Source: Bacteroidaceae bacterium (GTDB lineage Bacteria; Bacteroidota; Bacteroidia; Bacteroidales; Bacteroidaceae). Taken from it: a stretch of 61,118 bases of DNA. The notes below the pieces were generated by a model. The model made no database searches. It saw only the letters and a list, made by a program, of their open reading frames with translations, and was not told where the DNA came from. The position numbers were made by a program, and so were the translations under genes. This document shows, piece by piece, positions 1-61,118 of this stretch. Location: contig JAFSRW010000037.1 in NCBI GenBank assembly GCA_017445925.1, positions 1 through 61,118 on the forward strand, written 5' to 3'. Positions within the stretch are counted from its first letter, which is position 1; each line of letters opens with the position of its first letter.

Positions 1-101
1 AAATCTGCAAATAGACAATGCCTAAGTCAAAAATCTGCAAATAACCGAACAATCTTTAACACTTGAAAATAAGCGATTTACAGCGGTATATTTGCAGATT
101 T
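1..101. repeat. Three copies of a 13-bp word downstream of mnmE
   Basis: The word AAATCTGCAAATA occurs at 1-13 and 31-43 and, inverted, at 89-101. The two direct copies and the inverted one could pair into alternative hairpins. They lie just past the mnmE stop codon in a gene-free stretch that runs off the window edge. I do not recognise the element; it may be part of a larger repeat that starts upstream. Confidence 0.6.
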
Positions 102-123
102 TATAATTTTCTTTGCAGTGGGT

Positions 124-1461
124 TCACTTTCCCACGCAGAAGTTTCGGAAGATGTTCTGAAGGACTTCGTCTGAAGTTATCTCACCGCCGGTAATTTCTC
201 CCAGATAGTGAAGGCATTCTCGGAGGTCCTGAGCGACAAGGTCGTTGGGAACTTCCTCGCGAATGGATTTGATGGCTCTGGAGAGGGCCAAGTGTGACTT
301 GGTCAGCGCCTCGTAATGGCGGACGTTGGTGACGATGGTGTCGTTCTCGTTAATCTCAGGTATGTCTGCGGCTTGAATAAGGCCTTTAATGAGGAGTGGC
401 AAGCCGTCGCCTCTGGAGGATGAGATGTGGTAGACGTTGTCGGTTGGCATTTTATGGAATAAGAACGAGGCGCTGGGGAGCGTACGGTCGCACTTATTAA
501 CCACGCGTAAAATTGGTTTGTCTTCGGGAATTTTAATGTCGGGGAACTGGTTGTCCTGATCGGTGAGCAGAAGTACGATGTTGGCTCGCTCGGCAGCCTG
601 CAAACTGCGCTCAATGCCCATGCGCTCTATTTGGTCTTTGGTTTTACGAATACCGGCGGTATCAATGAAGCGGAAGGTCTTGCCTTGTATCTGGATAACG
701 TCTTCAATGGTATCGCGTGTGGTGCCTTGGATGCTGGAAACGATGGCTTTTTCTTCGTGCAAAAGGCTATTCAGCAGGCTACTTTTTCCAACATTAGGTG
801 CACCAATGATGGCAACAGAGATACCATTTTTTAATGCATTTCCTACACGGAAGGACTGACGGAGTTTTTGGATATGCTTTTGAATCTCCTGTGCTGTCTG
901 TAGCTGTTGCTGACGTTCGGTAAATGTGATGTCCTGGTCAGAGAAGTCGAGCTCCAGTTCCATGAGTGATGTCAGTTTGAGCAACTGTTGACGCAGATCT
1001 TCCAAGTCCTTGCGGAAGTTTCCACGCAACTGACTCATGGCCATGTTATGAGTCGCTTTATTAGTTGCTGCAATTAGGTCTGCAACAGATTCTGCCTGCG
1101 AAAGGTCCATCTTGCCATTTATGAATGAGCGCTGGGTAAACTCACCGGGCAGCGCCTGACGGGCGCCTTGTTCAATAAGCATACTCAGAATCTGTTTTGT
1201 GATGTAATAACCACCATGGCAACTTATTTCTGTAGTATCTTCACCTGTGTAAGAGTGAGGTGCTCGGAAAATGGAAACGAGCACATAGTCTACATGGTCT
1301 TTTAACTCGCTGTAATGCAGAGTGGCACCCTTAGCTTTTGATATATCCTTAATGACGATAGCATTGGTTATTTCAATAGCCTTGGGACCGCTGACTCTTA
1401 TTACTGCGATGGCACCGCCTGGAGCAGTAGCAAGGGCGCAAATAGTGTCGCTCTGATTCAT
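124..1461 (-). CDS. mnmE: tRNA modification GTPase MnmE
   Basis: MnmE works with MnmG to put the 5-carboxymethylaminomethyl group on the wobble uridine of several tRNAs. At 445 residues it has the usual length. The N-terminal folate-binding domain (about 1-120) is followed by helices and an inserted G domain: GAPNVGKS at 220-227, GTTRDT at 246-251, DTAG at 267-270 and NKCD at 322-325. The protein ends in FCVGK, carrying the C-x-G-K cysteine needed for modification. Its ATG overlaps the stop of the upstream nucleoside phosphorylase by 4 bp, so translation is probably coupled. It is the last gene of a four-gene minus-strand operon starting near 3963. Confidence 0.97.
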   Translation of the reverse strand: MNQSDTICALATAPGGAIAVIRVSGPKAIEITNAIVIKDISKAKGATLHYSELKDHVDYVLVSIFRAPHSYTGEDTTEISCHGGYYITKQILSMLIEQGARQALPGEFTQRSFINGKMDLSQAESVADLIAATNKATHNMAMSQLRGNFRKDLEDLRQQLLKLTSLMELELDFSDQDITFTERQQQLQTAQEIQKHIQKLRQSFRVGNALKNGISVAIIGAPNVGKSSLLNSLLHEEKAIVSSIQGTTRDTIEDVIQIQGKTFRFIDTAGIRKTKDQIERMGIERSLQAAERANIVLLLTDQDNQFPDIKIPEDKPILRVVNKCDRTLPSASFLFHKMPTDNVYHISSSRGDGLPLLIKGLIQAADIPEINENDTIVTNVRHYEALTKSHLALSRAIKSIREEVPNDLVAQDLRECLHYLGEITGGEITSDEVLQNIFRNFCVGK

Positions 1462-2327
1462 ATTCTGTCGAGAACTAATTTAATGAGTGTATCTGTTGTA
1501 TTTTTGTAGTTTGGATTTACATTCTTAATCAGGCGGTTGGCCACTACCAGACAACAGGTGGTTGCACGGTGGCCAAGAAGACGGCTCAGGCCAGCCAATG
1601 CAGAGGATTCCATCTCGAAGTTGGTAATCTTCCAACCTTCATATTCAAAACTCTCGATTTTCTGGTTCTGCATAGGATCTGCAAGAGGAATTCTCAGTTC
1701 GCGTCCCTGAGGGCCATAGAAACCACCACAAGCAATGGTTACACCGCGTATCATATCATCGCAGGCAATGCGGTCAGTAAGTTCCTTGTCGGCATCTATG
1801 ACGTATGGAGCGCAAAGTTGCGGGTTCCAGCTCATGTGTTGTACGAAGGCTTTCTCAAATGCGAGATCACATACCTCATTACGCCTTGCATAGAAATTGA
1901 GCAAACCATCGAAGCCAATACTCTTGGCACTGGCAATGAATGAACCAACCGGTGTGTTGGATTGAAGGCCTCCGCAGGTGCCGATACGCACAATCTCAAG
2001 TGAGCGTAGGGGATGCTTCTCAGTTCGGGTTTCAAAGTCGATATTGGTAAGTGCATCCAATTCGTTCACTACAATATCTAAGTTGTCGCATCCGATACCT
2101 GTACTCTGGGCGGTGATGCGTTTTCCTTTATATGTCCCGGTTACGGTATGGAACTCACGATTCTGTACGTTACACTCGATATTGGTGAAATGAGAAGCAA
2201 CCATGCTTACCCGACTAGGGTCGCCCACCAGTATCACTTTTTGTGCCAACTGCTCAGGTGTAATGTGCAGGTGGAAAGCGGTACCATCATTATTGATGAT
2301 CAGTTCTGATGGTTCAAAATGTTTCAC
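1458..2327 (-). CDS. Nucleoside phosphorylase (uridine phosphorylase-like)
   Basis: Predicted to cleave nucleosides with phosphate to a free base and (deoxy)ribose 1-phosphate in cytoplasmic nucleotide salvage. PNP/UDP family marks are GDPSRV at 35-40, which binds phosphate, RIGTCGG at 114-120, the GFYGPQGR stretch near 202-209 and the FEMES segment near 237-241 that contacts the ribose. Length (289) is a little above the usual 250-260. Substrate choice among uridine, other pyrimidines or purines cannot be read safely. It is sandwiched between the PD40-like gene (11 bp upstream) and mnmE (4-bp overlap), so it is cotranscribed with both. Confidence 0.88.
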   Translation of the reverse strand: MKHFEPSELIINNDGTAFHLHITPEQLAQKVILVGDPSRVSMVASHFTNIECNVQNREFHTVTGTYKGKRITAQSTGIGCDNLDIVVNELDALTNIDFETRTEKHPLRSLEIVRIGTCGGLQSNTPVGSFIASAKSIGFDGLLNFYARRNEVCDLAFEKAFVQHMSWNPQLCAPYVIDADKELTDRIACDDMIRGVTIACGGFYGPQGRELRIPLADPMQNQKIESFEYEGWKITNFEMESSALAGLSRLLGHRATTCCLVVANRLIKNVNPNYKNTTDTLIKLVLDRI

Positions 2328-2338
2328 GGTCGTATGTT

Positions 2339-3592
2339 TTATTCAAGCTCAAACTTTCTTATTTCCTTTTCTAGCTTGCGCAAATCCTGTTCTATCTGCT
2401 CCAATTTCTCCTCGTTCAGACGAATCTGTGGTGCTATCTGTGCCTTCTGTGTTTCGTTGCCAGCGATATAGCGAGCCCGGAGACGGTTGAGTTCCTGGCT
2501 GCGCGACTGAAGGTCTTTCTTATTCTCTATCCACCACTGAGCTCTTTCTTTTGCCTTAGGCTGCTTGAAATCAGAAAGTGTGTAATATGTGTGTTGGTCG
2601 TTCAGGATAAACACAAAGTCGTGTTTCTGCGTCTCACTCTCTTTTGCATTTCTGGTATCGGCCAAACGTTTTTGTGCTTCTTTAACAGCAGCAGGATTTA
2701 TCCAGGTATCTTTAATGCTGTTTATTTTGGCTAGATTGCGCAGTTTCTCTTCACCAATGGCATCAATATCATAGATACTTCTTTTTTCATTGGGGATAAA
2801 CGTGTATAGGCATACGCTATCTACGGGCTGGTGACGGTCTGATACAAAGTAGCCAAGATTGTTATACTCGTCTATCACATACAAATAATCGTTGGCAGGC
2901 GAGTTAAAGGGCATTCCTATGTTGTCAGGAACAAGGTACTTCTGTGTGTCTGCATCGTAGCGGGTCATGAAGATGTCATATCCGCCTACGCTCTCAGAGT
3001 TCTCGGCAGCAAAATACATGGTTATACCATCAGTTAGCATGAAGGGGAAGTTGAAGTTGTCATTCTCCTCTTCTTCAAGTCCTTTTAATGGGGTAGGGGC
3101 ACTCCACTCATTAGCAATGAGAAGACTCTCCACTAATCGGAGTTTCCCGTTTTTGTTAGGTTGGGCATACATACGCTTGTCGCCCAACTGATTCTGGAAG
3201 TAGCTGCTGAACGACTTGTCATCCTTAATGATTTTGTTCAGAGGATGGATGCTTCCGCATTCCGAACTTATCTTAATAGCATTTAAGACTTCTGCTTTAG
3301 GCATCACCAGACTGTCAATAATCATTACTTGCTCTGTAGCCTGTAGTTTGATTCGACCTTTTCGAGCTGTCTCAAGTAATTCTTCTTCTTGTATGGTTGG
3401 CTGATTTTTTTTCTGAAGTTGTTGTATTGCCTTTACAAGGTAATTTTCTGCATCAGCAAACTTGTATTCGCTGATAGCCTCGATGGGGTTAACATCAGGC
3501 AAGGGCTGTTCCTTTGCTTTGCCTTTTCTGCGTTGTGCCGAAGCGGCAAGGCAGCAGACAATGATAATTGTGGTAAGCAGAATTCTTTTCAT
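2339..3592 (-). CDS. Exported protein with PD40/WD40-like beta-propeller repeats
   Basis: The first 19 residues form a signal peptide ending in ASA-Q, so the protein is exported to the periplasm or outer membrane. Residues about 180-265 hold TolB/PD40-like propeller strands (GITMYFAAENSESVGGYDIF, NLGYFVSDR), also found in OmpA-linked proteins of Bacteroidota. The C-terminal 100 residues are highly charged and look like coiled coil. No OmpA peptidoglycan-binding domain is present. It lies 5 bp from the upstream DMT gene and 11 bp before the phosphorylase gene. The function is unknown; I would not assign an enzymatic role. Confidence 0.7.
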   Translation of the reverse strand: MKRILLTTIIIVCCLAASAQRRKGKAKEQPLPDVNPIEAISEYKFADAENYLVKAIQQLQKKNQPTIQEEELLETARKGRIKLQATEQVMIIDSLVMPKAEVLNAIKISSECGSIHPLNKIIKDDKSFSSYFQNQLGDKRMYAQPNKNGKLRLVESLLIANEWSAPTPLKGLEEEENDNFNFPFMLTDGITMYFAAENSESVGGYDIFMTRYDADTQKYLVPDNIGMPFNSPANDYLYVIDEYNNLGYFVSDRHQPVDSVCLYTFIPNEKRSIYDIDAIGEEKLRNLAKINSIKDTWINPAAVKEAQKRLADTRNAKESETQKHDFVFILNDQHTYYTLSDFKQPKAKERAQWWIENKKDLQSRSQELNRLRARYIAGNETQKAQIAPQIRLNEEKLEQIEQDLRKLEKEIRKFELE

Positions 3593-3597
3593 ATGTC

Positions 3598-3963
3598 TTA
3601 TTTGAAGATAAAATATACGGCAAGGATAAGGCAGAGAAAGGCTGCCATGTGGTTCCAGTGAAGACTTTGTCCTTGGAACAATATGTTTGCTATGATAGTA
3701 AAGATAACCAGTGAGAGAACCTCTTGGATAATCTTGAGCTGCATCAGATTAAATGGTCCGCCATTATCGACAAAACCAATGCGGTTAGCAGGTATCATGA
3801 AGCAGTACTCGATGAATGCTATTCCCCAGGAGAAAACAATGATACCGATTAATGGCCAGTTGGAACTTACTCCTGTTTGGGATAGTTTAAGGTGCAGATA
3901 CCAAGCAAGTGTCATAAAAACGTTGCTGGCGATAAGCAAAAGTATGGTATATAATCCAGACAT
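3598..3963 (-). CDS. Small DMT-family (DUF486) membrane protein
   Basis: A 121-residue inner-membrane protein with four hydrophobic segments, at about 5-25, 36-55, 75-95 and 102-120. Length, helix count and the internal NRIGFVDNGGPFNLMQLKI segment fit the DUF486/COG3169 family, related to the drug/metabolite transporter fold. These small proteins usually act as dimers if they transport; no substrate is known for this group. It is the first gene of the operon with the PD40-like protein, nucleoside phosphorylase and mnmE, and follows the terminator-like hairpin at 3985-4026. Confidence 0.8.
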   Translation of the reverse strand: MSGLYTILLLIASNVFMTLAWYLHLKLSQTGVSSNWPLIGIIVFSWGIAFIEYCFMIPANRIGFVDNGGPFNLMQLKIIQEVLSLVIFTIIANILFQGQSLHWNHMAAFLCLILAVYFIFK

Positions 3964-3984
3964 TTTAAATTGTGATTAACAAAG

Positions 3985-4026
3985 GAACCGGAAATGGCAC
4001 TTTTCTTGTTGTGCCACTTCTGGTTC
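3985..4026 (-). terminator. Hairpin ending the serS-nfn transcript
   Basis: Arms 3985-4000 and 4011-4026 pair over 16 positions with one mismatch and one G-U, around a 10-base loop. The hairpin sits 12 bp past the stop codon of the fused oxidoreductase gene. The U-tract is weak (CCTTTGTT on the minus strand), so it may leak or act as an RNA 3'-end stabiliser. Confidence 0.6.
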
Positions 4027-4038
4027 AATTAAAATTTA

Positions 4039-6390
4039 TTACTTACAGAGATAGTCATGCATTGCTGCAGCAGCCCTACGTCCATCCCCCATAGCTAGGA
4101 TTACGGTAGCACCACCACGAACAATGTCTCCACCAGCGAAAATCTCGCTTCGGCTAGACTGCATTTCCTCGCTTACAACGATGGTGTTCTTGCGACCAAG
4201 TTCCAAGCCCTGAATACTCTTGGGTACTAATGGGTTGGGTGATACACCAACGGCCACAATTACCTGGTCGACATCGAGTGTAACGGTTTTGCCTTCAACG
4301 GGAACAGGACTGCGACGACCTGATGCATCGGGCTCGCCAAGTTCCATCACCTGCAGAACAGCCTGCTTAACAGCACCTGTTTCGTCGGCAATGTACTCGA
4401 TAGGATTGTGCAAGGTGAGGAACTTAATTCCCTCTTCCTTAGCATGCTTAACCTCCTCCAGTCGGGCTGGCATTTCCACCTCAGAACGACGATAAACTAA
4501 TGTAACATCAGCACCCAGACGCTTGGCTGTACGACAAGAGTCCATAGCGGTGTTGCCACCACCTACTACGAGCACGCTCTTTGCAGGATTCAACGGAGTA
4601 TCGGTCTTGGGGTTGGCAGCATCCATCAGGTTCACACGAGTCAGGTACTCGTTACTTGACATGATGTTAATGCTGTTCTCGCCAGGGATATTCATGAAGT
4701 TTGGAAGGCCTGCGCCAGAGCCAACGAAGATGCCCTTGAAACCTAAAGCCTCCAGTTGTTCTACGCTAATGGTCTTACCAACAATCACGTCAGTTTGGAA
4801 GTGAACACCCATCTTGGCGAGGTTCTCGATTTCCACGTCGACAATCTTGTTGGGCAGACGGAACTCGGGGATACCATACTTCAGCACACCGCCGATTTCG
4901 TGCAATGCCTCGAATACATAGACATCGTAGCCTTTCTTCACCATATCACCGGCAAAACTTAGTCCGGCAGGACCGGAACCAACGACGGCAATCTTGATAC
5001 CATTTGCAGGAGCAATCTCTGGTAGAGAGATGTTGCCACTCTCGCGTTCAAAGTCTGCGGCGAAACGTTCCAGATAGCCGATGGCTACTGCGGGCTCGTT
5101 CATCTTCAGGTGGATACACTTGCTCTCACACTGCTTCTCCTGTGGACAAACACGACCACAGACAGCGGGCAGGGCAGAGGTGTTCTTCAACACCTTAGCG
5201 GCAGCCAGGAACTGACCACGTTCAATGTTCTTGATGAATGATGGAATGTTGATGTTAACAGGACAACCTTCTACGCAAGTAGGTTTGGCGCAGTCCAGAC
5301 AACGCTTAGCTTCGGTCATTGCCATCTCCTTGGTAAGTCCAATGTTAACTTCTTCTGTACGGGTGGTAGCACGATATACAGGATCGAGCTCAGGCATTAC
5401 CACGCGCTCAATCTGTGTACGCTCCTTTGCTTTCATGCTCTTTCTGAGCTCATCGCGCCAAGCAGCGTTGCGATCGGTCAGCACCTCGATGGTATCGTTG
5501 GTAGGATCGCTGTCCATCTTGATGTTGGTGGATTTTGTGACGATAGCAGAATCATCGTCCACGCTTGCCAGATGTTCCTCATAGTGTTCCAGCTCTTCCT
5601 GCTCGGCACGCTTGAAGGTACCCATGCGTTTGAACATCTCGTCCCAATCTACCAATGCACCGTCGAACTCAGGACCATCGATGCAAACAAACTTGGTCTT
5701 GCCACCAATCGTCAGACGACAGGCACCACACATACCAGTTCCGTCCACCATAATGGTGTTGAGCGATACTTCGCAAGGAATGTTGTGTTTCTGTGCAGTC
5801 AGGTTCGAGAATTTCATCATGATTGGAGGTCCGATGGCAAACACTTTGTCGACATGTTCCTGCTCAAAGAATTTTTCCATTCCAACCGTTACCACACCTT
5901 TTTCTCCATAACTACCGTCATCTGTCATAATGATAACTTCGTCCGAACTTTCGCGAACTTTATCTTCAAGGATAATCAAATCCTTAGATCTACCTGCCAT
6001 CACAGAGAGAACGCGGTTGCCTGCAGCCTTCAGTGCCTGGATGATTGGCAACATGGGTGCAACACCCAATCCGCCACCAGCACAAACAACAGTACCATAC
6101 TTCTCAATGCGAGTAGGGTTGCCCAAAGGACCAACCACATCTGCCACTGAGTCGCCGGCATTCAGTGCACACAACTTCTTCGATGATAGGCCAACCATCT
6201 GAACAACCAAAGTAATAGTGCCCTTATCTATATCAGCACCAGCGATGGTTAACGGCATACGCTCGCCACGCTGGTCAACACGTACAATCACAAAGTTTCC
6301 TGCTTTACGACTCTTTGCAATCAATGGAGCTTCAATCTCAAAAAGAAAAACCTTCTCAGAGAACTGTTCTTTCCTAATAATTTTATTCAT
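4039..6390 (-). CDS. Fused NfnA/NfnB-type flavoprotein (DHODH electron-transfer subunit + glutamate synthase small subunit-like)
   Basis: Residues 1-270 match the PyrK/NfnA group: an FAD site (RMPLTIAG near 44-51), a nucleotide site (CAGGGLGVAPM at 103-113) and a 2Fe-2S motif beginning CGAC at 221-224. Residues 300-783 match the glutamate synthase small subunit/NfnB: 4Fe-4S cysteines at 364, 367, 372, 376 and 411-425, FAD site GSGPAGL at 471-477 and a later GGGNTAMD NADPH site. In clostridia and Thermotoga the two parts are separate subunits of the electron-bifurcating NADH-dependent ferredoxin:NADP oxidoreductase. No glutamate synthase large subunit lies nearby, which favours a transhydrogenase role; that is inference. 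It lies 9 bp after the kinase-like gene. Confidence 0.88.
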   Translation of the reverse strand: MNKIIRKEQFSEKVFLFEIEAPLIAKSRKAGNFVIVRVDQRGERMPLTIAGADIDKGTITLVVQMVGLSSKKLCALNAGDSVADVVGPLGNPTRIEKYGTVVCAGGGLGVAPMLPIIQALKAAGNRVLSVMAGRSKDLIILEDKVRESSDEVIIMTDDGSYGEKGVVTVGMEKFFEQEHVDKVFAIGPPIMMKFSNLTAQKHNIPCEVSLNTIMVDGTGMCGACRLTIGGKTKFVCIDGPEFDGALVDWDEMFKRMGTFKRAEQEELEHYEEHLASVDDDSAIVTKSTNIKMDSDPTNDTIEVLTDRNAAWRDELRKSMKAKERTQIERVVMPELDPVYRATTRTEEVNIGLTKEMAMTEAKRCLDCAKPTCVEGCPVNINIPSFIKNIERGQFLAAAKVLKNTSALPAVCGRVCPQEKQCESKCIHLKMNEPAVAIGYLERFAADFERESGNISLPEIAPANGIKIAVVGSGPAGLSFAGDMVKKGYDVYVFEALHEIGGVLKYGIPEFRLPNKIVDVEIENLAKMGVHFQTDVIVGKTISVEQLEALGFKGIFVGSGAGLPNFMNIPGENSINIMSSNEYLTRVNLMDAANPKTDTPLNPAKSVLVVGGGNTAMDSCRTAKRLGADVTLVYRRSEVEMPARLEEVKHAKEEGIKFLTLHNPIEYIADETGAVKQAVLQVMELGEPDASGRRSPVPVEGKTVTLDVDQVIVAVGVSPNPLVPKSIQGLELGRKNTIVVSEEMQSSRSEIFAGGDIVRGGATVILAMGDGRRAAAAMHDYLCK

Positions 6391-6399
6391 AATTGATGA

Positions 6400-7044
6400 T
6401 TATCCGATGTATTGGAGAATTTGTTCTACAGCTTCATCCTCAGTCTTTCCATTCATGTTGATGACTAAGTCATAGTTACGTGTATCGTAACGTGATTTGC
6501 CTGTATATCTTTTTACGTATGTTTCACGCATGTCATCCACTTTCTTGATGGCATTCTCTGCCTCCTCACGGCTCAATCCCTGCTTTTCCATTACGCGTTG
6601 GATACGAAACTCCATAGGAGCCTGAATCATGATGCTGATATGGTTGGGGTGGTTAACAAAAATATGAAAACCTGTACGACCGGCAATGACGCACGAATCT
6701 TCTTCCGCAACATTTTCCAGAATTTCTTTTTCAACCTCATACATCTCGCTACTGGTCACCATATGGAAATCCTGACCAAACATTCGCTGATAGTACCATA
6801 CTTCGTTCATGCCTTGTCCCATATACATAGCGGTGTTTATAAAATCGCGCCACCACTGGTGTTTACTACCTTTCAGCTTCTCGATTTCTTCTGTAGTGAG
6901 CTGATATTTTTTCTTCAACTCATTGATGAGGGCTTTATCGTAGAAGGGTACGCCAAGTTTCTCGGCTAACTTTCTACCAACAGTACGACCACCACTACCT
7001 AATTCGCGGTTAATGGTAATTATAAACTTCTGATTTTTGTCCAT
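6400..7044 (-). CDS. Cytidylate kinase-like P-loop protein
   Basis: This 214-residue cytosolic protein belongs to the cytidylate-kinase-like group rather than canonical Cmk. It opens with a beta strand and the P-loop-like NRELGSGGRTVGRKLAEKLG, followed by YDKALI, as in that family. Later it has the CVIAGRTGF strand and a charged lid (RVMEKQGLSREEAENAI). The family is widespread in gut anaerobes, and its substrate is unproven, so I do not use the symbol cmk. It sits 30 bp after serS and 9 bp before the Nfn-like gene, suggesting one transcript. Confidence 0.8.
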   Translation of the reverse strand: MDKNQKFIITINRELGSGGRTVGRKLAEKLGVPFYDKALINELKKKYQLTTEEIEKLKGSKHQWWRDFINTAMYMGQGMNEVWYYQRMFGQDFHMVTSSEMYEVEKEILENVAEEDSCVIAGRTGFHIFVNHPNHISIMIQAPMEFRIQRVMEKQGLSREEAENAIKKVDDMRETYVKRYTGKSRYDTRNYDLVINMNGKTEDEAVEQILQYIG

Positions 7045-7074
7045 AATTATAATTGTGTTTTGAGTTAATAATTT

Positions 7075-8394
7075 TCAATCTATTTTGTCAAATCCTGTGT
7101 ATGGCACAAGTGCAGCAGGGATACGTATTCCGTCCTCTGTCTGGTTATTCTCTAAGATGGCAGCAACGATGCGTGGGAGGGCCAAAGCACTGCCGTTAAG
7201 TGTGTGGCAGAGTTCTGTCTTTTTGGTCTCGCTGTTGCGATATCTGCATTTCAGCCTGTTGGCCTGATAGGTATCAAAGTTACTTACTGAACTAACTTCC
7301 AACCAGCGCTTTTGTGCCTCGGAATAAACCTCGAAGTCATAGCAGATGGCTGATGTAAAACTCTGGTCGCCACCACAGAGACGAAGAATGCGATAGGGGA
7401 GTTCCAACTTCTGGAGCAGACCTTCTACGTGGGCCAGCATCTCTTTGTGGCTCTCGGCTGAGTGCTCGGGCTTGTCTATGCGTACAATCTCTATCTTGCT
7501 GAATTCGTGCAGGCGGTTAAGGCCTCGCACGTCCTTACCGTATGAACCTGCTTCGCGACGGAAACATTGTGTATATGCACAGTTCTTGATGGGAAGATCC
7601 TTCTCGTCAAGGATAACGTCGCGGTAGATATTAGTTACTGGAACCTCGGCTGTAGGAATAAGGTAGAGGTCGTCCAGGTTGCAGTGATACATCTGGCCTT
7701 CCTTATCGGGCAACTGACCTGTACCATAGCCGCTGGCTGCATTGACTACTGTGGGTGGCATAATCTCCTCGTAGCCGGCCTTGTTGGCTTCTGCCAGGAA
7801 GAAATTGATCAGGGCACGCTGTAACTGTGCACCCTTGCCACGATAAACGGGGAAACCTGCGCCTGAAATCTTAACACCTAGGTCAAAGTCTATAAGGTTG
7901 TATTTCTTGGCTAAATCCCAATGTGGGAGTTTGGCTGTCTCTATTACAGGGTTTGCATCCCAGTTCCCCACGGTGTCCTTGCCAATTACGCATTCCTTGA
8001 GGTTGCTCTTAACAACCCAGTTATCTTCGGCACAAGAACCTTCTGGAACTTCAGGGTAGGGGATATTTGGTATCTGGCAAAGCTGTGCAGTAAGTTCCTG
8101 CTCAGCTGTTTCCATCTGTTGTTTCAGGGCTTCATTCTTTTGCTTTAATTCGGCAACTATAGCCTTCACGGTTTCTGCCTCGTCCTTTTTGCCCTGTTTC
8201 ATGAGGGCACCGATTTCTGCGGCAAGTTTTTTTGCTTCAGAAAGATTCTGGTCAAGTGTTGTTTGCGCTTCACGGCGCTTCTTATCTGTAGCTATTACTT
8301 GGTCAATAGCTTCTTTTGCACCATTGAAGTGCTTTTTCTCCAGGCCTTTGATTACAACTTCGGTCTGTTCGGTAATGAGTTTTAGTGTCAGCAT
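7075..8394 (-). CDS. serS: Seryl-tRNA synthetase
   Basis: Charges tRNA-Ser, and tRNA-Sec where present, with serine. The product has an N-terminal antiparallel coiled coil (about 30-100) that grips the long variable arm of the tRNA. The class II catalytic core follows: the TAEVPVTN region, motif 2 (FRREAGSYGKDVRGLNRLHE) and motif 3 near the C-terminus (NGSALALPRIVAAILE). I chose the ATG at 8394 (MLTLKLITEQ), giving 439 residues. The 39 residues upstream in frame lack similarity to the family and overlap the likely promoter. It is probably the first gene of an operon with the kinase-like and Nfn-like genes. Confidence 0.97.
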   Translation of the reverse strand: MLTLKLITEQTEVVIKGLEKKHFNGAKEAIDQVIATDKKRREAQTTLDQNLSEAKKLAAEIGALMKQGKKDEAETVKAIVAELKQKNEALKQQMETAEQELTAQLCQIPNIPYPEVPEGSCAEDNWVVKSNLKECVIGKDTVGNWDANPVIETAKLPHWDLAKKYNLIDFDLGVKISGAGFPVYRGKGAQLQRALINFFLAEANKAGYEEIMPPTVVNAASGYGTGQLPDKEGQMYHCNLDDLYLIPTAEVPVTNIYRDVILDEKDLPIKNCAYTQCFRREAGSYGKDVRGLNRLHEFSKIEIVRIDKPEHSAESHKEMLAHVEGLLQKLELPYRILRLCGGDQSFTSAICYDFEVYSEAQKRWLEVSSVSNFDTYQANRLKCRYRNSETKKTELCHTLNGSALALPRIVAAILENNQTEDGIRIPAALVPYTGFDKID

Positions 8395-8494
8395 ATATAT
8401 AGCGTCTTTATTACTTTTTCCTGTTTGAATTGCAAAAATACTGTTTTTTTTGCAATAATACGTAGTATTATGGGTAAAAATAGTTTTAATATTA

Positions 8495-8527
8495 CAAAAA
8501 AGGCTGCACAAATTAATTGTACAGCCT
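8495..8527 (-). terminator. Rho-independent terminator of rplU-rpmA
   Basis: On the minus strand a 9-bp stem (8519-8527 with 8501-8509) encloses AT-rich bases and is followed by six T residues. It starts 25 bp after the rpmA stop codon. The same region lies upstream of serS. Confidence 0.85.
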
Positions 8528-8551
8528 TATTTTGTTCGTGAAAGTCTAATT

Positions 8552-8815
8552 TTATGCTTCAGCTACGGGAAGTACACTTACGGTACTACGATCCAGACGA
8601 CCCTTCTTGAACTGAACAGTTCCGTCGATGAGGGCGTATAGGGTATTGTCCTTACCCATGCCTACGTTCAGGCCGGGATAGTGACGTGTACCACGCTGGC
8701 GAACGATGATGTTACCAGCAACACACTTCTCTCCACCAAAAATCTTAACACCTAATCTTTGAGCTGCTGACTCGCGGCCGTTCTTAGAACTACCAACACC
8801 TTTTTTATGTGCCAT
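8552..8815 (-). CDS. rpmA: Large ribosomal subunit protein bL27
   Basis: A structural protein of the 50S subunit whose N-terminal tail reaches toward the peptidyl transferase centre. The 87-residue product starts [16 protein letters not shown], the standard N-terminus. The cleavable extension known from Firmicutes and phages is absent. The core motif [10 protein letters not shown] is intact. It follows rplU by 26 bp, the usual bacterial order, and ends in a clear terminator. Confidence 0.98.
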
Positions 8816-8841
8816 ACTTTGTTCCTCCTAAAATTAAATTG

Positions 8842-9159
8842 TTAAGCAATAACTTCCTTGATAGTCAACTCGGTGAACTGCTGACGGTGACCGTTCAACT
8901 TACGGTAACCCTTGCGGCGCTTCTTATGGAAGACCAAAACCTTCTCGCCCTTTACCAGAGGAGAAACAACTTCGGCAGTAACCTTAGCACCATCTACAGA
9001 GGGAGCACCTACAGTGATGTTGCCATCGTTGTCAACCAATAACACTTTCTCAAACTCAACAGCCTGGCCAGCTTCTGCACCTACGATGTGGTGTACGAAG
9101 AGCTTCTTGCCAGCTTGGGCCTTAAACTGCTGACCGTTAATCTCTACGATTGCGTACAT
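8842..9159 (-). CDS. rplU: Large ribosomal subunit protein bL21
   Basis: A 50S subunit protein that binds 23S rRNA. I place the start at 9159 ([20 protein letters not shown]), giving 105 residues, the usual length; an in-frame upstream ATG at 9273 would put the start inside the promoter. The C-terminal [19 protein letters not shown] block is typical. It is cotranscribed with rpmA. The 5' leader from the promoter to the start codon is about 75 nt and GC-rich, which leaves room for feedback control, though no known leader structure was identified. Confidence 0.98.
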
Positions 9160-9242
9160 TTTTTTATTTTTATAACGGGTTTGACCGGGAGGCGGAGCCA
9201 TTATGACCCACTTTTTCGAGCCCCTTCGGCATAAATCGGCTG

Positions 9243-9274
9243 CAAAATTATAACAATTATCTTTATTGCACAAA
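9243..9274 (-). promoter_or_regulatory. Bacteroidota-type promoter of rplU-rpmA
   Basis: Read on the minus strand: -33 box TTTG (9271-9274), a 20-bp spacer, then TAATTTTG (9243-9250). This matches the TTTG/TAnnTTTG consensus exactly. It lies about 85 bp before the rplU start. Confidence 0.85.
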
Positions 9275-9299
9275 TAATTTGCAGAAAACTTTACTTTGT

Positions 9300-11012
9300 T
9301 TACTGATTTTGATTTTGCAAAATGCTGTCTATGAGCTGTTCGCGAAGTAAACTGTCTGCAATCTGCTCGGCCTTTGCTCTTTCTTCTGCTATTTGTTGTT
9401 GAATACCTTCCTCTGCTTCCTGAGTCTGTCTTTCACGATTTCCCCAAGTAAGTTCATAATACCCTTTGTTGATTTCTTTTCTGTCTGAATCGTAGACAAA
9501 AACAAAGGTGTAGAGATGTCCCTCTTTTTGATTGCCATCAAACTCAGAATACTGGTTTTTGGGATAGACTACAGCATAAGATGGTTCTCCCCTCATTGCG
9601 TGTTGATTAATGCGGACAAAGAAATATTCCTGTTTCTGGTTTGCATAGGAATTAGTAATCAATATGGTGCTATCATTCTTATTTACCCTGAAGCATAGGT
9701 CGCACCCTTCACTACCGAACCAGTCTTTCACAACATAGCTGCTGTCATCGAGTGCAACAAGTTCTACTGGGGAAGACTCATTGTTTATGCATGTCCATCC
9801 GTTAGTCTGTACGTTCCATATTGGAGATGGCTGAAATAGAGTGGAAAGATAGATGATAGTGGCATAGAGCCAGTGTGCAATAACTCCGGCGCCTATACCT
9901 CCAACAATCTGACTGATGAAATCTTTCACCAGCAACTTGCGGTAGCCCATGGAATCAAGCATGGCTGTATGGGTGGAGAGAAAACCGCTCCAGCACATGC
10001 CCATAGCTGTAAATACAGCAACGGCATTATCATTTATGATTCCTTTTGCCGTAAATTCTGGGATTAAACTTAATGCGGCTCCTACAGCTCCCAAAGCTGT
10101 AATAGGGAAAGCTATAAGTTCTGGGGCCGTGAAACCAAATAACCATTCGAACAGAATGCTTAACTTACTTGCCAGTAAGGGTAGGAGCCCACAGCCTTGG
10201 TATGCTTCGCCTGTATAAACAATAATATCGTGGCCTTCTGCATCCACCCCTTCAATACTTCCTCCGAAGGTAAACATCATTACTAAAGTACAGATGATGA
10301 TTACGCCTGGAATGATAGCAAGTCCGATTTCAACACCAGACTTTCCTCCATCTAATAGCGCATTCAGGATTCTGATAAAAGTGTTTGGTTTTTCTTCATC
10401 CTCAGCCTGTAATTTCTTTTCTCGCTCTAATTGTTCCTTTTCCTGAGCGGAGACGGCATCCATTGTGCGGTATTCAGGGTATTTTTTGCAGATGAAATAT
10501 TGCATTAATCTTGTGGCAATGATACCACCGCTTGCTGCACCAATCAAACCAATCAGTGGGGCGGCAAAGAATCCTTGTCCAATCATAAACACAATAACTA
10601 AAAGACCCATGCCAAAGGCTGTCCCGAAGTTGGCTAACGAAATAAACTGATATACCTTAAAGTATTTAGCGAATTGCTTGTTCTTACTCAGTGTAATGAT
10701 GGCAGGATTGTCGCTGAGAAAAGTCATAAAACTTGCTACCACTGCAACTCCTGGCATATTATACAAGGGTCGCATAACATGTCTGAGTGTTACCTGTAGC
10801 AAATGTACAACCCCGAATTCGGTAAGGATTTTACCAAGTGCTCCGGTTAGCACACTCATGCTCATAAGATAGAATACTGTATTCAGAAGCAGTCCATGGG
10901 CTGTCTTCATAATAGTATTGAGCATGTTTGTCATTCCCATCACGCTGCCCAAGTACCCGAACATGGCTATGATGATGAATAGACAAATAAATCCGTTTGG
11001 TATCTTCTTCAT
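9300..11012 (-). CDS. Polytopic membrane protein with paired Gate (nucleoside-recognition-like) domains and a soluble tail
   Basis: Residues 1-400 contain many hydrophobic segments arranged as two Gate-domain halves. The conserved stretches [20 protein letters not shown] and the [20 protein letters not shown] region resemble the CD0519/CD1768 family, distant kin of FeoB and concentrative nucleoside transporter gates. Substrate is unknown. After the last helix (about 400) comes a roughly 170-residue hydrophilic tail: a beta-rich part (WTCINNESS..., CDLCFRV) and a glutamate/glutamine-rich helical end. The tail is not part of the family core. It is the last gene of the ftsK-trxB gene run. Confidence 0.72.
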
Positions 11013-11042
11013 TTGTGAAAAAGCAAATTAATGGGGTGGGAT

Positions 11043-11831
11043 TCAGAAAATCTTTCCGCAGAGTCGGAAGTTCAGAACGGGGTAAACTTTGATTCTGCTA
11101 ATTGTCTTGAATGTACCGCCGTCTTTACCTTCCCAGTCTTGCTTCGTTAAGATTATACCGTTTTGGTCTATAACTTCGGGGCTTCCCCAAAACATCACAC
11201 CTAAATCAACTTTGAATCCGATAGGCTTTGTTTTAACCACACCTCTACCAAATCCAATTCCTACGTATGGCTTGAAGGATTTTGTCTTCAGTGTGGCTTT
11301 TACATTACCATTTGCATCGGGTGTGAGCAGGTAATCGCCTACCTTAAGTCCAATCTCAGGTACATCAAAGTCTTTAAGGATTTGGTTAACTTCGCTTATG
11401 GTACGCAATTGCCCATCTTCTCTATTATATACTTCAATAACGTCCCTTCCTCCAAAATAGGCACCAACAGTAATATGGAAACTATTAACAGCAAATGGCA
11501 TGAAATTAATCATGATCTTTCCGTTCACCATCTTCAGCTTGCCCTGAATGGGAATATCGTTTATTTTTATTTGCTGTTGTGGAGGAAGGAGAGCATTAAT
11601 ATCATCAAGGGACACATTGGTGTGTACGTCGGTATTGTACTTGAAATGAGGCATAATACTGAAACCTGCCTCAATATCAAAGAAACGTGTAATTGGCATT
11701 GCAACGTCTGCGCCAATACCAGTTGTACCAACGTTTGCTCCCACTGTCATGTGGTTGAAAACGCCTAACTGTGCATTTGCTCCTTGAATTAAAACCCAAG
11801 TAGCAAATAGTATCATGATTAATTTTCTCAT
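11043..11831 (-). CDS. Outer-membrane beta-barrel-like protein
   Basis: The start at 11831 gives a clean signal peptide (MRKLIMILFATWVLIQGANA-Q). The upstream in-frame extension of 29 residues is unlikely. The 262-residue product alternates polar and hydrophobic residues in strand pattern, with GVNVGTTGIGADVAMPITRF-like turns and an aromatic C-terminal residue (NFRLCGKIF), as in barrel proteins. I do not recognise a specific family. It lies between the ABC ATPase gene and the Gate-domain gene; the link to either is unclear. Confidence 0.6.
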   Translation of the reverse strand: MRKLIMILFATWVLIQGANAQLGVFNHMTVGANVGTTGIGADVAMPITRFFDIEAGFSIMPHFKYNTDVHTNVSLDDINALLPPQQQIKINDIPIQGKLKMVNGKIMINFMPFAVNSFHITVGAYFGGRDVIEVYNREDGQLRTISEVNQILKDFDVPEIGLKVGDYLLTPDANGNVKATLKTKSFKPYVGIGFGRGVVKTKPIGFKVDLGVMFWGSPEVIDQNGIILTKQDWEGKDGGTFKTISRIKVYPVLNFRLCGKIF

Positions 11832-11856
11832 ATTGATAGTATAGCTTGAAGCGTGC

Positions 11857-12576
11857 TTAGTCTGTAACTTGGAAGTAGTCTTCCAGTTCTGCCTGAGCCT
11901 GACCTTCTTTGTTATCAATATCTCTGATGATTATACCATGTTCCAATAGTGCTATTCTGGGGCAGATGTCAACGGTATGTTGCAGGTTGTGACTACTTAC
12001 CAGAATGGTGGCGTTAGTCTCCTCGTTGTACTTCTTTAGCAGATGCTTTATGGCGCTCTGGCTACTGGGGTCGAGGAAGTTAAAGGGTTCGTCCAGAATC
12101 AGAATCTGTGGTTGGAGCAGCATAGCTGCCATAATACCCACTTTTTGCTTATTTCCTGCAGATAGGTTACGGATGAATTTCTTTTGTCCCAGAATCTCAT
12201 CAGCCATGAAGTGTTTAAACTTATCCAGGAATTCCTGTAACTCCTCTGGTTCCTTACCGCTGATTCGTGCTATGAATTGGAAATATTCGTCAGGTGTGAG
12301 ATAGTCAATCAGGAAACTGTCATCTACGTATGCACCCGTCCAGTCTTTCCATTCTTCTGTCTCGGCGACATTAATATCCCTTGTATTATCCATCATGTGT
12401 ACTGTTCCCTCATCTGCTTTAATCAGGTCCAGAATCAGACGGAATAGGGTACTTTTACCAGCACCGTTGTTACCTACAAGGCCTAATATTTCACCACTAT
12501 TGATTTTGAAACTTTCAATATTGACTGCAACCTTTTCTCCAAAATTCTTTCTTAAGTTTTGTATGATGATATTCAT
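11857..12576 (-). CDS. ABC transporter ATP-binding protein
   Basis: The cytoplasmic ATPase of an ABC exporter-like system. Walker A is GNNGAGKST at 35-43, the signature is LSAGNKQK near 139, and Walker B is ILILDEP with the following FNFLDPSS D-loop, then an SSH switch. At 239 residues it is a single-domain ATPase. The membrane partner is almost certainly the DUF5687 protein encoded 21 bp upstream (12598-14097). Such pairs are frequent in Bacteroidota; cargo is unknown. Confidence 0.9.
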   Translation of the reverse strand: MNIIIQNLRKNFGEKVAVNIESFKINSGEILGLVGNNGAGKSTLFRLILDLIKADEGTVHMMDNTRDINVAETEEWKDWTGAYVDDSFLIDYLTPDEYFQFIARISGKEPEELQEFLDKFKHFMADEILGQKKFIRNLSAGNKQKVGIMAAMLLQPQILILDEPFNFLDPSSQSAIKHLLKKYNEETNATILVSSHNLQHTVDICPRIALLEHGIIIRDIDNKEGQAQAELEDYFQVTD

Positions 12577-12597
12577 TGTAATAGAATTGATTGTTAG

Positions 12598-14097
12598 TTA
12601 TGAATTTCTTGATGCTCTGAAACCTTCCATATTAGTGTACCGGCGAACCATAAATCTCTGGTATATATTCTTGAGCCATAGTTTATGTGTGACAACACCG
12701 ATTATTCCTGCGCTCATAAGAAGTATATATCCCCAGGGGTCACCTAATAACAGTGTAGCCAGCTTTTCAATGCCTATTGGTAAGAAAAGAATAACCATAG
12801 AAATAATTTGTTGTGTAGCATTTCCTTGTTTACCTGTTAATTTCTGGTTCAAAGGGAAGGTATCCTTGTTATATACTGCCAGTTGGAAAAGAATGGGGTA
12901 GAGGACTCCTACCGTGAAGAAGAGGTAGCCTAAATTCATCCATACCGACATCTTTCCTGATATCATCAGGGGCAGCATAATAATGGGCGGGATGATTAGC
13001 AGGAACGAGTTGAAGTAGAATTTGGCACGCAGCAATTGATAGATACTCTCGCGGCGGCTCATCAGTCCGTCTATATAGTTACCCTCGTGGCACATAATGC
13101 CTATCAAGGTGGTTACTCCCAGGAAGATATAGTTATATAGGCAGATGAAGCTCTTCATGAAACCGCCGCTATAAGCATCCGTAAAGTACATCATCAGGCT
13201 GAAGAACAACATGAAGCCGATACCCATAACAAATTGCATCTTGGGAGTCTTGTTGCGTGTTTTCATGCGCACTTCCAATTTCATATACTCGCCAATTTGT
13301 CCGTAGCGATTCAGGTAAGACATCTTGGCGGTGTTCTTAACCTCTACTTCTTCTTTTTTGCCTATCTCGTTGTAAACCATAGAGTTCTGCAACAAGAAAT
13401 TTGCATAATAGAGGATAGCAATAACGGCAATAACGGCAAGGATAAACAATATCTTCCAGTTGGCAAAGGCGTTAAGAAGTACGGTGCAAGGCATGTCTAA
13501 CCAGTTGTGCTCTGGTAAAATCATTGCTGCTAATATTGCCCCATGTATTATAATAGGTAATATGAGCCATGCCATGTGCTTGGTAAGCAAGGTACGTACA
13601 TACAGGTAACTGAAACCATTGGCAATACATAACAGCCACCAACCAAACAACCAGCCAATAAATGTTATCCATCCGAATGGAACGGCAATGGCAATGAGCC
13701 CGAACGGTACAAGCATAAAGCCCCAATACAGATTGCCAAGGCTGAATCCTGAGCGTATCAGATAAACATGCATCAGGAACGACCTTCGGATGGGAAGCAA
13801 AGTGTACGGCTTAGCCTGATTTACAGGCGTGTCCTGCATAATGAATCTTACCCAGAAGTCTACTATGAGTACTATTGGGAACCAGCCATCCAATACATGA
13901 TGGGCAGCTACGCCATTGTAGGCTCCCTTCATTCCTATGGCCATTGTTACGCCCATGAAGATAAGGATGGCTGCATAATACAGCCACATGAAGATGAGAA
14001 GGAACTTCATGAAGCGGTTCTTGTCGAACATAGGATGGCGTCTCTCCTTCAGATTCTCGTTTTTCCGAAGAAGTCTGTAAAGTTGATACTTATTCAT
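12598..14097 (-). CDS. DUF5687-family ABC permease
   Basis: A 499-residue membrane protein with about ten hydrophobic segments and short charged loops. Its start (MNKYQLYRLLRKNENLKERR) and overall pattern match DUF5687, a Bacteroidota permease group encoded beside an ABC ATPase. A gap in hydrophobicity near 245-280 (KKEEVEVKNTAKMSYLNRYG) is the cytoplasmic loop expected to contact the ATPase. Its start codon overlaps the trxB 3' end by 8 bp, so translation is coupled to trxB. Confidence 0.8.
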   Translation of the reverse strand: MNKYQLYRLLRKNENLKERRHPMFDKNRFMKFLLIFMWLYYAAILIFMGVTMAIGMKGAYNGVAAHHVLDGWFPIVLIVDFWVRFIMQDTPVNQAKPYTLLPIRRSFLMHVYLIRSGFSLGNLYWGFMLVPFGLIAIAVPFGWITFIGWLFGWWLLCIANGFSYLYVRTLLTKHMAWLILPIIIHGAILAAMILPEHNWLDMPCTVLLNAFANWKILFILAVIAVIAILYYANFLLQNSMVYNEIGKKEEVEVKNTAKMSYLNRYGQIGEYMKLEVRMKTRNKTPKMQFVMGIGFMLFFSLMMYFTDAYSGGFMKSFICLYNYIFLGVTTLIGIMCHEGNYIDGLMSRRESIYQLLRAKFYFNSFLLIIPPIIMLPLMISGKMSVWMNLGYLFFTVGVLYPILFQLAVYNKDTFPLNQKLTGKQGNATQQIISMVILFLPIGIEKLATLLLGDPWGYILLMSAGIIGVVTHKLWLKNIYQRFMVRRYTNMEGFRASRNS

Positions 14098-15025
14098 TTT
14101 CTTTTAGATATTTTTCAGCTTCCATTGCAGCCTTTGCTCCTGATGCTGCTGCTATTACTGCTTGACGATAGTTTGAGTCGGCAACATCGCCTGCTGCATA
14201 AACTCCAGGTAAGTTCGTGCATGGTGTATCATCTTTTGTGATAATATACCCTTGTTCGTCAACTTTAATCCACTGCGAGAATAGATCGCTATTGGGGTGG
14301 TGCCCAATGGCCAGAAAGAACCCTTCGATGGGTAAATCATACTTGCGTTCTTCTGCTTCACCTTTTTTATATATAAGATGTGCTCCTTCAACGCCATTTT
14401 CTCCGTAAAGTCCCAGAGTGTTTGTCTCAAAGAGTATTTCTATCTTTTCATTGTTCATTACTCTTTCCTGCATGATTTGGCTGGCCCGAAGGAAGGGCTT
14501 TCTTACTATCAGATAAACCTTGCTTGCCAATCCTGCCAGATACGAGGCTTCCTCGCAAGCTGTATCGCCTCCGCCCACAACGGCCACGACCTTCTTCCGG
14601 TAGAAGAATCCGTCGCATGTAGCACAGGCACTTACGCCTTGGCCCATGTATTTCTGCTCATCTGAAAGACCCAGATATTTTGCACTTGCACCAGTAGCAA
14701 TGATTATGGTGTTGGTATGAATCTCTTCTCCGTTATCTAACCATATTTTATAAGGTTGTGTACCCAGGTCCGCTTTTGTAACTATATTGCTGAGAATCTT
14801 TGTGCAAAAGCGTTCTGCCTGTTGTCTCATATAGTCCATCAATTCGTTTGCATCGATTCCCTCAGGAAAACCAGGGAAATTCTCTACGTCGGTAGTTGTG
14901 GTAAGTTGTCCGCCAGGCTGAATTCCTTCTATTAGTAATGGGGCAATTCCTGCACGTCCGGCATAGATGCCGGCAGTATATCCTGCTGGACCGCTTCCGA
15001 TAATAAGTAATTTTGTCTGTATCAT
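14090..15025 (-). CDS. trxB: Thioredoxin-disulfide reductase
   Basis: Reduces thioredoxin with NADPH through bound FAD. The 311-residue protein has the FAD site GSGPAGYTAG near 10-19, the redox-active pair C134-A-T-C137 followed by DG, the NADPH motif GGGDTACEEA and the C-terminal FAD motif GVYAAGDVAD. All catalytic features are present and the length is standard. The order ftsK - lolA-like - trxB recurs in Bacteroidota and appears here intact. Confidence 0.97.
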   Translation of the reverse strand: MIQTKLLIIGSGPAGYTAGIYAGRAGIAPLLIEGIQPGGQLTTTTDVENFPGFPEGIDANELMDYMRQQAERFCTKILSNIVTKADLGTQPYKIWLDNGEEIHTNTIIIATGASAKYLGLSDEQKYMGQGVSACATCDGFFYRKKVVAVVGGGDTACEEASYLAGLASKVYLIVRKPFLRASQIMQERVMNNEKIEILFETNTLGLYGENGVEGAHLIYKKGEAEERKYDLPIEGFFLAIGHHPNSDLFSQWIKVDEQGYIITKDDTPCTNLPGVYAAGDVADSNYRQAVIAAASGAKAAMEAEKYLKENE

Positions 15026-15040
15026 GTCCTTCTTGCGTAG

Positions 15041-15664
15041 TTATCTGAGGTCTATAATTTCCACGTTGGGATATTCACTTTTGGGAAATTCAAAGGCTGT
15101 ATCGGTAAAATGTTGATTTCCATGTAAAGAATGAATGCTTATTCTGTTCCAATTGTTATCTTGGCGAACACGGATGCAGAGTGGTGTGTAATCGTTCTTT
15201 GCAACATCAATGTAAATCTCTTGAACACTGTTTCTGTCATTTCGTGCAACCAGATGTACCTCGTAGGTATCTTTTCCGCGTAGCTTGGTTGTGCGGACTT
15301 TCATTTTATATCCCTTCTTGTACAGATTTATAAAAGAGTACGGGTTTGTGGAAGCCATTTCAGGTTCTGTAGGGGTGGTTACGTTTACCTCGCCGCTTTC
15401 AGGTATCAGGCTCCATTGTGTCTTCCCATTATACCATATCTTCACGTCGTCTGTAGAAAGGTGCATCTTTTTGCCTTGTAATAACATGGTTCCTTTGGTG
15501 CTTGCCTGTTCTGTCGTTCCGTTGAATGCTGTTGCTGTGAATGACGCCTTAACGTCTCCCATCTGTTTTACCTTGGCAGCAGCAGCATCCAATATCTGCC
15601 TGGCATTCTGTGCCATGCTTCCTAATGACAGTAACAATAGTAAAGCAGTCAATATCTTCCTCAT
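15041..15664 (-). CDS. LolA-like outer-membrane lipoprotein carrier
   Basis: A signal peptide of about 18 residues (ending SMA-Q) is followed by a single LolA-fold domain, with strands such as GTMLLQGKKMHLSTDDVKIWYNGKTQW. The 207-residue length fits periplasmic LolA-like carriers, which ferry lipoproteins or other acylated molecules. Bacteroidota homologues are divergent and no LolB is known there, so the cargo is uncertain. It is 15 bp upstream of trxB and follows ftsK after an 83-bp gap holding TAACC-type repeats. Confidence 0.82.
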   Translation of the reverse strand: MRKILTALLLLLSLGSMAQNARQILDAAAAKVKQMGDVKASFTATAFNGTTEQASTKGTMLLQGKKMHLSTDDVKIWYNGKTQWSLIPESGEVNVTTPTEPEMASTNPYSFINLYKKGYKMKVRTTKLRGKDTYEVHLVARNDRNSVQEIYIDVAKNDYTPLCIRVRQDNNWNRISIHSLHGNQHFTDTAFEFPKSEYPNVEIIDLR

Positions 15665-15689
15665 TTTCCTTTATTTTGTTTACTGTTTA

Positions 15690-15727
15690 CCGTTTATTAA
15701 ATTCTATAACCTATAACCAATAACCTT
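15690..15727. repeat. Short TAACC-type repeats between ftsK and the lolA-like gene
   Basis: The gap carries near-copies of a 7-bp word (CTATAAC, CTATAAC, CAATAAC) flanked by TTTACCGTTTA-like and TTCAATTATCAATTA words. The same style of filler recurs at 47.7 kb and 59-61 kb in this window. It sits inside an operon, so it would be transcribed. Confidence 0.5.
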
Positions 15728-15747
15728 TACAAATTTTCAATTATCAA

Positions 15748-18252
15748 TTAATTTAGGTTGTCCAACCTAAATTGCAGGTCTTCCTCACTTACACAGAGTA
15801 CCTCGCGTGGCTTGCTGCCCTTGGCAGGACCAACAATTCCAACCTTCTCCAGCTGATCCATCAGGCGTCCAGCTCTGTTATATCCAATGCTAAACTTACG
15901 CTGAATCATGCTGGTACTGCCGCTTTGTTCTAATACCACCATACGTGCCACCTCATTAAACATAGGGTCTAAGTGGTTCAGGTCAACGTCGGGCCCGTCT
16001 CCTTCTTCACCGCCTTCAAGTGCTACTTCGGGCAATGGGAATGGTGCGTTGTAGCTTTGCTGGCAAGCTATATATGATGTTATATCTTCCACTTCTGGTG
16101 TATCAACGAAGGCACACTGAACACGCACAGGGTCGTTACCGCTTAGGAACAGCATATCACCCTTACCTATCAACTGGTTGGCTCCTGTTCGGTCAAGGAT
16201 AGTTTTACTGTCAATGGAGCTGGCCACCTTGAAAGCCAGTCGGGCAGGGAAGTTTGCCTTGATGGTTCCTGTGATGATGTTAGTGGTAGGACGCTGTGTG
16301 GCAATAATCATGTGAATACCAACGGCTCGTGCCAACTGAGCAATACGTGCTATAGGCAATTCTATCTCCTTGCCTGCCGTCATAATCAGGTCACCGAACT
16401 CATCTATGATAACCACAATATATGGCATGAATTTATGTCCGTTGTTGGGGTTCAGCTGACGGTCCTTGAACTTCTGGTTGTATTCTTTCACATTCCTTGC
16501 TCTGGCTTTCTTCAGAAGGTCATATCTGGTGTCCATCTCCACGCAGAGGCTCTTCAGCGTCTGAATTACTTTGTTTACATCTGTGATGATGGGCTCTTCC
16601 ATACCTTCGTTTCCTTCCACCTGTGCCAGGAAGTGGTTAACGATAGGATTGTACACGCTGAACTCCACCTTCTTGGGGTCAACCATCACAAATTTCAGTT
16701 CAGCAGGATGCTTCTTATATAATAAAGATGTAATGATGGCGTTAAGGCCTACTGACTTACCCTGACCCGTAGCACCAGCTACCAGCAGATGAGGCATCTT
16801 GGTTAGGTCAACCATGAATACCTCGTTGGTGATGGTTTTGCCCAACGCCATTGGCAGTTCGTAGTCAGTCTCTTGGAACTTGCGGCTATTGATGACGCTT
16901 TCCATCGAAACCATCTGAGGCTTGGCATTAGGCACTTCTATACCTATGGTGCCTTTGCCAGGGATAGGAGCAATGATACGTATTCCCAAGGCACTCAAAC
17001 TCAGAGCTATATCATCTTCCAAACCACGTATCCTGCTAATGCGGATACCAGGGGCAGGCGTAATCTCATACAGCGTAATGGTTGGGCCGATGGTTGCCTT
17101 AATGCTGGAAATCTCTACACCAAAGTAGGATAGCACCTTTATGATTTTGTTCTTGTTGGCCTGCTGCTCCTCCATATCGATGTTCGACTGGATATTATCA
17201 TAATGTTTCAGCAAGTCCAGGGTGGGGTATTTGTAGTGCTCCAAATCCAGCTTCGGGTCGTAGGGTTCTAATGTACCTTCACTTGAGATATCGGCTTTCT
17301 CAGGCTCTTCACCTACCACAACTTTCATGTCATCAGCAGGATTCGCGAACTCCAAGGGCAATGCCTGCTCCCCAATTTTAAGTGGGATCTCCACATCTCC
17401 TTGGGTATTGCCAAAGTCAATAGTCGTGGCAGTCTTTGAAGGTTCATCCTCAAAGGGAATCGTCTTTTCTGTTTTCAGCGCAACCTCTTCTCCTGTTGTT
17501 AACGGAATCTTTGTTTCTTCATCTTCTGTGTTCTCCTCCTCATTGCCTTCCTCATCCTCCGTTTCAGACAGATTATTCTTGGTGTTCCTGTTCACAACAT
17601 TTCTGATGGCGGTGATAACTTCGTCGCTCAGATAGAATATGTAGAGTAGGGCAGTAACACCTAACGTTATGATGGCACCCAGGTTACCCACTTTCTCTAT
17701 AAGCATGGATATCTCGTTATCTCCAATCATTCCGCCCCAGTTGATGAAGCCGTCCTGCATCGTTTCAAATTGCAGTTTCAGGAAAGCCATAAAGGCAGAA
17801 ATCCAAATCATCAGAATCATGCAATTCAGGAACCATTTGTGCAGTCGGATTTTTATTGTTCCCATGATACGGATTCCCGTTGCAATCAGTAAAACAGGAA
17901 TCAGTATTGATGCTATTCCAAAGGTGTTTTCTATTAACCAGTAGGCAATCCAGAATCCGAACTTACCCAGCCAGTTTGTGGCAGGCAATTCAGGATGGCT
18001 TAATAATTTCTGGTCTTCGGCTCCAGTAAAGAAGTGTGAGATAAGTGCCAACAAAAGGCAGAGTGAGAGGCAAGCCAGGATAAAACCCCATACAAATTTG
18101 AGGTTGTCGCTGTGTTCACCCTTCTTTTCTGCATCCTCCTCGTCCTGGTTCTTTATACTGGTTTTAAACCAGCTAAAGGCTTTCTTTAGGGGGCTGGGTT
18201 CTTTGCGTGCTGATCGGTTTTTATATTTTTTTGTGCTATTCTTTGTAGTCAT
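15748..18252 (-). CDS. ftsK: DNA translocase FtsK
   Basis: Pumps chromosomal DNA through the division septum and activates dimer resolution. Residues 50-210 contain about four membrane segments. A very acidic linker (about 228-330) follows, then the FtsK motor with Walker A GATGQGKS at 493-500 and Walker B YIVVIIDEFGDL. The C-terminal winged-helix gamma domain, which reads orienting DNA sequences, is at about 765-830 (SMIQRKFSIGYNRAGRLMDQ). The 834-residue length is normal for Bacteroidota. It heads the ftsK-lolA-trxB run; a TAAATTTG -7 element lies at 18279-18286 without a clear -33 box. Confidence 0.96.
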   Translation of the reverse strand: MTTKNSTKKYKNRSARKEPSPLKKAFSWFKTSIKNQDEEDAEKKGEHSDNLKFVWGFILACLSLCLLLALISHFFTGAEDQKLLSHPELPATNWLGKFGFWIAYWLIENTFGIASILIPVLLIATGIRIMGTIKIRLHKWFLNCMILMIWISAFMAFLKLQFETMQDGFINWGGMIGDNEISMLIEKVGNLGAIITLGVTALLYIFYLSDEVITAIRNVVNRNTKNNLSETEDEEGNEEENTEDEETKIPLTTGEEVALKTEKTIPFEDEPSKTATTIDFGNTQGDVEIPLKIGEQALPLEFANPADDMKVVVGEEPEKADISSEGTLEPYDPKLDLEHYKYPTLDLLKHYDNIQSNIDMEEQQANKNKIIKVLSYFGVEISSIKATIGPTITLYEITPAPGIRISRIRGLEDDIALSLSALGIRIIAPIPGKGTIGIEVPNAKPQMVSMESVINSRKFQETDYELPMALGKTITNEVFMVDLTKMPHLLVAGATGQGKSVGLNAIITSLLYKKHPAELKFVMVDPKKVEFSVYNPIVNHFLAQVEGNEGMEEPIITDVNKVIQTLKSLCVEMDTRYDLLKKARARNVKEYNQKFKDRQLNPNNGHKFMPYIVVIIDEFGDLIMTAGKEIELPIARIAQLARAVGIHMIIATQRPTTNIITGTIKANFPARLAFKVASSIDSKTILDRTGANQLIGKGDMLFLSGNDPVRVQCAFVDTPEVEDITSYIACQQSYNAPFPLPEVALEGGEEGDGPDVDLNHLDPMFNEVARMVVLEQSGSTSMIQRKFSIGYNRAGRLMDQLEKVGIVGPAKGSKPREVLCVSEEDLQFRLDNLN

Positions 18253-18371
18253 TTTTTCCCTTGATGTAAAAACGCCTGCAAATTTAATGCAATTTCTTCA
18301 ATTATTCCTGAATTTAGGTGATAATTTATTCTTTTGAGAATAATCTTTAACTTTCTAACGTTCGGAAAAAA

Positions 18372-20051
18372 CTATTCTGACGCTTTCAGTGTGTTGTTTT
18401 GTATGGTGATGTTGTCACAGTTCTTTTGCTCTATGCCACTACCTCCGATGAACTGGTTGTCTGTGATGCTGACGTTCTCTGCGTCTTGCAGAAGGATACT
18501 TACGGGGCGTTCGCTCTGAAAATGGTTGTCGCGAATGATGATATTCCGGTTAACCAGAGGTGGCGTTTTTGGAGCTTCTGTAGTAAGCATGATACATGAA
18601 GCACGGTAGCTGTCGGAAGTACCAGTATGCTGGATTCTGTTACCCTGAATGAGCACATTTTCAACGGGACCTGCCTCACGCCAACTGAGTTCAGCCCCTA
18701 ACTTGATGGCAGAAAGGGTACAACGGCTGATATCGTTACCTATCACGCTGACATCACGTGCTTTCAGGAGGAAGGCTCTACCGTTATTGTAGTCCACTTT
18801 GTTATTCTCAATGCGTACACGGGGGAACCGGCTGTGGTTGTATAGCAGGCAGTCTTTGCTCTTATAGCCTGTTATCGGTCTGTCCAGGGTAACCAGCACA
18901 CGCCAGTCTGCCCATGAACTGTCTGCTGCTGTAACTACCACTTCTGCCAGTTTCTTCATTTCCTGCCGACTGACAATGTGCAGGGTGTCGCCTACACTGG
19001 GAATGTCCAGTGACTGGGCGTGCAAGTCGGCATCCTCTACACGAATTTCCACCTTATTGTCGTCTGTTTGTGGCAGGAATGTCCAGTAATAATTGTGGAT
19101 GTTTGTACAATCGTCTCCATTCCCGGCAAAATAGGAATTACGGATGGTAAGGTCTCTACTGCAAGATGTAAAATGCGTGGCATCTGTGCTGGTCGAACTG
19201 AATCGTCCCTGCTCTGGCTTTACACACAAGCCATCAATGTAGATATTCTGACTCAGATGCCCCACAACACCCATTCCCGAAAAGCTACGCAAGGATACAT
19301 TGTTTAGACTGATGTCTTGGGATTCCAGAATTTGGATACAAGGCCGGTAATGTCCACAATAACGTATAATAAGGACATCATCTACAGCGGGATGCGAATG
19401 AGATTTGAAACGGATATGCCCTGGACTGAGTTGCCGGCCCTCACCTACATGTCCGTAATAGAAATGCTGCCTTTCACGACTGTAAAAGTAATACCGTCCC
19501 TGTACAATGCTGTCTATGTAACAATAGAGTTGTGGGTCGAAGGTGATGTCGAAGGTGGAATCTGTACTGGCTGTAATTCGTCCTTCGGTAGCTGCTGGTC
19601 GATGGTTGGTGATAGTGAGCCCGTTTAGGCTCACATCCTGACAGCGGATAAAGGAAATCACTTGCATCCATCCGCCCACGCTGAGAGTCGCACCGTCAGC
19701 TTCGATGCACAACCCGCGACACCCCGTAAAGTCAAGTCCTTTCACATAAGGCTTCTGAGGCTGAAACAATTGCCACTGCACCTCTAAACCGCGACCTAAT
19801 GCACCACTGATGGCTCTACGCTCTATATCAATAGCAACTGGGTCATCTAGCTGATAAATGCCAGCAGGGAAAACAAGGGTTGTGTTTGGGTGTTTACGAC
19901 AATAGGCCGCAGCACGTCGTAAGGCTGCTGCATCGTTCTTCCCGTCGTCTGGAACAGCACCAAAGTGAGCCACAGAAACACTACGAGCAGACACCGAAGT
20001 GATGATACAAATCAGTGCCATAAAGATTATAAATCGCGGATTATCTTTCAC
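18372..20051 (-). CDS. Secreted right-handed beta-helix protein, GH110-like alpha-galactosidase candidate
   Basis: After a signal peptide (cleavage near SVSA-R, about 22), the protein has a pectate-lyase-like opening (VAHFGAVPDDGKNDAAALRRA) and a repeated beta-helix (DVSLNGLTITN, DISLNNVSLRS, NIIIRDNHFQ, NVSITDNQF). The segment STDATHFTSC near 288-297 and the pair D313-D314 in GNGDDCTN recall the conserved acids of GH110 alpha-1,3-galactosidases of gut Bacteroides. That family assignment is from memory of motifs and needs a search. Substrate could be alpha-galactosyl caps of host or dietary glycans. The gene has its own promoter and stands apart from any SusC/SusD pair. Confidence 0.68.
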   Translation of the reverse strand: MKDNPRFIIFMALICIITSVSARSVSVAHFGAVPDDGKNDAAALRRAAAYCRKHPNTTLVFPAGIYQLDDPVAIDIERRAISGALGRGLEVQWQLFQPQKPYVKGLDFTGCRGLCIEADGATLSVGGWMQVISFIRCQDVSLNGLTITNHRPAATEGRITASTDSTFDITFDPQLYCYIDSIVQGRYYFYSRERQHFYYGHVGEGRQLSPGHIRFKSHSHPAVDDVLIIRYCGHYRPCIQILESQDISLNNVSLRSFSGMGVVGHLSQNIYIDGLCVKPEQGRFSSTSTDATHFTSCSRDLTIRNSYFAGNGDDCTNIHNYYWTFLPQTDDNKVEIRVEDADLHAQSLDIPSVGDTLHIVSRQEMKKLAEVVVTAADSSWADWRVLVTLDRPITGYKSKDCLLYNHSRFPRVRIENNKVDYNNGRAFLLKARDVSVIGNDISRCTLSAIKLGAELSWREAGPVENVLIQGNRIQHTGTSDSYRASCIMLTTEAPKTPPLVNRNIIIRDNHFQSERPVSILLQDAENVSITDNQFIGGSGIEQKNCDNITIQNNTLKASE

Positions 20052-20096
20052 CAGTCTCGTTTTAAGTTCACATTACAGTTATATATTTTTTGGTCT

Positions 20097-20127
20097 CAAA
20101 ATTACGAATAAGTGAGATAAGAACAAA
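20097..20127 (-). promoter_or_regulatory. Promoter of the beta-helix gene
   Basis: Minus strand: TTTG at 20124-20127, a 19-bp spacer, then TAATTTTG at 20097-20104, 46 bp before the start codon. Its -33 box is only 4 bp from the -33 box of the divergent promoter. Confidence 0.78.
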
Positions 20128-20131
20128 ATAA

Positions 20132-20163
20132 TTTGTGTATTTATTTCTTTAATCGTAACTTTG
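20132..20163 (+). promoter_or_regulatory. Promoter of the DUF5063-exonuclease pair
   Basis: TTTG at 20132-20135, a 20-bp spacer and TAACTTTG at 20156-20163 match the Bacteroidota consensus. The start codon follows 25 bp later, so the leader is very short. Confidence 0.85.
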
Positions 20164-20188
20164 CACACCAAAAAGTGGTAATGTACTG

Positions 20189-20734
20189 ATGAAGAGTCAA
20201 ACAGAGAATCCCATATATTCGCATAATACGCTCGAATTTGTTACGGTTTCAGCGGAATTTTGCGCCTATCTTGAGCAACTCGAGGGTAAAAATAGGCACG
20301 AATTCATCGAAACCATGCAGAAGCTATTGCCATTACTTTACCTGAAGGCTTTGCTCCTCCCGCATGTGGAAAGCGAAGGCGATTTCCTGCCAGACGATCA
20401 GGTAACAGAGACAGATTACAATTATGTACGCAGTGGCATATATGAAATCATGAAGGAGGCTGACGAGTATGAGGATTTGGTTTACGACGAGGATATGCAG
20501 ACCGAGGAAAGTCAGTGGAAAACCATTAGCGAAGGTTTGGCAGACATCTATCAGGCACTTCGCAACTTCGTATCTGCCTATCAGCAGCGTGTTGAGGATT
20601 GTATGTTGGATGCTCTTTGGTGTGTAAGGGATAATTTCGAATTGTATTGGGGACAGAATCTTGTGGATACACTCAAGCAGTTACACAAGATTCGCTATGT
20701 ATTGAACAGCGGTTCTGATGAAGAAGATTTATAG
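20189..20734 (+). CDS. DUF5063 protein
   Basis: An acidic, helical cytosolic protein of 181 residues with no signal peptide or membrane segment. Its layout (VSAEFCAYLE...LLPLLYLKALLLP near 60, then DYNYVRSGIYEIM and DALWCVRDNFELYWGQNLVDTLKQLH) matches DUF5063. The biochemical role of that family is unknown. In Bacteroidota it is often next to a 3'-5' exonuclease gene, as here, where the two genes overlap by 17 bp. This suggests a shared task in nucleic-acid metabolism, which is an inference. Confidence 0.8.
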   Translation: MKSQTENPIYSHNTLEFVTVSAEFCAYLEQLEGKNRHEFIETMQKLLPLLYLKALLLPHVESEGDFLPDDQVTETDYNYVRSGIYEIMKEADEYEDLVYDEDMQTEESQWKTISEGLADIYQALRNFVSAYQQRVEDCMLDALWCVRDNFELYWGQNLVDTLKQLHKIRYVLNSGSDEEDL

Positions 20735-21350
20735 TAGATTTGACAAACAGCGCATCCCAAGGCTTCCTCTGGTTCTTTTCGACGGAAGGATTGAAACTAT
20801 TATTAGCGAAGCAGAAGCAGAGAAAGCAGTTGATTACTTGTTAAGTCAGGATATCATAGGTTTTGATACAGAAACCAAGCCATCTTTCAAGGCAGGGCAT
20901 CTGAACGAGGTGGCTCTTTTGCAGGTAAGCAGTAGAGACATCTGTTTCCTGTTCCGTCTGAATCATATAGGTATGCCAGCCTGTATTCTTCGTCTGTTAT
21001 CTGACAGCAGTAACACCAAGGTAGCTCTCTCATGGCATGATGACCTGAGGATGCTACAAAGGAGGGCATCGTTCGAGCCCGGCAAGTTTGTCGAACTCCA
21101 GGAGATGGTTCATGAATACGGCATTTTAGATTTGAGCCTACAGAAACTATACGCCAACCTCTTTGGAAAGAAGATTAGTAAATCCCAACGCCTTTCCAAT
21201 TGGGAGGCCGACGTACTTTCTGAACAGCAAAATCTATATGCTGCCACCGATGCCTGGGCTTGCGTGATGCTATATCAGGAACTCCTCAGACTGAAAACTG
21301 ATGGCTATGATTTAGTGGTTGTACCAGAACCGGTAATGAGCCCAGAGTAG
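20718..21350 (+). CDS. DEDDy 3'-5' exonuclease domain protein
   Basis: A single exonuclease domain of the DNA polymerase I proofreading/RNase D type. Motif I is GFDTETKPSF (acidic D and E), motif II lies in ALSWHDDLRML, and motif III is LYAATDAWA with the Y-x3-D spacing of DEDDy enzymes. There is no polymerase or HRDC domain. The start at 20718 overlaps the DUF5063 gene by 17 bp, implying coupled translation. Substrate (DNA or RNA) cannot be told from the sequence. Confidence 0.88.
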   Translation: MKKIYSRFDKQRIPRLPLVLFDGRIETIISEAEAEKAVDYLLSQDIIGFDTETKPSFKAGHLNEVALLQVSSRDICFLFRLNHIGMPACILRLLSDSSNTKVALSWHDDLRMLQRRASFEPGKFVELQEMVHEYGILDLSLQKLYANLFGKKISKSQRLSNWEADVLSEQQNLYAATDAWACVMLYQELLRLKTDGYDLVVVPEPVMSPE

Positions 21351-21755
21351 TCATCCTATGAACTGCCATTAAATTAAAAACTTTAAGGGTGTTAAACTTT
21401 TTTGATTCCTTAAATTATTTCTTTTCCCCGTTATTTTTTGTATTAACTATGCAGACCTTTCTCGTTCACTAAGAAAAAATTTCTCCATAGTTATGCTGTA
21501 AATTACTCTGTATTGTATCCTTCTTTCATCTTAGTTGAAAAGTTTAACCATTTTCCCTAATCCGATAAATTATAATGTATTTTTATAAATTATTAATTGT
21601 CAATTTGTACCGAAGTAACTCATTTAAAGTTTACTCACTTTTTACATCTGTGTTCTAAAAAAAAATACTCTAATTTTTCGTAGCAATATGTAAAGATATT
21701 TTCTTTTTATACCATTCGCTGGATTATGCAGCTTTCGAGCGATGCGATAACTCCT
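21351..21755. other. AT-rich gene-free stretch between convergent genes
   Basis: About 400 bp with no open frame of credible coding character, no clear promoter and no tandem repeat. It is strongly AT-rich with many T and A runs. It lies between two converging transcripts, so it may be only untranslated 3' sequence. I see nothing further in it. Confidence 0.5.
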
Positions 21756-21793
21756 AAAAATTAGAGCGGTTAGCTGTATGGCTGCCGCTCTAA
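21756..21793 (-). terminator. Terminator of the GH20-fasciclin transcript
   Basis: Arms 21761-21769 and 21785-21793 pair perfectly over 9 bp, extended inside by a TAGC/GGCT pairing. On the minus strand the stem is followed by five T residues (21756-21760). It is 35 bp past the fasciclin gene stop. Confidence 0.8.
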
Positions 21794-21828
21794 TTGCTCA
21801 GATTATGATGTATCCTTTAAAAAACGTA

Positions 21829-23964
21829 TTACCAGATATCTTCGGGTTCTATGGGGTTATCGTAAATTTCCTTAGCACACCACTCCAGATAGTCCATGTA
21901 CATCTCCTTCTTATTGGAATCGAGCACTGACTTCAGACGCAAGTAATAGGTCTTGTCGGGGTCGAGGGTCTGACGTACCAAGATGTGGCGCAGGTTATTG
22001 GGACTGCCTGTACGACAGGGGCCGTTGCTGTTTGCTACACTCATCTCGCCTCTCATGCGGTTGTTGTTACGCATGTGCTTGTCCACCTCAATGTTATGGA
22101 AATCATCCTCGGTATCAGGCTCATAGCCGTAATGGGAGTCGGTTCCTGCCTTGGTAAGGTCTACAGGAATACCGGTGGGTGCCAGACGTTCCTTGTCGGT
22201 TCCAAAGTAGAACTGTACGATTCCACGGTCTCCATTGGGCAGTACGCGGTAGCGCAACTCATAGGTTCCACGGCGTGGTACGGGTGGCAACTTGATGGTA
22301 ATCTCGTAATGACCCTCGGCTTTCAGCTCGTCGGCCTGATTGTTACACCAGTCGTAGGTGTAGCTGTTCAGGTAAACGAAGTGGGTATCATCGTTCATAT
22401 CCATATTATCCAGATACCTGTACACGGAGTTGGTTGGGTAGTGTACAAACTGGTTACGCGGGTCGAGGCTGTTCTTCTTACGCTGGTCGTTGGACATGGC
22501 CTCGGGGAAGAGGCTCATAGCATCAAAGCGGATGCGGCCCTTTGCCAAATTCTCCCTTACATCATCGGTATAAGAGAGGGGCTTGTCTATACCGTATATC
22601 ATTCCGTTTACAGCCTGATAGTTCAGCACGTTCTCGGAATAATTGTCTATGTGGTTGCCCACCTTGTCGGGGTCGCAGGACAACTCGTGATACGTCCCCC
22701 TTCTGCCGTTATCCAGATTGGGGAAGCGGTTCAGGAAAACGCCTTCGCTCTCCTTGCTTTCGAAGATTTTGATCAGGCGGCGCTTTCCCATGGTAGCATA
22801 GAACTCATATACGGGAATGGTAAGCTGTTTGGTGTTCATATTGTAACCCAACTCGTTGACGTGGAACACCAGTCGGTTGGCAGCAATACGCATGGGCAGC
22901 ACATGATAGGTGAACCACTGGTTCAGCAGGTTGTTGGGCGACGTCCAGTTCTCGTCGGCTTCGAATACATCGTTGCTGCTGTACTGCTTGTTGTCGAGTA
23001 TCCACTGCTGTACATCCTGACAGGTAATGTCGGCAGGTTCTTTCCCGATAACTTTCCGCCAGAAATCGTCGGTCTCGGCAAATACGGTAAAACCGAAGTA
23101 GCGGTGCTCTGGGGCGTAGGCTGTGGGGTGTCCGGATGCTCCGTGGAATACCCATCCGAAGGCTCTGGCATCGAAGTCTGGGATAAGACCTTTCATATAC
23201 AACTCGCGGTACTTGAGGTCTTCTATCACGCTGAAGGTGTCTTTTAAGCCGCAAGCCATAGCCATACGGGATGCTACCAGGAAGCCTTCCTTCTTCTTGT
23301 CGACAATTTCTGCCATCATATCGGCCATTGTGATATCCTTGGGTGCAATCACCTTCTCCATCTGGTGAACTACGCCATTGATGGCTGGAATATCGCGGTT
23401 CTTGATGCTCATGGGGCAGTCATAGTTCATGTAGATGCTATCGGGCTCGTTATCTACGTAGCGTACTGTCAACTTACGGTCTCTAAGGTTTCCCAATTGC
23501 AACTCACCGTTATTCTGGGTAGGGAAGGTAGATGTCTCGTAGCTGCTGTAGTCACCTCCGTCGATGATACTGCTGTAAGCAATGACCTTTCGGATGGAGT
23601 CGCGTACTGTTTCTTTTTCGAAGCTGTCCCATGAGGGTACTGTGATGATGCCCTCATCCACCAAGTCCTCTAAATACTTTTGCATAGCCTCGTTGGTGGG
23701 TGCAAAGACAGTATAGTTTCCGCGTGCCGACAGCAACTGATAAAGTGTTGACTGGCTTATCTCGCTGACAGGAGTACTTTTCAGTACATCCAGATACTCG
23801 GAGTAAGTATCGAAATGTTTTTCCATATAGGAAATAATAGTCTGGTCCTTGAAGACGTAGCGGTTGCTCTCATCAACTTCCTCAGTACATCCTATTACCA
23901 ATAGGACGGCTGTAAAGATTAATGCTAATAATCTACAGTTGGTTTTCATTGTGTAGTTCTTCAT
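21829..23964 (-). CDS. Fasciclin-domain surface lipoprotein
   Basis: The N-terminus is a lipoprotein signal with lipobox LVIGC (Cys26), so the protein should be anchored in the outer membrane. Residues about 40-215 form a FAS1 domain (ISYMEKHFDTYSEYLDVLKS, YTVFAPTNEAMQKYL, INGVVHQMEKVI). A second, weaker FAS1-like part may follow. The C-terminal 200 residues are beta-rich (YEITIKLPPVPRRGTYELRY). The gene follows the GH20 hexosaminidase by 16 bp on the same transcript. A role in binding surface glycans or proteins is plausible but unproven. An alternative start lies at residue 6. Confidence 0.8.
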   Translation of the reverse strand: MKNYTMKTNCRLLALIFTAVLLVIGCTEEVDESNRYVFKDQTIISYMEKHFDTYSEYLDVLKSTPVSEISQSTLYQLLSARGNYTVFAPTNEAMQKYLEDLVDEGIITVPSWDSFEKETVRDSIRKVIAYSSIIDGGDYSSYETSTFPTQNNGELQLGNLRDRKLTVRYVDNEPDSIYMNYDCPMSIKNRDIPAINGVVHQMEKVIAPKDITMADMMAEIVDKKKEGFLVASRMAMACGLKDTFSVIEDLKYRELYMKGLIPDFDARAFGWVFHGASGHPTAYAPEHRYFGFTVFAETDDFWRKVIGKEPADITCQDVQQWILDNKQYSSNDVFEADENWTSPNNLLNQWFTYHVLPMRIAANRLVFHVNELGYNMNTKQLTIPVYEFYATMGKRRLIKIFESKESEGVFLNRFPNLDNGRRGTYHELSCDPDKVGNHIDNYSENVLNYQAVNGMIYGIDKPLSYTDDVRENLAKGRIRFDAMSLFPEAMSNDQRKKNSLDPRNQFVHYPTNSVYRYLDNMDMNDDTHFVYLNSYTYDWCNNQADELKAEGHYEITIKLPPVPRRGTYELRYRVLPNGDRGIVQFYFGTDKERLAPTGIPVDLTKAGTDSHYGYEPDTEDDFHNIEVDKHMRNNNRMRGEMSVANSNGPCRTGSPNNLRHILVRQTLDPDKTYYLRLKSVLDSNKKEMYMDYLEWCAKEIYDNPIEPEDIW

Positions 23965-23980
23965 ATAACATTTTACAATT

Positions 23981-25588
23981 TTATTCTACTAACGGTCTCT
24001 GGTCAACACCCATTGTGTTCAGGCGCTGAACGTGTTTCAGGAGGCGAGGGTAGAAGCCGTCCCAGTTCTGCTGAACATTCTTGGTCCAAGCCTTCTCTGC
24101 CAATGCCAATGCACGGGGGAATACCATGTACTGCATCTGAGCCTCGGTGGGGATGCGTTCACACCAGATGTTGCCCTGCATACCCTTTATCAGTTTCAGC
24201 TGGGCTGCGCTGAGGTCGGTAGGCACGATGTCGCCCGTGTAGAGGGTCTTCAAGGTGTTATTGTCCTGTGCATAGTCGAAATAGCAGAAGGTGAAGGGAC
24301 AGAGAATCACCTCGTTGCCACCGCTGGTAGAGCGCTGCACCACGTCGGTATGGTCGCCTCGCCACCAGTTGACGGTAGCTGACTTGCTTACGCCGCCTTC
24401 CAGAATCTCGTCCCATCCGATGAGCTTCTTGCCATTCTCATTGAAATACTTCTCCATGGTGCAGGTGAACCACGACTGCAACTCGGCCTCGTCCTTCACA
24501 CCCTGATCCTGAATGCGTTTCTGGCAATCAGCACATTTCTTCCAAGCTGAACGGTTCACTTCGTCGCCTCCAATCTCAACATACTCGTAAGGGAAGAGCT
24601 GGAAGATTTCTTTATAGACGTTGCGACAGAACTCCAGCGATGTGTCCTTACCTACGCAGATGGGGTCTCGCCCGTCGCCAGCACACGAAAGCCAGGTGTA
24701 GCACTTGGTTGCTGCGTAACTGTGACCAGGTACATCAAATTCGGGTACAATATCAATACCTCTGACTAAGGCATACTGTACCAGTTCCTTTACTTCGTCT
24801 TGTGTATAAAAACCGCCATACTGCAATCTACCGTCCTTTACGCGGGTGAACTCTCCCGTCATGGGAACTGCCATACGGGGATTGTTGTCGTTCTTGGCTA
24901 TCTCGTTACAGCGACGGTCCCAATGTTCGTCCTCGGGGAAGCGGAATCCGCTTTCGCTGGTGAGCAACGGATATTGCTTAATCTCCAGTCGCCATCCCTG
25001 CGAATCCACCAAATGCCAATGGAACTTACTGAACTTATACAATGCCATGATATCAAGAAGGCGTTTTGTCTCCTCAATCGTGAAGAAGTGACGAACGGGA
25101 TCAAGCATTAAGCCTCGCCATTCAAAGTTGGGGGTGTCTTCAATTTCCACAGTAGGAATCATCCAGGTAACGTATGGCTGGAGGGCCTGCTCTTCTATCT
25201 GGAAAGGAAGCAACTGGCGCAATGTGGCTATGCCGTGAATAATGCCGCGATAGTCGGCAGCCTCGATAAGAATGCCCTGTGCAGATGCTGTCAGTTTGTA
25301 GCCCTCGGCTCCTGCCTCGCATTGGGTGTTAAGGCTGAGAACTATATCGGCCTTCTTTCCCTTGGTTATGGGCAGACAATAACCCGTAGCAGGTTTCAGT
25401 TTCTCTCTCAAATACTCGGCAGCAGCCAGCAGACTCTTATGGTTGTATGCAATGGTTGCATTAGGCTTAAGAATATATGACCCTCCCTTTTCTACAACGC
25501 GTGTTGGCAAAGGAATTATGTTTACCTCTGCCATAAGTGACGGTGGTAAGAGCAACAGTATCAGACACAGTGCTTTAATCCTTTTCAT
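23981..25588 (-). CDS. GH20 beta-N-acetylhexosaminidase
   Basis: Removes terminal beta-linked GlcNAc or GalNAc from glycans by substrate-assisted catalysis. The start at 25588 gives a signal peptide (MKRIKALCLILLLLPPSLMA). An N-terminal GH20b domain leads into the barrel: FEWRGLMLDPVRHFF, KFHWHLVDSQGW, and the catalytic pair D342-E343 in the GGDEVN motif. A C-terminal tryptophan-rich segment (ATVNWWRGD) lines the pocket. The 535-residue length is standard. With the fasciclin lipoprotein it forms a two-gene operon under a consensus promoter, suggesting host-mucin or chitobiose processing. Confidence 0.95.
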   Translation of the reverse strand: MKRIKALCLILLLLPPSLMAEVNIIPLPTRVVEKGGSYILKPNATIAYNHKSLLAAAEYLREKLKPATGYCLPITKGKKADIVLSLNTQCEAGAEGYKLTASAQGILIEAADYRGIIHGIATLRQLLPFQIEEQALQPYVTWMIPTVEIEDTPNFEWRGLMLDPVRHFFTIEETKRLLDIMALYKFSKFHWHLVDSQGWRLEIKQYPLLTSESGFRFPEDEHWDRRCNEIAKNDNNPRMAVPMTGEFTRVKDGRLQYGGFYTQDEVKELVQYALVRGIDIVPEFDVPGHSYAATKCYTWLSCAGDGRDPICVGKDTSLEFCRNVYKEIFQLFPYEYVEIGGDEVNRSAWKKCADCQKRIQDQGVKDEAELQSWFTCTMEKYFNENGKKLIGWDEILEGGVSKSATVNWWRGDHTDVVQRSTSGGNEVILCPFTFCYFDYAQDNNTLKTLYTGDIVPTDLSAAQLKLIKGMQGNIWCERIPTEAQMQYMVFPRALALAEKAWTKNVQQNWDGFYPRLLKHVQRLNTMGVDQRPLVE

Positions 25589-25625
25589 ATCTCTTTTAAA
25601 ATAAGGTTTTAACAAATCCAATACG

Positions 25626-25657
25626 CAAAGTTAAGAAGAATTGAGATAAAGACCAAA
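25626..25657 (-). promoter_or_regulatory. Promoter of the GH20-fasciclin operon
   Basis: Minus strand: TTTG at 25654-25657, a 20-bp spacer, TAACTTTG at 25626-25633. This is a full match to the Bacteroidota consensus, 37 bp from the start codon chosen for the GH20 gene. Confidence 0.85.
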
Positions 25658-25675
25658 AAAAAATCTGTTTTTCCC

Positions 25676-26554
25676 TCAAATTTTCTTCATTTTCTGCTTA
25701 ACAAGGTTGGAGAATTCATAGTTTTTGAGTCCCCATTGGGGTGCAATTACGTATTCTGGGGGACTTTGACTGACAAATCGTTCCAGAACAAAAGTAGATG
25801 GAAGATGTGAGATGTATTCCAATACCAAATCGATGTATTCATCGGCTGTTGGGAGTGCCCAAGGGTGCTGCTGAAATTCCTCTGCCAAGGCCGTTCCACG
25901 GATAATCTGCAACTGATGCAGTTTCAGTGTGGTGATGGGTAATTGGGCTATTTCATCTGCCTGACGCATCAGTTCCCTACGGTCTTCCCATGGGAACCCC
26001 AAAATAATATGGGCACCTACGCGGATGCCGCATGCTGCTGTCTTGCAGACGACATCGGCAGACAGAGCAAAGGTATGACCTCGGTTGATGCGTCGCAGGG
26101 TTTCCTCGTTGGCACTCTCTATACCATATTCTATTATTAGAAAGGTGCTACGGTTAAGTTCAGCGAGGTAATCGAGTAGGGCAGGTGGCATACAGTCCGG
26201 CCGTGTGCCAATAACCAGTCCCATTACATCTGGTACACGTAGGGCTTCCTCGTACAACTCTTTCAGATGCTCCAACTTTCCGTATGTATTGGTATAGGCC
26301 TGAAAGTATGCCAGATATTTCATGTGTGGATATTTACGGGCAAAAAAACGCTTGCCCTCCTCCAGTTGCTGCGTGATGCTTTTTTGCGGTTGGCAGTATT
26401 CGGGGTTGAAGGTCTGGTTATTGCAGAAGGTACAGCCGCCATAGCCTACCGTGCCGTCTCTGTTGGGACAGGTAAAGCCGGCATTCACGGAAATCTTCTG
26501 CACCTTAGTGCCTAACTGTTCTTGCAGCCAGGGACCGTATTCTGTGTAATTCAT
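25676..26554 (-). CDS. TIGR01212-type radical SAM protein (YhcC-like)
   Basis: An AdoMet radical enzyme of unknown reaction. The cluster-binding cysteines are C29, C41 and C44 in FTCPNRDGTVGYGGCTFC, a spacing specific to the TIGR01212/YhcC group rather than the common CxxxCxxC. The strand GAHIILGFPWE and the C-terminal PEYVIAPQWGLKNYEF also fit. Length 292 is typical. It is a single gene, convergent with nothing and divergent from the dipeptidyl peptidase gene. Confidence 0.9.
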   Translation of the reverse strand: MNYTEYGPWLQEQLGTKVQKISVNAGFTCPNRDGTVGYGGCTFCNNQTFNPEYCQPQKSITQQLEEGKRFFARKYPHMKYLAYFQAYTNTYGKLEHLKELYEEALRVPDVMGLVIGTRPDCMPPALLDYLAELNRSTFLIIEYGIESANEETLRRINRGHTFALSADVVCKTAACGIRVGAHIILGFPWEDRRELMRQADEIAQLPITTLKLHQLQIIRGTALAEEFQQHPWALPTADEYIDLVLEYISHLPSTFVLERFVSQSPPEYVIAPQWGLKNYEFSNLVKQKMKKI

Positions 26555-26610
26555 AAATCCACGACTTTATTCGCAAAAATACAAAAAAAGAATGAAATGC
26601 GATATCTCAC

Positions 26611-26642
26611 TTGTGTTTTTTGAAAATAAAGTTGTAACTTTG
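26611..26642 (+). promoter_or_regulatory. Promoter of the dipeptidyl peptidase gene
   Basis: A TTG box at 26611-26613, spaced 21 bp from TAACTTTG at 26635-26642. The leader to the chosen ATG is about 40 nt and A-rich. Confidence 0.7.
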
Positions 26643-26687
26643 GCGGCAAATTTGAAAAAAAAACAAAAAAAAGACATACAAAAAAAC

Positions 26688-28889
26688 ATGAAGCGTTTAT
26701 TATTTTTGATTGTTTTTCTCGGCACATTTGCTAATATGGGTGCTTCAGGTGAGATTAAGCTTACAGATCTCTGCCATGGTTGTTACGGTGCCCATCATGT
26801 TTATGGCGTGAACCCACTTATGGATGGCGAAAGCTATAGCCAGATGAAAGATGGCGGTAAGAAGATTGTTCGTGTTAGTTTCCGTACAGGAGAGGAAACA
26901 GAAGTTATCTTTGATGCGGATAATATCAAGACACGTATAGAAATGCCTCACATCGAGGGTTATATCATGAGTCCCAACGAGCAGAATATCCTGTTGCGGA
27001 CACAGACCAAGAACATTTATCGTCATAGCCGTACTTCCCAGTATTATATATATAATGTAAAGAACCGTACCGTGGCAAAGTTAAGCGACGGCGGTCCTCA
27101 GGAGGTTCCCTTGTGGAGTCGTGACGGCAATATGGTTGCCTTTGTGCGCGAAGGAAATCTTTTCCTGGTAAAATTGCTCTTTAATAATAGCGAGAGCCAG
27201 ATTACCAAAGACGGTAAGTTCAACGAGGTGATTAACGGTAAGCCCGACTGGGTGAACGAGGAGGAGTTCTCTTTTAATCGTGCCTTTGACTTCAACGAGG
27301 ATAATACCATGATAGCATGGATTCGCTACGACGAGAAGGATGTTCCCATGTTCAGTTTCCCATGGTATAAGGGTTTGAAGCCGGAGCGTAATGAATATGC
27401 AGAGTACCCGGGTTCGTATGATTATAAATACCCCATTGCAGGTGCCAAGAATAGTGTGGTAAGCGTACATAGTTTCGATATCAAGAGCCGCGTGATACGC
27501 AAGATGCAACTTCCCATCCCTGAAGATGGTTATGTGCCACGCATTTTCTTTACTAAAGACCCCGAGAAACTGCTCATCCTTACCAACAACCGCCATCAGG
27601 ATTGTATGGATATCTATCTGGCCAACCCACGTAGCACAGAGTGCCGTGTGATTGTACGCGAACAAGCAGAAAAGTATATACCGGAAGATGTCTATAAGAA
27701 CTTCAAGGTGCTGGACGACGGTTTTGTCCTGATGAGCGAACGTAGCGGTTTTAACCACCTTTATCTGTATGATTTAACAGGAACTATGCGTCGTCAGCTT
27801 ACTAACGGTAACTTTGTGGTGACAGACTTCTACGGCTATGATGTTAAGTCGGGATCTACCTATTATGCCAGTACCGAGGAGAGTCCTCTCTGTCGTACTG
27901 TCTATAAGTCCGATGCCAAGGGGAAAGTTACAAAACTTAGTCAGGAACGTGGTACCAACAAGGCCATTTTCAGTCGTGGACTTCGTTTCTATATGAACGT
28001 GTACAGCAATATCAACACCCCTCCTGTTACCACGCTGTGTGATGCTAATGGGAAAACCCTGAAGATGTTGATTGACAATGCAGAACTGAAACAGAAACTG
28101 GCAGGTCTGAACTTGGGAGAGCGTAAGTTCTTTACCTTTAAGACACAGGATGAGGTAGAGTTGAACGGTTATATGGTATTGCCTTCCAACTTTTCCCAAA
28201 GCAAGAAATATCCTGTTATCATGCATCAGTATGGCGGTCCAGGCAGCCAACAGGTGCTGGACAGCTGGAACGCTGGCAATATGGGCGGTACCCTCTATGA
28301 GCAGTACCTCTGTCAGCAAGGCTTTATCTGTGTTTGTGTTGACGGTAGAGGAACTGGCGGCCGTGGCAGAGAATTCGAACAGTGTACCTATCTTAAACTG
28401 GGTCAGTTGGAGAGCCGTGACCAGGTGGAGACAGCCATTTATCTGGGTACATTGCCATACGTTGACAAAGACCATATTGGTATCTGGGGTTGGAGCTTTG
28501 GTGGTTTCAACACCTTGATGAGTATGAGCGAGGGTCGTCCTGTCTTTGCTGCAGGAGTAGCTGTAGCACCACCTACAGATTGGCGTTATTATGATACTGT
28601 ATATACAGAGCGTTTTATGCGTACCCCCAAGGAGAATGGCGACGGTTATAATGTCAGTCCAATAGGAAGGGCCAGTCAGTTACATGGCCATCTGCTTATC
28701 TGCCAGGGTACTGCTGACGACAATGTTCATTATCGTAATGTAGCCGAATATACCGAAGCATTGGTGCAGGCAGATAAGGATTTCCGTCAGCTCACCTATA
28801 CCAACCGCAACCATAACATTAGCGGTGGCAATACGCGTGTGCATCTTTTCCGTCAGATTACACAGCACTTTAAGCAATATTTGCAGTAA
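26688..28889 (+). CDS. Dipeptidyl peptidase IV (S9 family)
   Basis: Removes X-Pro or X-Ala dipeptides from peptide N-termini, probably in the periplasm or at the surface. The ATG at 26688 gives a signal peptide (MKRLLFLIVFLGTFANMGAS) and 733 residues; the longer frame from 26592 runs through the promoter. The N-terminal half is an eight-bladed propeller with a conserved Glu-rich helix region (WVNEEEFSFNRAFDF). The C-terminal hydrolase has Ser603 in GWSFGG, the Asp in GTADDNVH and the His in NRNHNISGG. In oral and gut Prevotella such enzymes support growth on peptides. Confidence 0.93.
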   Translation: MKRLLFLIVFLGTFANMGASGEIKLTDLCHGCYGAHHVYGVNPLMDGESYSQMKDGGKKIVRVSFRTGEETEVIFDADNIKTRIEMPHIEGYIMSPNEQNILLRTQTKNIYRHSRTSQYYIYNVKNRTVAKLSDGGPQEVPLWSRDGNMVAFVREGNLFLVKLLFNNSESQITKDGKFNEVINGKPDWVNEEEFSFNRAFDFNEDNTMIAWIRYDEKDVPMFSFPWYKGLKPERNEYAEYPGSYDYKYPIAGAKNSVVSVHSFDIKSRVIRKMQLPIPEDGYVPRIFFTKDPEKLLILTNNRHQDCMDIYLANPRSTECRVIVREQAEKYIPEDVYKNFKVLDDGFVLMSERSGFNHLYLYDLTGTMRRQLTNGNFVVTDFYGYDVKSGSTYYASTEESPLCRTVYKSDAKGKVTKLSQERGTNKAIFSRGLRFYMNVYSNINTPPVTTLCDANGKTLKMLIDNAELKQKLAGLNLGERKFFTFKTQDEVELNGYMVLPSNFSQSKKYPVIMHQYGGPGSQQVLDSWNAGNMGGTLYEQYLCQQGFICVCVDGRGTGGRGREFEQCTYLKLGQLESRDQVETAIYLGTLPYVDKDHIGIWGWSFGGFNTLMSMSEGRPVFAAGVAVAPPTDWRYYDTVYTERFMRTPKENGDGYNVSPIGRASQLHGHLLICQGTADDNVHYRNVAEYTEALVQADKDFRQLTYTNRNHNISGGNTRVHLFRQITQHFKQYLQ

Positions 28890-28920
28890 GAGAGCGTATT
28901 TCGCGTTTTTCCCGAAAATA

Positions 28921-28952
28921 TTTGGAAAATCGCTCATATACTCGTACCTTTG
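28921..28952 (+). promoter_or_regulatory. Promoter of tRNA-Arg
   Basis: TTTG at 28921-28924, a 20-bp spacer and TACCTTTG at 28945-28952. The mature tRNA begins 21 bp later. Confidence 0.88.
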
Positions 28953-28972
28953 CATTGCCAAAATAAGGTAAT

Positions 28973-29046
28973 GGTCCCGTAGCTTAGCTGTATAGAGCGT
29001 CAGATTCCGGTTCTGAAGGTCGAGGGTTAGAATCCCTCCGGGATCA
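28973..29046 (+). tRNA. tRNA-Arg (anticodon CCG), CCA not encoded
   Basis: All four stems form: the acceptor with one G-U pair, the D stem GCTT/GAGC, the anticodon stem TCAGA/TCTGA and the T stem GAGGG/CCCTC. The loop TTCCGGT places CCG at 29007-29009, reading the arginine codon CGG. The discriminator is A at 29046 and no CCA follows. The D loop reads G18-T19 and the T loop TTAGAAT has A56. Nearly all tRNAs have G19 and C56, which pair in the elbow. Here both have changed to a U-A combination. The gene has its own promoter and terminator. Confidence 0.95.
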
Positions 29047-29050
29047 CATA

Positions 29051-29108
29051 AAAGAAAAACCGCTAAGGAGAAAGTTCACTTTCGTTCTGGCGGTTTTTCT
29101 TTTTTTTC
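29051..29108 (+). terminator. Rho-independent terminator after tRNA-Arg
   Basis: Arms 29051-29063 and 29090-29102 pair over 13 bp (A-rich outside, CCGC/GCGG inside), with an inner GAAAG/CTTTC stem, and a run of T residues follows. It begins 5 bp after the tRNA. Confidence 0.9.
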
Positions 29109-29213
29109 TCCATATTCATCAAAAAAAATGAGGATATGGGATTTTTTTTATGCCAAAATTTTGTCTTATAAGAAAGTACACACATTATTAATTAAAAAAA
29201 ACTATTTGAGTTC

Positions 29214-32200
29214 ATGAAAAAACTACTCACTTTCTTTTCCGTGGCGATGGTTGCGATAGTATCATCTGCCCAAACGAGTGTGACCGTAGATGGCATCAAG
29301 TATGACCTTGATGACGAAACAAAGACTGCTACTGTCACGTATCCTAACGAGAGTAAACCAAACGACAGCGACAACTGCAGTCCTTACACGGGTGATGTCA
29401 TTATTCCTGCCCAGGTTTCCAACGCCGGCATTACCTATAATGTAACTGCTATTGGCAAATATGCCTTCCGTAGTGCTGCCATTACCTCTCTGACTCTGCC
29501 CGAGGGTATTATTTCCATCGGCGAAAAGTCCATTTACAATACAAAGATTTCCGTATTGACCGTTCCCGGTACTGCAACGAAGTTCGGACAATATGCTATG
29601 GCCTATAACGACAATCTGACGAAAGTTACTTTTAGCGGAGATTGTGCCAGCGAGGCTTGGGGCGAATGGATTCTTTATCGCGAATCTCCCGAGTATGATA
29701 TCTACATGGATTGCCACACTAAGCCGACTGTTCCCGACAAGTACACCTTCGATCATGGCTATGCTTCCAGAATACACGTCTATCCTGATGTTTTTGAGGA
29801 GTATGCAAACGATCCGTACTGGGGCGGCAAATACACCATTATGCCTGATATGGGCAGCGGACTGGAACTGAAAGACTTCACCGTTGACGGCATCAAGTAT
29901 AAGATGACTGCGGAGGACAAGGTAAGTATTACCTATCCCACCGAAAGCAAGCCGGGCTCCAGCAATCCAAGCACCTATTCAGGTGACTTCGTTGTTCCGA
30001 CACAGGTTACATACGAGGGAAAGACCTATAGTGTAACAGGTATCGGTAACTATGCCTTCCGTTATGCTCCCATCACCTCTATAACTTTGCCCGAAGGTCT
30101 TGTTTCCATCGGTGAGGAAGCTATTTATAAGACTCAGATTACCGAGATTTCTTTACCCAACACCCTGACAACAACAGGCACATACGCCATGGGATATAAC
30201 TCTAAGTTGGAAAAGATTACTGTGGGTAGTCAGGCTGGCACCAAGGAATGGGGAAAATGGGCTTTCTGGCGTGCATCCGGTGCATACGAGGTATATATGA
30301 TTTGCGATACGAAGCCTGAAGTTCCCGATATCTATACCTTCGATAACGACTTTGCTTCTACCATCCATATCTATCCTTCTCTTTATCTTGATTACAAGAC
30401 CGATTACCATTGGAACTGCTATAACATCGTACCAGACCTGGTACAGGATATGAGTCATGAAGACTTGCAGAATGCCATTCAGTCTTATAGTGCCAAACTG
30501 CCTTCTGATGAGGAAGTGGGCACGGCTCCCGGTTGCTATACTGCAACAAGCGTGAATGCTGTCAAGGAAGCTTTGGCTGCGGCAAGTGCCCTTGATGAGA
30601 ATGCTACAGTCCAGCAGCGTAACGATGCACTTCTGCAGATGATTATCGCTGTTGACGGTCTTACAATCAATCCCCTGAACGAGGGCTATTACTACATAGA
30701 GAACTTGTATAGCAACAAGTACGTCCGCACCGGTTCCGATGGCTATCTCTCTGTAAAGACATTTGACGAATCGGATGCCCGCTTCTGCTTCAAACTCACC
30801 CATAAGGGCAGCAACTGGTATATTCAATCTGCCGATGAGGGTAAGCTGTACTTCGGCACTATCGACGAAGAAGGCTGGCTTCTGTCCAACTCAGAACCGG
30901 AATATGAGCAGATAATAACCTGGCTTAAAGGCGGCGTTTACACAATGCAATGTCAGAATGGAGAGGATCCAAGCGGTCTTTATGGTCAGTCCAGCGGCTA
31001 TGTGTATGTTAAGGACTATACCGACGACAATAACCGTGCATGGTGGCGCTTCCATCCTGTACAGAGCGGTATGTTCGAGCAGGACTTCAATATCGAGAAT
31101 ATCCGTGTAAGAGAGTATCTGGCCAATGTTACTTATGAAGGTAAGGAGGATACCAAGATTAAGGAGTACAATATTGCTCCTCCTGTACGTCGTGACGTTC
31201 CCGAGCCCGCAACAATTTTCTGGAACCAGAATACCTCTGCAACTGCCTATCAGATAATATGGAGCCTTAACGAGGACTTCTCTGATGCTTTCACTTCAGA
31301 AGTAAAGGACGAGACCCACTATGAGATTTATAACCTGCTACCCAACCAGACCTATTATTATAAGGTATTGGAAACGGTTGACGGTAACCCTACGGAAATT
31401 ATCAATTCCAGTTTCACTACTACTGGTCAGCTTCGTCAGATCTATGCTGAAGGAACAGGAAACATGCGTGACTTGGGTGGTTGGCAGACTGCCAGCGGTA
31501 AGCCTATTAAGTATGGTCTTATCTATCGTGGTGCAGAGTGGAACGGTGAGTATAACCTGACTCCTGCAGGCATTGCTGCCCTCCGTGCCATTGGTATGAA
31601 GGCTGAGCTCGACCTCCGTATAGACTATGAGGCTGCTTACATCACAAAGTCTCCTCTTGGCGATGATGTCGTATATAAGCGCATTACCAACGAGGATTAC
31701 TACGAGAGCGGTATGCAGAACCGTAAGGACCTCTACAAGCAAAACCTGGATTTTGTCTTCGATTGCGTGAAGAATGAAAAGCCCGTTTACTTCCACTGTC
31801 ACATCGGTGCCGACCGTACCGGTACATTGGGTGTTATCCTGGAAGGCTTGCTGGGCGTAAGCGAGAGCGACCTTTACAAGGACTATGAGTTGACATCCTT
31901 TTCATACTACGAGACCCTCCGTTACAAGGAGAATATCGATGGTATTCTGGAATACATCAAGACACTTGATGGCGAAACCCTCACGGATAAGTTCTATACT
32001 TACTGCAACAATGAGGTTGGTATGACAGCCAAGGAGATTGCCGATTTCCGCATGAAGATGTTAGGCGTCGTTTATCCTGCCGACGTTGAGAGCATCATTT
32101 CTGAGGCATTAAGAAACAAGGTAACATCTGTTGACCTGTCCGGTTATGTCTTCGAGCCAGAAGCACTGACAGGCAGTATGCCCGATGGTTCTAATCTGTT

Positions 32201-32867
32201 GGTTATCGTTTCGCCAGAGTCTGGTATTACCGGTACAAATATCATCAACAACGGTGTATGTGAAAACCTTTACCTAACGGATGGTGCAAACTTTGGCACA
32301 CCCTATAAATTCACAGCCACCAACGCTTCTTACACGACTCAGGTTAATTCTTACAGAACGCTGGTTCTCCCCTTCGAGGCTGCTGTTCCTGCTGAGTTCA
32401 CAGCATTTAAGGCCACTTCTGTAGATGGTACGAATGTTAATCTGGAAGCAACTACCACTATCGCTGCCAACAAGCCTGTCCTGATACAGGGCGAAGGTAT
32501 GTTGGTTCTTACCGCAACGGATGCTGCTATTGAAGCCAGCGAGGCTGACCTTACCGAGGGCGTTCTCAGCGGAGTTTACACTTCGACTCCTGCTATCGTA
32601 GGTTCATACGTGCTGCAGAACCAGAATGGTGTTGTAGGTTTCTACCACGTAGGAGAGGTTCTGCCCACCATTAATGCTTTCCGTGCTTACCTGAATGTTC
32701 CAGCATCGGATGTTAAAGCCTACTTCTTCAGCGAAGAGGCAACAGGAGTTAAGAGCCTTAATGAATATAAGGAATCTAACGACGTTATCTTTAACCTCGC
32801 TGGTCAACGCATGAGCAAGATGCAGAAGGGCGTAAATATTGTGAATGGTAAAAAGACATTAAAGTAA
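29214..32867 (+). CDS. Secreted BspA-type LRR / FN3 / tyrosine-phosphatase fusion with C-terminal sorting tail
   Basis: Residues 1-19 are a signal peptide (ending SSA-Q). Two similar blocks at about 24-215 and 222-405 are BspA-type LRR_5 units (AIGKYAFRSAAITSLTLPEG; GIGNYAFRYAPITSITLPEG). A helical FIVAR-like part (about 410-485) and a lectin-like beta domain (about 490-620) follow. Next are an FN3 domain (about 650-740) and a tyrosine/serine phosphatase domain (about 750-960) with the loop HCHIGADRT, nucleophile Cys862 and Arg868. The C-terminus (NLAGQRMSKMQKGVNIVNGK) is the tail common on exported Prevotella proteins. A host-facing phosphatase is an attractive inference. Confidence 0.85.
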   Translation: MKKLLTFFSVAMVAIVSSAQTSVTVDGIKYDLDDETKTATVTYPNESKPNDSDNCSPYTGDVIIPAQVSNAGITYNVTAIGKYAFRSAAITSLTLPEGIISIGEKSIYNTKISVLTVPGTATKFGQYAMAYNDNLTKVTFSGDCASEAWGEWILYRESPEYDIYMDCHTKPTVPDKYTFDHGYASRIHVYPDVFEEYANDPYWGGKYTIMPDMGSGLELKDFTVDGIKYKMTAEDKVSITYPTESKPGSSNPSTYSGDFVVPTQVTYEGKTYSVTGIGNYAFRYAPITSITLPEGLVSIGEEAIYKTQITEISLPNTLTTTGTYAMGYNSKLEKITVGSQAGTKEWGKWAFWRASGAYEVYMICDTKPEVPDIYTFDNDFASTIHIYPSLYLDYKTDYHWNCYNIVPDLVQDMSHEDLQNAIQSYSAKLPSDEEVGTAPGCYTATSVNAVKEALAAASALDENATVQQRNDALLQMIIAVDGLTINPLNEGYYYIENLYSNKYVRTGSDGYLSVKTFDESDARFCFKLTHKGSNWYIQSADEGKLYFGTIDEEGWLLSNSEPEYEQIITWLKGGVYTMQCQNGEDPSGLYGQSSGYVYVKDYTDDNNRAWWRFHPVQSGMFEQDFNIENIRVREYLANVTYEGKEDTKIKEYNIAPPVRRDVPEPATIFWNQNTSATAYQIIWSLNEDFSDAFTSEVKDETHYEIYNLLPNQTYYYKVLETVDGNPTEIINSSFTTTGQLRQIYAEGTGNMRDLGGWQTASGKPIKYGLIYRGAEWNGEYNLTPAGIAALRAIGMKAELDLRIDYEAAYITKSPLGDDVVYKRITNEDYYESGMQNRKDLYKQNLDFVFDCVKNEKPVYFHCHIGADRTGTLGVILEGLLGVSESDLYKDYELTSFSYYETLRYKENIDGILEYIKTLDGETLTDKFYTYCNNEVGMTAKEIADFRMKMLGVVYPADVESIISEALRNKVTSVDLSGYVFEPEALTGSMPDGSNLLVIVSPESGITGTNIINNGVCENLYLTDGANFGTPYKFTATNASYTTQVNSYRTLVLPFEAAVPAEFTAFKATSVDGTNVNLEATTTIAANKPVLIQGEGMLVLTATDAAIEASEADLTEGVLSGVYTSTPAIVGSYVLQNQNGVVGFYHVGEVLPTINAFRAYLNVPASDVKAYFFSEEATGVKSLNEYKESNDVIFNLAGQRMSKMQKGVNIVNGKKTLK

Positions 32868-32893
32868 CCGATGACCCATACCCCCATTTGTCA

Positions 32894-32912
32894 CCTCCCC
32901 CTAGTGGGGAGG
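32894..32912. repeat. Palindromic CCTCCCC/GGGGAGG element
   Basis: A perfect 7-bp inverted repeat with a 5-base loop, followed by a second G-rich copy (GGGAGGGGGG, near 32915). It lies between the phosphatase gene and the 48-residue peptide gene. Such C-rich/G-rich dyads are common intergenic elements in Bacteroidota. It could cut back read-through into the small gene. Confidence 0.55.
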
Positions 32913-32931
32913 ATGGGAGGGGGGCTATAAT

Positions 32932-33078
32932 ATGAAGAAATATATCAAACCAAGCATCGAGATCCTTGAAGCTGAATGCGTACAAGTAGTTGCAGTTTCT
33001 CTCATAGATGGAACTGACGCTGATGATTCAGAAGTAATGACACGTGAAAATGAAAACTGGCAGATTTGGGAAGATTAA
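32932..33078 (+). CDS. 48-residue MKKYIKPSI-type peptide
   Basis: A short frame begins MKKYIKPSIEILEAE, has one Cys at residue 16 and a small-residue middle (VAVSLIDGTDADD), and ends in an acidic, tryptophan-containing tail (NWQIWED). Short genes that start MKK-x-Y-x-x-P occur in many Bacteroidales genomes, often unannotated, and their function is unknown. The basic start with an acidic tail suggests a leader/core layout as in secreted or processed peptides, but no modifying enzyme is next to it. It is downstream of the phosphatase gene and followed by a strong terminator, so it ends a transcript. Confidence 0.6.
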   Translation: MKKYIKPSIEILEAECVQVVAVSLIDGTDADDSEVMTRENENWQIWED

Positions 33079-33106
33079 CCCATAGCCAAGTCTCAGAATT
33101 AAATAT

Positions 33107-33143
33107 CGCCCACTCTGTCAGAAAATAGCAGGGTGGGCGGTTT
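33107..33143 (+). terminator. Terminator after the 48-residue peptide gene
   Basis: Arms 33107-33117 and 33129-33139 pair over 11 positions with one G-U, followed by a short T-rich tail. It lies between converging genes and may serve both. Confidence 0.8.
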
Positions 33144-33178
33144 ATGTTAATCGTCTTTCAGCAAATGAAAAATGATGA

Positions 33179-33892
33179 TTACAGAATACTCATGATTTCC
33201 TTCAGACTGCTCACTTGGTAGTCTGCTATGCCAGAAGGAGGATTCCATGTTTCTGGAGAGTGATTGAAGAAGATGGTACGAAGACCTGCCTCATGTGCAC
33301 CTGTGATATCTGTATCGAAGTTATCGCCAACCATTATGGTTTCTTCCGGCTTTGCACCAGTCAGCTGGAATGCATACTGAAAGAAGAGAGGGCTGGGTTT
33401 GTTGGCTCCTGCATCCTCTGATAGAATAATGTACTGGAAGTAGGGCAGGCACTTGCTGGCACGTAACTTACTATACTGAATCTCATGAAAGCCGTTGCTA
33501 CAAATGCTGAGAACGTAGCCACGCTCTTTCAGATAATCAAGTAACTGATGTGCCCCTTCAATCACACCGGGTTTTATGGCACAACGTGATAGGAAATAGT
33601 CGCTGACCTCAAGACAAAACTCAACGCTGGGGTTAAGGCCTTTGCCCTCAGAAAGAGGACGACGGAAACGTTCCACAATCAGATAATCGCGAGTAATTTC
33701 TCCCTTTGCATATTGTTCCCACAATTGAATGTTAGTCTGCCAATATGGTACAGTAAATGCTTCTTTCGTTGGAAAGTATTGTTCAAGGTGGAAATGTTCA
33801 AACAGCTCGGTAAGTGCCAGACAAGCATTACCGTGCGTATCATAGAGCGTATCGTCGAAATCTAGAAAGACGTGTTTAAATTTTGTTTCCAT
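33179..33892 (-). CDS. yjjG: YjjG-type HAD noncanonical pyrimidine nucleotidase
   Basis: A HAD phosphatase of 237 residues. Motif I is DFDDTLYDT near residues 11-19, motif II is the CSNGF segment, the motif III lysine lies in GANKPSP, and motif IV is [11 protein letters not shown]. The cap is helical (C1 type). Residues around motif I and the FHEIQYSKL segment fit the YjjG group, which clears noncanonical pyrimidine nucleotides from the pool. It lies 2 bp downstream of the oxidoreductase gene. Confidence 0.82.
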
Positions 33893-33894
33893 AA

Positions 33895-34884
33895 TTATAA
33901 CTTTCCTAAGATTCGGTCCATAACCCAGTTCACACCTGTTGCGCTGATACAGTCGGCTGTGCAGATATCTCCCTTCTGCAGATGCTCTACAATATTTTTT
34001 ATAAGGGGAAGTTGTACATGTTCAGGATTGGGGACAGCAATCTCTTGCCTTCCTTCCTCTGTATGAAGGGCAATGGGTTCGTAGGTGAATACGGAGAAGC
34101 ATATCTGCCCTTTGTCTCCAATTAACTCTATGCGGTCTGTTCGTGAGCTTTCATGAGAGACGAAACACCATGAGCCACTACCTGTCAGTCCGTCGGCAAA
34201 CTGGAAGGCTGCACTTACGCTATCTTCAGTTTCATACAAACCTCCACGATTGGTGCTAAAACCACTGGCATGAACGATGGGACCGAAGAGTTCCTGCAGG
34301 AGGTCAATCTGATGCGGAGCAAGGTCATAAAAATAGCCTCCGCCAGCTATATCACGCTGTACACGCCAAGGAAGCGAGGTGGAATTGTAATCAAGGTCGC
34401 GAGGTGGACAGGCAAACCTAATTTGAACGCTGATAACATTGCCAATGACTCCACTCTTCAGCAACTCTTTTACTTTAAGAAAATAGGGTAGGTATCTGCG
34501 ATAATAGGCCACAAAACAGGGAACGTGCGTCTTTTCGCTCATACGGTCTATTCGCTGACAGTCATAATAACTGCTTGCCAAGGGTTTTTCCACATAGACG
34601 GGTTTACCACTCTTCATTGCCATAATAGCGTAGGTTGCATGTGAAGAGGGTGGGGTGGCAATGTATATAGCATTAACATTGGGATCGTTGATCAGTTGCT
34701 GGGCATCTGTGTACCAACGTGGAATATTGTGTCGCTGGGCATAAGACTGTGCTTTTTCTTTGCTTCTGCTCATAACAGCATATACCGAAGAGCCCGGAAT
34801 GAGACTGAAAGCAGGACCGCTTTTCTTTTCTGTTACCTCGCCGCAACCTATGAATCCCCACCTTATTTCCTTATATATTGCCAT
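33895..34884 (-). CDS. Gfo/Idh/MocA family oxidoreductase
   Basis: An NAD(P)-dependent sugar or inositol-type dehydrogenase of 329 residues. The Rossmann start is [17 protein letters not shown], with the family EKP motif in [12 protein letters not shown] and the [11 protein letters not shown] segment holding the catalytic His. No signal peptide is present, so it is cytosolic. The substrate cannot be read. It is cotranscribed with the yjjG-like gene. A TATCTTTG -7 element at 34914-34921 (minus) lies 30 bp upstream of its start, without a well-placed -33 box. Confidence 0.87.
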
Positions 34885-34964
34885 CTGCTTGTTAAATTTT
34901 CTTATTACGGATGCAAAGATACGCAGAAAAAGTGTAATTTTGCAGTCAAAAAGAAAAATTATTT

Positions 34965-35756
34965 ATGGAAACAACAGGAGAGAATCTTTTTCAGGTTAAG
35001 AAAGAACGTTCATATATAAGCTGTCTGGTGAATGGCTGTTCATACGGTTTCAAGCACTTGGGCTTGCTGTTACGCTATATTTGGCCCAGCGTGTTACTGA
35101 CGTGTGTTCTACCCATACCGTTTGTGTTCCTTTTTGCTGCTCAGTTGGATGCCATATTACGCAAGTGGACAGAGCTGGGATATATTCCTAGAGTGACACT
35201 TAATGTAATGAGGCATGATATAGAGAAATGTGCTAACCACAGTGCTGTAAAGGTTCTGATATATGTACTTTGGATATCATTCTCTTCTTTTTTGTTGTAT
35301 ATGCCTATACTGTTAGGCTTTAGCATCTGGTGGGGGCTCCTTGCTTTCTCGGTATCGTGGCTTCTGCTTTTACCTTTGTCTGTTGTGATTATGCAGATCA
35401 GTTATTCTCACACGTCAGTATCTGAGTGCTTCAAAAGTGGGATAAAAACTGGCTACAGAAACTTTGGGAAACTCTTTGTTTTTGAGTTCTTAAGCAACTT
35501 GCTGATAATGATTATTGTACTTTTGGGCAGTATTCCTTGCATAGTCCTTGCAGCATTGTGTTTGCAAGCCTACCACGGAAGTCTGATGGGTGATGTGTTG
35601 GATTTGCCTGTTCTTTTCCCTCTGTATATTATTCTGGCAGATGTTATAGGTACAGTTATCTGGTTGATGACACTAATAGTCTTCGGTTTTAGCCGTTGCC
35701 TTATGTGGGGCAGTTTAGTTAATGAAGTTCCAACTGAGACCGAAGCAAATATTTAA
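34965..35756 (+). CDS. Multi-pass membrane protein of unknown function
   Basis: A 263-residue inner-membrane protein with about five hydrophobic segments, near 40-65, 105-130, 130-150, 180-205 and 215-245. I do not recognise the family. The extended cytosolic N-terminus (METTGENLFQVKKERSYISC) is short. A TAATTTTG -7 element is at 34935-34942. Its 3' end overlaps the converging porin gene by 42 bp, so the last 13 codons are read on both strands. Confidence 0.65.
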   Translation: METTGENLFQVKKERSYISCLVNGCSYGFKHLGLLLRYIWPSVLLTCVLPIPFVFLFAAQLDAILRKWTELGYIPRVTLNVMRHDIEKCANHSAVKVLIYVLWISFSSFLLYMPILLGFSIWWGLLAFSVSWLLLLPLSVVIMQISYSHTSVSECFKSGIKTGYRNFGKLFVFEFLSNLLIMIIVLLGSIPCIVLAALCLQAYHGSLMGDVLDLPVLFPLYIILADVIGTVIWLMTLIVFGFSRCLMWGSLVNEVPTETEANI

Positions 35757-37973
35757 AGGATTTGTACCATAATAGGGTGCATAGAACGAATTGGCTCCAC
35801 CAGCCACATGTCTTGCCATAAAGTAAAAGCGGAAATGCTTGAGATGCGAATTAAGGTATACATCGACAATAGGCTTTCCTCCCACCTTCTGACGTTCTAA
35901 GTTTGCATCCTGCACAGCATACTGCTGTACGCTTGGTGAATAGTCTAATCCGTAGAATTTGGTATAGAAGCGCATATCTGCTCCAACTTGTATTGTCAGT
36001 AGCTTGGCAATACGGAAAAACAGATACATATTAGTATATATATTTACTGCAGGCAATGGCAGTACATCGTCGTTAGAGGATTTCTGGAAGGCAACTTCGT
36101 TATCCCAATGCAATACACCAAGTTTCATTTCCTGAGCGATGGAACCACCAATAACTTGTATGCTTCCGTCATGCTGTTTCACGGTTACGGCATGTGAGAG
36201 GTTGGATGGTAACAGAAGTTTGTTTTCATCGAGAACTGTGTTTTGCATACCGAAATAGGTATAGTTGGTAATATTCTCAAACCCGAACTTAAGTCTGGTT
36301 CCAAATTTCTTCAAACGCAAAACACCCTCGAAACGCATTCTAAGCTGACGCGCAAGATCGTCGTTATCCCACCAAGCGTGCTGTGAGTGATAATGGCGGA
36401 AGTAAAAATCAGGCTTTTCATTCTTTATCATTGCCTTAACGTCAAAGAGCAGGCTGTCTTTCTTGCCAAGACGGAACTCCAAGTTGGTACGACCGTCAAC
36501 CGTTAGGTCACCAACTTTTGGTCCTATCAGGAAGAACTCAGAGTTTACATTGAAATGTAATAGTTTGCCCTGTGTTCGAGCCAATTCTCCACCAACAGAG
36601 AAATCGTTCTCGTTATAGCGCTGTACCTCCAGATCATACTCGTTATCCACTAACATTTTGTAGGTCCTTATTTTATGAGTGGCAAAAAGGGTTATGCCCA
36701 ATGCTGCCCATTTGTTAAAGCCCTCACGCATAGCCAGACCGAAGGTATTACGAATACTCATAGCCTTCGTCATATCATATACGTTGTTCAAGTCTCCGTA
36801 GTAGTTATTGGTATAATATTGTTCGCTAGAAGATTGGGCAATATATGTGTGAGTAAGGTCACGCATATCAAATGTATGAATGATACTGCTAACGGGGATG
36901 AACTCTTGGGGTATAATCTGCTCAGATTGCCATTTAGTTACCAGAGAATCAAGCGTTTTTTTACGTGCCAGCGTATCGGTTCTTAAGACCTGTTGCACAC
37001 TGTCTGGCAAATCTGCAAGGAGTTCGCTTGCTGATGGAACCTTAGGCTTCAGGGAGTCAGGCACTTCTATCTCTCGATAGAAACCAAGATTATATTTATG
37101 CGTGAGATAGAAATTCCTCTCGTGGTTTCTGTTCCACGTATCATCCAACATTACAGGAATATCAGTCGTAGAAAAGTTCTGCTCAATCTTTTCAGGCTCT
37201 CTGATGTATTTGTCATCCTCAAGACCGCCATTTTCAAACATCTTAAGGTGGTTCACGTTAGCATAAGCGTGAATGTTGTAATGTTCACCGCGATAGTAAC
37301 CAAAGAAGGTGGTTCCGAATGAACTGGTGGCAGAATTCTGATAGTATCCGCGACCGTAAAGGTAATCAATCTTGAAACCCAAACCTGCATACTTATTGAT
37401 ATTGGTGGCAAAATAGGCCCTTACGCGGTCTTCTCCATTTGCCTTTGTACCAACTGAATGATATGCCAGATTGGTGTATGGACTCAATGTGTTAGTAAAG
37501 CGGAAATCCCCTAATCCACCTCGGAAATAACTAAGAGGGCGAAGAAAAAGGAATTCGTCAGAATCATCAATTCTGTTCAGGTATATACGATTGTATCTGG
37601 GTGTTCCTGTATTGGTAAGATATGTATATTCACCTGTATAGCCGTCAGTATTGTTGAAGTTCTGGAAGTTGTGTATTACGGTATCATTATTCTCAGCGTC
37701 AATAACAGTACCTAAACGCGGTTCCAAAACCCATTGGAACATACCTACTGGAATTTTCTTTTGCTTCCCGTGTTTAGTACTGTCGCGCCCCCATGTAGTT
37801 CGGTTACCAGCAGGGTCAGAATAATCGCCTTGGTCAGAATAGTTGTCAAAGTCTGACTGGTTATTATTCAGGGAACGCCTGTTTTGCGTGGACAGTCTTT
37901 TAGGCGTATCTTGCGCAAAAGACTGAACACTCAGGCACAGCAAAAGAACTGCTAAGAACAGGTTATGCTTCAT
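35715..37973 (-). CDS. Putative outer-membrane porin (Porin_10-like)
   Basis: A 752-residue protein with a signal peptide (MKHNLFLAVLLLCLSVQSFA-Q). A hydrophilic N-terminal part (NNNQSDFDNYSDQGDYSD) leads into a large series of amphipathic strands. The ending LNICFGLSWNFIN carries the aromatic-rich last strand recognised by the BAM complex. Size and the early YNRIYLNRIDDSDEFLFLRP stretch fit the Bacteroidota Porin_10 group. The pore substrate is unknown. It is the last gene of the minus-strand run that begins with the MacAB efflux genes, 5 bp after the 79-residue protein. Confidence 0.78.
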   Translation of the reverse strand: MKHNLFLAVLLLCLSVQSFAQDTPKRLSTQNRRSLNNNQSDFDNYSDQGDYSDPAGNRTTWGRDSTKHGKQKKIPVGMFQWVLEPRLGTVIDAENNDTVIHNFQNFNNTDGYTGEYTYLTNTGTPRYNRIYLNRIDDSDEFLFLRPLSYFRGGLGDFRFTNTLSPYTNLAYHSVGTKANGEDRVRAYFATNINKYAGLGFKIDYLYGRGYYQNSATSSFGTTFFGYYRGEHYNIHAYANVNHLKMFENGGLEDDKYIREPEKIEQNFSTTDIPVMLDDTWNRNHERNFYLTHKYNLGFYREIEVPDSLKPKVPSASELLADLPDSVQQVLRTDTLARKKTLDSLVTKWQSEQIIPQEFIPVSSIIHTFDMRDLTHTYIAQSSSEQYYTNNYYGDLNNVYDMTKAMSIRNTFGLAMREGFNKWAALGITLFATHKIRTYKMLVDNEYDLEVQRYNENDFSVGGELARTQGKLLHFNVNSEFFLIGPKVGDLTVDGRTNLEFRLGKKDSLLFDVKAMIKNEKPDFYFRHYHSQHAWWDNDDLARQLRMRFEGVLRLKKFGTRLKFGFENITNYTYFGMQNTVLDENKLLLPSNLSHAVTVKQHDGSIQVIGGSIAQEMKLGVLHWDNEVAFQKSSNDDVLPLPAVNIYTNMYLFFRIAKLLTIQVGADMRFYTKFYGLDYSPSVQQYAVQDANLERQKVGGKPIVDVYLNSHLKHFRFYFMARHVAGGANSFYAPYYGTNPLNICFGLSWNFIN

Positions 37974-37978
37974 TTCTT

Positions 37979-38218
37979 CTATAATACAAAGCGAATAAAG
38001 AATTCCACAATTTTCAGTAACATTCCCACACCTATCACCACCAATGCCAAGGTGTGATTGTTGTCATTCAGGAAATACATCAGCAACCCAATTGCAGCCA
38101 ACAGTAGAAATACCGTATTAAGGATTAATCGGATTCTTGTATGTTCTGTATTTCGCTGACGCTTGCGGCGTATACGTTCTACCTGTTCTTCAAGTGATAA
38201 TTCTTCTGCGTCACTCAT
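37979..38218 (-). CDS. Small two-helix membrane protein
   Basis: 79 residues: a charged, coiled N-terminus (SLEEQVERIRRKRQRNTEHTR) and two membrane segments at about 30-47 and 53-77, joined by a short NDNNHT turn. I do not recognise a family. Close spacing (5 bp to the porin gene, 14 bp from the DUF4468 gene) shows it belongs to the same operon. Confidence 0.65.
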   Translation of the reverse strand: MSDAEELSLEEQVERIRRKRQRNTEHTRIRLILNTVFLLLAAIGLLMYFLNDNNHTLALVVIGVGMLLKIVEFFIRFVL

Positions 38219-38232
38219 TCCTATAATCAGAT

Positions 38233-38838
38233 TTATTCTTCAACAACGTTTTTGCGTCCCTCTTCGAAGGAGTTCATGCAATTCTCGAAGATTTCCTCCA
38301 CGCGGTCAATGGTTTTAATACGGAACTTTCCACTACGAGGATATAGCTTCGTACCCTTTTTGTTGATAGTCTCGGCATCCGAAATCCACTCTTCAGCCTT
38401 GTAGGTAATACCGCCATTACCTTCGCGATCCTCGTTGTAATAGTAGCTAATCTGCGAGATGGAAAGATTAATTCTCTTATCTTCAATCTTAGCCTGTAGC
38501 TGATAGATAAAACGGGTACGGTCCAGATTCAGGAATACATGGCTAAAGGTCATATATTCTTCAACCCTGGCAACAATTAAACCATCTTCCTTACCATCGC
38601 TAAGTATGCGTGTACGCTTTTCGTGAATGGCAGGTTCTATTACGGCTTTGTTTATGTAATTATATAAGGTAGAGTAAATTTTATCGCCAGACATGTTAGG
38701 AACGCTAAACGACTTATGGAAGACAATTACACCATTTTCTTCGGGTACGCCACCTTTAAGATACTTTGCACTTACAGGGTTCTTTGCTATTGCCAACAGG
38801 GGCAATATAAGCAAGAATGCTAATAATAATTTTTTCAT
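38233..38838 (-). CDS. DUF4468-type periplasmic protein
   Basis: A signal peptide (MKKLLLAFLLILPLLAIA-K) is followed by a single beta-rich domain of about 180 residues. The pattern NGVIVFHKSFSVPNMSGDKI near 36, a strand carrying RFIYQLQAKIEDKRINLSIS and the YKAEEWI segment matches DUF4468, a Bacteroidota-only group of unknown role. It follows the LytTR gene by 21 bp, so the regulator and this envelope protein share a transcript. Confidence 0.72.
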   Translation of the reverse strand: MKKLLLAFLLILPLLAIAKNPVSAKYLKGGVPEENGVIVFHKSFSVPNMSGDKIYSTLYNYINKAVIEPAIHEKRTRILSDGKEDGLIVARVEEYMTFSHVFLNLDRTRFIYQLQAKIEDKRINLSISQISYYYNEDREGNGGITYKAEEWISDAETINKKGTKLYPRSGKFRIKTIDRVEEIFENCMNSFEEGRKNVVEE

Positions 38839-38859
38839 GTTTGTATGTTTTTTGTTTGT

Positions 38860-39198
38860 TTATGTCAATATTAGTTTATCTATATAGGAGAAAAACCGTT
38901 CGCGATAGCTATTGCCAATAGGTAGGTTGTTTCCTGCAATGTTAACCGAGCCTTGATTGATACATTCTATCTTACTGACCTGAACAATGATGGAACGGTG
39001 TATGCGCATAAACTGCGGTTGGGGAAGCCGTTCCTCCAATGTCTTCATGGTCATAAGTGTCATAATGGGTCGCTGACCTTCTATGTGCAGTCGCATATAG
39101 TCCTTCTCACATTCTATATAAAGCAGTTTGCTAAGTTCAACTTGAACCAGGCGGTAATCGCTTTTTACGTAAAAGAAAGGCACATCTTGATTATTCAT
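38860..39198 (-). CDS. Stand-alone LytTR DNA-binding regulator
   Basis: 112 residues that are almost entirely a LytTR domain: KLLYIECEKDYMRLHIEG, then MKTLEERLP and the hallmark FMRIHRSIIVQVSKI segment, ending NSYRERFF. No receiver domain precedes it, and no histidine kinase is nearby. It probably binds a direct-repeat operator, perhaps of its own operon. The start codon overlaps the stop of the MacB-type permease gene by 8 bp, so its expression is tied to the pump. Confidence 0.88.
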   Translation of the reverse strand: MNNQDVPFFYVKSDYRLVQVELSKLLYIECEKDYMRLHIEGQRPIMTLMTMKTLEERLPQPQFMRIHRSIIVQVSKIECINQGSVNIAGNNLPIGNSYRERFFSYIDKLILT

Positions 39199-40411
39199 AT
39201 CGTAATGCTTCTATAGGATCCAGACGTGCTGCCTTACGGGCAGGTATAATACCGAATACCAGGCCGATACATGCACAAACGCCAAAGCTTACTAATACAC
39301 TCCATAACGGCACTGTCGCCGGAAAACCAATGGATTTTGCAATCCATGTAAACATATACCCAAGCCCCACACCGAGGAGTCCTCCGCTTAAGCTAATCAT
39401 CACGCTTTCAATCAGGAATTGTCTGCTGATATCTCTGCCACGTGCTCCAACACTCATACGCAAACCAATTTCTCTGGTACGCTCAGTAACACTTACCAGC
39501 ATAATGTTCATAATGCCGATACCTGCTACCAGAAGTGAGAAGGCAGCTGCTACAACCAGAACCGTCTGTAAGGTTTGCATGGTGCTGGACATGGTTTCCA
39601 TCATCTCTTGCTGGCTACGGATGTTGAAGTCATCTTCGCCACCTTCTTTTATCTTATGGTTTATACGTAGTATCTTTGAAACCTGTTCAATGGCATCGTT
39701 ACTCAGGTCCTCAGTCATAACACTCAGGTTAAAACTGTTGAAGTGTGTTTGTGCAGCCAGTCGTTTCATAACTGTAGTGTAGGGAGCTATGATAACGTTA
39801 TCCTGATCCATACCCCAGTTGTTATAACCCTTGCCTTTCAGTACACCTATGATGCGGAAGGGGATGCTCTTGAATCTGACAACCTTGCCTATGCAGTTGG
39901 CATTCTTGTCACCAAAGAGTTCCTGTACTACGGTCTTTCCAACCACGCAAACCTTGGCGTTTTTACGCACATCTTCTTCTGTGAAGCATTGTCCATCTTC
40001 TACATCCCATAACTTGATGGTCATATAATCCGGACTTTCACCATAGATGGTAGAGTTGGTGTTCTTGGCTCCATAGATTACTTGTCCGCTGGATGTAACC
40101 TCAGGACTGATATGAGTGATCAGACTTGCCCCATCGCGTATGGCTTCATAGTCTGCCTGTTTCAGCGTCTGCATAGCAGAAGGGTCCAGTCTGACACCAC
40201 CACGCATCTCACCACCAGGTCTTACGGTAAGCAAGTTTGTTCCCCATTTCTGCAAATCGGCACGAATGCTGTCTTTAGAGCCTTGTCCAATTGCCATCAT
40301 GGTAATAACGGCAGCCACACCAATGATGATACCTAATGTAGAGAGAAACGTTCTCCATTTATTGCTCATGATAGCCGTAATGGCCACCTTAAGTAGGTTC
40401 TTCAAGTTCAT
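39191..40411 (-). CDS. MacB-type ABC permease
   Basis: A 406-residue permease of the MacB/FtsX type: one membrane helix near 15-38 (WRTFLSTLGIIIGVAAVITM), a large periplasmic MacB_PCD domain (about 40-285), then three helices in the FtsX domain (VAAAFSLLVAGIGIMNIMLV; LLGVGLGYMFTWIA; FGVCACIGLVFGIIPA). With its partner ATPase, adaptor and TolC protein it should push substrates from the periplasm outward by mechanotransmission. In this lineage ATPase and permease are separate genes, not fused as in E. coli MacB. Confidence 0.92.
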   Translation of the reverse strand: MNLKNLLKVAITAIMSNKWRTFLSTLGIIIGVAAVITMMAIGQGSKDSIRADLQKWGTNLLTVRPGGEMRGGVRLDPSAMQTLKQADYEAIRDGASLITHISPEVTSSGQVIYGAKNTNSTIYGESPDYMTIKLWDVEDGQCFTEEDVRKNAKVCVVGKTVVQELFGDKNANCIGKVVRFKSIPFRIIGVLKGKGYNNWGMDQDNVIIAPYTTVMKRLAAQTHFNSFNLSVMTEDLSNDAIEQVSKILRINHKIKEGGEDDFNIRSQQEMMETMSSTMQTLQTVLVVAAAFSLLVAGIGIMNIMLVSVTERTREIGLRMSVGARGRDISRQFLIESVMISLSGGLLGVGLGYMFTWIAKSIGFPATVPLWSVLVSFGVCACIGLVFGIIPARKAARLDPIEALRYE

Positions 40412-40423
40412 ATTATACTTAAT

Positions 40424-41173
40424 TTATTCTTCGGGTTTTGGCAATGTAGCCAATACCTCGGCTGCGTTCATTATATTATTGTTTATTACATCTTCGCAAA
40501 TCTGCCCATCCCTGAGTACAATGTTACGACTGCTATATTGGGCAATCTCAGGGTTGTGGGTTACAAAGATGATGGTTCTTCCCTGACGATGCAACTCTTG
40601 GAACAGCACCAGAATCTCGTAACTGGTTCTTGTATCAAGGTTTCCCGTTGCCTCGTCAGCTAGGATAACGGCTGGATTGTTCACCAATGCACGAGCTATT
40701 GCCACACGTTGCATCTGACCACCGGACATCTGGTTGCTTTTGTGTTCCAGACGGTCTCCAAGCCCCACAGCCTGTAATGCCTTGATAGCTGCTTCTTTGC
40801 GCATCTTAGCATTGTATGAACTGTTGTACATGAGTGGGAGTTCCACATTTTCCACAGCAGTGGTACGAGCCAGCAGGTTGTAGTTCTGGAAGATAAATCC
40901 AATCTTTCTGTTACGAAGTATGGCTCTTTCGCTTCTTTTCATTTTACGAACAGGTGTTCCGTCAAGTATGTATTCACCGCTTGTAGGGGTGTCCAAACAT
41001 CCTAATTGATTCAGGAGCGTACTCTTTCCGGAGCCTGATGTTCCCATGATGGTCACGAACTCACCTTCATGTATCTTAAAGGATACACCCTTCAAAGCAC
41101 GAACCGTCTCGCTTCCGACTATGAATTCGCGTTTGACGTTCTGGAGCTCAATGACTACTTTTTTGTCGTCCAT
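40424..41173 (-). CDS. MacB-type ABC ATPase
   Basis: A 249-residue ATPase of the LolD/MacB class. It has Walker A GTSGSGKST, signature MSGGQMQR, Walker B VILADEATGNLD (the NLD ending is typical of this class) and the H-switch in FVTHNPE. It sits 12 bp before the permease and 24 bp after the adaptor gene. Cargo is unknown; MacB relatives export macrolides, peptides or lipopeptides. Confidence 0.93.
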   Translation of the reverse strand: MDDKKVVIELQNVKREFIVGSETVRALKGVSFKIHEGEFVTIMGTSGSGKSTLLNQLGCLDTPTSGEYILDGTPVRKMKRSERAILRNRKIGFIFQNYNLLARTTAVENVELPLMYNSSYNAKMRKEAAIKALQAVGLGDRLEHKSNQMSGGQMQRVAIARALVNNPAVILADEATGNLDTRTSYEILVLFQELHRQGRTIIFVTHNPEIAQYSSRNIVLRDGQICEDVINNNIMNAAEVLATLPKPEE

Positions 41174-41197
41174 CTTTATTTATTTCGATTTGACAAA

Positions 41198-42385
41198 TTA
41201 CTTTTTCTGTTGTTGCTGGTTTCTGTTCCTGTTTCTGGGTCGTGGCATGAAGGGGTTGCTGTTCTGCTCCTGTCCTTCTGCCTCGTCCATACCTGGCATT
41301 GAAGTTTCTACATCCGTAATAATCTTGGTACCTTCCTTCAGTCCGCTCTTGATTTCTGTAAGCATACCGTTGGTGATACCTGTTTCTACAGCCAGTGCCT
41401 TAATGTTAGGTCCTTCCTTTGTCCAGACTTTCTTTGGAGCATCGCAATCGGTAATGGTTTCCCCATCGTTCAACATGGCCTCGCTGGGCTTGAAGTGAAG
41501 TGCCTTGCTTGGAATTGCCAATGCATCCTTCAGTTCCATCGTGTAGATAGTAACGTTGGCAGTCAAACCTGGCTTCAGCTTCAGGTCTTCATTAGGAGCT
41601 CCGATAACCACCTCGTATGTAACAACATTACTCTCTGTAGTAGCTTGCTGGCGTACCTGGGTAACAGTACCGCTAAACATATCATTAGGGAAAGCATCTA
41701 CATTGAAGGTGACACGCTGTCCTTCCTTTACTTCGCCTATATCTGCTTCATCCACATTAGCGATAACGCGCATATCGGTAAGGTCTTTAGCAATCTTGAA
41801 GAGGGTAGGCGTGTTAAAGCTACTTGCTACGGTCTGACCTTCCTCAACTTCCTTACTCAACACCACGCCGTCAATAGGACTGGTAATAGTAGCATATCCC
41901 AAGTTGGTCTCTGCACGCTTTACATTGTTGCGCTGAGTGTTCACTTGTTGCTGAGCCTGAACATAGGAGAGGCGTGCCTGCTCAAAGTCATTAGCCGAGA
42001 TAAGCCCCTTGTCATAAAGGTTCTTAAAACGCTCAAAGTTGGCTGTCTGATAAGCCAGGGAGCTCTCTGCGCTGGTAAGACTTGCTTTAGCGCTGCTCAG
42101 GTCGCTTATCAGATTGGTTCTGTCTAACTCGGCAATTACCTGACCTGCCTTAACTATGCTGTTATAGTCAACGTACAGCTTACTTACTATACCACTCACC
42201 TGAGTACCAACATCTACGCTGGTAACAGGTTCAATGGTACCTGTGGCTGTAACGCTGGTTACTATGTCTTGCTTCACTACTTCTACCTCGTTGTATGTGA
42301 AACTTGGTGCTTTCTTGCAACTGCTCATTATCATGACTGTTGCTGCAAGGACAGATGCTGTCTGGATGAATCTTTGTCTTCTCAT
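41198..42385 (-). CDS. MacA-type periplasmic adaptor lipoprotein
   Basis: The N-terminus has a lipoprotein-like signal with Cys23 in MSSCKK, so it is probably membrane-anchored. The biotinyl-lipoyl half motifs (VDVGTQVSGIVSKLYVDYNS and ATITSPIDGVVLSKEVEEGQ) flank a long coiled-coil hairpin (about 90-155). Barrel and membrane-proximal domains follow. The C-terminus is rich in Asn, Arg and Gln and ends in lysines. It links the MacB-type pump to the TolC-like channel encoded upstream. Confidence 0.92.
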   Translation of the reverse strand: MRRQRFIQTASVLAATVMIMSSCKKAPSFTYNEVEVVKQDIVTSVTATGTIEPVTSVDVGTQVSGIVSKLYVDYNSIVKAGQVIAELDRTNLISDLSSAKASLTSAESSLAYQTANFERFKNLYDKGLISANDFEQARLSYVQAQQQVNTQRNNVKRAETNLGYATITSPIDGVVLSKEVEEGQTVASSFNTPTLFKIAKDLTDMRVIANVDEADIGEVKEGQRVTFNVDAFPNDMFSGTVTQVRQQATTESNVVTYEVVIGAPNEDLKLKPGLTANVTIYTMELKDALAIPSKALHFKPSEAMLNDGETITDCDAPKKVWTKEGPNIKALAVETGITNGMLTEIKSGLKEGTKIITDVETSMPGMDEAEGQEQNSNPFMPRPRNRNRNQQQQKK

Positions 42386-42420
42386 CTTTGTATATTCTGT
42401 ATTATTTTTACTCTTGTTTG

Positions 42421-43761
42421 TTATAGGTCAATCTTCTCGCCTGTGTAGAACTTCAGCAGTTGTATGTTCAGCAGAGTGGTGTATTTGCTTTGCAGCATAC
42501 TTTGTTCTGCATTTATCACATTGTCACGACCCTGCAATACATCTACCGTGTTTTTCAGTCCGTTCAGGAACTGTTCGTTCAGCAGTTCGTAGCTTGCTTC
42601 CTGACTCTTTACACGTGCTCTAGCAGCCAGATAGCTCTGCTGGTTACTGTTGGCATTAATCCAGTATTGCTCTATGGTATTTGACAGAGATGTTTTCTTG
42701 TTCTGAAGATCCAGTTGTGAATTTAATTGGTTTAATTTGGCGGTTCTGATGTTGCTGGCAATCTGTCTGTTGTCAAAGATGGGGACGCTAACAGTTACGC
42801 CGGCACTCATGTTCAGGTTGCTTTTCATCTGTGTACCCCAGTTGTTCTGACTTCCTGAAGAATGGTTACTTCCCAGAGAGGCACTGGCACGTACAGTAGG
42901 GTAGTGGGCACGTTTGGCAATGTCGAGTTGCATGTTGGCAGATTCAATGCCCAGTTCTGCGCCTTTTATTTCAGGACGATTTGCCAAAGCCTGGTTATAG
43001 GCCTCCAGTTTGTTAGGAATTACGGCAAGTACTTTCTCATCCGTCGGAATCTCTCCTTTAATGTCGAAATCATTATTGATGTCCAGTTCCAATACCGATT
43101 TCAACTGACGTTTGAAGTTTTCCACTTGAGCCTGATTGTTAGCAATGTCGTATTTAGCGCTGCTTAACTGTGCTTCCAGTTGTACCACATCGGCCTTAGC
43201 CATTTGTCCCTGCTTTTGCATTTCCAAACCGCGGTCATATTGCATTTGAGCCGTCTTTAAGAGTTGCTCACTTACCTTCAGCGCCTCTTTTGTGAACATT
43301 ATCTGCACGTACAGTTGGGCTATCTGCTCCTGAATGCTCAACTCGCTCTGTTCTGTCTGCAGTTTTGTGATTTCGTTCTGCAGTTCCTGTTCCTTGATGT
43401 TTTTGTAGTTAATGCCGCCATTCCATAGGGTTACACTGGCATTCAGTCCGTAACTGCCCTGGTATGTAACATTGCTACTGGTACTGGTAACCTGGTCACC
43501 TTGTACTACAGCCATTACTTGTGTGAATGGTCTGTATCCTACATTATGGCTGGTGCTGAAACTTAAGCTGGGAAATAAGGCGCCCTTGCGGTTCCATAAT
43601 GTTACATCGCCTTTTTCTTCGCTGACTCTGTTCTTCTGAATCTGTATGTTGTTCTTCAGGGCGTAGTCAATGCAATCCTGCAATCCCCAACTTTCTTGTG
43701 CTAAGGCGCAAGAGCTAAAGCCCAGTAGCATACATGCAATCTTGAATGTTTTGTTTGTCAT
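42421..43761 (-). CDS. TolC-family outer-membrane efflux protein
   Basis: A 446-residue channel protein with a signal peptide (ending CALA-Q). Two OEP repeats, each with long alternating helices, are visible; the first starts at WGLQDCIDYALKNNIQIQKN. It is the first gene of the macAB-lytTR run; a TATCTTTG element at 43803-43810 (minus) is a likely -7 box, with no clear -33 box. It provides the outer-membrane exit duct for the MacAB-type pump. Confidence 0.9.
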   Translation of the reverse strand: MTNKTFKIACMLLGFSSCALAQESWGLQDCIDYALKNNIQIQKNRVSEEKGDVTLWNRKGALFPSLSFSTSHNVGYRPFTQVMAVVQGDQVTSTSSNVTYQGSYGLNASVTLWNGGINYKNIKEQELQNEITKLQTEQSELSIQEQIAQLYVQIMFTKEALKVSEQLLKTAQMQYDRGLEMQKQGQMAKADVVQLEAQLSSAKYDIANNQAQVENFKRQLKSVLELDINNDFDIKGEIPTDEKVLAVIPNKLEAYNQALANRPEIKGAELGIESANMQLDIAKRAHYPTVRASASLGSNHSSGSQNNWGTQMKSNLNMSAGVTVSVPIFDNRQIASNIRTAKLNQLNSQLDLQNKKTSLSNTIEQYWINANSNQQSYLAARARVKSQEASYELLNEQFLNGLKNTVDVLQGRDNVINAEQSMLQSKYTTLLNIQLLKFYTGEKIDL

Positions 43762-43903
43762 CTTGGAAATGTCTACTTATTATATGAAATATAATTTAGG
43801 TGCAAAGATAGATAAAAATATGCACTCTAAAGCATTTCGCGGCTTCCTTTTTATACTTCTTTACATAAATTAGGTTTATTTTTCCAAATTTTTCCAACTC
43901 ATA

Positions 43904-43935
43904 CTTGTCAAGTACCTTTTTTTGCCCTACCTTTG
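43904..43935 (+). promoter_or_regulatory. Promoter of ribE
   Basis: CTTG at 43904-43907, a 20-bp spacer and TACCTTTG at 43928-43935. The start codon is 36 bp downstream, too close to hold an FMN riboswitch. Confidence 0.75.
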
Positions 43936-43971
43936 CCTACGTTATAAACAATGTAATTAAGAAAGAAAATT

Positions 43972-44577
43972 ATGTTCTCTGGAATTGTAGAAACTATGGC
44001 GCGTGTGGTTGCAATCGAGCACGACCAGGATAATGTACATTTCACCCTCAGTTGTCCGTTTACAGCAGAATTAAGTATCGACCAGAGTGTGGCACATAAC
44101 GGTGTATGCCTAACTGTTGTTAGTATTAAGGATGACACTTATACAGTAACAGCCATGCGTGAAACGCTGGAATGTAGCAATCTGGGGCTCCTGAAGGTGG
44201 GTGATGAAGTTAATGTAGAACGCAGTATGCAGATGAACGGAAGGCTTGACGGACATATTGTTCAGGGGCACGTTGACCAGACGGCAACCTGTATAGCTGT
44301 TGAGGACCAGGAAGGCAGCCACCAGTTCACATTCCGTTACCAGAGTAACCGCGAGATGGTATCACATGGCTATTTTACCGTTGATAAAGGTAGTGTTACT
44401 GTAAATGGAGTCAGCCTGACCGTTTGCCGTCCTACTGAAGATACATTTCAGGTATGTATTATACCTTATACCTTCCAGAACACCAACTTCCATAATATAA
44501 AGCCCGGTTCTGTGGTGAACATAGAGTTTGATATTATTGGCAAGTATCTGGCTCGGATGAACAATCTGTTATCTTGA
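43972..44577 (+). CDS. ribE: Riboflavin synthase, alpha subunit
   Basis: Converts two molecules of 6,7-dimethyl-8-ribityllumazine to riboflavin. The 201-residue protein shows the expected duplication: lumazine-binding domains at about 1-95 (MFSGIVETMARV start, NGVCLTV) and 96-195 (GHIVQGHVDQTA, VNGVSLTVC). The MFSGIVE start is nearly invariant. It stands alone with its own promoter; other rib genes are not in the window. It converges on ligA with only 2 bp between the stop codons. Confidence 0.96.
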   Translation: MFSGIVETMARVVAIEHDQDNVHFTLSCPFTAELSIDQSVAHNGVCLTVVSIKDDTYTVTAMRETLECSNLGLLKVGDEVNVERSMQMNGRLDGHIVQGHVDQTATCIAVEDQEGSHQFTFRYQSNREMVSHGYFTVDKGSVTVNGVSLTVCRPTEDTFQVCIIPYTFQNTNFHNIKPGSVVNIEFDIIGKYLARMNNLLS

Positions 44578-44579
44578 CA

Positions 44580-46628
44580 TTACTGCTCTCCTACAAGTTG
44601 CAGAAACTCCTCCTCGTTCATAATCCTGACACCCAGTTTCTGCGCTTTCTCTAACTTGGAGGGCCCCATATTCTCACCGGCAAGGATAAAGGAAGTCTTA
44701 CCACTTATGCTTCCCACATTCTTGCCGTTGTGTTTCTCTATCATAGCCTTATATTCGTCCCTGCTATGATGCGCAAACACACCGCTTATTACTATGCTCA
44801 TGTCCTTCAACCGGTCTGATTTAGCCTCTTGCTGCTCCTGCGAAATTTGCATTTGCAAGCCGTATTTTGTCAGTCGGTTTATAAATGTTCTGTTCCTCTC
44901 GTCAGCAAAATACTTTATAACACTTCCAGCTATAACTTCACCTATACCATTAACTTGCGTCAGTTCTTCCAAAGTAGCAGTTGAAAGTTTATCCATGCTT
45001 CCGAAGTAGCGAGCCAGACTCTTGGCGGCAATCTCACCCACAAAGCGAATGCCAATGGCAAAGAGCACACGCTCAAAGGGAACGTTTTTACTCTCTTTTA
45101 TACCATTTAAGATATTATTCACACTCACCTCGTTGGTCTTGTCAGCATTCAGTAGTTGCTCTGCTTTGAGTGTATATAGGTCGGCTGCATCATGGATAAG
45201 TCCCTGCTTGAAGTATGATTCCACAATTTCTGGTCCCATTGAGAATATGTTCATGGCTTTTCGAGAAACGAAATGTTCAATTTTCCCGACAATCAGAGGT
45301 GGGCATCCCGTCTCGTTAGGACAGTAGATGGCAGCTTCTCCCTCATAGCGAATCAACTTGGAACCGCAAGCAGGACAATGGGTAATAAAGTTGATTTTGG
45401 GACAACCTGGTTCTGTGGGGCATGCTTTGCCAACCACTTTGGGAATGATTTCTCCGCCTTTCTCCACTAAGATATGGTCTCCTACGTGAAGATCCAGTTG
45501 TGCCATTACATCAGCATTGTGTAAGGTAGCCCTGCGCACCTGTGTGCCTGACAGTTGTATAGGGTCCATATTGGCAACAGGTGTTATGGCACCAGTACGT
45601 CCCACCTGAAATACCACTTGTCTCAGTATAGTCTCAGCCTGTTCGGCTTGGAACTTATAGGCAATGGCCCATCGTGGACTCTTGGCAGTCATACCTAAGC
45701 TGCGTTGTTGTGCCAATGAGTTTACTTTCAGCACTATGCCGTCTGTAGCAACTGGTAGGTTCTTACGTTCGGTATCCCAATATTCTATGTAGTCATATAT
45801 CTCTTGCAGACTGTTAGCCAGCTTCATAGCTTTGCTCACCTGAAAACCCCACTTGCTTGCAGCCTCCATGTTCTGGTAATGTCCGTCTCCTGGTATGCCT
45901 TCACCTAATAAATAATATAGGTAGGCATCCAGTCCGCGTTCTGCCACCACACTTGAGTTCTTGCTCTTCAGTGTGCCTGATGCAGCATTTCTGGGATTGG
46001 CAAACAGAGGCTCCTCGTTTTCTTCACGTTGTTTGTTCAGTCGTTCAAAACTGGTCCAAGGCATCAGCACCTCGCCACGAATTTCAAACTCATCGGGGTA
46101 ACCGGCTCCCTGTGGCAGTTGCAAGGGAATGGAGCGTATGGTTCTTACATTCTGTGTAACATCGTCACCCTGAGTTCCGTCGCCTCTGGTTACAGCTCTT
46201 ACCAGACTACCGTGTTCGTAATGCAGACTGATGCTAAGTCCGTCAAACTTCAGTTCGCAGCAAATCTGGAATGGAGCTCCCTGCAATCCCTCCTTCACAC
46301 GTTCGTAGAATTCACTTACTTCCTGTTGGTTATAGGTATTGGCAAGGCTCAGCATGGGACGTTTGTGCTGAACGGTAACAAACTCATTGTTAAGGTCGCT
46401 TCCCACACGCTGTGTAGGGCTGTTGGGGTCAGCCATCTCAGGATGTAGCTTCTCAAGGTCTTGCAACTGGTGCATCATCATATCAAAGTCCTTATCCGAG
46501 ATGGTAGGCATATTCAGCACATAGTAATTATAATTGTGCTGATGAAGTTCCTTTCTCAGTTTCAGTATCTGTTCTTGCTCAGTCAACTCAAGATTGAGCT
46601 CTCCATTTAACTTCCCTTCTAACTCCAT
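44580..46628 (-). CDS. ligA: NAD-dependent DNA ligase
   Basis: Seals nicks in replication and repair. Adenylation occurs on K127 in the CELKFDG motif. The OB fold, the four-cysteine zinc finger (CPACGSKL... CPNETGCP), HhH repeats ([16 protein letters not shown]) and a C-terminal BRCT domain ([20 protein letters not shown]) follow in standard order. At 682 residues it is close to the usual 670. The first 15 residues ([15 protein letters not shown]) are an unusual extension encoded by two near copies of a GGGAAGTTAAA-ATGGAG unit, so the true start could be later than 46628. Confidence 0.95.
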
Positions 46629-46706
46629 TTTTAACTTCCCGATTTTGTTTTATTTCACAAAATTAATCATAAAATTCAATGTCGGCAAGAATTTGCTTGC
46701 CTCATT

Positions 46707-46738
46707 TTTGGTTATATGTCTAAAAAGTATTACTTTTG
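46707..46738 (+). promoter_or_regulatory. Promoter of dapA
   Basis: TTTG at 46707-46710, a 20-bp spacer and TACTTTTG at 46731-46738, a full consensus match. The dapA ATG lies 33 bp downstream. Confidence 0.87.
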
Positions 46739-46771
46739 CGCCAACATTAAGGTATAAAGGATAATAACCAT

Positions 46772-47659
46772 ATGGCAAATAACAAATTCCGAGGCTTAGG
46801 CATTGCTTTAGTAACACCTTTCGCCAAGGATGGAAGCATAGATTTAGCAGCCCTCGACCGTCTGGTAGAGTACCAGATAAAGAGCGGGGCCGATTTTTTG
46901 TGTATCATGGGCACAACGGCTGAGACTCCCACATTGAGTGCCGATGAAAAGGCTTTGCTCAAGCAGCACCTTGTTGAGCGGGTTGCTGGACGTGTGCCTC
47001 TGCTCATGGGATGCGGAGGCAATAATACGTCAGCTGTAGTACATGATTTGGAAACATCTGATTGGAAGGGTATCGACGGCATTCTCAGTGTTTGTCCGTA
47101 TTACAACAAGCCTTCGCAGGAGGGACTTTACCAGCATTACGCAGCAATAGCCAAGGCAAGCCCTTTACCCGTGGTATTATATAATGTACCAGGACGTACA
47201 GGAGTTAATATGACGGCAGAGACCACCTTGCGTCTGGCTCATGATTTCGAGAATATTGTAGCCATCAAGGAGGCAAGCGGCAACATTTCCCAGATGGATG
47301 ACATCATCAAGAACAAGCCTGCCAACTTCGATGTAATAAGCGGTGACGATGGTATCACCTTCCCCCTCATAACCCTTGGGGCTGTAGGTGTGATAAGTGT
47401 TATTGGCAATGCTTTGCCTTCCGAGTTCAGCCGAATGGTTCGTTTGGCATTGAAGGGAGAATATAACACCTCGCTTACCATTCACCACAAGTTCACCGAA
47501 CTTTTCAAGCTCCTGTTTGTCGATGGCAACCCAGCAGGCGTAAAGGCCATGTTGAGTGAGATGGGCATGATAGAAAACGTGCTCCGTCTTCCCTTGGTTC
47601 CCACTCGCCTGACCACCATGGAGAAGATAAGTTCCATTGTCCGAGAGTTGGGTTATTAA
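46772..47659 (+). CDS. dapA: 4-Hydroxy-tetrahydrodipicolinate synthase
   Basis: Condenses pyruvate with aspartate semialdehyde, the first committed step to lysine and diaminopimelate. The TIM barrel carries GTTAE near 47-51, Tyr137 in LYNVPGRTG and the Schiff-base Lys166 in AIKEASGN. Length 295 is normal. The FRGLGIALVTPF start is typical. It is expressed alone from a consensus promoter, with repeat-filled sequence after the stop codon. Confidence 0.97.
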   Translation: MANNKFRGLGIALVTPFAKDGSIDLAALDRLVEYQIKSGADFLCIMGTTAETPTLSADEKALLKQHLVERVAGRVPLLMGCGGNNTSAVVHDLETSDWKGIDGILSVCPYYNKPSQEGLYQHYAAIAKASPLPVVLYNVPGRTGVNMTAETTLRLAHDFENIVAIKEASGNISQMDDIIKNKPANFDVISGDDGITFPLITLGAVGVISVIGNALPSEFSRMVRLALKGEYNTSLTIHHKFTELFKLLFVDGNPAGVKAMLSEMGMIENVLRLPLVPTRLTTMEKISSIVRELGY

Positions 47660-47687
47660 AATGTTTTAACGTCATCTTCTACAAAAA

Positions 47688-47756
47688 GTTATCGTTATCG
47701 TTAACGTTATCGTTTTCATTATGAATTATGAATTATGAATTAAGAATTATGAATTA
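47688..47756. repeat. Hexamer and heptamer tandem repeats between dapA and the MFS gene
   Basis: Five hexamers of the GTTATC/GTTAAC/GTTTTC type fill 47688-47717. Directly after come five copies of the heptamer ATTATGA (one reads ATTAAGA) and part of a sixth, 47718-47756. The block ends 7 bp before the MFS start codon, so repeat number would change the ribosome-binding region of that gene. Confidence 0.85.
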
Positions 47757-47762
47757 ATAAAA

Positions 47763-49007
47763 ATGAAAGCATCATACTTAGATAATAAATGGATGCGTGC
47801 AGCGGTACCTGCATTACTGATTCATTCCTGCATTGGCAGCGTATATTGTTGGTCGCTCCTGAAGGGAGATATAGCCACCGAAGTAGGTTGCTCAGTTAAG
47901 GAGATAGAGTTTGCCTTCTCCTTGGCCATCTTTTTCTTAGGAATGTCTGCAGCCTTCGGAGGCCGTTTTGTAGAGAAGAACGTTACGGCAGCCTCTGTGG
48001 TTTCCTGCCTATGCTTCAGTACAGGCCTTCTGCTCACAGTACTCTCCATTTACTCAAAGAGCGTATTAGGCATCATGCTCAGTTACGGCTGTCTGATGGG
48101 TATTGGTCTGGGAATTGGCTATCTGTCACCTGTTAAAACCCTTATGCTCTGGTTCAAGGAGCATAAAGGATTGGCTACAGGTATTGCCATCAGCGGCTTC
48201 GGCTTGTCCAAGGTGCTCTTTTCACCTTATATCGAATGGTGCACGCCTCAGTATGGTATCAGCACCACATTGGTTTCCATGTCGGTTATAAGCATCTTTG
48301 CTATGCTCACAGCAGCTTATCTGATTCAGAAACCTAAGGAATGGGTAGAGCCTGTTGTAAAGTGGAAGCTGAAAGACTATTATCAAGTTATCAAGAACGG
48401 TACCTACCTGAAGATTTGGTTAGTTTTCTATATCAATATCACCTGTGGTTTGGCCCTTATTGCATTCGAGAAGAATATAGCCATTGCTGTCGGCATTGCT
48501 GCAGTAGGGCTTCTTTCCTCCCTGACAGCCTTCTTCAACACTGCCGGACGTTTTGGTTATTCCACCATGTCAGACTACACCGAGAACAAGCAGACCATTT
48601 ATAAGATACTCCTTTCATCCTCAGTGATAGTTATGCTCTTGGGCTTTGTCTTTGGAAGCAGCATCATAGTGGTAATACTTATGCTCTGCGTTATCAATGC
48701 AGGCTACGGCGGTGGTTTCTCCACACTTCCCACATTGTTGCAGAGCAAGTTCGGAATGGAAAAGATAAGCACTATTCACGGCTTGGCCCTCAGCGCATGG
48801 GCATGGGCAGGACTGAGTGGCAACCAGCTTTCCAACCTCATCATCAACCAGTTGGGAATGTCATACGAGGTGCTCTACATTGTCCTTTCCGCCTTGTATC
48901 TCATTGCATTGATTCTCACTTTCTCTATTCCTAAGAACAAGGAATATATCGAGTACGAGGAACAGCAGCAATCATTATCAAAACTTGATCCCTCATTCGT
49001 ATCATAA
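47763..49007 (+). CDS. OFA-type MFS transporter
   Basis: A 414-residue major facilitator with twelve hydrophobic segments. The first helix region (IHSCIGSVYCWSLLKGDI) and the GCLMGIGLGIGYLSPVKTLM block fit the oxalate/formate antiporter family. It probably moves a small organic anion across the inner membrane; the substrate is not readable. No decarboxylase or CoA transferase gene lies beside it. The upstream region is made of repeats and shows no recognisable ribosome-binding site, common in this phylum. Confidence 0.87.
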   Translation: MKASYLDNKWMRAAVPALLIHSCIGSVYCWSLLKGDIATEVGCSVKEIEFAFSLAIFFLGMSAAFGGRFVEKNVTAASVVSCLCFSTGLLLTVLSIYSKSVLGIMLSYGCLMGIGLGIGYLSPVKTLMLWFKEHKGLATGIAISGFGLSKVLFSPYIEWCTPQYGISTTLVSMSVISIFAMLTAAYLIQKPKEWVEPVVKWKLKDYYQVIKNGTYLKIWLVFYINITCGLALIAFEKNIAIAVGIAAVGLLSSLTAFFNTAGRFGYSTMSDYTENKQTIYKILLSSSVIVMLLGFVFGSSIIVVILMLCVINAGYGGGFSTLPTLLQSKFGMEKISTIHGLALSAWAWAGLSGNQLSNLIINQLGMSYEVLYIVLSALYLIALILTFSIPKNKEYIEYEEQQQSLSKLDPSFVS

Positions 49008-49151
49008 AGTAAAAATCAGAGAGAAAGATATCATAAATCAAGGAATTTGATTTTTTTTCATTGTTTTTTGCCTTTTCGTTAGGATTTGAAAAAATATAGT
49101 GTATTTTTGCAGTGAAAAATAAAACACGCGTCTTAAACTTGGTATAAAAAC

Positions 49152-49574
49152 ATGGCAAAATTCATTATCCGGGATTCTAAGGGTCACGTTGAGAAGATTG
49201 TAGATAAAAAGATGCACCGCGAACGCAAATCTCAAGGTGGGGGCGGCTATGGTTGTCTTTTTATGTTGTTAATCGTAGTTGGCTTGATAATCTATTTCTC
49301 TTTTATAAAGGATAAGAATCAGGAGAGTGGAGAAACGTTATATATCGAAAACATTCATCATGACGGGAAGAAGAAGACGACCGTGACAAGCCGTCATCTT
49401 AAAGAATCGGCTAAAGTAGAAGAAGACAGCATTCCTGTTGATACTTCTGCTATGGTGCCGGATGTGATAAATGTAGTGGTGGATAATGTGGTACAAGATA
49501 TTGTACTTTCTGAATCACCAGAAGCTCCTGAGCCACCAACAGCTCCTGAGTCCCCAACAGTGATAGAAGAATAA
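49152..49574 (+). CDS. Small single-span membrane protein with proline-rich tail
   Basis: 140 residues: a basic N-terminus (GHVEKIVDKKMHRERKSQGG), a membrane helix at about 36-55 (CLFMLLIVVGLIIYFSFI) and an acidic outer part. The C-terminus contains two near copies of SPEAPEPPTAPESP-like proline repeats. No family is recognised. A TATTTTTG element lies at 49102-49109 but no good -33 box is present. A strong terminator follows the stop codon. Confidence 0.65.
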   Translation: MAKFIIRDSKGHVEKIVDKKMHRERKSQGGGGYGCLFMLLIVVGLIIYFSFIKDKNQESGETLYIENIHHDGKKKTTVTSRHLKESAKVEEDSIPVDTSAMVPDVINVVVDNVVQDIVLSESPEAPEPPTAPESPTVIEE

Positions 49575-49617
49575 AAAAAGAGAGAGGCACATCAAACTGA
49601 GCGCCTCTCTTTTTTTT
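49573..49617 (+). terminator. Terminator after the small membrane protein gene
   Basis: AGAGAGGC (49581-49588) pairs with GCCTCTCT (49603-49610), extended by A/T runs on both sides, so it can work in both directions. It also bounds the RND operon transcript arriving from the other strand. Confidence 0.88.
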
Positions 49618-49656
49618 GCATGACAGATAACCGTCAGCATTTTTGTCTTTGTTCCC

Positions 49657-49775
49657 GTCTTGAACTTTTGAACGTCTTGAACTTTTGAACGTCTTGAACT
49701 TTTGAACGTCTTGAACTTTTGAACGTCTTGAACTTTTGAACGTCTTGAACTTTTGAACGTCTTGAACTTTTGAAC
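49657..49775. repeat. Seven perfect 17-bp tandem repeats
   Basis: GTCTTGAACTTTTGAAC is repeated seven times without a mismatch (119 bp). It lies between the terminator at 49617 and the stop codon of the RND-linked outer-membrane gene at 49791. The unit holds the inverted pair TTGAAC and GTTCAA-like half sites. Related words (CTTGAACTTTTTGAACC) recur at 60.43-60.47 kb. Perfect identity suggests recent expansion. Confidence 0.95.
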
Positions 49776-49790
49776 GGTTAGCGTTAACGT

Positions 49791-51197
49791 TTATTCTCCT
49801 CCGCCTCCGAGAGCTTGGTAGAGGTCGATGGTAGCGTTGATAGCATCCATGCGGTTCTTAATCTGTGTCATCTGGGCAGAGAGCAGAGAGTTCTGTGCTG
49901 TGATGACGTTCAGATAGTTGCTGCTACTGTTGGCATAAAGCTTCTGAGTGGCAAAGAGAGCCTTCTCTAAAGATGTTACCTGTTTGCCAATGAGGTCCTT
50001 CTTGTCCTCAGCACCTTTCAGTTCTACCATAGCGGTGTTCACCTCGTTACCGGCTGCTATGATAGCCTGCTTGAAGTTGTTGGTGGCAACCTCCATCTCA
50101 GCCTTGGAAATCTTGTATTGGGCACGTATTCTGCCGTTGGCAAAGATGGGCTGCGAGAGGCTTGCTACGGCATTACCAATCATAAGACCGGGGTTAATGG
50201 CACCGGCACCCAGGCTATTGGTGAACTGACCTGTAGCGCTGATATTAAGTGAAGGGTAGAACTCGCTCAGAGCTATGTTCTTCTCGTAGAAAGCAGCAGC
50301 CAACTCCAACTCGGCAGCCTTAACATCGGGACGACGAGCCAGGATAGTGATGGGAGCACCAGTAGCAAGGATAGAAGGCGATGTAAAGGTGCTGAGAGCG
50401 CCACGGGCTATATGTCCAGCAGTTTCGCCCAAGATGGTACCCAACGAGTTTTCTATAACCTTTATATTTTCCTCTAATACCAAAACGCTGGTGCAGATGC
50501 TGTAGTAGGTGGCCTCTATGCTGGATACAGCAGCCAAATCGGCCTGACCAGCCTGCATGAGCTTCTTCTCCATGTCGAGGTACTTACCCCAGTTGTCACG
50601 TGTATACTCTGTAAGCTCCAACTGCTCGTCCATAGAAGAGAGGGTGTAGTACATAGATGCAATGTTGGCTACCAAGGCAGCCTGAACTGCTTGCTTGGCA
50701 TTCTTCAACTGCTCTACGTTTACCTCAGCTTTCTTCTTGGCATTACGCAGACTTCCTATGCTACCTATCTGCCAACTCATGGTAGCAGGCAGTTTGTAGG
50801 TGTTACTGGTGGCGTAGTCGTTACGGTCATATGGGTCCCACGTTTTACTGATGGTTCCGCTGGGGTTGAAGTAGATGTTGGGGAAGTAAGCCAACTTGGC
50901 ACACTTGAGTGCATACTGAACCTCTTGAATCTTGAGGTCGGCATTCTTCATGTCGGTGTTGTTGGCAAGTCCCTTCTCTATGAGGGCTTGCAACTGTGGA
51001 TCGGTGAAGAACTCGCGCCACTGTATGTCGCCCAGACTCTGTTCACCACCGCTTTGTGCATCACCATAGATGCCGTCGGTGTTAATATCGGCAGGACGCT
51101 CGTAGTTCTTGAATAGCGAGCAGCTGCTCAGTAAAAGAGTCCCCACCAAACCTCCCCAAAGGGAGGCTTTTATGGAAAAAACAGATTTATTATTCAT
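49791..51197 (-). CDS. RND-linked outer-membrane channel lipoprotein (OprM/CusC type)
   Basis: A 468-residue member of the NodT subgroup of TolC-like proteins. The signal ends in lipobox LLSSC (Cys26), so it is lipid-anchored as well as barrel-inserted. The conserved opening WREFFTDPQLQALIEKGLANN and later ARRPDVKAAELELAAAFYEK, the hallmark of this group, are present. It ends in ALGGGGE. It is the third gene of the adaptor-permease-channel operon, 31 bp after the permease gene. Confidence 0.93.
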   Translation of the reverse strand: MNNKSVFSIKASLWGGLVGTLLLSSCSLFKNYERPADINTDGIYGDAQSGGEQSLGDIQWREFFTDPQLQALIEKGLANNTDMKNADLKIQEVQYALKCAKLAYFPNIYFNPSGTISKTWDPYDRNDYATSNTYKLPATMSWQIGSIGSLRNAKKKAEVNVEQLKNAKQAVQAALVANIASMYYTLSSMDEQLELTEYTRDNWGKYLDMEKKLMQAGQADLAAVSSIEATYYSICTSVLVLEENIKVIENSLGTILGETAGHIARGALSTFTSPSILATGAPITILARRPDVKAAELELAAAFYEKNIALSEFYPSLNISATGQFTNSLGAGAINPGLMIGNAVASLSQPIFANGRIRAQYKISKAEMEVATNNFKQAIIAAGNEVNTAMVELKGAEDKKDLIGKQVTSLEKALFATQKLYANSSSNYLNVITAQNSLLSAQMTQIKNRMDAINATIDLYQALGGGGE

Positions 51198-51228
51198 ATT
51201 TTTATTTCGTTATCACGTTATTACGACA

Positions 51229-54200
51229 TTATTTTGCAACCTCACTTTCAGCGGCTTTCTCTTTCTCTCTTTGCGAACGCTCACGTTCCTTCAGGAACTG
51301 CTGGTCAGCTTCTTCTACCATAACCGGACGGATGCGTTCCTGCAGATACTCGAAGATGATGAAGAAAAGAGGTACAGTAAAGATGATGGCCAGTGTACCC
51401 ACAGTCATACCGCCTATAACGCCAATACCGATGGTACGGTTACCATTGGCTCCGGCTCCAGTGGCAAACATAAGAGGAATCATACCGAAGATCATGGTAA
51501 GGACGGTCATGAGGATGGGGCGCAGACGGGCCTCGGCAGCAGCAAAGGCAGCCTCTACAATGCCCATACCCTTACGGCGGCGTTCCAAAGCAAACTCGGT
51601 AATAAGGATGGCCGTCTTAGCTAACAGACCGATAAGCATAATCACACCCGTCTGCAGGTAGATGTTGTTCTCTATCTGACCCAAGAACAGAATGCGTCCT
51701 ATAGGCATTGCCTGTCCGTTCATGGTAATGGTCCAGTTGAAGCCTGTATTCCATAGCCATGCAAATCCGTAGGTTCCCATCAAACCGGCAGGAACAGAGA
51801 AGATGACGGCAAAAGGAACCAGGAAACTCTCATACAGACAGCTCAGAATCAGGAAGACAAGTATCACACAGATGGCGTAGGTGAGGTACGTGTCGTAGCT
51901 GCCCATGGTCAGGGCCTCCTCGCGAGCCATGCCGCCATACTCGTAGCTGTAGCCCTCGGGGAATACTTCCTTATGAACCTGCTGGATAATCTTCATTACC
52001 TCTGTGTTGCTGACTCCGGTATTGGCGGCAACGTTAACAGAGATAGAACTGAAGAGGTTAAAGTGGTTGTCAATCTCGGGACCAAGTACGGGCGTCAGCT
52101 TAACAAACTGGCTGAGCGGAGCCATCTGCCCCTGATTGCGGATGAACATATTATTTAGGTCGTTCTCGGTGGTACGAGCCTGTGGATTGCTTTGCAGCAT
52201 CACACGGTACACCTTACTGAACTGGTTCATGTTGCTCACGTATGCACCTCCGCAGTAGCTGGCCAGTGCACTCAGTACCTGAGTGGGCGATATACCGGCA
52301 CGCTTACATTGTGCCGCATCCACATCTACTTGGAATTGTGGGAAGTTACGCTCGTAAGTGGTGATACATCTACCTACCTCGGGATGCTCACCCAACTTTG
52401 CCAGGAACTGCTTGGTTAAGTTGAAGAACACTTCCTTATCTGCCGTTCCTGTCTTATCCTGCAGCTGCAATTCGATAGAACCCATTCCGTAGCCGGGAAT
52501 CATACCTGGCTCGAAGACGAAGCACTGAGCCTCTGGAATCTCCTTCAGCAAACGGGCATTCAGCTTGGCATTTGCTACCATGGTGCTTGAACTCATCATA
52601 TTATCCAACGGATGGTAGTTCATAAGTGCTAAGGCAGCCAATACAGTCACTACCACAAAGGCAAGTGCCTTCTTGGCAATCTTTTTCTTGTTAAACAGAC
52701 TGCGTATAAATACTACCAGTGCAACGATGAATGCCAGTACGGCAAGGGTAGCAAAACCGAATCCAAGACCATGCTGACGATCTGCCCATGGTAGCATACG
52801 AATTACAGCCATACCGTAAGAGGTTCCTTGGCCCGACATGAATCCGTAGCCAGCTACCTTGGTAAATTGTGAAATTTCAGGAACTTCCTCAATAATCTTC
52901 TGGGCCTTGTTCAGAACGTCGTAAGTAGAAGCTACGTTGCTACCCGGAACGGCACTAACGTTCATCATACAAACGCCCTGGTCCTCGCTGGGAACCAATC
53001 CGCCTGGCAGATGGCTGGCAAAGAACAGCACGCCTACAACGGCAACAGCCAAAGCACCGAAGCTTACATAATATCTTATCTTGCGCGAAACCATTCGGCG
53101 CAACACATTGGCATATTTCTCCATCATGGCAGAGTAGGTAGCCTCGTATGCCAGACGGGTGCGGTAATTGATATTTCCAAAGAATCCTTTACGTCTTTCC
53201 TCGCTGGCTGGACGCATCATAATGGCGCACAGGGCAGGGCAGAGTACAAGGGCGCTGACGCAACTCAGACCTACCGCCGTTGCCAGCGTTACACCAAACT
53301 GGGTATAGAAGATACCTGCCGTACCACCTGTAAAACTAACAGGGATAAACACAGCCATAAATACGAAGGTACAGGAGATAACGGCCATTGTTACATCGCT
53401 CATGGCATCCTTGGTAGCCTCATACGGACTGGTATAGCCTGCATCAAACTTGGCCTGCACGGCCTCAACCACCACAATGGCATCGTCAACCACCGTACCA
53501 ATGGCAAGCACAAGGGCGAATAGCGTAAGCAGGTTCAGCGTGAAACCCGCTAAGGCAAGGCAGGCAAAAGTTCCCACCAGAGATACAATAATGGATATAG
53601 AGGGAATGATGGTGGCCTTGAAATCCTGCAAGAAGAAGTAAACTACCAGCACCACCAGCAGGATGGCTACCAGCAACGTCTCTTCCACATTCGAGATAGA
53701 GGCCATAAGGAAGTCGTTACTCGACATCATCTTTACGAACTTCATGCCCTTGGGAAGTTCTTTGCTCAACTCATCAAGCTTGGCACTTACGCGGTCGTTT
53801 GTCTCCTTTGCATTGGCTCCAGCTAACTGGAAACTGAGGAACGTAACACCAGGGTGTCCCATTGCCTCACCGTGGAAAGAGTAGCTGATGGCACCTAATT
53901 CCACATCGGCGATGTCCTTCAGGCGAAGGATGGTTCCGTCTTCGTTGGCACGGATAACGATATCCTCAAACTCTGATATTTCCTTCAGACGCCCCTTGTA
54001 CTTCAGGGTATACTGATAGTAGTTTTCCACACCGTCTCCGTGTGTACCGTTTACAGGCTTCTCACCTAACTGTCCAGCAGGAGACTCCAGGTTCTGTTCA
54101 GCCAGAGCTGTAGTGATATCATCCGGAACCACATTATATTGAGCCATCAACTCAGGCTTCATCCAGATACGCAGGGAGTAGGTACCGCCCAACAGCGTCA

Positions 54201-54726
54201 CGTCACCTACACCTTCCACGCGCTTAATCTGAGGAATAACATTAATGTCGAGGTAGTTCGAGATAAAGTCCTCGTCGTACTTATCGTCCTCGCTGTAAAG
54301 CGCATCAATCTGCAGGAACGATGTTTGTCTTTTAACGGTGCTAACACCTATTCGGGTTACCTCCTGAGGCAGCAGACCTTGTACACGGCTCACGCGGTTC
54401 TGTACGTTCACGGCAGCCATATCGGGGTCGGTTCCCTGCTTGAATATAACGTTGATATTGGCAGAACCGGCATTGGTGGCCGTACTGCTCATGTATAGCA
54501 TATTTTCTACACCGTTGATACCTTCCTCCAAAGGCTGGATAACGGCTTTCATTACAGCATCTGCACTGGCTCCCGTATAGGTGGCGCTAACAGATACGGT
54601 TGGAGGGGCAATATCGGGGAATTGCTCCAATGGAAGCGATGTGAATGATATGGCACCAACCAGCAGAATCATAATGGCTATTGATATGGCCATTACGGGT
54701 CTTTTGATAAATATATTTCCTTTCAT
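51229..54726 (-). CDS. RND (HAE1-type) efflux permease with an extra two-helix insertion
   Basis: Proton-driven trimeric efflux pump of the AcrB class. Family marks are the start FIKRPVMAISIAIMILLVGA, GTVVDDAIVVVEAVQ with the paired aspartates of TM4 and the LLAKTAILITEFA segment in TM10. It has 1165 residues against about 1050 in relatives. Residues about 650-715, just after the WADR motif that follows the switch loop, form an insertion with two hydrophobic helices (FATLAVLAFIVALVVFI; ALAFVVVTVLAALALM) around a lysine-rich turn. The adaptor gene is 48 bp upstream and the channel gene 31 bp downstream. Substrates are unknown. Confidence 0.93.
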   Translation of the reverse strand: MKGNIFIKRPVMAISIAIMILLVGAISFTSLPLEQFPDIAPPTVSVSATYTGASADAVMKAVIQPLEEGINGVENMLYMSSTATNAGSANINVIFKQGTDPDMAAVNVQNRVSRVQGLLPQEVTRIGVSTVKRQTSFLQIDALYSEDDKYDEDFISNYLDINVIPQIKRVEGVGDVTLLGGTYSLRIWMKPELMAQYNVVPDDITTALAEQNLESPAGQLGEKPVNGTHGDGVENYYQYTLKYKGRLKEISEFEDIVIRANEDGTILRLKDIADVELGAISYSFHGEAMGHPGVTFLSFQLAGANAKETNDRVSAKLDELSKELPKGMKFVKMMSSNDFLMASISNVEETLLVAILLVVLVVYFFLQDFKATIIPSISIIVSLVGTFACLALAGFTLNLLTLFALVLAIGTVVDDAIVVVEAVQAKFDAGYTSPYEATKDAMSDVTMAVISCTFVFMAVFIPVSFTGGTAGIFYTQFGVTLATAVGLSCVSALVLCPALCAIMMRPASEERRKGFFGNINYRTRLAYEATYSAMMEKYANVLRRMVSRKIRYYVSFGALAVAVVGVLFFASHLPGGLVPSEDQGVCMMNVSAVPGSNVASTYDVLNKAQKIIEEVPEISQFTKVAGYGFMSGQGTSYGMAVIRMLPWADRQHGLGFGFATLAVLAFIVALVVFIRSLFNKKKIAKKALAFVVVTVLAALALMNYHPLDNMMSSSTMVANAKLNARLLKEIPEAQCFVFEPGMIPGYGMGSIELQLQDKTGTADKEVFFNLTKQFLAKLGEHPEVGRCITTYERNFPQFQVDVDAAQCKRAGISPTQVLSALASYCGGAYVSNMNQFSKVYRVMLQSNPQARTTENDLNNMFIRNQGQMAPLSQFVKLTPVLGPEIDNHFNLFSSISVNVAANTGVSNTEVMKIIQQVHKEVFPEGYSYEYGGMAREEALTMGSYDTYLTYAICVILVFLILSCLYESFLVPFAVIFSVPAGLMGTYGFAWLWNTGFNWTITMNGQAMPIGRILFLGQIENNIYLQTGVIMLIGLLAKTAILITEFALERRRKGMGIVEAAFAAAEARLRPILMTVLTMIFGMIPLMFATGAGANGNRTIGIGVIGGMTVGTLAIIFTVPLFFIIFEYLQERIRPVMVEEADQQFLKERERSQREKEKAAESEVAK

Positions 54727-54746
54727 TGACTTTATATGTCTCTAAT

Positions 54747-54774
54747 CTCTAAACTCTCAACTCTAAACTCTCAA
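54747..54774. repeat. Two perfect 14-bp repeats inside the RND operon
   Basis: CTCTAAACTCTCAA is present twice in tandem, preceded by a degenerate part copy. It fills most of the 48-bp gap between the adaptor stop codon and the permease start, thus directly upstream of the permease start codon. Confidence 0.8.
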
Positions 54775-55887
54775 CTATTTATTAGGCTTAATATCCTGCC
54801 CATCCTTCAGCATACCTGCGCCCTCAGCTACTATCAGGTCGCCTACCTTCAGGCCTTCCTTGATAACGTATTCCTTGCCATTGGTAAGGGCTTCTGTAAC
54901 AACAAGCTGTTCATGAGCTATGTTGTTCTTATCCACCATATAAACCTTGAACTTATCCTGAATCTGAACGGTAGCTGTAGCAGGGATAACAATCTTATCC
55001 TTGAAAACGGTAGGGATAATAACGTATCCTGTACTTCCGCTATGTAACAGTTTGTCGGGGTTCTCAAATACGGAACGTACCTGTACGGTACCTGTGCTAC
55101 GGTCAACTACACCGCTGATGCTCTCCACCTTACCCTTGTACTTGTATTCGCTTCCGTCTACCAATTGCAATGTAATCTCTGGCATTGCTTTGATGGCAGC
55201 CTCTGCACCTCCGTTCTCACGTGCAATATTCAGCAACTGAATTTCGTTGATTGAAAAGTAAACGTACATCTGGTGGTTATCGCTAACGGTTGTAAGCGGC
55301 TGAGGCATAGAAGGAGATACTAAAGCACCTTGGCGGAAGGGTAGGGTTCCCACAATTCCGTTTGAGGGGCTCTTTACAACTGTATAGCTGAGATTATTAC
55401 GTGCATTCAGCACCTGAGCCTGGCATTGCGACAACGTAGCCTTAGCTGTCAGCAGGGAGTTGTTGGCCTTCTGAAGGTCGAACTCGCTCACTACACTCTG
55501 GTCGAAAAGCTGTTTCTTGCTGTCATACTCCAACTGAGCCGTTGCCAACTGAGCTTTTGCAGACTCCAACGCTGCCAAAGCTGTGTTCAGAGCAGCCTCA
55601 TAGGGTACCTGATCTATGATGAACAAGGTCTGACCAGTCTTTACTTCCTGACCCTCCGTAACACAGAGCTTCGTCAGTGTACCGCTTACCTGAGGCAGAA
55701 TGTCAATATCCTGACGTCCGCGTATGGTAGCGCTGTATCTGGTGGTCATGGTTATATCCTTAGTGGTAACCTTCATGGTCTCGAAGTTTGCTGTTGGCAT
55801 TTGCTGTTGTGACTTGTTGCCGCATGATGTCAGCATGCATGCAACCATAATGCCAAATAGGTTCATGTACTTCAAATTCATTTTCAT
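54775..55887 (-). CDS. RND periplasmic adaptor lipoprotein
   Basis: A 370-residue AcrA-like membrane fusion protein, first gene of the operon. The signal ends in LTSC (Cys22). Lipoyl halves (IDILPQVSGTLTKLCVTEGQ and YTVVKSPSNGIVGTLPFRQG) flank a coiled-coil hairpin at about 95-150, and the beta-barrel and membrane-proximal domains follow. A TACCTTTG -7 element is at 55938-55945 (minus), 51 bp upstream, without a clear -33 box. No TetR- or MarR-type regulator is adjacent. Confidence 0.94.
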   Translation of the reverse strand: MKMNLKYMNLFGIMVACMLTSCGNKSQQQMPTANFETMKVTTKDITMTTRYSATIRGRQDIDILPQVSGTLTKLCVTEGQEVKTGQTLFIIDQVPYEAALNTALAALESAKAQLATAQLEYDSKKQLFDQSVVSEFDLQKANNSLLTAKATLSQCQAQVLNARNNLSYTVVKSPSNGIVGTLPFRQGALVSPSMPQPLTTVSDNHQMYVYFSINEIQLLNIARENGGAEAAIKAMPEITLQLVDGSEYKYKGKVESISGVVDRSTGTVQVRSVFENPDKLLHSGSTGYVIIPTVFKDKIVIPATATVQIQDKFKVYMVDKNNIAHEQLVVTEALTNGKEYVIKEGLKVGDLIVAEGAGMLKDGQDIKPNK

Positions 55888-56072
55888 ATTTATTTGTTTT
55901 TATTGATTATTCTGTTAGTTATGCCATAAAACGGGTGCAAAGGTACGACAAAATGTTCACATATCCCCCTTCATTTCTTCAAAAGAAGAAATAATTGTAA
56001 TTATTTAACAAAATTTTGCCAGCACAGAAAAGAAAAAGGGGAAACTCTTGAAGTTTATTTGAATAAATATTT

Positions 56073-56104
56073 GAGCCGGATTCCTGTTTGGAGGAGTCCG
56101 GCTC
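56073..56104. terminator. Strong 8-bp GC hairpin
   Basis: GAGCCGGA (56073-56080) pairs with TCCGGCTC (56097-56104), extended by TTCC/GGAG pairing inside. T-rich sequence follows on the plus strand; the minus strand lacks a clean U-tract. It lies just past the frameshifted gene. A 16-bp segment (GTTTGTCTTTTTATAA) is then repeated with a 20-bp period at about 56110-56145. Confidence 0.6.
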
Positions 56105-56119
56105 AGTTTGTTTGTCTTT

Positions 56120-56469
56120 TTATAATTTTGTTTGTCTTTTTATAATAAGGTTTCTTAATGATTCTTTGAAGCCTTCCTCAAAGATGGGCGGTTCGTCGGG
56201 ATGGGATTTCAGGTAATCCTCTTCCAGTTTGTCAAGCAGCTCTGCTATCAGTTCCCATTTACGATAATCCGGTAACTTTGGCTTCTTCAGAAAGTAACGT
56301 ACTAAGATGTAAGCCTGCCATAAGGCAATTACACCTCTTTACTAAAACGACTCTGGGTTTTCCGCCCAATATGGGCAACGCAGAGGTTACGCACAGTAGC
56401 CTGTGCATCCATGTCGATCATGTCTTTGAGCATGGCAAGAAACGACTGTGTGAACATGAATTGTTCCAT
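56120..56469 (-). pseudogene. Small gene split by a frameshift
   Basis: An ATG at 56469 opens a 46-codon frame (MEQFMFTQSFLAMLKDM...) that stops at 56329. A second frame begins in the same place, shifted, and runs about 65 codons to a stop at 56120 (IALWQAYILVRYF, LPDYRKWELIAELLDKLEED, HPDEPPIFEEGF). Dropping two bases in the GTGTA run at the junction joins them into one protein of about 113 residues with an even helical character. I do not recognise the family. It diverges from the RepA-like gene. Either the gene is broken, the read has an error, or the ribosome shifts here. Confidence 0.55.
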
Positions 56470-56554
56470 TGTTCTTTTCTTTTTTTTAATTGTTAAACCT
56501 AGGGTGTGTTACTAATACCCGTTAAAAAAAGTAAAAATACTATTAATCTGTGTC

Positions 56555-56607
56555 CCCCTAGGGGAGCACAAAAGTTGTGCAAATGTATGTCGTTTTTCCG
56601 AACTTTG
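56555..56607 (+). promoter_or_regulatory. Paired palindromes and promoter-like box upstream of the RepA-like gene
   Basis: A perfect CCCCTAGGGG palindrome (56555-56564) is followed by GCACAA-AAG-TTGTGC (56566-56580). A GAACTTTG box (56600-56607), one base from the -7 consensus, is 22 bp past a TTG. The second palindrome covers the -33 position, as an operator would. The start codon is at 56683. Confidence 0.45.
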
Positions 56608-56682
56608 CATCGGTTTGTAAGAGAAAATAAAAGTTTTGTGAATTAATTTTCAAAATCAACAAATATTTAAAGAAATTTTATT

Positions 56683-58107
56683 ATGGACAACGAAGCTTTC
56701 AATTTGGTTAAGGGTAGGCTGGCTATACACAACCAGGCTGCCAAGAAGCTCACGCCTTGCGATGAACTGCTGCAATATAGGGTTATGCCCGAAACGGAAT
56801 TGCCTCCATTGGAGTTCCTGTTCAAGATGAACGGAGTGGAATGTTTCCCGCGAGCTGAACTTGTGGCAAATACAGGAAAGGCAAAGAGTGGTAAAACGTT
56901 CTTTCTGTCTATCGTTATGGCATGCTGCCTGAAGAAAAATGTGCTAGGCTTAGAGCGAGTACGAGACACCCCCATTCGTGTCTTGTGGTACGATACTGAA
57001 CAAAGTGCCCAGTCAACACAGAAAATCCTTGTCAATCGCATCATTCCTCTTTCGAGATGTCTGAAGGAAGAGGGGATCAACCTTAACCCTAACCTTAACC
57101 TTAACCCTGAAGAAGGAAGATGTAAAAAGGAAGATGAAGAAAATGTTCAATGTTCAATGTTCAATGATCAATGTAAAGAAGACTCTAATCTAAACGACCA
57201 GTTCTTTGTTTTCAACGTCCGAGGTATCGGTTGGGAGAAACGGCGTGAACTCTTAGCTACTGCTATTAATGAGATTAAGCCAGATTTGGTGATAGTGGAC
57301 GGAATCAAAGACCTGATAACTGATATCAATGACGGTACACAGGCAACAACAGTTGTTGAAGATCAGATGGGGCTGGCACAGACTTACAACTGCTGCATTG
57401 TGGATGTTCTTCATCAGAACAAAAATGATGCAGACCGTAATATGCGTGGCTGGATTGGAACAGAACTGACCAACAAAGCTTTCGAGGTATGGTCGTGCGC
57501 TATTGTATCCAATACAGACACTTTTAAAGTGGAGCAGATTATGTCTCGAATGAAGCGCTGCGAGGAGAATCTCTACTACCAGCTTGATGACAATGCACTG
57601 CCCGTTTCCTGCCAGAAACCCGACGAACAGCCACGCGACCCTGCTAGCGGTAGGTATATTTCAAAAAAGAATGACAAAACAGGAGATGAAAAGAAACAAA
57701 AATACAAGGTTGACTGGGCTAAGTTGAACCGTGATTATATCCTGCCAAATGATAGTAAGGAACCCATGGCTCCAGAGGATATCCCATGGGATTTGGGAAG
57801 GCTGTTTACGGATGCCATGGAAGGATGTTCTTTCTTGCGTTTTGCTCCGTTAATGGCAGTAACCATGCGCATCTCTTGTATCGAGGACCGAAATTACTAT
57901 TACCAACTGTTGGAGCGTGCAAAGAAAGAGCATTATCTGACACCCGGAAAGGATATGTCTGGTCAGCAGGGATTCTATCTAGTCACACCAGATCAGCGTA
58001 AACGCATCATTGCTACCGAGGAAGAGGAGCACCGCAAACAACAGGAACCTGTACAGGGTGAACTTCCCTTCAATAAACCAGAAGAAAATGGAACCGCTCC
58101 CTTCTAG
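56683..58107 (+). CDS. RepA-like RecA-fold ATPase/helicase with an in-frame repeat insert
   Basis: A 474-residue P-loop protein of the AAA_25/RepA-helicase group. Walker A is TGKAKSGKTF near 65-74, a strand RVLWYDTEQ follows, Walker B is LVIVDGIKDL near 205, and a sensor-like VDVLHQNK comes later. The last 130 residues include winged-helix-like sequence (FTDAMEGCSFLRFAPLMAVT). Residues 132-172 (INLNPNLNLNP..., QCSMFNDQC) do not belong to the fold and are encoded by the short repeats that fill the nearby gaps. Genes of this type drive replication of plasmids and integrated elements; here it heads the DUF6371/DUF4248/HU/smalltalk cassette. Confidence 0.8.
   Translation: MDNEAFNLVKGRLAIHNQAAKKLTPCDELLQYRVMPETELPPLEFLFKMNGVECFPRAELVANTGKAKSGKTFFLSIVMACCLKKNVLGLERVRDTPIRVLWYDTEQSAQSTQKILVNRIIPLSRCLKEEGINLNPNLNLNPEEGRCKKEDEENVQCSMFNDQCKEDSNLNDQFFVFNVRGIGWEKRRELLATAINEIKPDLVIVDGIKDLITDINDGTQATTVVEDQMGLAQTYNCCIVDVLHQNKNDADRNMRGWIGTELTNKAFEVWSCAIVSNTDTFKVEQIMSRMKRCEENLYYQLDDNALPVSCQKPDEQPRDPASGRYISKKNDKTGDEKKQKYKVDWAKLNRDYILPNDSKEPMAPEDIPWDLGRLFTDAMEGCSFLRFAPLMAVTMRISCIEDRNYYYQLLERAKKEHYLTPGKDMSGQQGFYLVTPDQRKRIIATEEEEHRKQQEPVQGELPFNKPEENGTAPF
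57076..57198 (+). repeat. Repeat-derived insert inside the RepA-like gene
   Basis: 123 bp, 41 codons: four AACCTT/AACCCT-type hexamers in a row, then GAAGGAAGATG-type words, then three near copies of AATGTTC. Each element has close relatives in the gene-free stretches at 58.7, 59.2 and 60.3-60.9 kb. The host reading frame stays open throughout. Confidence 0.8.
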
Positions 58108-58109
58108 AC

Positions 58110-58180
58110 AGCCCCTCCCCCTATATATCGCCCTTTTTTATTTATATAAAAAAAGGGCTAGAGAGATATATATAGGGGCT
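58110..58180. repeat. 71-bp imperfect inverted repeat between the RepA-like and DUF6371 genes
   Basis: Outer arms AGCCCCT (58110-58116) and AGGGGCT (58174-58180) match perfectly. An inner ATATAT pairing and a CCCTTTTTTA/TAAAAAAAGGG stem (58131-58140 with 58147-58157) continue the symmetry around a TTATATA centre. It fills almost the whole gap after the RepA-like stop codon. It could be a terminator/attenuator, a small palindromic element or part of an origin. Confidence 0.75.
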
Positions 58181-58228
58181 ATGTCTGAAGGCCGCCGAGC
58201 CGACCAAAAAAGGAAAAGAGAGTTATGA
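58181..58228 (+). CDS. 15-codon leader frame overlapping the DUF6371 start
   Basis: An ATG directly after the inverted repeat opens MSEGRRADQKRKREL, and its TGA overlaps the next ATG (ATGA at 58225-58228). The overlap would couple ribosome flow into the DUF6371 gene. Whether the peptide matters itself is unknown; it is very basic. Confidence 0.35.
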   Translation: MSEGRRADQKRKREL

Positions 58229-59187
58229 AGCCATTAAAAGAATTGTTGGAACGCTGTTCGTTCAAGACTATAGGACGTAGTATGAATCTTGATGTATCTC
58301 TCATCAATGGAGAACTCTATATCAGTCCTCTAACCACAGACATAAATCATCATCTTGACTTCGCTCTTCCTTCCATGAAGATGGTTGAGGCATGTAGGGC
58401 CGACGATTTCGATTTCTTCCAGCCCTTCATAAATGCCGGTAAACTAACAGAAGAGAATATGCACCACGCCGCAGAGCGCTATTACTTAGGCAAGACCAGA
58501 AGCGGCAGACCTATTTTCTGGATGATAGATGACACGCTGGACCCTCAGGATGCCCGAATAGTAAACCCAGATAACTCCGACACTTGGATATCAACGCTCC
58601 TAAAAACCCGCGAACCCTTCATCCAGTATTGGTGCCCCACACACTGCCTGTTTGGCTTGCATTTGTTGAGGGAAGATGGAAGAAGTAAGATGGCTGAGGG
58701 AAGAAGTCTGAGGGCAGATGGAAAAAATAATGTTCAATGTTGGCCTTCGGCCGAGCCTGCTCACGCTCGGGATAGCCTAAGCAAGCTTAGCTCTCCTCTC
58801 GCTCAATCGCAGCCTTCAACGTTCAATGTTCAATGGAAGCCTAGCATTTGCATCGTTGAGAGCGAACAGGCTGCCGTGGTGCTGAGTGAGTTGTTTCCCG
58901 AAAGTATCTGGATGGCTTATGCTACGGTGGCACATCTGGAGGTCGACCTCTTTGCCCCATTAGAAGGACGCACTGTAACGCTATTTCCCTGTACTGACCC
59001 CTATATGTCCAACTATCTTTTCTTTAATGACCTTGCGGCAGCGGTTCACAAGCAGTATCCCTCCATCCATATCACCGTGGATTCCATTCTGGAGGATAAT
59101 GCCACAGACGAACAAAAGTCCCGCTGCATAGATCTCGTAGACTTCTTATTTGAAGGACAACCCCTTCAAAAGGTTCAAGAAGTTTAA
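58225..59187 (+). CDS. DUF6371 (primase/toprim-like) protein with repeat insert
   Basis: A 320-residue protein. The N-terminal half has the family elements AAERYYLGKTRSGRPIFWMID and CLFGLHLL (141-148). The C-terminal half has a toprim-like core: ICIVESEQAAVVLSELFPES, then LEGRTVTLFPCTDPY, where family members usually have a P-D pair; here Cys replaces the Asp position, which may weaken catalysis. Residues 150-203 are foreign to the family and encoded by repeat words. The C-terminus (KVQEV) is also read from GGTTCAAGAAGTT repeats. It is presumed to act with the RepA-like ATPase in DNA replication or priming. Confidence 0.7.
   Translation: MKPLKELLERCSFKTIGRSMNLDVSLINGELYISPLTTDINHHLDFALPSMKMVEACRADDFDFFQPFINAGKLTEENMHHAAERYYLGKTRSGRPIFWMIDDTLDPQDARIVNPDNSDTWISTLLKTREPFIQYWCPTHCLFGLHLLREDGRSKMAEGRSLRADGKNNVQCWPSAEPAHARDSLSKLSSPLAQSQPSTFNVQWKPSICIVESEQAAVVLSELFPESIWMAYATVAHLEVDLFAPLEGRTVTLFPCTDPYMSNYLFFNDLAAAVHKQYPSIHITVDSILEDNATDEQKSRCIDLVDFLFEGQPLQKVQEV
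58672..58833 (+). repeat. Repeat-derived insert inside the DUF6371 gene
   Basis: 162 bp, 54 codons: GAAGATGGAAGAAGTAAGATGG-like words, AATGTTCAATGTT, then a 100-bp unit with short dyads (GGCCTTCGGCC, CTCACGCTCGG, AAGCAAGCTTAGC, CTCTCGCTCAATCGC) and a closing GTTCAATGTTCAATGG. The flanks CLFGLHLL and ICIVESE are normally close together in this family. Confidence 0.8.
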
Positions 59188-59335
59188 GGGTTCAAGGGGT
59201 TTAAGACTTTGGCCCTTGGCTATTGGCTATTCCATTAACCTACTAAGCTATTAAGCTATTGAGCAGATAAGCTCTTGAACAGTTAAGGTTAAGGTTATGG
59301 TTATCGTACGAAGTTAACGTTAGCGTTGAAAAAAA
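59163..59335. repeat. Repeat-filled gap before the DUF4248 gene
   Basis: From the end of the DUF6371 gene: TTCAAGAAGTTTAAGGGTTCAAG-type words, then TTGGCTATTGGCTATTCC and AAGCTATTAAGCTATTGAGC repeats, then GTTAAGGTTAAGGTTATGGTTATC and GTTAACGTTAGCGTTG hexamers. No gene is visible in the 195-bp gap. An A-rich leader precedes the next start. Confidence 0.8.
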
Positions 59336-59382
59336 CAACTTAGAAAAAAAAATATTTAACTTAATTAGCAACAAAAAACAAC

Positions 59383-59604
59383 TTGATTATGTTTAAGATT
59401 CAACCATACGGCAAATCGGAACTTGCCCTCCTGTATTTCCCCAATGCCGCAACAGTCAGTGGTGCTCTAAGCAACCTCAACTACTGGATTCGTCGTAATA
59501 AAGCGTTGAGCAAGGCACTGAAGAAGTGCGGTATGCCTCCCCGTTCCAAGTCTTTCACCCCAAAGGAAGTTGCTCTTATCATAGAACACTTGGGAGAACC
59601 GTAA
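59383..59604 (+). CDS. DUF4248 protein
   Basis: A 73-residue protein. FKIQPYGKSELALLYFP near the start and SFTPKEVALIIEHLGEP at the end are the two conserved blocks of DUF4248, found in Bacteroidota beside HU-like and replication-type genes. The layout suggests a small helical, possibly DNA-binding protein; function is unknown. The start could be ATG 59389 (MFKIQ), two codons later; the window shows no ribosome-binding site to decide. Confidence 0.82.
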   Translation: MIMFKIQPYGKSELALLYFPNAATVSGALSNLNYWIRRNKALSKALKKCGMPPRSKSFTPKEVALIIEHLGEP

Positions 59605-59677
59605 GAAAAAAATGCTTTTAAATTGATTCTAACGTAAGTGTTTAAGGATAATCGTAACGGCCCCTCCCCACATGTCG

Positions 59678-59685
59678 TACCTTTG
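59678..59685 (+). promoter_or_regulatory. -7 box upstream of the HU-like gene
   Basis: TACCTTTG followed by GCATCG-like sequence, as in the tRNA promoter of this window. No TTTG is found 20 bp upstream, so an activator or another spacing may be used. The HU-like start is about 98 bp downstream. Confidence 0.5.
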
Positions 59686-59782
59686 CATCGTCAATGAAAC
59701 ACATTGATAGAGTGTATGAAAATGCAAGTCGCGCGGTAGCAAATTTTTCACTCTTCATTCTTCACTTTTAATTTTACAAAAA

Positions 59783-60337
59783 ATGGTCCGTTACATTCTC
59801 AAACAAATCAAGATTGCTTCAAGCCGTGCTTACGGCAAGTGGTTTGCCAAGAACGTGGTAGAGGAAACCATCGACTTGGATGGTCTTGCCGAGCACATGA
59901 GTAACCACAACAGTCCCTACAGCAAGGGCGTTATCAAAGGGCTGCTGACCGACATGATTGGCTGTATCAAGGAACTTCTTTTGGAGGGTAAGAACGTCAA
60001 GATTGACGACCTGGCTATCTTCAGCCTCGGCATCAAGAACAAGTTGGCTGCCAACTCAGAAGACGAGTTCACCGTCTCTAAGAATGTTGAAGGTGTCAAG
60101 CTCCGTGCACGTGCAACCGGCGAGTTGATGAGCAAGACCCTGAATCTGGAGGCTACCCTGAAGAAAGCCCAGTACATCAATGGCAAGCTGACAAGCACTG
60201 ATGACAACGCTAACGTTAACCCTAACGCTAACCAAGGCGGTGGTGACAACACCAACCCTAACGTTAACCCTAACCCTAACGAGGGAGGCGGTGACAACCC
60301 AGGCGGCAACGACGATCCCGGAGCAGACGAAGATTAA
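59783..60337 (+). CDS. HU-like DNA-binding protein with a hexamer-encoded Asn/Pro/Gly tail
   Basis: Residues 1-125 match the histone-like HU/IHF relatives of Bacteroidota (VRYILKQIKIASSRAYGKWF, MIGCIKELLLEGKNVKIDDL, AIFSLGIKNK, VKLRARATGELM). The tail, about 138-184, is low complexity: N-A-N-V-N-P-N-A-N, then NTNPNVNPNPNEGGGDN and an acidic end. The asparagine-rich part is encoded by AACGCT/AACGTT/AACCCT hexamers, each two codons, so copy number can change without a frameshift. The gene follows DUF4248 and precedes the smalltalk gene, a recurrent order in this phylum. Confidence 0.87.
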   Translation: MVRYILKQIKIASSRAYGKWFAKNVVEETIDLDGLAEHMSNHNSPYSKGVIKGLLTDMIGCIKELLLEGKNVKIDDLAIFSLGIKNKLAANSEDEFTVSKNVEGVKLRARATGELMSKTLNLEATLKKAQYINGKLTSTDDNANVNPNANQGGGDNTNPNVNPNPNEGGGDNPGGNDDPGADED

Positions 60338-60344
60338 AGATATA

Positions 60345-60765
60345 TGATGTAAGAGGGAAGATGTAAGATGTGGTACTTATGGTTATCGGTTAACGGTTAT
60401 CGGTTATTGGTTATAGAAGTCAAGAGGCGAGGGCCAAAATCTTGAACTTTTTGAACCCTTGAACATCTTGAACCAGAAGTTAGCCAATATCCACAGCCAA
60501 TGGCCAATAGCCATAGTTCATAAACCATGAACCACAATTGTGTCCGGGGTGAGGCGAGGAGACAACCGTAAGGGTTTTCATGAACCATGAACCCTTAACC
60601 ATGAACCAACCAATCTCTCCTGAACGCTGCCTGCGCACTTACATCACCCCTCTTCTTTAAACGCTAACGTTAACGATAACCAACAGCCAACAGCCAAAGT
60701 CGCTAACCGCTAACCGCTCAACGCTAACCGTTATTCAATAACCCATAACCTATAACCTTTTAACA
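60345..60765. repeat. 437-bp gap made of mixed short repeats
   Basis: In order: GATGTAAGAGGGAAGATGTAAGATG; GGTTATCGGTTAACGGTTATCGG hexamers; CTTGAACTTTTTGAACCCTTGAAC words; CCAATATCCACAGCCAATGGCCAATAGCC words; two ATGAACCATGAACC-like blocks; CGCTAACGTTAACGATAACC and CGCTAACCGCTAACCGCTC blocks; CCTATAACC at the end. No credible gene is seen. It separates the HU-like and smalltalk genes. Confidence 0.85.
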
Positions 60766-60774
60766 TTATATAAT

Positions 60775-60879
60775 ATGAAATTCAACTGGTCAACAATCAA
60801 GAAGATTATTCAGATTCTTATCACTATCCTTACCTCTGTAGTCGGTACCCTCTGCGTACAGTCGTGCATGCACTCTTAA
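60775..60879 (+). CDS. Smalltalk protein (34 residues)
   Basis: A very short membrane peptide: a basic amphipathic start (MKFNWSTIKKII), one hydrophobic helix (about 11-27) and a Cys-containing end (CVQSCMHS). Length, the FNW-x3-KKI start and the LTSVVGTLCVQSC pattern fit the Bacteroidota smalltalk family, usually found after an HU-like gene and before an amidase gene. Its function is unknown. The next gene would lie beyond the window edge. Repeats begin directly after the stop codon. Confidence 0.82.
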   Translation: MKFNWSTIKKIIQILITILTSVVGTLCVQSCMHS

Positions 60880-61068
60880 CGTTAACCCTAACCTTAACGT
60901 TAAGTGTTCAAGAAGTTCAAGAGGTTCAAGAAGTTCTAGTTTACAGTTCAACTATCATTAATCCTCCTACGCCTATCGGCGAGAGATCTATCAGATCCAG
61001 TTTCAACGTTAACGATAACCCTAACGATAACTTTTTTGTTCTCACGGAAATCACGGAAATCACTGAAA
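60880..61068. repeat. Hexamer and 9-bp repeats at the window end
   Basis: AACGTT/AACCCT/AACCTT hexamers directly after the smalltalk stop, then three 9-bp GTTCAAGAA/GTTCAAGAG units (about 60907-60937), later AACGTTAACGATAACCCTAACG, and three TCACGGAAA-type 9-bp units at 61042-61068. No gene with coding character is seen here. Confidence 0.8.
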
Positions 61069-61118
61069 TGGATTCTCTTTTTCAAATAAACAACGCAGTA
61101 AAAGATGTTTAGGCGTAC

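Follow-up and report, generated by a model that had tools for sequence, protein, structure and literature searches.

Shared non-coding repeat words lie in frame within protein genes of a Prevotella-type bacterium and differ between sister species

REP elements are short palindromic dispersed repeats associated with RAYT transposases, and the cyanobacterial STRR sequences are reportedly heptameric simple sequence repeats. Published heptameric repeats include TAACTGA in Beggiatoaceae, GGGAATC in Xanthomonas and GGGGATT in Nostoc (PMC4679880, PMC4692102); the Beggiatoaceae arrays are described as often lying just upstream of start codons (PMC4679880) and the intergenic arrays of two Xanthomonas as varying in both length and sequence (PMC4692102). 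The palindromic elements of Rickettsia are described as ∼150 bp long and as forming ten families (PMC10969869). The nearest kinds to the repeats analyzed here are the heptameric simple repeats and the Rickettsia elements; the new part is word swapping at fixed coding sites, and for Prevotellaceae, searches of the open PubMed Central literature brought up no paper dealing with these words.

Like the heptameric repeats portrayed in PMC4679880, the words described below are 7-base units that occur as short arrays in many intergenic places, patchy between species and with a minority within open reading frames (ORFs), where those of TAACTGA lie mostly at protein edges, and their 7-base tandem units exceed chance. 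The present repeats differ in that a single genome has dozens of words, one of them dominant, which composite inserts combine with hexamers and palindromes; that several arrays fall within the domains of metabolic or secreted proteins; and that sister species can carry different words at one fixed coding site. As with the Rickettsia elements (PMC10969869), non-coding repeats have entered unrelated protein genes in frame and leave the frame open. An earlier note on this DNA had drawn that comparison, which holds as an analogy, the main class here being heptad arrays rather than palindromes: unlike the Rickettsia elements, the majority of inserts are tandem arrays that have neither set ends nor a set length, their sites are re-used by different words, and within the two inserts first noticed only 58742-58814 is palindromic.

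The window, a 61,118-nt stretch of contig JAFSRW010000037.1 of a Bacteroidaceae bacterium (genome G000 below), contains two neighboring genes in which the earlier note had seen stretches built from the words of nearby gaps. We confirm this observation and find its interpretation supported (Table 1). Both inserts are real and made of words repeated in the genome, TTCAATGTTCAATG giving 131 matches (overlaps included) where its reversed control gives 0, and an ORF check bore out that the reading frames run open across them. The claim that both consist of the same words stands for GAAGATG and AATGTTC and fails for the hexamers, which of the two inserts only the ATPase one has, and for the dyad GGCCTTCGGCC (58742-58752), which only the DUF6371 one has, as part of a longer palindromic element. 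Repeat family D4, present in the ATPase insert at 57109-57140, recurs at 58672-58721 and 60329-60364. The ends of the DUF6371 insert are approximate, the earlier span being 58672-58833. The hexamers in the HU-HIG tail are a third in-gene case in the window, missing from the earlier note.

Table 1. Genes, inserts and word-filled stretches at the 3′ end of the window
Feature	Positions	Strand	Evidence or remark
AAA_25 ATPase gene (474 aa) with first insert	56683..58107	+	Pfam PF13481, E 8e-11; labelled RepA-like in the earlier note
In-frame word-built ATPase loop, flanked by conserved DTEQS..ILVNR and FFVFNVR	57076..57198	+	
AACCTT/AACCCT hexamer array, ATPase insert	57079..57106	+	Tandem Repeats Finder
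GGAAGATG-type words, ATPase insert	57109..57140	+	Repeat family D4
AATGTTC heptad array (4.7 units), ATPase insert, codes NVQCSMF	57142..57174	+	
DUF6371 gene, 320 aa, host of second insert	58225..59187	+	Pfam PF19898 (E 8e-21), matched in two stretches
Composite in-frame DUF6371 insert, HCLFGLHLL on one side, CIVESEQAAV on the other	58667..58844	+	C68 paralogue alignment
GAAGATG/GAAGAAGTA-type units, DUF6371 insert	58667..58723	+	G151 content partly different
AATGTTC units, left of palindromic element, DUF6371 insert	~58729..58741	+	
REP-like palindromic element, word arrays on both sides	58742..58814 (end approximate)	+	
TTCAACGTTCAATGTTCAATG array, right side of DUF6371 insert	58815..58835	+	Repeat family D7
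Gap with TTCAAGAAG, GGCTATT, AAGCTATT, GTTAAGG and GTTAACG words	59165..59334	.	
Hexamer words in frame, HU-HIG C-terminal tail (gene 59783-60337), 48-nt tandem duplication	60205..60298	+	
Gap with AAGATGT, TTATCGG, TTGAAC, CATGAAC and CGCTAAC words	60337..60776	.	
Gap with AACGTT/AACCCT, GTTCAAGAA and TCACGGAAA words	60877..61069	.	

The two loops were compared across 81 sequences (the window and 80 loci), of which 61 could be parsed for the ATPase and 54 for DUF6371. The ATPase loop measures 56 aa in the window against a median of 21 aa and ranges from 11 to 100 aa between species, while the DUF6371 loop measures 63 aa against a median of 16 aa with a range of 9-129 aa, and content varies along with length in both. 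The ATPase segment is missing from the eight other sequences of a nine-sequence alignment (A1), which include the genome's own paralogues on contigs C48 and C68, and the sister species (G151) has no AATGTTC array at this site. The DUF6371 paralogue on C68 shares 91.8% DNA identity with the window copy and carries a different word array of ∼36 nt at the insert site; among homologues at 61–63% identity, the insert is absent from one (L071) and replaced by shorter, different stretches in two others (L110 and L141). Homologues with the same residues, which the earlier note had named as counter-evidence, were looked for, and homologues and paralogues lack or replace the inserts, with the exception that the closest relative (L069) shares most of the DUF6371 insert but not the AATGTTC stretch in the ATPase. 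Relatives often differ in the word at a fixed site, and not only in whether an insert is present.

In other Prevotella the ATPase and DUF6371 loops are filled by yet other words. An internal 9-nt repeat occurs in 30 of 55 loops of at least 60 nt, compared with 376 of 2160 control segments. Four genomes with a word of the AATTCGTGNAATTCGTG type in their ATPase loop have 21, 12, 4 and 3 matches to AATTCGTGNAATTCGTG, loop copies included, against none in G000, G151 and G010 and none for the control in all 17 genomes. In G158 (locus L093) the single AATTCGTG match seems to be that in the loop, and there is no match in G157 (L085). Across the parsed homologues, loop 10-mers were not enriched in the locus flanks (51 ATPase loops, P 0.59; 34 DUF6371 loops, P 0.056), only single loops standing out. 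The guess that the ATPase insert forms a surface loop fits the predicted model (mean pLDDT 75.6), in which residues 126-168, between a predicted helix (109-124) and strand (174-178), fall below pLDDT 50, a value to be expected anyway because the model alignment held nine sequences only. The ATPase profile had no match among solved structures at E 0.001. A phage origin of the genes was rejected: the ATPase matched PHROGs families of helicase, recombinase and unknown type, the other three proteins matched none, and viral contigs yielded 12 distant ATPase relatives (25–33% identity) and no match to a single-sequence DUF6371 query.

Across the genome the words form arrays far more often than simulated sequence does. 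A 432-kb sample contained 119 arrays of period 7, 14 or 21, whereas three Markov simulations gave 3, 3 and 0, so that period-7-type arrays are more than 20 times denser than in simulated sequence. This sample is mostly word-selected, 18 of the first 20 G000 stretches having been chosen for TTCAATG matches; its 27.5 arrays per 100 kb are therefore biased upward, as are the 14 versus 2 places for TTCAATG. Unselected stretches gave 34 such arrays in 197 kb, or 17.3 per 100 kb, and 50 kb of E. coli gave one (period 21). Called ORFs have a ∼11-fold lower array density than the DNA outside them, but they still contain 65 of the 193 arrays when all periods are counted. By our reading, some intergenic arrays end at start codons.

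Local polymerase slippage alone, by which arrays arise and grow each at its own site, would account for the dominance of period 7 if heptads are favored by the polymerase footprint, an idea of Mrazek and co-workers relayed in PMC4679880. Heptamers are reported to be the most frequent type of long simple repeat in most of the genomes surveyed, and array lengths here do grow and shrink between species. Against this, one word occupies at least 57 separate places by our count among the 100 listed of the 131 TTCAATGTTCAATG matches, with reversed controls at 0, one word dominates an inventory of 48 distinct ones, and composite inserts combine several words and a palindrome. We consider slippage on its own unlikely to be the explanation.

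The palindromic element invites a different comparison, since it resembles REP in being a short palindromic dispersed repeat. We read 15 pattern hits as seven copies in the 432-kb sample, and a 100-nt copy at L052:13707-13806 is a clean presence/absence difference, as would be expected of a discrete unit in a classical non-autonomous transposon family (MITE or REP) that carries the words with a transposase acting in trans. Unlike REP, the element usually sits between word arrays; many arrays occur without a palindrome, the arrays lack fixed ends and length, and Y1_Tnp (PF01797), the one transposase family searched, gave 0 matches in G000, which is 84% complete. A RAYT-type transposase was rejected as the engine on this result, and we regard a transposon family as quite improbable.

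Arrays overlapped ORFs in 52 rows in the 432 kb of mostly word-selected DNA, which include ordinary coding repeats (e.g. at 13418 and 32327 of the window) as well as at least one array that probably precedes the true start (L052:18038), and in eight rows in the 197 kb of unselected DNA. The hosts had been called replication-type, which proved too narrow, as metabolic and secreted proteins also carry arrays: PurL, dihydrolipoyl dehydrogenase, GcvP, GH2 and GH3 are among them, and nine of ten host proteins scanned match Pfam families, L061:12369-16436 being a GH2 beta-galactosidase. In alignments with solved structures, the array falls in a loop longer by 5 aa in dihydrolipoyl dehydrogenase and by 4 aa in GcvP subunit 1. 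PurL has a 21-aa insert in G000 only and another array in G000 and G151 only; PurL array 1, with equivalents in G151 and G078, may be native. The orientation of the in-gene period-7 arrays is biased to the coding strand, with a stop-free sense unit in 28 of 32; the antisense has stops in 24 of these 28 (P 9e-5), while three of the 32 are the opposite, with only the antisense stop-free, and one has stops on both strands.

Between G000 and its sister species G151, array density is similar and vocabulary different, with different words at some common sites. For 34 heptad arrays aligned with G151, the G151 segment is 7-periodic in 16, with essentially the same word in ∼4 of those 16 by our reading, and has less than half the length in 10. 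Within matched stretches, TTCTCAATTCTCAA occupies 0 against four places, and TCTAAACTCTAAAC likewise 0 against four. A sigma-like gene shows a word swap across L061:11385, L053:1421 and L052:8770. Four signal-peptide-like N-termini of G000 have an array-coded core, and at one of the four the hydrophobic core is coded by another word in G151 (MKRIALFLIIVQCSMFNVQCILAQD in G000 versus MKRLLILLILHSSLLTLHLTMAQD in G151). Array turnover between sister species and between paralogues is shown by these comparisons, and within-array slippage could account for some concerted word changes. A selected role, with arrays serving as regulatory sites or functional protein segments, would suit the arrays that end at start codons and these signal-peptide cores, one of which stays hydrophobic through another word; word identity at a site is often unconserved between species or paralogues, and we consider such a role very unlikely.

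Two further engines were considered. The ATPase/DUF6371 gene pair was rejected: of 151 family genomes, 7 have ATPase homologues (E 1e-20) and 25 have the TTCAATG word, and since only G000 and G044 of the seven genomes with at least 17 TTCAATG matches have the ATPase, no link is seen. A telomerase-like reverse transcriptase could make repeats that are then integrated, as DRT10 produces tandem-repeat DNA (PMC12632851). RVT_1 (PF00078) matched in four of eight genomes tested, namely the four TTCAATG-rich ones (G000, G078, G044 and G017), and is lacking in G010, which has one TTCAATG copy. On the other side, G151, G152 and G153 gave no RVT_1 match (these are drafts, in which absence is not firm), while G151 has a similar array density and both G151 and G152 have many AATGTTC-array matches; the G000 match scores best with RT_UG17, and DRT10 adds 9-nt repeats. 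A reverse-transcriptase engine for the arrays is unlikely, and this account as a whole very improbable.

We consider it probable that non-coding arrays spread, rewrite one another and persist in genes where they are in frame, stop-free and tolerated; the existence of a process spreading words through DNA, genes included, is supported, and the phenomenon is wider than the earlier note had it. The inserts would be copies of repeat words from non-coding DNA, chiefly heptad arrays with some hexamers and palindromic elements, that disperse through the genomes of this lineage with fast turnover and enter intergenic DNA and genes alike. Selection would retain in-gene arrays that lie in frame, have no stop on the coding strand and occupy a tolerant place such as a loop, linker, signal-peptide core or terminal tail, where the inserts would be neutral and the proteins still produced. 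A site, once occupied, would often remain so while one word gives way to another. The most likely route would be short homology-guided copying, as ectopic gene conversion or template switching, between the many related arrays of the same genome, with slippage inside arrays helping.

A bolder version, possible although we lean against it, is that hundreds of arrays with a common heptad core (∼RTTKANN) make up one conversion network, in which the lineage's dominant word is copied in register into occupied sites, coding ones included. Proteins would then gain, at fixed permissive positions, segments taken from the non-coding dictionary that the species currently uses, functional ones such as signal-peptide cores among them. 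The register test used five sites chosen by eye for near-equal length and an aligner that itself favors register.

The data suggest that in rumen Prevotella-type bacteria spreading non-coding DNA rewrites bits of proteins. If so, one protein site would be re-used by different words, the dispersal of short repeats without a transposase of their own would become directly testable, and the inserts would amount to an insertion scan, made by nature, of the protein sites that tolerate them. Annotators would be warned that loop differences between species may reflect repeat turnover, and the arrays might serve as fast markers for strain tracking. Metabolic and secreted proteins in rumen bacteria would then receive new residues from non-coding repeats, fast enough for the change to be seen between sister species.

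In accordance with the earlier note, sequence and repeat analysis found the repeated words (short DNA units, mostly heptads) at the positions it had given in the window, with open reading frames across both inserts, one in an AAA_25 ATPase and one in a DUF6371 protein. The window is contig C93 of the draft genome G000 (3.32 Mb, 84% complete, 2.3% contamination). The region holding both genes contains 14 of its 24 tandem arrays, and the tail of the neighbouring HU-HIG gene also carries hexamer words. The top-scoring array of the window comprises seven perfect copies of the 17-nt unit CGTCTTGAACTTTTGAA. The ATPase segment is missing from all eight other sequences in the alignment, including both G000 paralogues. 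A structural model of the ATPase, based on nine sequences, has a mean pLDDT of 75.6; values drop below 50 at residues 126–168, which lie between a helix and a strand predicted with confidence. This fits a loop, but the same result would be expected of any segment without homologues.

The nearest relatives of the window genome are rumen Prevotella-type MAGs, the closest being locus L069 of the sister species G151 from sheep rumen, whose DNA is 84–89% identical to G000 over four aligned stretches. Its ATPase loop, also in frame, has more GAAGATGT units, two fewer hexamers (12 nt) and no AATGTTC array, and the DUF6371 insert is mostly common to both species. The best evidence on the latter insert comes from within G000, where a DUF6371 copy on contig C68 (91.8% DNA identity) has ∼36 nt of CAACTATCAACTGT units in place of the composite insert.

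The same two loops were surveyed in 81 sequences (the window and 80 loci), leaving out loops in which the motif patterns had no match. Parsed ATPase loops (n = 61) span 11–100 aa (median 21; ≥30 aa in 19) and parsed DUF6371 loops (n = 54) 9–129 aa (median 16; ≥30 aa in 14). Word types in the long loops, typed by eye, vary by species and include CACGAAT/AATTCGTG, CACAGAAAT, CCCCTCCC hairpins, GAAGATG and GAAGAGT, among others. An exact 9-nt self-repeat, direct or inverted, occurs in 30 of 55 loops of ≥60 nt versus 376 of 2160 control segments from the same genes. The DUF6371 loops of loci L138 and L079 and the ATPase loop of L125 are very long (up to 129 aa) and consist of segments with internal repeats. 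Across 17 genomes, AATTCGTGNAATTCGTG has 21 matches in G154, 12 in G155, 4 in G153 and 3 in G156 (loop copies included), all with loops of this word type, then 5 in G161 and at most 2 in any other; its reversed control has none in all 17. Against a link between loop and genome words stand G157, with a loop of AATTCGTGNAATTCGTG type yet no genome match, and G158, whose sole match apparently comes from its own loop. When loop 10-mers were compared more generally with the flanks of their loci, no significant enrichment emerged (P = 0.59 for the ATPase, 0.056 for DUF6371).

Tandem Repeats Finder detected 193 non-overlapping arrays in 432 kb of G000 (the window and 20 stretches). The 119 with period 7, 14 or 21 amount to 27.5 per 100 kb, a density biased because 18 of the 20 stretches were picked by TTCAATG matches; 16 unselected stretches (197 kb) yielded 34 arrays, or 17.3 per 100 kb. 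G151 has 32.3 period-7/14/21 arrays per 100 kb (87 kb), three third-order Markov simulations gave 3, 3 and 0, and 50 kb of E. coli K-12 contained one array in total, of period 21. The word TTCAATGTTCAATG is patchy, with at least one match in 25 of 151 family genomes and at least 17 in seven. Apart from G000, the rich genomes G017, G044, G065, G083 (genus g17), G096 and G078 have 17–64 matches, and their relatives mostly zero. A reverse-transcriptase engine for the arrays is not supported but keeps a low probability: an RVT_1 match occurs in four of eight genomes tested, precisely the four known to be TTCAATG-rich (G000, G078, G044, G017), by chance or through a link, but G151 and G152, drafts also carrying such arrays, have none, and DRT10 repeats are 9 nt. 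The G000 match scores best as RT_UG17.

Coordinates of features in the window and in other G000 loci
Feature	Location
Region with 14 of the window's 24 tandem arrays	window 56150-61118
ATPase insert	window 57076-57198
DUF6371 insert	window 58672-58833
17-nt unit array	window 49656-49776
Palindromic REP-like element	window 58742-58814; L051:12729; L052:13724; L058:2273; L059:712; L062:8529; L064:3675
Arrays in C-terminal tails adjoining YDLSGRK ... KKGIYI motifs	L049:9595; L051:10483; L053:18500; L055:5836, 5904; L060:4460, 4523; L064:16945; L066:3296; L067:1513; L068:18055
Heptad arrays coding hydrophobic signal-peptide-like cores	L052:4519-4549; L049:11999-12030; L054:18569-18600; L067:4534-4558
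Ordinary coding repeats	window 13418, 32327
Array probably 5′ of true start	L052:18038
RVT_1 match	C24:7233-7754 (L181)

Rotating and orienting 140 units for best fit gave a core near RTTKANN, with 6.57 bits versus 4.36 (sd 0.09) for shuffled letters. This core fits 21 of 48 distinct words in G000 (partly circular), 12 of 18 in G151, 3 of 5 in G078, 0 of 3 in G010 and, a modest excess, 18 of 74 in other loci, with means of 12–23% for shuffled letters. Because of the shared core, homology-guided exchange between different words is plausible. Local slippage alone accounts poorly for one word at ≥57 places (among the matches listed) and for mixed-word inserts. A palindromic REP-like element (GAGCCTGCTCACGCTC ... 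CTCTCGCTNAATCGCAGCC) forms a discrete unit with seven copies in the 432-kb sample, usually flanked by word arrays whose word varies by place; a RAYT transposase had no match in G000 (84% complete).

Well within ORFs of ≥150 codons we counted 52 array–ORF rows (432-kb sample), an upper count because ordinary coding repeats and at least one array probably preceding the true start are included. Unselected stretches contributed eight in-gene arrays, two being ordinary KAEK-type coding repeats. Nine of ten host proteins scanned match Pfam families (porin, PKD/laminin-G, two CotH, GT2/DUF4922, esterase, GH3, U32 peptidase and GH2). By our reading, C-terminal YDLSGRK-type motifs, of the kind called type IX sorting tails, lie near 11 of the 52 rows, and four rows code signal-peptide-like cores. 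The sense unit is stop-free in 28 of 32 in-gene period-7 arrays, the remainder being stop-free on the antisense strand (three) or on neither (one). The array-coded loop of dihydrolipoyl dehydrogenase exceeds its counterpart in solved structures by 5 aa, and that of GcvP subunit 1 by 4 aa. The PurL alignment spans, as displayed, array 1 only, with no net gain; array 1 has similar counterparts in G151 and G078 and may be native. Among four genomes, a 21-aa PurL insert occurs in G000 only and another array in G000 and G151 only.

Turnover was followed at 34 G000 heptad arrays aligned with G151 stretches or L069, none dropped and several with poorly aligned flanks. A 7-periodic G151 segment (above 99% of the null) is present at 16, with essentially the same word at ∼4 of these, and the G151 segment is less than half the G000 length at 10. 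At five sites of near-equal length, chosen by eye, words differ and register is kept, identity being highest at shift 0 of seven shifts at each site, a shift that the aligner itself favours. One of the five is the signal peptide at L052:4519, where each species codes the core with an array of its own word, giving VQCSMFNVQC in G000 versus LHSSLLTLHL in G151. In matched stretches, TTCTCAATTCTCAA and TCTAAACTCTAAAC each occur at 0 places in G000 versus 4 in G151, and TTCAATGTTCAATG at 14 versus 2, an excess inflated by stretch choice. Blocks present in one species only include, for G000, a mixed-word stretch of 117 nt and a palindromic element of 100 nt and, for G151, a C-rich hairpin of 30 nt inside a called ORF.

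In the parts of the literature available to us, heptameric repeats of Beggiatoaceae, cyanobacteria, Xanthomonas and Nostoc (PMC4679880, PMC4692102) have some property in common with these arrays, as do Rickettsia palindromic elements (PMC10969869) with the inserts; in those same parts we found no description of different words at one coding site in sister species. We favour a process in which short-homology copying, a step that we infer, would together with slippage disperse and rewrite the arrays, and selection would determine which of them persist within genes.
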